From: Alistipes sp.
GTDB taxonomy: Bacteria; Bacteroidota; Bacteroidia; Bacteroidales; Rikenellaceae
Direction of reading: 5' to 3'
Assembly (NCBI GenBank): GCA_022511295.1
Contig: JAFLRT010000011.1
Span: 1-37,065 of the forward strand
Length of the DNA stretch: 37,065 bases
The position numbers were made by a program, and so were the translations under genes. Shown piece by piece: positions 1 through 37,065 of the stretch; position 1 is the first letter of the stretch, and the number at the start of each line of letters is the position of its first letter. The notes under the pieces were generated by a model. It was not told where the DNA came from. It searched no databases and worked only from the letters and a program-made list of their open reading frames with translations.

Positions 1-305
1 ACGAGAAGATAACGCTGAACATGGAGGATGCCGGCGGCACGGAGGAGTTCGACGAGGATGTACTGCACATGCGTCAGTTGCTCAAGACCAAGCTTTCGGA
101 CCAGGATTTGAGTGTACGCGCACTGAACTGCCTGAAGGCTGCCGATGTGGATACGGTAGGTGATTTGGTTCGTCTGAACCGCAATGACCTGCTTAAGTTC
201 CGCAATTTCGGCAAGAAGTCTCTTACGGAGTTGGATGAGCTGCTCTCGTCGCTCAATCTGAAGTTCGGAATGGACGTATCTATCTACAAACTTGATAAAG
301 ATTAA
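1..305 (+). CDS. rpoA: DNA-directed RNA polymerase alpha subunit, C-terminal domain (5' end outside window)
   Basis: Open frame from the window edge; '[46 protein letters not shown]' is a typical alpha-CTD; followed immediately by rplQ as in the conserved ribosomal operon. Confidence 0.95.
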
Positions 306-307
306 TT

Positions 308-889
308 ATGAGACATAACAAGAATTTCAATCATCTGGGCCGACAGGCAGGCCACCGCAAGGCACTGATGTCTAATATGGCCTCGTCGCTCATACTGCAC
401 AAGCGTATAGAGACGACTGTGGCCAAGGCCAAAGCGCTCAAGCAGTTCGTGGAGCCGTTAGTAACCCGTTCGAAAGAGGATACGACCCATTCGCGTCGCG
501 TAGTCTTCTCGTATCTGAAGCAGAAGGAGGCTGTTACGGAGTTGTTCCGCAATATCGCGCCTAAGGTTGCAAATCGTCCGGGCGGCTATACCCGTATTTT
601 GAAGACGGGTTTCCGTTTGGGAGATGCAGCGGATATGTGCATCATTGAGTTCGTTGATTTCAATGAGACATATACGTTTGGTGTTCAGCCGGCAGCGGCT
701 ACTGAGGCAGCAAAACCCAAGACACGTCGTTCTCGCAAAAAGAGTACGGATGCTGTTGAGGATGCAACGGTAGTTGATGAGAAGAAGAGCGCACCCAAGG
801 CTGCGAAGAAGCCTGTTGCGACAAAGGCAACTAAGAACACTGGTGCAAAGGTTGCGAACGTAAAGACTAACGTAGGCAAGAAGATGTAA
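308..889 (+). CDS. rplQ: 50S ribosomal protein L17 with long Lys/Ala-rich C-terminal tail
   Basis: [45 protein letters not shown] is L17; position directly after rpoA. Confidence 0.97.
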
Positions 890-918
890 TTTGTCTTCGG
901 ACCTTGAGAATATGAAGA

Positions 919-950
919 GAAACCGCCGGTTTGAGCCGGCGGTTTCTTGT
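919..950 (+). terminator. Rho-independent terminator after rplQ
   Basis: Hairpin gaaaccgccgg-tttga-gccggcggtttc followed by a T-rich stretch. Confidence 0.8.
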
Positions 951-1049
951 TTATATTGCCTGTTTATTCTGTTACGTTATTAATAACGCTTGCGATAGAT
1001 AGCCAACCTGATGTATGACCTCCCGATAGTCGAGTCATTGTTGCAGGTG

Positions 1050-1081
1050 TTTGTTATTTTTCCTGCAATATCCTATCTTTG
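1050..1081 (+). promoter_or_regulatory. Bacteroidetes-type promoter for the Crp/Fnr gene
   Basis: TTTG (1050-1053), 20 nt spacer, TATCTTTG (1074-1081), matching TTTG-N19-21-TAnnTTTG. Confidence 0.6.
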
Positions 1082-1105
1082 CATAAATGTGAAATCCGAG
1101 AAACT

Positions 1106-1678
1106 ATGGTGGATTTTTCCGACAGTATCTTTGTGAAAAAGATGCGCGAGGTGTTTCCGGTTGGTGAGGAGGCTGTCGCAGAACTTGCCGCTCATCTCGA
1201 GGAGTGTACATTTGCACGCAGGGATATGATTCTTCGTGCAGACGTCTATTGCCGTTATGCGTGGTTTGTCGAGAGGGGGCTTGTGCGACATTACTGGCTC
1301 GAGGAGGAGCGCGAGACCGTAACATCCTTCTCTGTTGAGGGGCATATCGTTTTCAGTATGGACGAACTCTACTATGGCAAGCCGAGTCAGGAGTATGCGC
1401 AGGCCGTCGAGGCTGTCGAGGCATGGCGCATATCGGTCGGAGACCTCGAACAGCTGTTTCGCAGCAATCTCGAGTTATGCAACTGGGGGCGTTTGATACA
1501 CCAGAACGAATACCGCCGCCTGCACCGCTCGCATAAAGAGCGTCTTACTCTCTCGGCAGAGGCTCGGTATCAGATGTTTGTCAAACAGTTTCCGGATATA
1601 TGCTCGCGTGCGCCGCTGGGGGATATAGCCTCGTATCTTGGTATGGACCCATCGACCTTGAGCAGGGTCAGAGGATGA
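1106..1678 (+). CDS. Crp/Fnr family transcriptional regulator
   Basis: ORF 1079..1678, with ATG 1106 preferred because 1079 lies in the promoter; cNMP-binding-like fold and C-terminal HTH 'APLGDIASYLGMDPSTLSRVRG'. Confidence 0.8.
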   Translation: MVDFSDSIFVKKMREVFPVGEEAVAELAAHLEECTFARRDMILRADVYCRYAWFVERGLVRHYWLEEERETVTSFSVEGHIVFSMDELYYGKPSQEYAQAVEAVEAWRISVGDLEQLFRSNLELCNWGRLIHQNEYRRLHRSHKERLTLSAEARYQMFVKQFPDICSRAPLGDIASYLGMDPSTLSRVRG

Positions 1679-1791
1679 TTTTTTTTGCATCATTGCCTTT
1701 TTTTCATCATTACCTCTTTTTTTGACCTGCGTCAAATTTTATTTGCTGCGCTTTTACGAACTTTGTATCGCTAATCTGAAAACAGAATATT

Positions 1792-2973
1792 ATGGGAGAA
1801 CTCATTCAAACTCAGCATCGCAATGTGTGGATGGACTGGGCGCGTGTCATCGCCTGCTTTATGGTCTTGATAGTGCATAGCACCGAACCGTTCTATTTCG
1901 GCGGCGAGGGGGCGCAGATTCTGTCCCGCAACGAAGCGCTGTGGACTGCCGTATTCAATACCTTTGTTCGCTCCTGCGTGCCGCTGTTCGTCGTGATATC
2001 GGCATGGCTTCAACTGCCCGTGCAGCGTACGACAGGCGATTTCCTGCGCCGCAGGGCTGTCAGGGTAGTCATACCCTTTGTCGTATGGACGGTCGTCTAT
2101 ACATTGGTACTGGGCGACGGTGAGGGAATTAACTTTAGAAATTTGCTGTTTAATTTCAACTATCCGTCGGCGCATCTGTGGTATGTCTATATGCTTATAG
2201 GTCTCTATCTCCTTATGCCGTTGCTCTCGCCATGGGCCGAGAGGGTTGGCAAGCGCGAACTTCAGTTCTACATAGTGCTGTGGCTGCTTACCACGCTACT
2301 GCAACTCGTGCGCGATTGGATTGGCGGAGCCCCGACTGTTATCTACGGCTTGAGCGGCGTACCTCGGCAGGTTCTGTTTCCGCTGTGGGGCGAATCGAGT
2401 TGGAATACCTATGGTCTGTTCTACTACTTCAGCGGATTTATAGGCTATATGCTTCTGGGACTCTATATGCGCAAATTCTCATCCGAGATGTCGTGGGGCA
2501 AAACTCTCGTCATAGTTCTGCCATGCTTCGCTGCGGGCTATGCGATAAGTTTCAACGGCTTCTGGCATAGGGTTATGGCTTCAAGCGGCGGTATGTTCCC
2601 TACGGGTGGTCCGGTGGGGGTTGCCGTGTGGTGGGAGACTACATGGTGCAATGATACCATTGGCGTAGCGCTGATGACCATTGCCTGGGTGCTGTTGCTG
2701 CGTAAGATTAAAAGCGCCGGAGTCTTCTATAACAAGGTGATAATGCCCGTCTCGAAGGCGAGTTACGGAATGTATCTGTGTCATATGCTGCTCCTCTCGT
2801 ATGTGTCGTCGGCAATATGCGGATGGCTCGGTCGCGGAGCCGATGCTCGTCTTGGCGTATGGACCGCCCCTGTGGAGATAACGGTTACCGCTGTTGTATC
2901 GTTTGTCTGCGTCGCTGCGGTCTCTGTGGCGGTTCAGCGCATACCCAAAATCGGAAAGTATATTATGGGGTAG
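1792..2973 (+). CDS. Acyltransferase family 3 membrane protein
   Basis: Multi-TM protein starting 'RNVWMDWARVIACFMVLIVHSTEPF', characteristic of the acyltransferase_3 family. Confidence 0.8.
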   Translation: MGELIQTQHRNVWMDWARVIACFMVLIVHSTEPFYFGGEGAQILSRNEALWTAVFNTFVRSCVPLFVVISAWLQLPVQRTTGDFLRRRAVRVVIPFVVWTVVYTLVLGDGEGINFRNLLFNFNYPSAHLWYVYMLIGLYLLMPLLSPWAERVGKRELQFYIVLWLLTTLLQLVRDWIGGAPTVIYGLSGVPRQVLFPLWGESSWNTYGLFYYFSGFIGYMLLGLYMRKFSSEMSWGKTLVIVLPCFAAGYAISFNGFWHRVMASSGGMFPTGGPVGVAVWWETTWCNDTIGVALMTIAWVLLLRKIKSAGVFYNKVIMPVSKASYGMYLCHMLLLSYVSSAICGWLGRGADARLGVWTAPVEITVTAVVSFVCVAAVSVAVQRIPKIGKYIMG

Positions 2974-3004
2974 GTTGAGGGTATCGACTCTGACGCTCAC
3001 ACAC

Positions 3005-3038
3005 AAAAAACTCGACCTGAAAAGGGTCGAGTTTTTTG
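3005..3038 (+). terminator. Terminator between convergent genes
   Basis: aaaaaactcgacc-tgaaaa-gggtcgagtttttt, with a T-tract usable in both directions. Confidence 0.8.
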
Positions 3039-3070
3039 TATCATTATCTTTGTGTTGGTACCCTAAACTG

Positions 3071-5623
3071 CTAACCGCACTTTGAGTAGCCGCACGACAT
3101 ACAAGTGAGACAACCGTTCTGGTAAGCCATATTCTCCTGACCGCACTGCGGACACTTGCCCTTGGAGTGTGTGCCGTCGGCGATATACTGCTTCAGCGCA
3201 CGCTGCACACCCGTCTTCCAGGTGTTAATCGTCTCGCTGTCCAGATGCAGACCGTCGATAAGCGATACCACCTTCTCGAGCGGCATACCATGACGCAGCA
3301 CACCCGAAATCAGTTTGGCATAGTTCCAGAACTCCTCATCGAAGAGACGCGATATACCGCCTATGGTGTTGGTATAGCCGTAGCGGTCGGTGTACTGGAA
3401 ATCGTAACGCTTCGAACCGTCAGCCTCGCGTATCTTGATGATATTTCCATTGGTTATCTTGCGAGGGATATACATTGCATCCTCCTCAATCTTACCGGTA
3501 AATATCTCGTAGGGACGACCGTTCTGCAGACCTACGAAGGCTATCCAGTCCTCGCTGCCGTTCTTGAAGCGGACTATATCTGCCGGCAGCGACTGCGGAC
3601 GTTTGTTCTCACCCGTAGCGTCCTCGCATTTTTTTGCCTTCCCCTTTTTGTTTTTGCTGTCGAGCAGCACGCCGTCGCGGCAGCCGTCGCGGTATACCGT
3701 AACGCCTTTGCAGCCACACTCCCATGCCGTACGGTATACCTCTGCCACAAGTTGCTCCGAAACATCATTCGGAAGGTTCACCGTAACCGATATCGAGTGG
3801 TCTACCCACTTTTGTATAGCGCCCTGCATCTTAACCTTGGCAACCCAGTCGATATCGTTTGCCGTAGCCTTGTGATAGGGTGATGCTGCTATCATCTTTT
3901 CCAACTCCGCATCCTTTATTGTGTCGAGTTTGCTGATATCGTAACCTGCGACCTCGGCCCATTTAACGAAGTTGTGGTGGTAGACATTGTACTCCTGGAA
4001 CTTCTCGCCCGTTTCGTCCACATAGTCTACATGCGTATCTACATCCGAAGGATTGACCTTGCGGCGTCGCTTGTATACGGGACGGAATACGGGTTCTATG
4101 CCCGAGGTCGTCTGCGACATAAGTGACGTGGTGCCTGTGGGCGCTATTGTAAGCATAGCGATATTGCGTCGGCCGACCACAGTCATCTTCTCGTATAGTT
4201 CGGGGTCTGCCTCCTTTATGCGCTCTATCATGGGGTTGCCGACCTCGCGTGCCGTGTCGTAGACCTCGAATGCACCGCGCTCCTCGGCCATCGACACTGA
4301 CGAACGGTAAGCCTCTACGGCTAACGTCTTGTGAATCTTCACAGCGAAGTCTATGGCCTCCTGCGAACCGTAGCGCAGACCCAATGCCGCAAGCATATCG
4401 CCCTCGGCCGTTATGCCCAGACCCGTGCGGCGACCCTTGAGTGCCATAGTGCGTATCTTCTTCCACAAATCCGACTCTACGCGACGTATATCCGCCTCCT
4501 CGGGGTCTGACGATATCTTCTGAAGTATAAGTTCCACCTTCTCAAGTTCGAGGTCGATAATATCATCCATCAGACGCATCGCCTTGCGTACATGCTCCTT
4601 GAACTTGTTGAAGTCAAACGATGCGTTTGCGGTAAACGGACGGTCTACATAACTGAAGAGGTTGATTGCCAACAGGCGGCACGAATCGTAGGGGCAGAGA
4701 GGTATCTCGCCGCAGGGATTCGTCGATACTGTGGTGAATCCCAGGTCGGCATAGCAGTCAGGCACACTCTCGCGTATAATCGTCTCCCAGAACAGCACTC
4801 CCGGCTCGGCCGATTTCCACGCATTGTGGATAATCTTCTCCCACAGTTTTTTCGCGTCTATATCATTGGTGTATATCGGCTTGTCCGAATTTATCGGGAA
4901 CTGCTGACGATATGTGCGACCCTCTATCGCAGCGCGCATAAACTCATCATCTATCTTTATGGACACATTGGCGCCTGTAACCTTTCCGGTATCCATCTTG
5001 GCGTCGATAAACTTCTCGGCGTCGGGGTGCTTTATCGACAGCGAGAGCATAAGCGCTCCGCGCCGTCCGTCCTGTGCCACTTCGCGCGTGGAGTTGGAAT
5101 AACGCTCCATAAAGGGAACGATACCGGTCGAGGTGAGAGCCGAGTTGAGTACCGGGCTGCCCGAAGGACGTATATGCGAGAGGTCGTGTCCTACACCTCC
5201 GCGACGCTTCATGAGTTGCACCTGCTCCTCATCCATACGGAATATACCTCCGTAGGAGTCAGCCGGTTTTTTGTGTCCGATGACGAAACAGTTCGAGAGC
5301 GATGCCACCTGAAAATCGTTGCCGATACCCGTCATAGGTCCTCCCTGCGGGATGAGATAGCGGAAATGGTCGAGAAGTTTGAATATCTCCTGTTCATCGA
5401 GAGGGAAGGGATATTTGTTCTCTATTCGCGCAAGTTCGGCAGCCAGACGGTGGTGCATCTGCTCGGGCGAGGTTTCGTAGATGTTGCCAAACGAATCCTT
5501 CAGAGCATATTTGCTTACCCAGACCGTCGCGGCGAGCTCGTCGCCGTCGAAGTATTCTTTTGTTTCGGCCACAGCATCAGCATAGGATACGGGCTTGAGG
5601 TCTTTTGAGGTATTGTCGCTCAT
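3071..5623 (-). CDS. nrdJ: Vitamin B12-dependent (class II) ribonucleoside-diphosphate reductase
   Basis: 850 aa; 'NPCGEIPLCPYDSCRLLAINLFSYV', 'APTGTTSLMSQTTSGIEPVF' and C-terminal Cys-rich tail 'CPQCGQENMAYQNGCLTCMSCGYSKCG'. Confidence 0.93.
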   Translation of the reverse strand: MSDNTSKDLKPVSYADAVAETKEYFDGDELAATVWVSKYALKDSFGNIYETSPEQMHHRLAAELARIENKYPFPLDEQEIFKLLDHFRYLIPQGGPMTGIGNDFQVASLSNCFVIGHKKPADSYGGIFRMDEEQVQLMKRRGGVGHDLSHIRPSGSPVLNSALTSTGIVPFMERYSNSTREVAQDGRRGALMLSLSIKHPDAEKFIDAKMDTGKVTGANVSIKIDDEFMRAAIEGRTYRQQFPINSDKPIYTNDIDAKKLWEKIIHNAWKSAEPGVLFWETIIRESVPDCYADLGFTTVSTNPCGEIPLCPYDSCRLLAINLFSYVDRPFTANASFDFNKFKEHVRKAMRLMDDIIDLELEKVELILQKISSDPEEADIRRVESDLWKKIRTMALKGRRTGLGITAEGDMLAALGLRYGSQEAIDFAVKIHKTLAVEAYRSSVSMAEERGAFEVYDTAREVGNPMIERIKEADPELYEKMTVVGRRNIAMLTIAPTGTTSLMSQTTSGIEPVFRPVYKRRRKVNPSDVDTHVDYVDETGEKFQEYNVYHHNFVKWAEVAGYDISKLDTIKDAELEKMIAASPYHKATANDIDWVAKVKMQGAIQKWVDHSISVTVNLPNDVSEQLVAEVYRTAWECGCKGVTVYRDGCRDGVLLDSKNKKGKAKKCEDATGENKRPQSLPADIVRFKNGSEDWIAFVGLQNGRPYEIFTGKIEEDAMYIPRKITNGNIIKIREADGSKRYDFQYTDRYGYTNTIGGISRLFDEEFWNYAKLISGVLRHGMPLEKVVSLIDGLHLDSETINTWKTGVQRALKQYIADGTHSKGKCPQCGQENMAYQNGCLTCMSCGYSKCG

Positions 5624-5934
5624 ACTCTTTTGTTTAATATAGTAGTTTTCAATTAGTTGTCTAAATTACGGCATCTCTTGTGCCTAAGTTTCAGGTCGGT
5701 ACTTTGCGACGACAAGATATCCGCCGACACAGGGTCGGAGAACATCTGTCGCGAAAAGTGAAAAATATTCGGTACAGACCGACAATGCAAAGATGCGTAA
5801 ATATCGTGAAAAAAACGACGAGGTTTCCGAAATTTATTCACAAGTTTTCGACACCGAGGCATAAAAAACGCGCAACATACTGATTATCTCCGCAACTGAG
5901 TATCCGGCGTGGAAATTTTATATATATTTGTGCC

Positions 5935-6694
5935 ATGACTGCACTTTTTGAAGATATAATTTTCGGACCCGTGCGCTCTCGCAGACTGGGATTGTCGCTG
6001 GGTGTCAATCTGTTGCCGATACACGCCAAACTCTGCAACTTCGACTGCATCTATTGTGAGTGCCGAGCGGCGCGGCGAAAAGCGTTTCAATTCGCGCGAG
6101 GATGTGCGGCAGCATCTTCGTGATGCCCTCACCCGTATGGCCGACGAGGGAACGCCGCCCGACGTGATAACCTTTGCCGGCAACGGCGAGCCGACACTCC
6201 ACCCCGAGTTCGGAGCCATTGTCGATGATACTCTCTCTATGCGCGACCGGTTGTCGCCTGCGGCGCGCGTGTCAGTGCTTAGCAATGCGACGCAACTGCA
6301 CCGCGATGATGTCTTCGAGGCTCTGCTGCGTGTGGATAACAATATACTTAAACTCGACTCGGCATTCGACTCCACTGTACGCTTGCTGAACCGCCCGCAG
6401 GGTGAATACTCTGTGGATCGCATTGTTGAGAATATGGTCAGATTCGACGGACGGTTTATCTTGCAGACGATGTTTCTGCGCGGTGAGGTATGCGGTACCC
6501 AAATTGACAATACGACCGAAGATGAGGTCTCGGCGTGGCTCGATATCGTGCGCCGTCTCCGTCCGCGACAGGTTATGGTCTACTCTCTCGACCGTCCTGC
6601 GCCGTATCTCTCGCTCGAGAAGGTGTCGCGCGAGGAACTGATGCCGATAGCCGACAGGGTGAGGGCGCTGGGCATAGAGTGTTCTGCCGTATAG
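5935..6694 (+). pseudogene. Radical SAM protein (COG0731-like), apparent frameshift near 6061-6065
   Basis: Frame 1 gives [43 protein letters not shown]; frame 2 continues [49 protein letters not shown] to 6694. Together they make one protein. Confidence 0.8.
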
Positions 6695-6829
6695 TGCCGC
6701 CTTTGTTGGTGCTGAAAACAAAAAATAACTGCAAAAAATAATATTTTCACAATAATTTGCTAACTTTGAAACGCGAAACGGCCCTGCCGTTAAGCCTGGA
6801 CACAACTACAAACAACAAACTATAATGTT

Positions 6830-8101
6830 ATGACGGATATTTTTGAGAGACTTGAAAAGAATGCCGGCGGCCCTATCGGCCAGTATATGCAGAGAGTGCA
6901 TGGATACTTTGCATTCCCCAAACTCGAGGGCGAAATAGGTCCTCATATGCGATTCCGAGGCAAGATGATGCTTAACTGGAGTCTTAACAACTATCTGGGT
7001 CTGGCCAACCACCCCGAGGTCCGCAAGGCCGATGCTCTGGGTGCAGCCGAGTTCGGTATGGCGGCTCCTATGGGCGCCCGTATGATGAGCGGACAGACCA
7101 AATATCACGAGCAACTTGAGCGTGAACTTGCCGAGTTCGTCGGCAAGGAGGATGCGTTCCTGCTCAACTTCGGTTATCAGGGTATGCTTTCGATTATCGA
7201 CTGCCTGCTCACTCCGCGCGACGTCGTGGTATACGATGCCGAGGCACACGCCTGCATCATCGACGGTCTGCGTCTGCATCGCGGCAAGCGCTTTGTCTAC
7301 GGACACAACAACGAGGAGTCGTTTGCCCTCCAACTCAAGCATGCGACCGAACTTGCCGAAGAGCAGAACGGCGGTGTGCTGGTGATTACTGAAGGAGTAT
7401 TCGGTATGAAGGGCGACCTGGGCTTCCTCGATGTCATTGCAAAATACAAGAAGGATTACCAGTTCCGTCTGCTCGTCGATGATGCACACGGTTTCGGTAC
7501 TATGGGTCCCGGCGGTCGCGGTACTGCTGCCCACTTCGGCGTTACCGATGCTGTAGATGTGCTTTTCAACACCTTCGCCAAGTCTATGGCCGGTATCGGC
7601 GCCTTCGTATCGGGTCCCCGCTGGCTGATTAACCTGCTGCGCTACAATATGCGCTCGCAACTCTATGCAAAGTCGCTTCCTATGCCTATGGTTATCGGTG
7701 CGCTGAAGCGTCTGGAACTTATTCGCAATCACCCCGAATACCAGGAGAAATTGTGGCAGATTACCCGCGCATTGCAGAGCGGTTTCCGCGAGAACGGCTT
7801 CGAGATAGGTGTAACACAGTCTCCCGTAACGCCCGTCTATATGAAGGGTGGTAACGAAGAGGGTACTAACCTTATTGTGGACCTGCGCGAGAACTACGGC
7901 GTATTCTGCTCGATAGTAGTCTATCCCGTTATCCCGAAGGGTGAAATAATCCTGCGTATTATACCTACGGCGGCTCACACGCTCGAAGATGTTGAGTATA
8001 CAATCAACGCCTTCAAGTCTGTACGCGAGAAGTTCGAGGCAGGTTACTACGCTTCGATGCCTATTCCCGACAAGGCAGACCCCGACTTCAAGGTACGATA
8101 A
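6830..8101 (+). CDS. spt: Serine palmitoyltransferase-like alpha-oxoamine synthase (PLP-dependent)
   Basis: 'NWSLNNYLGLANHPEVRKAD', 'VDDAHGFGTMGPGGRGTAAHFGV', 'FNTFAKSMAGIGAFVSG'; matches the Bacteroidetes sphingolipid-synthesis SPT family. Confidence 0.82.
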   Translation: MTDIFERLEKNAGGPIGQYMQRVHGYFAFPKLEGEIGPHMRFRGKMMLNWSLNNYLGLANHPEVRKADALGAAEFGMAAPMGARMMSGQTKYHEQLERELAEFVGKEDAFLLNFGYQGMLSIIDCLLTPRDVVVYDAEAHACIIDGLRLHRGKRFVYGHNNEESFALQLKHATELAEEQNGGVLVITEGVFGMKGDLGFLDVIAKYKKDYQFRLLVDDAHGFGTMGPGGRGTAAHFGVTDAVDVLFNTFAKSMAGIGAFVSGPRWLINLLRYNMRSQLYAKSLPMPMVIGALKRLELIRNHPEYQEKLWQITRALQSGFRENGFEIGVTQSPVTPVYMKGGNEEGTNLIVDLRENYGVFCSIVVYPVIPKGEIILRIIPTAAHTLEDVEYTINAFKSVREKFEAGYYASMPIPDKADPDFKVR

Positions 8102-8137
8102 CACAACTCTCCGGCGCTTCTGTGCCGTTGCAATTAA

Positions 8138-8180
8138 GATACGCCCCTGCAGCCAACAGGTTGCAGGGGCGTATCGCGTT
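8138..8180 (+). terminator. Terminator between convergent spt and lipocalin genes
   Basis: gatacgcccctgca-gccaacaggt-tgcaggggcgtatc, followed by a T/G-rich stretch. Confidence 0.7.
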
Positions 8181-8197
8181 GTTTTGTATGCAGTTGG

Positions 8198-8812
8198 TTA
8201 TGCTACCGGCTCTTTGACCTTTTTGTTTGCCGGTGTGCGTACCATTGCGGCAGTACGGACACCGCTGCCTCCGTTACCCATACTCTGGGACATCTCTGAG
8301 GGTTTTTGTACGGGGAATATCAGTTTGTCCGTGTCGTAACCGAAACGGCGTGCGATATCGAGTATCGATTCAAGTTCCGATTCGGGCAGAGATGGTGTTC
8401 GCGAAAGTATCCATAAAAAGTTTTTGCCGCTGCCGACAAGGGCCCAACTGTAATTCTCGCTGATGGCCAGAATATCGTAGTCGGAGTAGAACGACAAGAA
8501 GAACGATACGCGCAGATGGCCATTGATATCGGTGGTCTTCGCCTTGCCGACGCTCTCCTGCAGACGGCCCTTGCGCTGGTTGTAACCGCGATTTATAACC
8601 TTTATTTTGCCGTTGTCCTGCAATATGTACTCTGCCGTAACGTAATCCAGTTCACGTTCAAAGCGATTATTCGTTCGTGCTATCTCGTACCATCTGCCGA
8701 GATAACGGTTGAGGTCAAAGCCTGTCAAAGATTCGTATTGCTCCGTTGTGCGTCCGCCTAAACCCAAGGCAAGACCGAATATCGCCAATGCGACGAGTAA
8801 AATTGTTCCCAT
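8198..8812 (-). CDS. Lipocalin family protein (Blc-like)
   Basis: 'GFDLNRYLGRWYEIARTNNRFERELDYVTAEY...' lipocalin GxW motif region and 'ILSRTPSLPESELESILDIARRFGYD'. Confidence 0.85.
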   Translation of the reverse strand: MGTILLVALAIFGLALGLGGRTTEQYESLTGFDLNRYLGRWYEIARTNNRFERELDYVTAEYILQDNGKIKVINRGYNQRKGRLQESVGKAKTTDINGHLRVSFFLSFYSDYDILAISENYSWALVGSGKNFLWILSRTPSLPESELESILDIARRFGYDTDKLIFPVQKPSEMSQSMGNGGSGVRTAAMVRTPANKKVKEPVA

Positions 8813-8882
8813 AGTGCCGTTGATATTTTATAATTACAGCGGCAGTGGCGGCATTTTTCGTGCCAAGACGCGGTTATGAGGA

Positions 8883-10742
8883 TTAGTGTTTGTCGCCTTT
8901 GATGGCGCTGAAAATGGCGTCGGCATCGTAGCCGCATACGGAGTAGAGTTGTGCCGGCGTTCCGTGTTCGACAAAAGCATCGCCTATGCCGAGCGAAATA
9001 ACCTCTGTGTTGCGCATGCCCTCGGCATTAAAGAAGGCTGCGATTGTCTGTCCGACACCTCCGCGCACAACGCCGTCCTCGACCGTTATCACGCGGCTGA
9101 ACCGCCTTCCTATCTCGCGCAGCATATCATTGTCCAAAGGCTTTACGAAACGCAGGTCGTAGTGGGCTGCATTGATACCCTCGGCCTCGGCGCGGGCTAT
9201 GGCCTCGGCGGCAGAAGCGGCTGTAGTACCGATACTTATCACGGCGGTATGCTCTCCGTCGCGCAGCCTGCGACCCTTGCCTGCGGGCAGCAGCTCGAAC
9301 TCTCTGTCGCGCCAAGGTGCGCCGGTGCCGGTTCCGCGCGGATAGCGAATGACAAAAGGCGAATCGGATTTGAGAGCCGTATACATCATATTGCGCAGTT
9401 CCGACTCATCTGCCGGCGCGGCGATAGTCAGATTGGGTATGCATCCGAAGTATGCCATGTCGAATGCTCCGTGATGCGTGGCACCGTCTTCGCCGACCAG
9501 TCCTCCACGATCTAAGCAGAAGACGACCGGCAGACCGGGTATGGCGACGTCGTGAATCACGTTGTCGTATGCGCGCTGCATAAAGGTAGAGTAGATGTTG
9601 CAGAAGGGGCGCATACCTGCTGCGGCCAAACCTGCCGAGAATGTTACTGCATGCCCTTCGGCTATTCCTACATCGAAACAGCGCTCGGGCATGACCTCCA
9701 TCATTATATTCAGTGAGCATCCCGACGGCATTGCAGGCGTTATTCCTGCCACGCGGCTGTCCATGCGTGCCAGGTCGAGCAGTGTCTGCCCGAAGACATC
9801 CTGATAGCGGTCTGCTGAAGCGGTCGATTTTATACGTTTGCCGGTCTCGGGGTCGAAGCGCCCCGGGGCGTGAAAGTCCACCTGATTATCTTCGGCGGGA
9901 GCGTAGCCTTTGCCCTTGACTGTCATTACGTGGAGCAGTTTCGGACCATTTATCTCTTTGAGGTCTGTAAGAACGCGCACCAACTCCGAGATGTCGTTGC
10001 CGTCTATGCGTCCGAAGTACCGGAAATTAAGACTCTCGAACAGATTGCTGTTCTGCAGCAGTCCCTGTTTTATGGCATTGCCTGTCTTGCGCATAAAGCG
10101 CAGCAGGAACGGTATATGCCTCACGACGCTCCACAGATGCCTCTTAATGCGGTTGTAGGTGCGCGATGTCGATACCCTGACCAAATAACGGCCCAGCGCA
10201 CCCGTCGGACGGTCGATGGCCATATTGTTGTCGTTGAGGATGACAAGCACATCGGTTGTCTTGCTGTCGCCGGCATTGTTCAGACCCTCGAATGCGAGAC
10301 CGCCCGTCATGGCTCCGTCGCCTATTATAGCTATCACCTTGCGCTTCTCTCCGTTAAGTTCTGCTGCCTTGGCCATACCGAAGGCGGCCGAGATGGATAC
10401 GGATGAGTGGCCGCAGCTGAAAGCATCGTATTCACTCTCGCACATACGTGGGAAGCCGCTTATGCCGCCCGCTTTGCGCTGCGAGGCAAAGGCTTCGCGA
10501 CGTCCGGTGATTATTTTATGGGCATAGGCCTGGTGTCCTACATCCCATACGAGTTTGTCGTATGGCGTATCGTATACATAATGCAGTGCCACAGCCAGTT
10601 CTACGGCTCCGAGACTTGAGGCCAGATGTCCGGGATTCTCGGAGCATACCTCGATGATATAATGCCGCACTTCATCGCAAAGGACGCGAAGTTGCTCGAT
10701 ATCAAGTTGTTTGATATCGGCCGGAGAGTCGATTTTCGGCAT
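8883..10742 (-). CDS. dxs: 1-deoxy-D-xylulose-5-phosphate synthase
   Basis: ORF 8883..10814; 'VWDVGHQAYAHKIITGRREAF', 'IIGDGAMTGGLAFEGLNNAG', 'GVVRGGVGQTIAAFF'. Start at 10742 preferred because a TAACTTTG box lies at 10775-10782 on the minus strand. Confidence 0.95.
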   Translation of the reverse strand: MPKIDSPADIKQLDIEQLRVLCDEVRHYIIEVCSENPGHLASSLGAVELAVALHYVYDTPYDKLVWDVGHQAYAHKIITGRREAFASQRKAGGISGFPRMCESEYDAFSCGHSSVSISAAFGMAKAAELNGEKRKVIAIIGDGAMTGGLAFEGLNNAGDSKTTDVLVILNDNNMAIDRPTGALGRYLVRVSTSRTYNRIKRHLWSVVRHIPFLLRFMRKTGNAIKQGLLQNSNLFESLNFRYFGRIDGNDISELVRVLTDLKEINGPKLLHVMTVKGKGYAPAEDNQVDFHAPGRFDPETGKRIKSTASADRYQDVFGQTLLDLARMDSRVAGITPAMPSGCSLNIMMEVMPERCFDVGIAEGHAVTFSAGLAAAGMRPFCNIYSTFMQRAYDNVIHDVAIPGLPVVFCLDRGGLVGEDGATHHGAFDMAYFGCIPNLTIAAPADESELRNMMYTALKSDSPFVIRYPRGTGTGAPWRDREFELLPAGKGRRLRDGEHTAVISIGTTAASAAEAIARAEAEGINAAHYDLRFVKPLDNDMLREIGRRFSRVITVEDGVVRGGVGQTIAAFFNAEGMRNTEVISLGIGDAFVEHGTPAQLYSVCGYDADAIFSAIKGDKH

Positions 10743-10841
10743 CAGTATGTAGTCGTTTTGCGGCATATTGTGCGCAAAGTTAATAAAATTGGAATATATT
10801 TCGTATATTCGCAATCAGAATATAATAAATGCGAACGGATT

Positions 10842-11552
10842 ATGAATTGTAAACGAGTTTTGCTGAAACTCAGCGGCGAGTCGTTGCAGGGTGCGCAGGG
10901 GTACGGTATCTCTACAGAGGTGCTGCAAAGTTATGCCGAGCAGATAAAGAGTGTTGTCGAGCGTGGCGTGCAGGTTGGTATCGTCATAGGCGGCGGCAAT
11001 ATCTTTCGTGGTCTTCAGGGCGCACGCCGTGGCTTTGACCGCGTGAAGGGAGACCAGATGGGTATGCTGGCAACCATTATCAACTCAATAGCCTTGCAGT
11101 CCGCACTCGAGGATAACGGCGTCAAGGCCAGAGTGCTTACCTCGATACGTACGGAACCGATAGGGGAGTATTATTCCAAGGTCAAGGCTCTCGAATATAT
11201 GGATGCAGGTTATGTCGTTATTTTCGGCGGCGGAACGTCTAATCCCTACTTCTCGACTGACTCGGCTGCTGCGCTGCGCGGTGTGGAGATTGAGGCAGAT
11301 GTTCTTCTCAAGGGGACGCGTGTGGACGGAATTTACACCGCAGACCCCGAAAAGGACCCGACGGCAACGAAGTTCGATGAACTTACATTCGATGAGGTAT
11401 ATTCGCGCAACCTCCATATTATGGATATGACGGCCTTTACGCTCTGCAAGGAGAACAGGCTCGGCATCATTGTCTTCGATATGGATACGCGCGGCAATCT
11501 CGAAAAGGTGCTTTTCGGCAGTGAGCGCACAGGCACGCTTGTTAAACTTTAA
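10842..11552 (+). CDS. pyrH: UMP kinase (uridylate kinase)
   Basis: MNCKRVLLKLSGESLQGAQGYGIS...VGIVIGGGNIFRGLQG; ATG at 10842 in frame with ORF 10626..11552. Confidence 0.96.
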   Translation: MNCKRVLLKLSGESLQGAQGYGISTEVLQSYAEQIKSVVERGVQVGIVIGGGNIFRGLQGARRGFDRVKGDQMGMLATIINSIALQSALEDNGVKARVLTSIRTEPIGEYYSKVKALEYMDAGYVVIFGGGTSNPYFSTDSAAALRGVEIEADVLLKGTRVDGIYTADPEKDPTATKFDELTFDEVYSRNLHIMDMTAFTLCKENRLGIIVFDMDTRGNLEKVLFGSERTGTLVKL

Positions 11553-11578
11553 CATTGTTAAACTTTAACGGTAGTATT

Positions 11579-11671
11579 ATGAGCAAACGGGCAAAGAGAG
11601 GTAATTTGGTACTTGCGGCTCTGCTGATTGCGGCAGTTGCTCTCGCCATCTTTATCTTCTGGTCGTGGTAA
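11579..11671 (+). CDS. Small single-TM protein, 30 aa (below the ORF-track cutoff)
   Basis: ATG...TAA encodes MSKRAKRGNLVLAALLIAAVALAIFIFWSW; basic N-terminus plus one hydrophobic helix; lies between pyrH and frr on the same strand. Confidence 0.55.
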   Translation: MSKRAKRGNLVLAALLIAAVALAIFIFWSW

Positions 11672-11721
11672 GGCTGACCGATGAATTTGAATAACGGACA
11701 AAACAATTAAAAACAATAGAT

Positions 11722-12279
11722 ATGGATACTAAAACTATTCTCGATGCGGCTTCGGAGCGTATGTCCAAGACGGTCGAATTTTTAGAGGAGGCACTGCTTA
11801 ATATCCGTGCGGGCAAGGCGTCCACCAATGTTCTGAACGGGGTTATGGTTGAATACTACGGTTCGCAAATGCCCGTATCGGGTGTTGCGAGCGTTACGGT
11901 TCCCGATGCCAAGACCATACTTATACAGCCGTGGGACAAGAATATGATTCGCCTTATAGAGAAGGCCATCATCGACTCGAACATAGGTCTCACGCCTTCG
12001 AACAACGGTGAGCATATTCGTCTGTCGATACCGCCTCTTACCGAAGAGCGCCGCAAGGATTTGGTAAAACAGGTGCGCGGTGAGGCCGAGAATGCACGTA
12101 TCAGCCTGCGCAATGCGCGCCGCGATGCCGTTGAGGCATTCAAAAAGGCTCTCAAGGAGGGTATGCCCGAGGATGAGTCGAAAGACGGCGAAGCACAGTC
12201 GCAGAAACTTCTGGAGAAGTTCTCGAAGCAGATTGATACCGTCCTCGAGAAGAAGGAGAAGGAGATAATGACCGTCTGA
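11722..12279 (+). CDS. frr: Ribosome recycling factor
   Basis: 'MVEYYGSQMPVSGVASVTVPDAKTILIQPWDKNMIRLIEKAI...IPPLTEERRKDLVKQV' is typical RRF. Confidence 0.97.
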   Translation: MDTKTILDAASERMSKTVEFLEEALLNIRAGKASTNVLNGVMVEYYGSQMPVSGVASVTVPDAKTILIQPWDKNMIRLIEKAIIDSNIGLTPSNNGEHIRLSIPPLTEERRKDLVKQVRGEAENARISLRNARRDAVEAFKKALKEGMPEDESKDGEAQSQKLLEKFSKQIDTVLEKKEKEIMTV

Positions 12280-12289
12280 TTTACATGCA

Positions 12290-12970
12290 GTGAAATCTTT
12301 CGTGCCGAGATATTGCGCAGTCGTTGCGATGGCGTGTGCTGCGGTATTGTTTACCGCTGTACGCGCCGATGCGCAAATATATGCCAAACTGAACGGACTT
12401 TATGCCTGTGTGGGTGTTATAAATCCTCAGGTTGAGTTCGGTATTTCCGACCACTCGGCATTTCAGACCGAGTTTGTCTATTCACCCTGGGCATCAGTGC
12501 GCGGAAGGCATATGAAGTTCGGTATCTTTATGAACGAGTACCGTTACTATATAAATAATGTGCGCAGCAAGGGACGCGGTTTTTATGTTGCAGCCGATGT
12601 GGGTATGATGGCATTCGATATAACACGTCCGCGTCTTGGCAACGGCAAGTTGGTGTGGTTCGACAGGAATTACTCTAAGGGTTACGGCTTTATGCTCGGT
12701 CTTGCTGTCGGCTACGAGTACCGCTTCAAGGAGCGCTGGGTGGTGGACGCCTTTATCGGCGGTGCATATATGAACAGTATGTATAACGGTTATCTTGCCG
12801 ACGGCACTATCAATATGAACCCTCACCGCCCGCCCGGCAAGGAACCGGACTCTCCCGACCCCTTCAACGGTTCGGCAGAGACTATGCCCTGCAAGATAGG
12901 CATCTCAATCGGCTACAGGATATTCAATCCCAAAAAACAACCGACAGAGACAACATCTTCGGTGTTATAA
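12290..12970 (+). CDS. DUF3575-like secreted/outer-membrane protein
   Basis: Signal peptide MKSFVPRYCAVVAMACAAVLFTAVRADAQ, then 'KLNGLYACVGVINPQVEFGISDHSAFQTEFVYSPW' and beta-rich repeats. Confidence 0.65.
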   Translation: MKSFVPRYCAVVAMACAAVLFTAVRADAQIYAKLNGLYACVGVINPQVEFGISDHSAFQTEFVYSPWASVRGRHMKFGIFMNEYRYYINNVRSKGRGFYVAADVGMMAFDITRPRLGNGKLVWFDRNYSKGYGFMLGLAVGYEYRFKERWVVDAFIGGAYMNSMYNGYLADGTINMNPHRPPGKEPDSPDPFNGSAETMPCKIGISIGYRIFNPKKQPTETTSSVL

Positions 12971-12981
12971 AACAACGGCAC

Positions 12982-13716
12982 CTATCTTTCAGACCGCTTC
13001 TCGAAGTGCTGATAATCCTTCCGCGAGGTCCAGTCGCCGCCCCATTCGAAGCCGTGTTTCAGAAACGCCTGACAGCATACGTCGCTGCGCTCTATTTTAT
13101 ATGGAAAATCAGCGCTGCGGTCAGCGTATATATCGGCACCTGCCGGCTCCACAATCATCCGTCCGTTGCTCACTCTTACGTATGGGTTGTAGAGCGGATT
13201 TATATCCACCGCCATACCCGTACTGTGCTTTGACAGGCGATTCGTACCGGAGATAAACCTGAAGTTGAAGCACGAACTGTTGTTCGCTCTCATCGACTGC
13301 TCGTCATCTGCACCGTAAAGGTCTATCAACACCATCCTCCCGATAGGATAACGGGCATCGAAAAGGGTGCGAAATATCTCCAACAGGTCATCGCTTATGG
13401 AGCGGTGGCATATCATCTCGCCAAGGCGTATATTCTGCTCTGCGTCATAGTGAAGAACCTTTATATATCGCAGGTCGGACAGGGCGACGGTGCAGTTGCT
13501 GCCGTATGACAGCCCGTCTATTCTCCTAAACAGACTGTCGTCTATCGGCTGTGCCGTGAAGCAGTTGTCAATACCATACTGCTGCACGCTCTGTATGGAT
13601 ACTGTCTCTCCGGCAATCCAGCGGTCAAGCAGCAGCCGGTCGTCGCCGCCGGCCGAAAAGCCGGGTGTAATCCCCTCGAAGAGTATAGCCAGTGCCGTAA
13701 GCAGACGCAGTCTCAT
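12982..13716 (-). CDS. M15 family metallopeptidase (D-Ala-D-Ala carboxypeptidase-like)
   Basis: 'SKHSTGMAVDINPLYNPYVRV' and C-terminal 'HGFEWGGDWTSRKDYQHFEK' match M15 metal-binding motifs. Confidence 0.88.
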   Translation of the reverse strand: MRLRLLTALAILFEGITPGFSAGGDDRLLLDRWIAGETVSIQSVQQYGIDNCFTAQPIDDSLFRRIDGLSYGSNCTVALSDLRYIKVLHYDAEQNIRLGEMICHRSISDDLLEIFRTLFDARYPIGRMVLIDLYGADDEQSMRANNSSCFNFRFISGTNRLSKHSTGMAVDINPLYNPYVRVSNGRMIVEPAGADIYADRSADFPYKIERSDVCCQAFLKHGFEWGGDWTSRKDYQHFEKRSER

Positions 13717-13722
13717 GATACT

Positions 13723-14979
13723 CTAACGTTTTTTTCTCTCGCGCAGCAGCACGTGTTCGAGCAGCAGCACTATAATTACGCCTGCCACAAACCCGTTGCC
13801 CGCTATGGGACGTATCAGCGAGGGAATATGCTCCATAACTTTATCGGGTGCGAATGAGAGTATTACATCGAGCATAAGCGGCAGACCGATAATCATACCG
13901 TGCCGGAATGTCGATACGCTCTTCGTGGCATTGGCCATCTCGAAGCCTGCCGCTATCTGCGTAGCCATCAAAAAGAGCAGCACGCACCCCATAACAGTCG
14001 GCGGAATGGTCATAAGGACGCTTACACCCTGCGGCCAGAATGCGACTGCCGTGAGGATGACTGCGGCAGGTACTATCGGCCACCTCGAGGCGCATGATGT
14101 CGATGCCACGATACCCGGACTGAGAGAGTAATCGACTGGTCCTATTGCGCCGATACTTCCCGACACCATATTCATAAGACCGGTAACGGTCATTGCGCGG
14201 CGATTGCGCCTCTCCATATTTCCTGCTCCGACCATAGCGCCGAGCGACTGTACCGACCCCGCCTCGTTGATAAAGAGTGCGGCGTAGCAGAACAGGAACG
14301 AAACGGTTACACCCAAATCGAACTCTGCCGGAAAGTTGAACACTCTTGCGGCGTGGGTGTCGGTCGCTGTCTGCTCCGGAAATCCGGTTATGGCGAACCA
14401 CAGCAGCGAGCCGACAATCATGGCGGCACTTACCGATACCGTCTTCCATACCCCTTTCAGTCTCTCGTTGGCAAATGCCATAAGCAGCGTGCCGAAGAGC
14501 GCGAAACAGAAGGCTTCGGGGTAGTGGTCGGGGTCTGAGAATATAAGGTCTATTATTGGATGTGCTATGGTGAAGGATATAAGCAGAAGAACTACCACCA
14601 CGATACGCGGAGTGAATAGCGGAAGCAGTTTTCGTGTTATGCCGCTGATGCCTGCCAGGGCGATTATTGCGCCGCCGATAAATATGGCGGTGTAAATCGA
14701 ACTTGAACTGCACCCTTGGGCCGTAGCAGCGAGTATTCCCGTGAGCAGCGCCGCTGCCGGACCGGGTATAAGAGGCATGCGATGACCGAAAAATACCTGT
14801 ATCAGCATTGCCGCACCCGTTATGCCGAAGAGTTTCTGGGCATAGGCTACGGTCTCTCCGGGTGGCGCTATGAAGGTGCTTGTAAGCACTACGGGTATGG
14901 CTATCAAAAGCCATTGCAGGCTGTAAAGGAGCATCTCGCCCACACGCGGGCGTTCATCGAGTCCGTACTTGAGATTCAT
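13723..14979 (-). CDS. NCS2-type uracil/xanthine permease
   Basis: 418 aa multi-TM; 'IDLI..DPDHYPE', 'GAIGPVDYSLSPGIVASTSCASRWPIVPAAVILTAVAF', 'PPTVMGCVLLFLMATQIAAG'. Confidence 0.85.
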   Translation of the reverse strand: MNLKYGLDERPRVGEMLLYSLQWLLIAIPVVLTSTFIAPPGETVAYAQKLFGITGAAMLIQVFFGHRMPLIPGPAAALLTGILAATAQGCSSSSIYTAIFIGGAIIALAGISGITRKLLPLFTPRIVVVVLLLISFTIAHPIIDLIFSDPDHYPEAFCFALFGTLLMAFANERLKGVWKTVSVSAAMIVGSLLWFAITGFPEQTATDTHAARVFNFPAEFDLGVTVSFLFCYAALFINEAGSVQSLGAMVGAGNMERRNRRAMTVTGLMNMVSGSIGAIGPVDYSLSPGIVASTSCASRWPIVPAAVILTAVAFWPQGVSVLMTIPPTVMGCVLLFLMATQIAAGFEMANATKSVSTFRHGMIIGLPLMLDVILSFAPDKVMEHIPSLIRPIAGNGFVAGVIIVLLLEHVLLRERKKR

Positions 14980-17225
14980 CGCTTGGTTGTTTTTTCGTCT
15001 TTGTGCTGAAGGAAGTAACGCTGCGACTTGACGAGGTTGCGCGAGTGCAGCACCATAGTCTTGGTCTCGTTGAGGATTGTTATATAGAGTATGCTGGCCT
15101 TTGTCGATGACTCCTTGTGTTTTATGCGCAGCAGTTGGTTGGTCATCGCCTCGGATATCTTCTCAAAGAGTTCGTCGCGCATCGCAACGATGAAATCCAC
15201 CTCCGAGAAGTCATTCTTCTGCAATGTCTTGTTCACTTTCGAGAAGATTACCTCCACATCGTCGTTGATTTGCATAAGGTCTTCGATTTGCTCGCGCGTC
15301 ATACCCTCGTGGTTGTTGTCTATATGTTCGAAGCAGGGACGGGTTATATGCACGAGCGACTTGGTTATCTCGTTCATATAGTCTACCATCTGCGTATAGT
15401 AGTATGCCGAGTTTATCTCTGAATCCTTGACGTTGTGCAGCACCGACAGCAGGTCATATTTTCTCTCGCGTGAGCGTTCGAACAGGTCTTGCGCCTGCTG
15501 CATCGTATCGCGCAGTCCCTTGCGGTTCTCCTTGAATACGGCAATCATGGTGCGGTCGTATATTTTGGTCGCTTCGCGCATAGTATCGTTCACCTCTGCG
15601 ATACTCTGCGCTACGAGGTCTTTGGCGCTTGCTGCAAGAGTTGAATTGTCGGCATTTTCACTCTCCTCAGCCGCCTTGCGGTTCTTTTTGATGTTGCTGC
15701 GAATAAGCATCCATCCGCACAGAACGGAAATGCCTATTATGGCAGCTTTGCCGCCGTACATCAATGCCAGACCCACTACAAAGGCTATCAGAAAGGCTCC
15801 GAAACCTGTTACGAACCATCCCGAAACCACTGTCAGTACACCCGATATGCGGTATACGGCGCTCTCACGCCCCCACGCCTTGTCTGCAAGCGACGAACCC
15901 ATCGAGACCATAAAGCAGACGTAAGTTGTCGAGAGCGGCAGTTTGAGCGAGGTGGCTATTGATATGAGTATGGCCGATGTGGTGAGGTTTACCGTTGCGC
16001 GAATAAGGTCGTATGCAGCACCCTCGCTGCGCTCCTCTTCAGGCAGCTTGACAAAGCGGCTTGCGATAAAACTCTTTACGAAGTTGGGTGTGATTCTCTC
16101 AAGTGCGGAGTTGATGTTTATGGCCATACGCACCAATCCTCGCGAGGCGGCTGTAGAGCCGTACTCACCGTCCTCCTCGCTCTGACTCGAGAGTGAAAGC
16201 TCCGTTTTGCTTACCGACAGGGCGCGTTTCGATGTCCACAGCGTGATAATCATTATGACGCCTGCTCCTAACAGCAGATAGAGTGTGTTGGCGCTTGTGG
16301 GGTCTTTCAGAAACGCCATATCTATCGAAGTGCTGCCGCTTTTAAGTGCCTCCATATAGGAGTCGTAACCCGCTACGGGTACACCTATAAAGTTCACGAG
16401 GTCGTTGCCTGCAAATGCGAGGGCGAGGGCGAATGTTCCGGCAAGAATGTTTATTTTCAGGATATTCACCTTGAAGAATTGCAGGAAGTAGAGCAGTGCG
16501 GTACAGCAGACCCATGTAATCAGCAGCGCGATAAACATATTGTTGTTTATGAACTCCATGAACTCCGATTCGGCTATGGCATTCACGCCTTTAAGACCCT
16601 TGAAGAGTGCGAAGTAGACTATCGCCGTGAATGATATTCCGCACCATATCGCACCCAGACGGCGAAATATGCGGTGATAGCGGAACGAGAATATGATGCG
16701 CGATATATACATCACGAACGAGCCGCAGGAGAAGGCGAGAATTACCGATAGCAGAATACCGGCGACGATGGCCAAGGCTCGCGTGGAGTTTATGTATCGT
16801 CCTATCTCGTTGAGTGAAATCGCCTCGTTGGAGGTTATGACTGCGATTGACACGGATAAAGCGGCCCCGAGAAGACAGAAGACAAGTGCGACGGTGGTGG
16901 ATGTAGGAAGTCCCAGCGTATTGTATATATCCAGCAGAATGATATTGGCGAGCATTACCGCCATATAGAGTATCATTATGTCGTGAAACGAGAACCTTGC
17001 CGGGTCGAAGACGCCGCTGCGTGCCACCTCCATCATACCGCTCGATGTTGCGGCGCCGACTATGATGCCGAGCGAGGCTATCGCCATTATAATCTTCAGC
17101 GGTGCGGCTTTGGAGGCTATTGCTGCGTTGAGAAAGTTTGCGGCGTCGTTCATCACACCGATAAATAACCCCGTAACGGCCAAAATAACCATTACGACGA
17201 GCATAAATGTATAGATATATTCCAT
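14976..17225 (-). CDS. PiT family inorganic phosphate transporter with C-terminal PhoU-like region
   Basis: 'GLFIGVMNDAANFLNAAIASKAA' and 'FAGNDLVNFIGVPVAG' are the paired PiT signatures; helical C-terminal region follows. Start MEYIYTFMLVVM at 17225. 4-nt overlap with the downstream permease. Confidence 0.88.
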   Translation of the reverse strand: MEYIYTFMLVVMVILAVTGLFIGVMNDAANFLNAAIASKAAPLKIIMAIASLGIIVGAATSSGMMEVARSGVFDPARFSFHDIMILYMAVMLANIILLDIYNTLGLPTSTTVALVFCLLGAALSVSIAVITSNEAISLNEIGRYINSTRALAIVAGILLSVILAFSCGSFVMYISRIIFSFRYHRIFRRLGAIWCGISFTAIVYFALFKGLKGVNAIAESEFMEFINNNMFIALLITWVCCTALLYFLQFFKVNILKINILAGTFALALAFAGNDLVNFIGVPVAGYDSYMEALKSGSTSIDMAFLKDPTSANTLYLLLGAGVIMIITLWTSKRALSVSKTELSLSSQSEEDGEYGSTAASRGLVRMAININSALERITPNFVKSFIASRFVKLPEEERSEGAAYDLIRATVNLTTSAILISIATSLKLPLSTTYVCFMVSMGSSLADKAWGRESAVYRISGVLTVVSGWFVTGFGAFLIAFVVGLALMYGGKAAIIGISVLCGWMLIRSNIKKNRKAAEESENADNSTLAASAKDLVAQSIAEVNDTMREATKIYDRTMIAVFKENRKGLRDTMQQAQDLFERSRERKYDLLSVLHNVKDSEINSAYYYTQMVDYMNEITKSLVHITRPCFEHIDNNHEGMTREQIEDLMQINDDVEVIFSKVNKTLQKNDFSEVDFIVAMRDELFEKISEAMTNQLLRIKHKESSTKASILYITILNETKTMVLHSRNLVKSQRYFLQHKDEKTTKR

Positions 17226-17476
17226 AAAGGTTTCTATGCGTGCTGTCGCACTGTTCGCCCGCAAAGATACCCAATATGCTGCAAGGTCAATATGCCGCAA
17301 GCCAAACTTAACGTAAAATTAACATTGATGCGTAAGATTTCGCTATCGGGGTGTCCTTTTGCGGCAGGGGATTTGCACGTGTGCGGCATACTGCGGTCTT
17401 TGCGGCGTATCGGCGGGGCGACGCCTATGTAACGAACGGTGCGGAGTGCGGCAGCAATATTAAAAAACGCAAGTAT

Positions 17477-18454
17477 ATGTTTTATCACTCTAAAGAACTC
17501 CATTTCAAGGCTCGCGTATCGAAGCCTGATGCGCGTTTTGCCTCTCTTATGCTCGAGCAGTTCGGCGGCGGCAACGGCGAACTTTCAGCGTCGATGCAGT
17601 ACTTCGTGCAGGCATTCGCCTGCCACAACCCCTATCCCGACAAGTACGATATGCTTATGGATATCGCTGCCGAGGAGTTGGGACACCTCGAGATTGTAGG
17701 TGCAACGATACAGATGCTGCTCGCGGGCGTCAATGGCAATATGAAGGATGCCGTCGAGAAAAACGATGTCTTCGGCGAGAAGTTTTCAAAGGATGACTTC
17801 ATCCATTCAGCCTTTTCGGTGAATCCGCAGTTCGGCACTATCTCTGCCGGCGGTCCTATGTTGGTGAACAGTGCCGGTGCGCCCTGGCAGGCGACATATA
17901 TCAATGCCAACGGCGACCTGACGGTGGATTTGCGCTCGAATCTCGCCTCGGAGTCGCGGGCGAAGATAGTCTACGAGTATCTTATGCAATTTACGGATGA
18001 CAAATATGTCCTTGAGACACTTAACTATCTTATGACACGCGAGGTGGCACACTACCAGCAGTTCGAGGCCGCACTCGAAACCATAAAACCCAATTTCCCT
18101 CCCGGTGTCCTCCAGTCCGACCCGCGTTACGGCAACCTCTATTCCAACCACTCTGCGGGTGGCAGCGAAGGCGGCCCCTGGAGCGAGGGTATAAGCCCCG
18201 AATTCGGCGAAGAGTGGCGTTATGTGGAGCATCCGCGCGCACAGGTTCTTGAGACAGACGGTCTCACCAAACTCGATATCGAAGGCTCTGACCGCACGCT
18301 CGCCTCCGTGCGAGCCGCCGACCGCAAACTCTCCAAGGAACGCAGCACCGAGATAAGACGCTCTGTCAAGGATGGCGTGCAGCAGTGGTGCAGTTACGAC
18401 GCTTCGGAGCGTGAGCAGGAACAGACGCGACGCGAGCCTGTTGAGCAGCACTGA
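17477..18454 (+). CDS. Manganese catalase family protein
   Basis: MFYHSKELHFKARVSKPDARFASLMLEQFGGGNGELSASMQYFVQAF...AAEELGHLEIVGATIQML...MTREVAHYQQFEAAL is Mn-catalase. Confidence 0.92.
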   Translation: MFYHSKELHFKARVSKPDARFASLMLEQFGGGNGELSASMQYFVQAFACHNPYPDKYDMLMDIAAEELGHLEIVGATIQMLLAGVNGNMKDAVEKNDVFGEKFSKDDFIHSAFSVNPQFGTISAGGPMLVNSAGAPWQATYINANGDLTVDLRSNLASESRAKIVYEYLMQFTDDKYVLETLNYLMTREVAHYQQFEAALETIKPNFPPGVLQSDPRYGNLYSNHSAGGSEGGPWSEGISPEFGEEWRYVEHPRAQVLETDGLTKLDIEGSDRTLASVRAADRKLSKERSTEIRRSVKDGVQQWCSYDASEREQEQTRREPVEQH

Positions 18455-18499
18455 TGGAACCCGATGGAGCAACACGGACTGCAAGACAATAAATAAAAC

Positions 18500-18535
18500 A
18501 GATGTGGCAGAGCCAAACTCTGCCACATCTTGTTA
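18500..18535 (+). terminator. Terminator after Mn-catalase gene
   Basis: agatgtggcagag-ccaaa-ctctgccacatct followed by tgtta. Confidence 0.75.
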
Positions 18536-18562
18536 TTTAACGTAATTGTTATTTAACGTAAT
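18531..18562. repeat. Perfect 16-bp tandem duplication
   Basis: TGTTATTTAACGTAAT twice in a row (18531-18546, 18547-18562). Confidence 0.95.
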
Positions 18563-18567
18563 CGCTG

Positions 18568-18782
18568 TTACCTGCCGCTGCGCCTCTTGTATTCGGCGTG
18601 GTAATCTATTTTGAAGGCGGCCTCCTGCTGCTCATATTTCGCCATGCTGGCCGAACTCATCCATGTAATATAACCTCCGGTAAGACCTGCATCATAGAGT
18701 GCGCGTATCTCTTTTTACACATTCTCGGCATTGTAGGCAATGCCGTTGCGAGAACTGCAATACGGAGAATATAACGTTTCAT
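18568..18782 (-). pseudogene. Remnant of a secreted protein gene
   Basis: Minus strand: ATG 18782 MKRYILRIAVLATALPT in one frame; 'KEIRALYDAGLTGGYITWMSSASMAKYEQQEAAFKIDYHAEYKRRSGR*' in another, preceded by an in-frame TAA (18715-18717). Promoter box TATTTTTG at 18807-18814 (minus). Confidence 0.5.
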
Positions 18783-18888
18783 ACTTCTCGAACCTTGTCA
18801 ATGGCACAAAAATACCATTTTCCGGACGAAAAATACTACTTATACATAAAAATATATCATTGTTGCAACCAAACGGAATATCGCACTG

Positions 18889-19905
18889 TCAGAGTTGCCC
18901 TGTCTGTCCGAAATAGCGCCTCATGACATTCAACGAGATAATCCGTTCAAGGCGTTTGTTTCGGAATTGTGCGACAAATTCGTGAGCATGCTTCAGAATC
19001 ATCTCGGCCTCGTGCGGATGCTCCGTATAGTAGCGAATCTTCTCCTCGAGGTCGGAGAAGTCGTCGGCTACCTCCACATAGTGGAAGCCGGGTATGAGCC
19101 GTCCCTCCATAAACCACGTCTCGTATTTCGGGCGCGGCATTATAGCGAGTGAGTTCGATGACATTATCCATTTCAGATTGCTTGCCACATCGTTGCCTTC
19201 GAGGGCGACTATGAATTTGTATTGCAGATGCTCTTTGATGGGTATGGGCTTGCGGCGCCACTCAGCCGGCAGTCCGAGTCTGTCTGCGACCACCTCGGGT
19301 GTCGTATCGCCTGCATCGCAGACGGATGAACCGAACCAGCGCTGCATAAACCTTATGCGATTCTCCTTGTTGCGCACATCGCCGCGAAAGATAGCCATAT
19401 CACGCTTTTCGGTAAAGGGGATGCTGTCATTAAGGAAGATGAAATGCCGTACCTTGTTGAGTTTAAGCAGTACCGAAAAGGCGTTGTCGCCATCTATGGG
19501 CCGGCTTTTGACTATTGCCGGCAACTCGGGAACGTGCGTTATGTCACCGAACAGATAGTTCCAGCGCAGACTCTTCGGGAAGCAGCGTGTATACTCATAA
19601 CTGTCGAAGAAGTAGACACTTGCATATCTGCGCCCTGTGCCTCCTGCGGGTTTGCGCTCCTTGAGCGACTGCTGACCGAGCGACGGGAGGCTCTCCGGAA
19701 GCGATGCGGTGAACGGTTTGCAGTAATACGATGTACGCTCCTCGATAATTTGCCGCTCCTCGTCCGTGATATTGCCTCTTTTTGTAAAGAGATGGACATA
19801 GAGTGCGTCCGGCAGCAGATAGAGCAGATAGTTGCGCAGATAGTAGAACAGTTTGCTGTTCTTGCCGCTGCACAGTTTGTAGGCTGGGTTTATCTTTTCG
19901 GCCAT
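18889..19905 (-). CDS. Glycosyl transferase family 90 / CAP10-LpsA-like glycosyltransferase
   Basis: 'AIFRGDVRNKENRIRFMQRWFG', 'KFIVALEGNDVASNLKWIMSSNSLAIMPRPKYETWFMEGRLIPGFHYVEV' match the GT90/LPS-modifying family. Confidence 0.82.
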   Translation of the reverse strand: MAEKINPAYKLCSGKNSKLFYYLRNYLLYLLPDALYVHLFTKRGNITDEERQIIEERTSYYCKPFTASLPESLPSLGQQSLKERKPAGGTGRRYASVYFFDSYEYTRCFPKSLRWNYLFGDITHVPELPAIVKSRPIDGDNAFSVLLKLNKVRHFIFLNDSIPFTEKRDMAIFRGDVRNKENRIRFMQRWFGSSVCDAGDTTPEVVADRLGLPAEWRRKPIPIKEHLQYKFIVALEGNDVASNLKWIMSSNSLAIMPRPKYETWFMEGRLIPGFHYVEVADDFSDLEEKIRYYTEHPHEAEMILKHAHEFVAQFRNKRLERIISLNVMRRYFGQTGQL

Positions 19906-19944
19906 TTCGGTTCGGGTTATTGTTGCGTATTATTATTCCGGTTA

Positions 19945-20727
19945 TTATCCTAACGCCACGTCGAGTATCATCATCAGGACGAATCCTGCGGCGGCACCTA
20001 TGGTGGCCGTGTTGGAGTGTTCGCCCTGCTGCGCTTCGGGTATAAGTTCCTCTATTACGACATAGAGCATGGCTCCGGCGGCGAATGCAAGCAGCCAGGG
20101 CAGTGCAGGCAGCATGGTGTCTATAAGCAGTATCGTTATTATACCCGCTATCGGTTCCACTATGCCCGACAGCACGCCGTAGAGGAATGAACGACCCTTG
20201 CCGCCTCCGTCGCTCATCATAGGCATAGAGACAATGGCGCCTTCGGGTATATTCTGTATTGCTATGCCAAGCGAGAGAGCCATTGCTCCTGCTGCCGTTA
20301 TGCCGCTGCCATGCGAGAGGGCGCCTGCAATCACCACGCCTACAGCCATACCTTCCGGTATGTTGTGGAGCGTTACGGCCAAAACAAGTTTGGTCGTGCG
20401 TCTCAACTTGGCATTGAAGCCTTCGGCTTTGTCGGCGTTCACGTGCAGGTGGGGAATAATGGTATCGAGCAGCAGCAGGAATGCCGTTCCGAGTATAAAG
20501 CCGCCGGCCGCCGGCAGCCATGAGGGCAGGCTTGACTCGCGGGACATATCTATCGCCGGTAGCAAGAGCGACCAGACGGCAGCAGCCATCATCACACCCG
20601 AAGCGAAGCCGAGCAGCACCTTTTGCAACCGCTGCGGTATATCGTGCCGCAACAGAAAGACGGCAGCAGCACCTATGGTCGTGCCTGCAAACGGAATAAG
20701 CAGTCCTGTAAGAATAGTTGTCGTCAT
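19945..20727 (-). CDS. ZIP family metal transporter
   Basis: 'LAVTLHNIPEGMAVGV', 'ALSLGIAIQNIPEGAIVSMPM' are the duplicated HNIPEG motifs; start MTTTILTGLL at 20727. Confidence 0.9.
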   Translation of the reverse strand: MTTTILTGLLIPFAGTTIGAAAVFLLRHDIPQRLQKVLLGFASGVMMAAAVWSLLLPAIDMSRESSLPSWLPAAGGFILGTAFLLLLDTIIPHLHVNADKAEGFNAKLRRTTKLVLAVTLHNIPEGMAVGVVIAGALSHGSGITAAGAMALSLGIAIQNIPEGAIVSMPMMSDGGGKGRSFLYGVLSGIVEPIAGIITILLIDTMLPALPWLLAFAAGAMLYVVIEELIPEAQQGEHSNTATIGAAAGFVLMMILDVALG

Positions 20728-20845
20728 CTCGGTATTAATTGAGTGCGAAAGATAAAATATCTTTGCAAAATTTGCAATCGTCGAGCCGAAAAAGTAAATT
20801 TGCATTGAGCCGGAGTGTCGGAACTGTTTTTTTATCTGTTTGTGT

Positions 20846-21367
20846 ATGGAGATTATAGAGAGCGGCGATGCCTGTGCCGTATGTAATATAGAGTACGGGT
20901 TTTTCCCGACGCCTTGCGGTGAGATGGTTGCTGCTTTTGATGCTTGCGGTCTCTGCTTTGCGGGTTTTGTTGCGAAGTACGGCAGAGAGGCTGTTTTGGA
21001 TGACCTTTCACGCCGTTTTCCATGCGCGCACCTTGTCTGTAACGACTCTTTGAGGTGTGATATCTTCGCCTACGACGGGCCGCTGCATCTTGTCGGCACC
21101 CCTTTCCGTCATCGTGTTTGGCGGGCGCTTATGGAGATTGGGGCCGGTGAGACCGTATCTTATTCACAATTAGCGCGTATGGCGGGTATGCCTCGCGCGG
21201 TGCGTGCCGTCGCCTCGGCTGTGGGAGCCAATCCTGTCAGCGTGATTATCCCGTGCCACCGTGTTGTGCGCAGCGACGGCTCTGTGGGCGAGTATCATTG
21301 GGGTGTATCCGCCAAACGGCAACTGTTGGAGTATGAAGGCGCTCTTCGCCGCCGACTGCGGAGGTAA
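20846..21367 (+). CDS. ogt: Methylated-DNA--[protein]-cysteine S-methyltransferase
   Basis: 'GTPFRHRVWRALMEIGAGETVSYSQLARMAGMPRAVRAVASAVGANPVSVIIPCHRVVRSDGSVGEYHWGVSAKRQLLEYEG' with the PCHRV active site. Confidence 0.95.
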   Translation: MEIIESGDACAVCNIEYGFFPTPCGEMVAAFDACGLCFAGFVAKYGREAVLDDLSRRFPCAHLVCNDSLRCDIFAYDGPLHLVGTPFRHRVWRALMEIGAGETVSYSQLARMAGMPRAVRAVASAVGANPVSVIIPCHRVVRSDGSVGEYHWGVSAKRQLLEYEGALRRRLRR

Positions 21368-21468
21368 GCATAGCGCGCCTTAAAAGGTTTTTTCGTTGCT
21401 CTCGCTTAATCGCAACGTCCGCGTTGGGAGACTGCGGCGCGCACATCGCTTCACAATGCTTTTTATGC

Positions 21469-21512
21469 TATTAAATATGCTCCGTGTCGTTATTAAATAT
21501 ACTCTGTATCGG
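21469..21512. repeat. Imperfect 22-bp tandem duplication spanning the 3' end of the RluA-type gene
   Basis: TATTAAATATGCTCCGTGTCGT / TATTAAATATACTCTGTATCGG, 18 of 22 identical. Confidence 0.8.
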
Positions 21513-23136
21513 GGCAGTGCGATTCGAATGAGACTCTTTTGCCGGTACCCGGATGTGTGAACTCTATGCGGCAACTGTGAAGAGCAATCCTTGCGGCAGG
21601 TTCCGCACCGTAGAGCGTATCGCCGACGATAGGAAATCCGAGACCCTCTGCTGCGGCGCAGTGTACGCGTAACTGATGTGTGCGGCCTGTTACCGGCTCG
21701 AGTTCTACGGCAGTACGACCGCCGCGACGCATCGTTACCCGATACCTCGTCAGCGACGGTTTGCCGTGCAGCGGGTCTGCCATCTGACGCGGACGGTCGA
21801 GCGGGTCAGGTCTGAGCGGAATATCTATTACTCCCTCGTCGGAAACGATATCGCCATCCACTATGGCTGTATAGCGTTTTGATACCGTGCGGCGCGAGAA
21901 CTGTTCCTGCAAAGAACGATATGTATCGCTGTCAAGGGCTATGAGCATAACCCCCGAAACACCCATATCCAACCTGTGTACTACCCGAGGAGCCTCGCTC
22001 CTTGCAAATCTCTCGCAGGCCCACTCCTCGACCGATGCAGCACCCGTAAGCCCCGGCACCGATAGCATCCCTGCCGGTTTGTCAACCACCGCAAGCCGAT
22101 TGTCTTCATATATTATGCGCGGCTCTTTATGTGGTGCTTCAGGCTGCCTCTCTATGGGTGTTGCGCGCAGCATATAGTCGAGCAGTGGTTTGCATTTGCC
22201 TCGGCAGGCAGGGTAGTAGGCGCCATGCCTGCGCACCTCGCCCGAGGGTGAGGCGCCGTACCAGAACTCGGCCACGCAGAGCGGTGTCAGCGAGTGGGTG
22301 AAGGCGTAGTGAAAGAGTTTTGGCGCAGCGCACTCGCCGGTACCTGCCGGCGGCAGGTGCTGCGGTGTAGGTGCGAAGATATCGAGCAGGGAACGTGGCT
22401 GCTGTCGTGCATCCACAACCCTGAAATGGTCAAAAAGCATTGTCTGCAACGCCTCGGAACGACTTTTACGCTCGTTTTTGAGAACCGCTATCTCATCCTC
22501 ATAGCGCGCCGACAACTGCCGTGCGGATTCGATTCGGGTCTGCCATGCGGCTTTCGCACGACGGTATTCGGCCTTGGCATGGCGGCTCTCGTCGTCGAGC
22601 TGCGCTGCAAGTCGGGGTGTCGCGCCGCCTGCACGCAGTGCATCGCGATGTACTTTGGCTATCTGCATCTCCTCGCGCATAGCGGCCAGTTCTTTTGCGG
22701 CCCTGTCGCGCAGTTGCTGTTCGCTGTCTATGGCTTTTTTGCGGTCGGGAGCGCAAAGCAACTCGTCAAGACGTGTGTTCAGCTCGGATATGAGCCTCTC
22801 CTCGCGTCGGAAGAATCCGTCGGGATGCAGCATATCGTATATCGGAGGTACGAAGTATGGCAGGTCGTTCGTCCCGCACAGATTACCCGAGAATGCAGAG
22901 AGAAAACCAATCTCCCCGTCGCTTCTGCGCACGACAAGCACTCCGAGCATCTTGCCAGCCTCCAGTTCACGGCTCCACTCCGGATGCAGAGCGATGTGCT
23001 GCATGGTCTCTGCTGCCGCAGCCTTGCACAACGGATGCGGAACATAGTCGAACGGGTCGTTGAGGCAGAGCGGAATATCGTATGACGAGATATCCGTGCA
23101 GAATAGGTGTACTTTGTCGTTTGCGCTTTCGTTCAT
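21493..23136 (-). CDS. RluA family pseudouridine synthase with long N-terminal extension
   Basis: C-terminal half 'IIYEDNRLAVVDKPAGMLSVPG...VVHRLDMGVSGVMLIAL...PVTGRTHQLRVHCA' is RluA; the ~300-aa N-terminus includes a charged coiled-coil. Confidence 0.9.
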   Translation of the reverse strand: MNESANDKVHLFCTDISSYDIPLCLNDPFDYVPHPLCKAAAAETMQHIALHPEWSRELEAGKMLGVLVVRRSDGEIGFLSAFSGNLCGTNDLPYFVPPIYDMLHPDGFFRREERLISELNTRLDELLCAPDRKKAIDSEQQLRDRAAKELAAMREEMQIAKVHRDALRAGGATPRLAAQLDDESRHAKAEYRRAKAAWQTRIESARQLSARYEDEIAVLKNERKSRSEALQTMLFDHFRVVDARQQPRSLLDIFAPTPQHLPPAGTGECAAPKLFHYAFTHSLTPLCVAEFWYGASPSGEVRRHGAYYPACRGKCKPLLDYMLRATPIERQPEAPHKEPRIIYEDNRLAVVDKPAGMLSVPGLTGAASVEEWACERFARSEAPRVVHRLDMGVSGVMLIALDSDTYRSLQEQFSRRTVSKRYTAIVDGDIVSDEGVIDIPLRPDPLDRPRQMADPLHGKPSLTRYRVTMRRGGRTAVELEPVTGRTHQLRVHCAAAEGLGFPIVGDTLYGAEPAARIALHSCRIEFTHPGTGKRVSFESHCPDTEYI

Positions 23137-23171
23137 TGTTTAACGTCGGGTAGGTTTTCGGTGGACTGCTG

Positions 23172-23606
23172 CTACGGCAATGATGTTATCTCCTCCGGCA
23201 GGGAACTGACATCCTGCACATTCGGGATAGAACCCTCTACCGATACTATGCTGTCCACAATAAATTTGGTGAAGCCTCTCCAAGGCAAGGCACCGAAATA
23301 CTCTTTGTAATGCAGTTCTACCGTTCTGCCGCTAAGCAACATGAGCCTTTGTGCCAGTTCCCCGTTTTCGACCGAGAATTCGAACTCGTATGACTGCATG
23401 GAACCGGCAGTTTTGGAACGTATTCCTGCCTGAATTAGTTTTCCCTCGTAGGTCTTGAAGAGTACGCCTTTGTGTACTACATAGTTCAGTTCGCCGCTTT
23501 TGACACCTTCGCCGAAGACGAAATAGAAGCGGAAATAGATGAATATTGCAAGCGCTATGGTTATGAGCGATGCAATCGTTATCCACACTTTTGTTCTCTT
23601 TTTCAT
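23172..23606 (-). CDS. Conserved-looking hypothetical protein, one N-terminal TM helix
   Basis: MKKRTKVWITIASLITIALAIFIYFRFYFVF..., just upstream of and co-directional with the RluA-type gene. Confidence 0.65.
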   Translation of the reverse strand: MKKRTKVWITIASLITIALAIFIYFRFYFVFGEGVKSGELNYVVHKGVLFKTYEGKLIQAGIRSKTAGSMQSYEFEFSVENGELAQRLMLLSGRTVELHYKEYFGALPWRGFTKFIVDSIVSVEGSIPNVQDVSSLPEEITSLP

Positions 23607-23722
23607 TGTTTTTCTCTTTTATCGTGCCGGTTAGCCAAACGGCCGCCGGCTGCTTTGTTCTGCATCTTTATCTTTCTGCCTCGTGGCAAAACACGTGCAA
23701 ATATACGTAATTTTATCGCTAT

Positions 23723-23743
23723 TATATACATATATATATATTG
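23723..23743. repeat. AT dinucleotide-rich tract
   Basis: tatatacatatatatatatat. Confidence 0.8.
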
Positions 23744-24145
23744 TTGAAATTGGACCCTATATAAGTGGACGCTGTATTTATCTCATCTGCATTGCCTCTA
23801 TCCATTCCCATGTATCACCATCCTTTGATTTTGAGTTTCAGTTTTACGCCATACATCTGTATTGAGGTCTGCTCCGCTTCGGCCGGCGGCTGACTCGCAT
23901 CGCCGGTCGACATAGTTGCTGTGTGAAATACGAAGTAAGTATTTCGACCGCCACGCACCTTGACGAGATGAGCGGAAAGCCTTTTCCGCCGTAAATCGGC
24001 CGCAGCACACAAAAAAAAATACGTAAAATATTATAAATATAGTAATTTATTTACGGTCAGGCTATTATCCCGCTTTACGCGACTTTGCCGCCGCAGCCGC
24101 GCTGAAATTTTTTAACAATTTTAATATATATCTAAAATATTTATG

Positions 24146-24153
24146 TACCTTTA
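24146..24153 (+). promoter_or_regulatory. Possible -7 element of the fimbrial operon
   Basis: TACCTTTA (one mismatch to TAnnTTTG) 68 nt before the first fimbrial-locus ATG, in AT-rich DNA. Confidence 0.3.
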
Positions 24154-24220
24154 CACGCCCAATATCTGTTCTATCCTAATTTCGGGGTAGTTTTTACGAT
24201 TAAGGTTAAATTATTATAAA

Positions 24221-24802
24221 ATGCAGTTTAAGAGAGTATTGTGCCTGTTAATCTTCTCGCTCGCCCTTTGCGGCACGGCAAGGAGTCAGGACGTGGCATT
24301 GAAAACCAATCTGCTTGCAGATGCAACGCTTTCCCCTAATTTAGGATTAGAGTTCGGTCTTGCACCGCGCTGGTCGCTCGATTTGACGGGTGAGTTCAAC
24401 GGATGGACCGTCAATGAGCACAAATGGAAACACTGGCTGGTACAGCCCGAAGCCCGTTATTGGTTCTGCGACCATTTTGCAGGTCATTTTCTGGGTCTCC
24501 ATGCCATAGGCGGGCAATACAACTTCGGAAATATCAGAAACGGCGTGTCGTTTCTGGGCAGCGACTTTTCGCGTTTGACCGACTACCGCTATCAGGGCTG
24601 GGCCGTTGGTGCCGGCATAGCCTATGGCTATTCGTTCATTTTGGGCCGCCACTGGGACCTCGAACTTGAGATAGGTGTCGGTTATATGTACACTCAGTTC
24701 GACAAGTTCGAGTGCAAGGACTGCGGCAAGAATATTGACACGTCGGACCACCACTATTTCGGCCCGACCAAGGCAGCGGTGAATCTCGTATATGTATTCT
24801 AA
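24221..24802 (+). CDS. DUF3575 domain-containing protein (fimbrial locus)
   Basis: 'DVALKTNLLADATLSPNLGLEFGLAPRWSLDLTGEFNGWTVNEHKWKHWLVQPEARYWFCDHFAGHFLGLHAIGGQYNFGN' is characteristic of DUF3575. Confidence 0.88.
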   Translation: MQFKRVLCLLIFSLALCGTARSQDVALKTNLLADATLSPNLGLEFGLAPRWSLDLTGEFNGWTVNEHKWKHWLVQPEARYWFCDHFAGHFLGLHAIGGQYNFGNIRNGVSFLGSDFSRLTDYRYQGWAVGAGIAYGYSFILGRHWDLELEIGVGYMYTQFDKFECKDCGKNIDTSDHHYFGPTKAAVNLVYVF

Positions 24803-24815
24803 CTGAAAATCGGCA

Positions 24816-26288
24816 ATGAAGATGAGACTTCTACACATAACGATGACCGTTGTTGCGGCGCTGCTGAGCGTTGCAACGGTTTCGGCTGACGAGAGTAAGG
24901 CTCTGCGCAAGGTCGCACGCGACACTACGGTATGCGGCGTGAGTGTCCGCGAGGCGCAGTTGGAACGCAAAGCGGGAACCATGAACGTAAATATGAACCT
25001 CGAGTTAGACGATTTCGCGCTTAAGGGCGAGCGTGTGGTCGTGTTCTCGCCGCTTATCGTCAATGATGCCGATACGGTTCGTATGTCGTCTGTCGGTTTG
25101 TATAGCCGCACCCGCTGGTTTCAGTACCTGCGTGCGGGCGAGAAACCTCTGGGCGGCGATGATGAGCAGTCGGTGCGCTATTCCAGGCGTCCGTCGGCGG
25201 TGTCGCTTTCCGGAAGCGTACCCTATGAGTCATGGATGAACGGTGCCGAACTTGTTCTCGAGCGTTGCGACTACGGCTGCTGCCGTATGCTTGTCGATGA
25301 GGATGCCGCTTCGCTCATCAATTATAAAGAGGTGTCGTATTCGCCCGTCTACCGCTATGTTTCGACCGAGGTCGAGCGTGTGAAGACGCGCGAACTTGCG
25401 GGGCGTGCCTATATCGACTTCCCCGTCAACCGCACGGAGATATATCCCGACTATCGCAAGAACCCCGTCGAGCTGGCGAAGATTATCGCCACCATAGATT
25501 CTGTCCGCAATGACAGCGATGTTACGGTAAAGCGCATAACAATCAAAGGTTACGCTTCGCCCGAAAGCCCCTACGATAACAACACCCGTCTGGCAAAGGG
25601 CCGAACCGCCACCCTCAAGCGGTATGTTCAGAACCTCTACCATTTCGATGACGATTTCATAGCAACGGATTACGAACCAGAGGACTGGGACGGTCTGCGT
25701 GCCTATGTCGTGCAGTCAGACCTCACGCATCGCGACGAGATTCTGGCCATTATCGACGACCCCACGCTCGAGCCTGATACCAAGGATTGGCGCATGAAAC
25801 TCAGATACCAAGACGATTATGCTATTCTGTTGCAGACGGTCTATCCGGCTCTCCGCCACTCGGATTACACTATCGAGTATGTTGTTCGCGGCTTCAGCGA
25901 CCCCGTCGAGATAGAGCGACTGCTGCATACCAAGCCTCAGAAGTTGTCGCTTGATGAGATGTTCCTGCTTGCGCGTACCTATGAGGAGGGTAGCGACAAA
26001 TATAACGAGGTGTTTGACATTGCGGTACGCATGTATCCCGACAATGCCGCAGCCAACATCAATGCCGCCAATGCGGCTATGGCGAGCGGCGATATGAAGT
26101 CGGCCGAGAAATATCTGTCCCGTGCCGGCGACTCGCCCGAGGCGGTGTATGCACGCGGTATGTTCAAAGGTTTGCATGGCGACTATAACGCCGCTCTCGA
26201 ACTGGTTAAGGAGGCCGCCGCAGGTCTCGAGGGTACCGAAGCTATGCAGACCAACCTCGAGGAGGTTCGGGGCTATGTATTTAACTGA
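24816..26288 (+). CDS. DUF3868 / OmpA-like domain protein with C-terminal TPR-like region
   Basis: 'YIDFPVNRTEIYPDYRKNPVELAKIIATIDSVRNDSDVTVKRITIKGYASPESPYDNNTRLAKGRTATLKRYV' is OmpA-like; C-terminal 'AANINAANAAMASGDMKSAEKYLSRAGDSPEAVYARGMFKGLHGDYNAAL' is TPR-like. Confidence 0.82.
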   Translation: MKMRLLHITMTVVAALLSVATVSADESKALRKVARDTTVCGVSVREAQLERKAGTMNVNMNLELDDFALKGERVVVFSPLIVNDADTVRMSSVGLYSRTRWFQYLRAGEKPLGGDDEQSVRYSRRPSAVSLSGSVPYESWMNGAELVLERCDYGCCRMLVDEDAASLINYKEVSYSPVYRYVSTEVERVKTRELAGRAYIDFPVNRTEIYPDYRKNPVELAKIIATIDSVRNDSDVTVKRITIKGYASPESPYDNNTRLAKGRTATLKRYVQNLYHFDDDFIATDYEPEDWDGLRAYVVQSDLTHRDEILAIIDDPTLEPDTKDWRMKLRYQDDYAILLQTVYPALRHSDYTIEYVVRGFSDPVEIERLLHTKPQKLSLDEMFLLARTYEEGSDKYNEVFDIAVRMYPDNAAANINAANAAMASGDMKSAEKYLSRAGDSPEAVYARGMFKGLHGDYNAALELVKEAAAGLEGTEAMQTNLEEVRGYVFN

Positions 26289-26343
26289 ATACGTAAAAGA
26301 AACAATATTAAATATAATAAATAATCATCTAAGCAACCATTTT

Positions 26344-28557
26344 ATGAAAAAACAATTTGTACTTGCATTGTTCGCATTTGCAGCAGTTTCTTTCGCAAGC
26401 TGTACGAATGATGCAGATTTGAACGGCGGCAAGACCCCGGGTCTTACCGAAGAGAAAGAGGGCGTAGGCTACATGTCGTTCTCGTTTAAGTCGGAAACGC
26501 GTGCAACAACAACTGACAAGGCTTTCTCCGACGGCGACCCTGAAGAGTATAAGCTTGCAGGGACACTGAACTCGCACGTTGCCATCTTCTTCGATGCGAA
26601 CGGTGGATATTTCGGCTACTCATACCTCACACCGAAAAATCAGATAACTGATGGCTCCGGCTCTCACAAGGGCGATGCCGACCACAATGGTAATGAGGAT
26701 TACAAAACCACCGAAAAACTCTACACCTATATCACTCGCGACCCTCGCGTGAGCAAGAACGGCCAGAACCCCACTTCGGTGCTGGTTCTTCTGAATGCAA
26801 GACCTGCCAACATCGAAGAGCTTCTCGAGAATTTGACCAATGGCTATAATCTTGAGAAGGTTAAGAACGAACTCGGCAGCTTCGACAAGTTCGGTATCTA
26901 CAAGGTCGATGACACTCATTCGTACTACACGATGACCAACGCTGTGTATCTTGACAATGAAGAAGGTATTAGTACGTTGAAGCTCGCTGTAGACGTTACG
27001 GGCAAGGTATGCGCCAGCCCCGAGCAGGCGGCTGCCAACCCTGTTACCATATTCGTTGAGCGCGTTGTTGCAAAACACTCGCTTACGTTCAGCCAGAACG
27101 GCGCTAAAGTTTCAGTAGGTCAGCTTAGCGGATTCATCACTCCCGGTGCCAACAGTGCGACCGACGACTACAACACCAAGTTCTCGTATGTAGCAGAGTT
27201 CAACAACGAAGATGATACGCCCAAACCCGTTGTATACACGTGGAAGGCTCACATCGTAGGTTGGGGCGCAAATGCTCTTGAGACGAATACGTTCCTCTAC
27301 AAGAGACTTCAGGGCACGGACAATGTCAATTTCAACCCCAACACGTCGACTGACTTCGACTCATGGTGGAATGTTCCCTATTTCCACCGTTCGTACTGGG
27401 CAATCGACCCGAACTACAATACCGGAGATAACTACTCGTGGGATGAGTCTTGTCATGGCTATCCTAACCAGTATCGTCCTACGTATGACGGCAGTGTATT
27501 GAGCTGGACTGACAAGTCGCTTTACGACCCTGAAGGCACAGAATATCAGGCGAAAAAATGGGCGCTCGACTATGTATCGTACAACAGCGTAAAGTCGACT
27601 GCCAACAACGTATACACACTTGAGAACACCTTCGCATACGAGCAGGCACTCAAGAACTACGCTCCGCTGCGTTACGGCACCCACGTGCTTGTCGCTGCAC
27701 AGCTTATATTCGACAATGTGGATAACGTAACGTATCAGAAAGGCTTCATCGACCACGTTGCTGACAAAGTATATGCAGACGGTTACTTCTGGTCGCCCGA
27801 AGCATATCTCCACTGGGCTTACAAGCAGGTTACGGAGTATGTTGCCAACGGTGTTGCCCACACGAAAGTCAAAGATGTATTCTCGACCACCAACGGTGTT
27901 ATAGCGTTTGCGGCTGCACACCCCAAAGCTCTGCATACCTTCTATGTAAAGGACGGTGAAGAGTACAAACCTCTGGTGTACAAGGAATCCGATGGCGACG
28001 GCACGGCTATATCCGATGTATTCGAGTTGGCAAAGGCTTACATCGAGAACGGTGACGGCAAGGTTGCTCTTACGCTTAAGGACAATGCCGAGGTATACTA
28101 CCGTGTTGTAGACGAAGAGGTTGAGCCTGAAGAGCCGGGTGATGAACCCGTTGAACCCACTGAGCCGGAGCCTGTATATGTGAAACTGACGAAACAGCAG
28201 ATCGCATCGCTCACGCAGACCGTGATGCCTGCCGCTGCCAAGTACTACAATAAGGGCAGCATGTACTATGCTGTTCCCGTTAAGCACTATTCAATCTACA
28301 AGGAAGACTTCAGCGGTCTGGGTTCGGCATACTATACGGGTGGCGAATCTCATGACACCGAGTACACCCTCGGCGACTTCGGCACCGTCCGCAACCACTG
28401 GTACAGCTTCAATATATCCGATATCAAGAAGCCCGGTACGCCCGTCGACGACCCCGAAGACCCGATTATCCCCAACGAACCCGAGGAGTACGACTATCTC
28501 GGCGTAGAGATTGTCGTCCTGCCCTGGCACGTTATCGAGCAGGATGTAGAACTGTAA
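26344..28557 (+). CDS. Mfa1-like major fimbrial subunit (lipoprotein)
   Basis: Start MKKQFVLALFAFAAVSFASCTND at 26344, in frame with ORF 26122..28557; lipobox FASC; 'SETRATTTD' maturation-like Arg; 'GTVRNHWYSFNISDIKKPGTP...' fimbrillin C-terminus. Confidence 0.85.
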   Translation: MKKQFVLALFAFAAVSFASCTNDADLNGGKTPGLTEEKEGVGYMSFSFKSETRATTTDKAFSDGDPEEYKLAGTLNSHVAIFFDANGGYFGYSYLTPKNQITDGSGSHKGDADHNGNEDYKTTEKLYTYITRDPRVSKNGQNPTSVLVLLNARPANIEELLENLTNGYNLEKVKNELGSFDKFGIYKVDDTHSYYTMTNAVYLDNEEGISTLKLAVDVTGKVCASPEQAAANPVTIFVERVVAKHSLTFSQNGAKVSVGQLSGFITPGANSATDDYNTKFSYVAEFNNEDDTPKPVVYTWKAHIVGWGANALETNTFLYKRLQGTDNVNFNPNTSTDFDSWWNVPYFHRSYWAIDPNYNTGDNYSWDESCHGYPNQYRPTYDGSVLSWTDKSLYDPEGTEYQAKKWALDYVSYNSVKSTANNVYTLENTFAYEQALKNYAPLRYGTHVLVAAQLIFDNVDNVTYQKGFIDHVADKVYADGYFWSPEAYLHWAYKQVTEYVANGVAHTKVKDVFSTTNGVIAFAAAHPKALHTFYVKDGEEYKPLVYKESDGDGTAISDVFELAKAYIENGDGKVALTLKDNAEVYYRVVDEEVEPEEPGDEPVEPTEPEPVYVKLTKQQIASLTQTVMPAAAKYYNKGSMYYAVPVKHYSIYKEDFSGLGSAYYTGGESHDTEYTLGDFGTVRNHWYSFNISDIKKPGTPVDDPEDPIIPNEPEEYDYLGVEIVVLPWHVIEQDVEL

Positions 28558-28569
28558 AGGATGATATAC

Positions 28570-28614
28570 GATTTTTACGGCGGCCTTCGCAGGCCGGAGG
28601 CCGCCGCGAAAATC
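28570..28614 (+). promoter_or_regulatory. Intercistronic hairpin between fimbrillin and anchor genes
   Basis: GATTTT-ta-CGGCGGCCT-tcgcaggccgg-AGGCCGCCG-cg-AAAATC. Confidence 0.65.
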
Positions 28615-28672
28615 ACAAAGCACAAACCGCCGGTAATTCCGGCAACACCAAACACTTAATGATAAATCTGTT

Positions 28673-29773
28673 ATGATTACAACATTCATATCTAAAACGC
28701 GAAAATTGCTCGTCGGTGTACTGACAGTTGCTGCCATAGGGTTCACCTCCTGCGAGAGATTCTTCGATTACGAGGGTGATTGCGAACCGCACTATTTCGT
28801 GAGCTTCGTCTATGATATGAATATACTCAATGCCGATGCATTTGCTTCGAGGGTATCGTCTGTCGACCTCTACGTCTTCGACGCAGTTACGGGCGATTTT
28901 GTGGACCACTTTGCAGAGGCTGACCGGGAACTGTTCAAGGATAAAAACTATATGATGCCGCTATCGGTACGTCCCGGTGAATATAAACTCGTGGCGTGGT
29001 GCGGACTGGACAACAACGAAGGCCGTTTCACCGTTCCCGACCCCGAGCAGATTCGCAATATCGAGGATTTGAAGGCCGTCATGGACCGCGAATACGAGTC
29101 GCGCACCGATGTGCCAGTAAGCAAAACGAATCTCGACTACAACACCAATGACGAGCCGTGCGCACTATATCACGGCACTATAGACGTCGCGTTGCCCGAC
29201 CATCAGGGTACCTATGTCTATCCGGTAAAACTGACTAAAGATACAAACAACATAATAGTTTCAATTTGGCACCGCTACGGCGAACTGGACAAGAGTAACT
29301 ACGAAATAAGACTCGTATACGCCGACGGCGAGAGCAATGCCACGCTGCATCACACCAATGCTCCCCTCAGCGATGAGAGCATACTCTACCTGCCTTGGGA
29401 TTATCGCGGCGGCAAACTCGATTTGGGCGAGGTCGTGCCGGGTCTGAGTACCGGCGAGGGCTTGAACGAAGCCTACGAGTATCCCGAAGGACGCTACATC
29501 ACGGCCGAAATATCCACCTCGCGTCTTATGGCCGACCATACGCCGCGTCTGGTGATATACGACAAGTCGGCTGATGCCGTAAGGCTCGACGTGCCTCTTA
29601 TCAAGCAGATTGAGGCGTACCGCAGTGCCAACTGGAACAAGATGCCTCTTCAGGAGTACCTCGACCGTCAGGACCAGTTCAACATAACCATCATACTCGA
29701 CTCCACGTGGGTGGGATTCGAGTTGGTTGTCAACGGCTGGCACACAATGAATCAAGGTGATACGGATTTGTAA
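28673..29773 (+). CDS. FimB/Mfa2-like fimbrial anchor subunit (lipoprotein)
   Basis: 'VAAIGFTSCERFFDYEGDCEPHYFVSFVYDMNILNADAF...VSSVDLYVFDAVTGDFV...YKLVAWCGLDN' is typical of FimB/Mfa2. Confidence 0.87.
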   Translation: MITTFISKTRKLLVGVLTVAAIGFTSCERFFDYEGDCEPHYFVSFVYDMNILNADAFASRVSSVDLYVFDAVTGDFVDHFAEADRELFKDKNYMMPLSVRPGEYKLVAWCGLDNNEGRFTVPDPEQIRNIEDLKAVMDREYESRTDVPVSKTNLDYNTNDEPCALYHGTIDVALPDHQGTYVYPVKLTKDTNNIIVSIWHRYGELDKSNYEIRLVYADGESNATLHHTNAPLSDESILYLPWDYRGGKLDLGEVVPGLSTGEGLNEAYEYPEGRYITAEISTSRLMADHTPRLVIYDKSADAVRLDVPLIKQIEAYRSANWNKMPLQEYLDRQDQFNITIILDSTWVGFELVVNGWHTMNQGDTDL

Positions 29774-29783
29774 AATATATATA

Positions 29784-32549
29784 ATGTTTAGACGGAAGAT
29801 TACATATATTGTTACAGTTGTACTGCTGTCAGCAGGCCTCTTTTCGGGGTGCGTGTACGACAATATCGACACTCCGCACGGCGACGAATATCCCGAAATC
29901 GCAGCCGACGCCTATGCTATGTCTATCGATTTCAACCTCGGAACATATCCAACGGAATACGATACGCGCAGCGGCGGTCTTTCGGCTCTGGGCGAAATCA
30001 CGCGAGTGAACTTCCACCCGAGCGACGACAGATACGACTACTGGGAAAGTTATATAGACCTGCATCAGGAGTTGCAGAACTACAGCGGCGACAAGTACAC
30101 GCTCTATGTGCTGATGTTCGACGAGAACAACAATTTCATGTACAACCCCTGCGGCAGAGACGCTTCCGGCAATGTCTCCAACCTGTTTCAAGTCTCCACC
30201 ACCGGCATCGTGTCGAACAACGAATATATGCGTTGGCGTGCAGTGTTTCAGGTTCCTGCGGAGGTGCGTGAATATATCCGCACCCACCATTTCAAGATAG
30301 CAGTTTTCGCCAACTGGCCTACGAACGATGTCGAGAATCTTGCTACCGGCACGATGGACCGTATTATGCCGGAGGAGTTCACCAACAACCTTCCGTGGGG
30401 CGGTCGCAATCCCAATATCAGCCCCAACGACCCCCGTTACGAGAGCGAAGGCCCTATATCCATCCGCAAACTGGCTCGAAGCGTCTACGACAAGACTTAT
30501 GGCGATAAGTTTTCCGAGGTATATTACTTCCTTACGGAGCACACGGAGCAAAAAGGTGCGAAGGGCGGCCGTATGGGTGCGTTTACCGACTGGGTGTTCA
30601 ACTACCACGAGAATCAGGAGAATGCCGTTCTCTTCACGCGCGGTTTTATCCCGGACAGGCTCGGCCACGACCGCCGCTACTATGAGAAACGTCTGGTCGC
30701 TACGGGCAAGGTGGACAAGAGCCGTTTGGTTACCCCGCGAGTGTTCCGCCGCAACTTCGACGACGAGTTCGCTTCCGATGACCGTATATTCATCTATCAG
30801 AACCTGTGGAATCTGTGGAATTTCGGCGGTCTGTACAATGCACGCATAAAAACCTCGTCCGATGCCGACTACCGTCAGGCTACGGCTGCAGATATTAATG
30901 ACTATCTCGTTAACGACGGCCACGAGTGGTCGCCGGCGAGTCTCGGAGACCCGGAGTTCGCATTGGAGCCCGATTCCAAAGGTCTGGACAAAATGTATTA
31001 CGGCCGTTCGGAATATGTGAGCGTGTGGGCATCCCGAAATCATCGCCGTGCGATGGAGGCTTTCGGCAAGGTCGACGACAAATGGCTTATAGACTACGTA
31101 CACGAGAACAACGGTGAGGTAGAGATTACTACCAATGCGACGAACAATGCTGATTTCATGTTCGCCTCGTTCTCTGATGTAGACGATATTCTCGACCATA
31201 CCAACACCCCTGTCATCGCAGGGGTGACGAACGGCTCCATGATATACACCGGCCCGAACAAAGCCAAACTCGGCAAGGATGACAACGGATACGTGTATCT
31301 TCACCTGCCTTCCGGCGGTTCGAAAACGAAGAACTGCCTCTCGTTCAAGGTTTTTGCCGATGCAGTACTCTATGTCAAGTCTACCGGTAACATTACGGTT
31401 GCGTCGGACAGTTACAGGTTCGAGGATAGCAACCTCCCCTCGAATTCCAACTATGAAGAGGGCGGATGGTTCCTCGATATTCCTTCCGACCCCTCCAACG
31501 TATGGATATATTCGAGTGACGGAACGGGCAAAATCTACGAGGTGGAGATGATACAGAAGAAGTATCTTTACGATTCCGACCGCCGTTCGCTGCTGCCGTC
31601 GAGTCATCAACTTGTACCCATGTACGGAATACAGGAGTTCGACCCGCTGGGCGACTACTGGATTCCGGGGCAGATATTCGACCTTTCGCATGACAACGGG
31701 TTCAACCGCCCGGGCTACAATCACAAGGCAATCTATCTGCTGCGTTCCGTCGCGCGTGTCGAGGTGCTTGTCTCCAAAGAGTTCAAGAATACATATCAGA
31801 ATAAATACCTCCCCCGTCTTATCATGCGTTCAATGAACCGTACTGCGCGCTGTATGCCGCTGGATGTCATAACGCCCACCGAAAAAATTTGGGACGAGGT
31901 GGACCAGGAGATTCTCAACATACGTGAGCACGGTCCGTTCTATACCACTGAGTTCGGTGACGATTTGGCTGCCGAGCAGGAGGAGTTCCGCAACCGTCTG
32001 GCGTGGTTCTACCTCAAGTGGGTGGATTTGTGGGACTGGACATGGAACGGTTGGCAGCCCACCACAATGAACACTACTCTGACTCCGCCCAGCGTGTTCA
32101 ATTCGAAAATCGACCGAGCGGACTACGTGCGAATGATAAAAGTCGACGATAATTACGATGGTTACGAGCGTTACGTATTGTACATGCCTGACAAGGCTAT
32201 CGATGATGCCGACGATGCCGGCGACCTCAGCGCCACGCCGAAGGTGCCGCACCTTGAGGTGCGTCTCAAGGGTGAATCCGTGAGCAACCTCGACGACAAC
32301 AACCATGAGCGTATCTATTTTATGGACTATGCGTCTACCGGCGGCCCTGTTACAAGCAAGGACAACAACGGCTACAAGACGTATGACAGTTACGAGAAGA
32401 ACACCGAAAACCTGAAGAAGCACTGGCCCGTCGTGCGCAATCACATATACCGTTTCCGCGTGCATCCTTCGGGCAATGAAAATGTGAGTGTAACACTGTA
32501 TGTGGCAGGTGCTGCAAGCCGCAGCGTAACGATACCTGACTTCGAATAA
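29784..32549 (+). CDS. Large fimbrial accessory subunit, DUF4906-like lipoprotein
   Basis: ATG 29784 MFRRKITYIVTVVLLSAGLFSGCVYDN; in-operon position; 'LPWGGRNPN', 'VARVEVLVSKEFKN', C-terminal 'HWPVVRNHIYRFRVHPSGNENVSVTLYV'. Confidence 0.7.
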   Translation: MFRRKITYIVTVVLLSAGLFSGCVYDNIDTPHGDEYPEIAADAYAMSIDFNLGTYPTEYDTRSGGLSALGEITRVNFHPSDDRYDYWESYIDLHQELQNYSGDKYTLYVLMFDENNNFMYNPCGRDASGNVSNLFQVSTTGIVSNNEYMRWRAVFQVPAEVREYIRTHHFKIAVFANWPTNDVENLATGTMDRIMPEEFTNNLPWGGRNPNISPNDPRYESEGPISIRKLARSVYDKTYGDKFSEVYYFLTEHTEQKGAKGGRMGAFTDWVFNYHENQENAVLFTRGFIPDRLGHDRRYYEKRLVATGKVDKSRLVTPRVFRRNFDDEFASDDRIFIYQNLWNLWNFGGLYNARIKTSSDADYRQATAADINDYLVNDGHEWSPASLGDPEFALEPDSKGLDKMYYGRSEYVSVWASRNHRRAMEAFGKVDDKWLIDYVHENNGEVEITTNATNNADFMFASFSDVDDILDHTNTPVIAGVTNGSMIYTGPNKAKLGKDDNGYVYLHLPSGGSKTKNCLSFKVFADAVLYVKSTGNITVASDSYRFEDSNLPSNSNYEEGGWFLDIPSDPSNVWIYSSDGTGKIYEVEMIQKKYLYDSDRRSLLPSSHQLVPMYGIQEFDPLGDYWIPGQIFDLSHDNGFNRPGYNHKAIYLLRSVARVEVLVSKEFKNTYQNKYLPRLIMRSMNRTARCMPLDVITPTEKIWDEVDQEILNIREHGPFYTTEFGDDLAAEQEEFRNRLAWFYLKWVDLWDWTWNGWQPTTMNTTLTPPSVFNSKIDRADYVRMIKVDDNYDGYERYVLYMPDKAIDDADDAGDLSATPKVPHLEVRLKGESVSNLDDNNHERIYFMDYASTGGPVTSKDNNGYKTYDSYEKNTENLKKHWPVVRNHIYRFRVHPSGNENVSVTLYVAGAASRSVTIPDFE

Positions 32550-32559
32550 CAGCAGGCAG

Positions 32560-35500
32560 ATGATTATGAAACAGATATTTAAGAAAATATTCGACCGCAA
32601 GGTCCAGTGTAGAGCCTTGACTGTGTTTGCAGTCGCATCGGCAATGCTTTTCGGAGCCTGCGCGCGCGATTTAGACGAGCAGGGTTCTGTGAACGGCGAC
32701 GTTGACGGTGTCTATTCCATCGTCTTACCCTGCACCGTGCCACAAGCATCCGACCGCACTCGCGCCCAGAGCGTCGACGACACAGGTATCGAGCGGCTGT
32801 GGATAGGTCTGTTCAAAATCACCGATACCGATGCCGTAAGCCGCGGCGACATCGACAGCAATGCCGCTCTTATCAAGAGTTGGGAGATGTCCAATGTCGC
32901 AGCCGATTCGAATCTTAAACTTATCATTGCCGACCCCGAATATCTTTTCGGCGACGATTTCAAGAATAACACCAACGTGAAATACTGCATGGTTGCAGTG
33001 GCTAACTTTCACAATATTCCGGGACACCGTGTAAAAGACGGCGTCGTGGAGGACGGTTATCTTTTCGATATGCTGCGTTCTATCGTCACGTGGGGCGATT
33101 TCTGCTCGCTTGCAGCCGACACTAAAGTTGCTTCCGAGCAGCGTTATCCGCTTATGCAGGGTCTTGTGGTCAGCGCCAATGACGCCGCTTCGCATATGAT
33201 TCTGCCTGAAACCTGCGGACTTCTTACCCCTGCTACTACGGGTAACAGCCAGCGAACCTTCACGGCTGCGGAACTGCTGAACTTTACGCATGGCCAGCGG
33301 CCGGCGCTCTATCTTCGCAGGCTCATCTCCCAAATCAATGTTGAAGTTACGCCCGATTTCAGTGGCAGCGATTATACGAGCGTCAAAGTCGACAATGTAC
33401 GGTATGCGGTTGTCAACTGCCCCAAAACCGTATATCTTCAGGAACGTGTCGTTCCGGCCGACGTCAGCGGACGCGACCAAGTTCCGGCGGATGTGTTCTC
33501 TGACCTCGAAGAGTACAAAACCTACTCGCCCAACTATGAGGACTGGAGCGCAGACGGTTTCTACAACACCATCGACGAGGCTGCATTTACAAAGGTGGAC
33601 GGAGTCTATACCAAAAAACCAGGTGAGACGAAAAACCATAAGTTCTCGTTCAACTACACCCGCTTCGAGAGCAAACATACGAGTGCTGAAGCGCTTTCGA
33701 CCTACACCGACCGCGAAGAGGTGAAAGACGGTCGTTTTACTGCGCTTTGTCCCGATGCCGGCGCGCTCTATAACAACTATGCACCCTATTTCGTTCTGAT
33801 GGCCGACCTCGAACTCGATAAGGGCGATGGCAAGCCGTTATACGTTACGGCCCGCTATGTTATCCACGAAGGCTACGCCAACAACTTCGACGGCAGCAGG
33901 CTCGACGACACCAATACGACTGTGGGAAATAATGCCAATTATTTGACACGCCTGCGCGATTTCTCGTGTATACGCAACACCAAGTATACCTATAATGTCA
34001 CAATTAAGGGCGTGAACAGCATCCTCGTGTCGGTTAAAATGGCCGACGGCAACGAACGCAACGGCGTTACGGGCGATGTGTCGACGGTTATCGGCAGCGT
34101 GGTCTTCGACGGTATAGGTCTGACCGAAGACAACAAACCGGAGTACGCTTTCACCCTCACCAATGCCGGGCGCCGTGCAGTGGCAGGCAAGTGGCTTGTC
34201 GTAGCGCCCTGGCGTGCCAAGAACGAAGATGGCGAATGGGAGTACAAACATGTCGAGTACGGCCATGAAGGTATCGTCGTACCCAAATTCTCAACGGTAC
34301 AGAGTTTCGGCGGCGATAACTTCTATCCTGCCGTTGACGTCGACGACAACGAACTCAATCAGTTCTGCAACTGGGTTACGTTCTATGACGAAGATGACAA
34401 TGAGATTGGCAATATTGTCGCTTTCGCTGCTGCTAATGATATAGAAGAAGAGGATGACGATATAGTGCATACCTATAAGTTGAGAGTCGAGCCATACAAA
34501 TGGAAAGGGACGTATCAATATGCTTTCGACGGCAATGAGCCCTCTCTCACCGGCAGCCGGATGCTTAACTCGTGGCACAACCCCGAAGAGGATACGCGTG
34601 CGCTGTGGCTCTGCACCGATTTCCGAACGTCCGCCAACGGAAGCACCTACGAAAATATACTCTCCGTAATACAGACGGTTGATGACGACCGTCCCGTTCT
34701 GCCCGCGCCGTCGGTGGAGGCGATTACGCAGCCCGTATATGTCTACGAGCGGGTCGAGGTGGGATTAGATGTAGCAGCCAGTGCGAATAACCGCGAAGGC
34801 GTGGACCACTATGTCGTCAACACGGAAGATGGCACCTTCGAAGTACCTTTTGCCGAAACAGGTTCGACATACCAGTTTCGCGGACCGCTTTTTGACATAT
34901 ATGGCACAACCAAAACAATAACTGTCACATCGCATCCTGCGAACCTTGCCGAATATGCCGTATCGGAACCTAATGAGTACCAGTATATGGTCTTTACACG
35001 ATTCCATACATGGCTGCTGGGCGCTCAAAAATATCCGGAGTTATCGACTACTGATAGTAGTTTTTCCGATTGGTGCGACCTGTCCAGTTCGCTGGCGGTA
35101 CGCGGTAACAACATTCGTCAGGTGATGAATGACAGCGGCAAGGAAAACGGTTATATCCAGATAGGTGCTGCCGCGAATATTGAGAACAAAACGAATATGT
35201 TCAGTATGTGGATACCCGAATCCGGCTCTGTACACGTGCGGTTCAGCAATACGGGCAACAATGGTCCGCGTTATGTGGCTCTCTATGCCGACGGCAAGGA
35301 GTATATATCGACCTATGCCTCGACAACAAATACCACCCAGATTGATGCCTATTTCAATATCGAACTTACCGAGAACAAACCCACGCAGATCTATATCTAT
35401 TCGCCCTCCTCGAACGGTGGCGGCTTGCGTTACTACCAGATTGACTATAGCGGCGAGTTCCGTTACGAGCGCACGCGCTGGACGTGGAATTTCTCCTCCA

Positions 35501-36447
35501 AAGAGTGGCGCGAGGTGATGCAAGACCTCATAGCCGCCGGTACCACTGGTAGCAACGACTATGATGTGACGTTTGATGACCTGCGTATAACTGCCGGCAC
35601 TGTAAGTATGCGTGCAGGTGTGGTAAATGACGTATATTATTATCAGACCGGTGGTGGAGGTTCTATGTCAAAACGAGTATTCTCGTTCAATGCCCTATCT
35701 TCCGGTACACTGAAAGTCACTACGACAAATACCGGCTCGACAGCAGATATGAGTCGTATGGTTTGTGTTCAGACGGGCAGCAATACCGCGAATAAGCAGG
35801 AGAAGGCCGGCGGTTACCCGTCGAATGCGCCGACTACGCTCTATTACAAAATAACGGTAACCGAGCCTGAAACCATCTACATATACTCGACAAACGGCTT
35901 GCGCTTCTACGAAATAGAGTTTATAAGCGACTTGGACGAAAATCCCGAGACTCCGATAGAACCTTCGGTGTGGAACTTCGCGCAGGAGCCGTGGAAATCG
36001 AATCAGGCAATGAAAGACCTTATCGCAAAAGAAAGTAATAGTAATGAAGACAGAGGTGATGCCAATTTCGATTTGACACTCGACGGTCTGCGTGTACATG
36101 CCGGTGGTGCAGTTATGCGTGCAAATACTGGCTATTTCCAGCCTATGGCTCCTGGAGGTAATAAGGATTTGTGCAGCTTCTCGTTTACCGCAACGACTTC
36201 TGGTACGGTTACAGTGGAGGCATCGAATACCGGCGGTTCAGTGGGTACAGGCCGCAACATTGCCGTACAGACCGGTGACGATGCATCAAATAAGCAGTCG
36301 CAGTTTGCAGGTACGCCAAGCAACGAAAGCCATACCGTTGCTACATTCCATGTGGATGTGTCCGCACCAACGCCAATATACATCTACACGGAAGTTGGAG
36401 CTTTGCGTATCTACCGCATAGAATACAGCGGCGGCATACAAAAGTAA
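32560..36447 (+). CDS. Very large fimbrial accessory/tip-like lipoprotein with C-terminal tandem modules
   Basis: 1295 aa; lipobox 'AMLFGACARD'; 'LRRLISQINVEVTPDFSGSDYTSVKVDNVRYAVVNCPKTVYLQE' and 'DFSCIRNTKYTYNVTIKGVNSI' are fimbrillin-like; three repeats after ~35040. Confidence 0.72.
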   Translation: MIMKQIFKKIFDRKVQCRALTVFAVASAMLFGACARDLDEQGSVNGDVDGVYSIVLPCTVPQASDRTRAQSVDDTGIERLWIGLFKITDTDAVSRGDIDSNAALIKSWEMSNVAADSNLKLIIADPEYLFGDDFKNNTNVKYCMVAVANFHNIPGHRVKDGVVEDGYLFDMLRSIVTWGDFCSLAADTKVASEQRYPLMQGLVVSANDAASHMILPETCGLLTPATTGNSQRTFTAAELLNFTHGQRPALYLRRLISQINVEVTPDFSGSDYTSVKVDNVRYAVVNCPKTVYLQERVVPADVSGRDQVPADVFSDLEEYKTYSPNYEDWSADGFYNTIDEAAFTKVDGVYTKKPGETKNHKFSFNYTRFESKHTSAEALSTYTDREEVKDGRFTALCPDAGALYNNYAPYFVLMADLELDKGDGKPLYVTARYVIHEGYANNFDGSRLDDTNTTVGNNANYLTRLRDFSCIRNTKYTYNVTIKGVNSILVSVKMADGNERNGVTGDVSTVIGSVVFDGIGLTEDNKPEYAFTLTNAGRRAVAGKWLVVAPWRAKNEDGEWEYKHVEYGHEGIVVPKFSTVQSFGGDNFYPAVDVDDNELNQFCNWVTFYDEDDNEIGNIVAFAAANDIEEEDDDIVHTYKLRVEPYKWKGTYQYAFDGNEPSLTGSRMLNSWHNPEEDTRALWLCTDFRTSANGSTYENILSVIQTVDDDRPVLPAPSVEAITQPVYVYERVEVGLDVAASANNREGVDHYVVNTEDGTFEVPFAETGSTYQFRGPLFDIYGTTKTITVTSHPANLAEYAVSEPNEYQYMVFTRFHTWLLGAQKYPELSTTDSSFSDWCDLSSSLAVRGNNIRQVMNDSGKENGYIQIGAAANIENKTNMFSMWIPESGSVHVRFSNTGNNGPRYVALYADGKEYISTYASTTNTTQIDAYFNIELTENKPTQIYIYSPSSNGGGLRYYQIDYSGEFRYERTRWTWNFSSKEWREVMQDLIAAGTTGSNDYDVTFDDLRITAGTVSMRAGVVNDVYYYQTGGGGSMSKRVFSFNALSSGTLKVTTTNTGSTADMSRMVCVQTGSNTANKQEKAGGYPSNAPTTLYYKITVTEPETIYIYSTNGLRFYEIEFISDLDENPETPIEPSVWNFAQEPWKSNQAMKDLIAKESNSNEDRGDANFDLTLDGLRVHAGGAVMRANTGYFQPMAPGGNKDLCSFSFTATTSGTVTVEASNTGGSVGTGRNIAVQTGDDASNKQSQFAGTPSNESHTVATFHVDVSAPTPIYIYTEVGALRIYRIEYSGGIQK

Positions 36448-36520
36448 CGACTTTCGGGTGGCAGTGCCGGCAGCGTTCATCCGTCGAACATATCGGGTAC
36501 GGTAAAAGCATTGTCATACA

Positions 36521-36566
36521 AACCTAAAGAGCCGTCATTTCGACGGCTCTTTAGGTTATTTTTTAC
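36521..36566 (+). terminator. Terminator of the fimbrial operon
   Basis: AACCTAAAGAGCCGTC-atttc-GACGGCTCTTTAGGTT perfect 16-bp stem followed by attttttact. Confidence 0.85.
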
Positions 36567-36593
36567 TCTAATAATTCATCAATGTTAAGCACA

Positions 36594-36745
36594 AAAAAGA
36601 GCGTAGTGCCAATCCTCACGTCCCGAGGGTTCCTACGCCCTACTTATCAATAGGATTACACTACGCATACGAACGCAGCATACCCATTGATAAGTTAAGA
36701 AAGTCTTGTTGTCTATGTAGGAATTTCGGGACGTGAGGATTAATA
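36594..36745. other. Structured intergenic element (candidate ncRNA or non-autonomous mobile element)
   Basis: IR AATCCTCACGTCCCGA (36611-36626) / TCGGGACGTGAGGATT (36726-36741), TTCCTAC (36630-36636) / GTAGGAA (36717-36723), ACTTATCAAT (36642-36651) / ATTGATAAGT (36686-36695); competing pair GCGTAGTG (36601-36608) / CACTACGC (36659-36666). Confidence 0.6.
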
Positions 36746-36761
36746 TGTAAAAAGCGTACAG

Positions 36762-36803
36762 GAGCAGGTTGCAAGGAGATATCCTGACAACCTGCTCTTT
36801 TTC
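36762..36803 (+). terminator. Rho-independent terminator
   Basis: GAGCAGGTTG-caaggagatatcctga-CAACCTGCTC followed by TTTTT. Confidence 0.75.
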
Positions 36804-36806
36804 GGT

Positions 36807-37065
36807 CTAAAACTTTTCGGCCAGCGCAGCCGCCTGAGCGCAGCCGTCGGTCCCTGCGATATCGCCCTCATTGAATACCCCCGGGACGCACACCGCACCG
36901 ACAAAATCCCATTTAAGCAGGTCGAACGAGCGTTTCAGCGGCATCGTAACGCCGTCCATAACCGTTGCGTCGTGTTCCTCGCAGCAGGTGATGATGCCGC
37001 ACTTCTTGCCTGCGACATCCTTGCCTCCCACGACCAACGAGAACACGCGGTCGATAACGCCCTTA
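36807..37065 (-). CDS. NADPH-dependent FMN reductase / flavodoxin-family protein (5' end outside window)
   Basis: Minus-strand frame open to the window edge: '...KGVIDRVFSLVVGGKDVAGKKCGIITCCEEHDATVMDGVTMPLKRSFDLLKWDFVGAVCVPGVFNEGDIAG'. Confidence 0.7.
   Translation of the reverse strand, partial: KGVIDRVFSLVVGGKDVAGKKCGIITCCEEHDATVMDGVTMPLKRSFDLLKWDFVGAVCVPGVFNEGDIAGTDGCAQAAALAEKF

Follow-up and report, generated by a model that had tools for sequence, protein, structure and literature searches.

A probable two-state transcription attenuator in mRNA leaders of Bacteroidia, with a probably orphaned copy in an Alistipes genome

The window, that is, the whole stretch of DNA analysed here (37,065 nucleotides of an Alistipes sp. 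genome; contig JAFLRT010000011.1, assembly GCA_022511295.1), contains a structured element that sits between two convergent genes (Table 1). A fimbrial cluster (Fimbrillin_C, Mfa2) is followed by two large ORFs of 930 and 1295 aa without Pfam matches (24816-36447), the second of which runs toward the element; a minus-strand gene lies on the other side. The region is non-coding by position and ORF length, in agreement with the original prediction, which had been made from the sequence of the window.

The repeats on which that prediction was built are all present. These are a 16-bp perfect inverted repeat (P1), its inward continuation TTCCTAC/GTAGGAA (P1b), an inner stem ACTTATCAAT/ATTGATAAGT (36642-36651/36686-36695), and a second set in which GCGTAGTG..AATCC (36601-36615) faces GGATTACACTACGC (36653-36666); the two pairings do exclude each other. 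Both strands fold far beyond dinucleotide shuffles, the minus strand better (z -9.9) than the plus strand (z -8.4). It is the minus strand that is active; the second fold, which ends in TCTTTTTTG, is thus part of the same RNA, as a terminator-like hairpin. From 5' to 3', this RNA consists of the P1 5' strand, the P1b 5' strand, a bubble, the P2/P3 hairpin, the P1b 3' strand, the P1 3' strand, the GC-rich segment S4, and a U-run. Two terminators had been proposed, and the minus-strand one thus belongs to the conserved RNA; the plus-strand hairpin with its T-run exists as described and lies outside the conserved element. Read on the minus strand, this hairpin precedes the element and may be a 5' leader hairpin.

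Table 1. Features of the element and its neighbours in the window.
Feature	Position	Strand or type	Basis or remark
Conserved RNA element, full length (model R3 positions 1-156)	36589..36743	-	matched end to end by R1/R2/R3
P1 5' strand, AATCCTCACGTCCCGA	36726..36741	-	P1 covariation, 98 homologs
P1 3' strand, TCGGGACGTGAGGATT	36611..36626	-	P1 covariation, 98 homologs
P1b 5' strand, TTCCTAC	36717..36723	-	covariation, 98 homologs
P1b 3' strand, GTAGGAA; doubles as loop of hairpin H	36630..36636	-	covariation; alignments for H
Hairpin H, AGGG-CGTAGGAA-CCCT; excludes (or kisses) P1b	36626..36641	-	sequence; kept in relatives
P2/P3 apical hairpin (ACTTATCAAT/ATTGATAAGT and inner stem)	36642..36695	-	repeats, folding
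Switch strand S2, TGCGTAGTGTAATCC; P3 3' side or terminator T 5' side	36653..36667	-	swap test z -22.9 for T
Terminator 3' strand S4, GGATTGGCACTACGC	36601..36615	-	folding
U-run, TCTTTTTTG, directly 3' of S4	36592..36600	-	sequence
Hairpin GAGCAGGTTG/CAACCTGCTC and T-run	36762..36803	plus-strand terminator	not conserved in homologs
Gene, 3' end; upstream of the element on the RNA strand	36807..37064	-	no Pfam or NCBIfam match
Large convergent ORF, 1295 aa, adjoining the fimbrial cluster	32560..36447	+	

Within its own genome, the element has no close copy other than itself. By BLASTN, its last 56 nt are 96% identical in another Alistipes MAG (G164:C48, CAMWJM010000048.1), whose contig terminates inside the element and whose homology to the window stops at 36589, right after the U-run; a 77% identical copy occurs in another genus of the same taxonomic family (G224:C103). 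The surroundings of both copies are unrelated to the window, and lipoprotein genes lie behind both. A covariance model built from the window and G224 sequences (R1) retrieved diverged full-length relatives with the same architecture. Its successor R2, trained on five sequences, matched 47 of 268 genomes of the taxonomic family. A third model, R3, was built from 58 sequences, including the window element, which, as a training member, scores 119.6 bits (E 4.5e-23). With strict filters, in a run that scored only 8 candidates per genome, R3 found matches in 90 of 343 Bacteroidales genomes, and with lax filters 16 of 18 genomes were positive; weaker matches appeared in other orders of Bacteroidia. 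Genomes carry from 1 to 25 copies (25 in a genome of 1.3 Mb), with 5 in the window's own genome. The window element is therefore a member of a large multi-copy RNA family of about 150 nt, which is found throughout Bacteroidia before hundreds of unrelated genes, with Alistipes and Bacteroides-like gut bacteria among the carriers.

No Rfam 15 family covers the element at gathering thresholds, either in the window or at about 60 member loci, so an RNA known to Rfam, one of the outcomes foreseen for this check, was not what emerged; similarly, a permissive Rfam search with five members gave nothing overlapping the element. A cobalamin riboswitch (RF00174; L135:3032-3161) was noted near, and outside, one family member. 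Among phages and plasmids, BLASTN with the window element or with Bacteroides-type members returned chance matches only. Exact patterns of the element had 0 matches in IMG/VR, and in GTDB genomes the G164 contig was their sole match. Weak BLASTN matches (L042, L045, L047, L048) and AT-rich covariance model matches (L058, L059, L061, L062) were read and dismissed as chance. The openly accessible main texts of the literature yielded no description of the family. Draft contigs often end inside copies of the element or no more than about 260 nt away from them (the end of G164:C48, the starts of contigs C108 and C127 and the window end of C13 in genome G000), which suggests that assemblies are broken by hairpins or repeats.

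Comparison of the members supports two folds. Fold A is a long rod made of P1, P1b, P2, and P3. Fold B consists of a 5' hairpin, PA, in which the 5' end pairs with the bubble; the small hairpin H, in which four bases on each side of the P1b 3' strand pair and that strand becomes the loop; and an intrinsic terminator, T, in which the 3' side of P3 pairs with S4 and which ends at the U-run. PA, H, and T are encoded in none of the models, and all of them exclude the rod. For P1/P1b, 94.3% of cells are paired across 98 sequences, vs 63.8% after shuffling, with 511 double-change cells against 149 when shuffled and at most 89 when slid; the alignment was fitted to P1/P1b. In this alignment, P1 and P1b covary at every pair, and P1b has 99.9% of its cells paired and double changes at all 7 pairs. 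On structure-blind MAFFT alignments, 98.7% (A10) and 91.1% (A9) of the PA/H/T cells are paired, compared with at most 44% (A10) and 68% (A9) in slid controls.

In a swap test, segments were exchanged between members: with 129 deduplicated members, z was -39 for P1, -27 for P1b, -23 for T, -20 for PA, and -6 for H, and among members outside the R3 training set it was -12 for PA and -16 for T, with a weak value of -1.2 for H. A reversed-segment control also produced signal for P1 (z -10) and P1b (z -22), and the test is therefore clean only for PA, T, and H, where reversing the 3' segment showed that composition accounts for little of the signal. Folds forced to contain T include PA in 96% of the members and H in 96%, with T ending at the U-run. 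A U-run (at least 4 T near the 3' end) is present in 150/158 members. The free MFE structure is the rod in 90% of the members. Its advantage over the terminator state averages 13 kcal/mol across the family, so the terminator has to prevail through folding kinetics or with assistance.

Two further features, a promoter box and a co-directional gene, are not encoded in any model. Of 97 members, 72 have the box TAnnTTTG in the 100 nt before the element (6.9 in shuffles), with clusters at -17 and around -35 to -57; out of sample, 49 of 60 have it in the preceding 130 nt (shuffled mean 4.9). A co-directional gene follows in 125/149 members (84%), its start codon at a median of 52 nt past the element, and in 50 of 55 out-of-sample members (91%); 18 of the 149 copies (about 12%), the window copy included, have none. 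Such copies could suggest a stand-alone RNA. Together with the promoter, the U-run, and the presence of several copies per genome, they would fit trans-acting small RNAs that each carry a promoter and a terminator, in which the T helix is a plain sRNA terminator. However, most members lie directly and at short distance before a co-directional gene, the terminator strand has been kept mutually exclusive with P3, a constraint that a constitutive terminator would not require, and there is no conserved unpaired seed; we consider stand-alone sRNAs unlikely. The 6S-like ncRNA put forward in the original prediction is likewise disfavoured by the location in mRNA leaders, by the presence of up to 25 copies per genome, and by the lack of a 6S match in Rfam.

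The downstream proteins often begin with signal-peptide-like sequences (94/125) and lipoboxes (45/125), as judged by simple patterns. The genes include C5 and EcoRI-type DNA methyltransferases, HsdR_N, a PLD-helicase, a ZorA-like protein, HTH regulators, and SusC/RagA-like receptors. They share no family: no Pfam family occurs in more than 2 of 66 proteins, and no metabolite can thus be guessed. A classical metabolite riboswitch with the rod as its aptamer would account for the terminator/antiterminator architecture and for the conserved internal-loop bases; however, it is highly improbable, as these 66 proteins give no coherent target pathway and, apart from stems and short loops, nothing in the RNA forms a compact, invariant aptamer core. 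Five members (L152, L207, L140, L085, L167) stand directly before anti-phage or restriction-type genes (ZorA-like, C5 and EcoRI-type methyltransferases, HsdR_N, PLD and ResIII helicase), and in other orders of the class the genes behind L230, L233, L236, L238, and L239 have SusC/RagA-like N-termini. The motif GGCACTATTGCACAAAAC or a variant lies between terminator and start codon in several short-distance members (L002, L054, G000:C15:811-827). The sequence GTTTTGTGCAATAGTGCC, common to the flanks of L002 and L054, was tested as a part of the element and rejected. It is absent from the window; the window's genome has one copy, with 2 mismatches, beside another family member.

It could also be supposed that the palindrome works as DNA, in a mobile or recombining element (a MITE, as originally suggested, an integron-like site, or another hairpin site) that travels with accessory genes as it spreads. 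In favour are the nearly identical stretch that two species share in different surroundings, the multi-copy occurrence, the accessory genes, some of them anti-phage, that accompany the copies, and the frequent contig breaks near them. However, no target-site duplication is seen at the element ends, as had been reported before, and a genome holds one close copy while its others are very diverged yet structurally constrained. In addition, the polarity of promoter and U-run and the orientation of the genes favour RNA, and pairing in L054 depends on G-U in the RNA strand, which is C-A on the opposite one. In integron attC, core sites (RYYYAAC/GTTRRRY) pair at the outer ends, whereas the 5' end of the family pairs internally (PA) and not with the 3' end; an attC identity was rejected. 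An element acting as DNA is thus very unlikely.

In long-leader members, a conserved CCTATG is found mostly about 18-29 nt past the promoter box and about 45-70 nt upstream of the element. After deduplication, 26 of 27 cases have a stop in its reading frame after no more than four sense codons, vs 39% in shuffles; in the other two frames of the long leaders, closure reaches 7% and 52%. Carriers include L084, L096, L102, L114-L119, L126, L128, L129, L148, L159, L203, L204, and L208, among others, as well as two copies of the window's own genome (C108 and C127). The resulting mini-ORFs are, for example, ATG-TAA, ATG-AAA-TAG, and ATG-AAA-CAT-TAG. Ribosome initiation or termination on this predicted mini-ORF is one candidate input to the RNA.

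The family has exclusive conserved folds, including a terminator with its U-run, and lies between promoter and gene. The RNA strand, the promoter, both folds, the U-run, and the co-directional gene all find support in sequence comparison, and we consider it likely that the family is a cis-acting bistable transcription attenuator in mRNA leaders of Bacteroidia. The switching attenuator, one of the original guesses, is thus upheld at the level of the family. From an ordinary Bacteroidetes promoter (TAnnTTTG) a short way upstream, RNA polymerase would make about 150 nt of RNA, which would take one of the two folds as it emerges. In fold B, the 5' end and the bubble segment would pair as PA, H would close round the P1b 3' strand, and the P3 3' strand would pair with the last GC-rich segment; with the U's that follow, this hairpin would stop transcription in vivo. 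In fold A, the P1b strands, presumably nucleated by a contact between the H loop and the PA loop, would join with P1 into the long rod. The switch strand would then be held by P3, no terminator could form, and polymerase would read into the gene about 50 nt downstream; we infer this direction of control.

The copy in the window has retained P1, P1b, P2/P3, H, T, and the U-run, and its T duplex (-22.8 kcal/mol) is close to the family mean (-20.9). Its location differs from that of the family: no TAnnTTTG is recognisable upstream and no gene follows, as the RNA runs into the 3' end of the 1295-aa ORF and so has no co-directional target. In this copy, PA ranks with the family's weakest, and the rod exceeds the terminator fold in stability by about 40 kcal/mol. 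Because it has no recognisable promoter, PA, or downstream gene, the window copy is probably an orphan that no longer regulates any gene; it could nevertheless terminate transcription from the minus-strand gene that lies upstream.

More generally, and more tentatively, the family may represent an undescribed, Bacteroidia-wide class of bistable leader RNA, portable among unrelated accessory genes (surface lipoproteins, anti-phage systems, regulators) and responsive to the general state of the cell. Long-leader members might use the minimal start-stop ORF as sensor, with ribosome initiation, termination, or recycling setting read-through. If true, it would be among the most abundant cis-regulatory RNAs of gut Bacteroidota, absent from Rfam, and would place genes without a common function, those for surface lipoproteins and phage defence among them, under a single RNA logic. 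This reading predicts a promoter, two folds, and RNA 3' ends at the U-run; for one subtype, it also predicts translation of ORFs that are one to five codons long.

Several structured RNAs are known from Bacteroidetes, among them Flavo-1 and other motifs (PMC2864571); those held in Rfam matched none of the approximately 60 member loci. The paralogous sRNAs FopS/GibS of Bacteroides resemble the family as a multi-copy RNA family with Bacteroidetes promoters. However, FopS is a trans-acting RNA with a single-stranded 5' stretch and one terminator hairpin, and its own family is said to be deposited in Rfam (PMC11697453), which gave no match to members of the present family. The RNA described here is base-paired throughout. 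Identity with FopS was set aside. The candidate RNA HMP2_4205 is a palindromic Bacteroidetes sequence of 132 bp near TPR genes with a predicted terminator (PMC8040213), and it may be a fragment of one family subgroup. Leader-peptide attenuators of the trp/his type similarly have an ORF in the leader, as does the long-leader subtype, but the ORF of the family has only 0-4 sense codons after the start and no regulatory codon run, and its distance to the switch is about 45-60 nt. Transcription attenuators and terminator-type riboswitches share with the family the leader position, the exclusive terminator and antiterminator folds, and the U-run before the gene. Unlike them, the family has a long rod as antiterminator, a terminator 5' strand within the apical hairpin, two folds that are pseudoknot-related, no common target pathway and, in one subtype, a minimal ORF.
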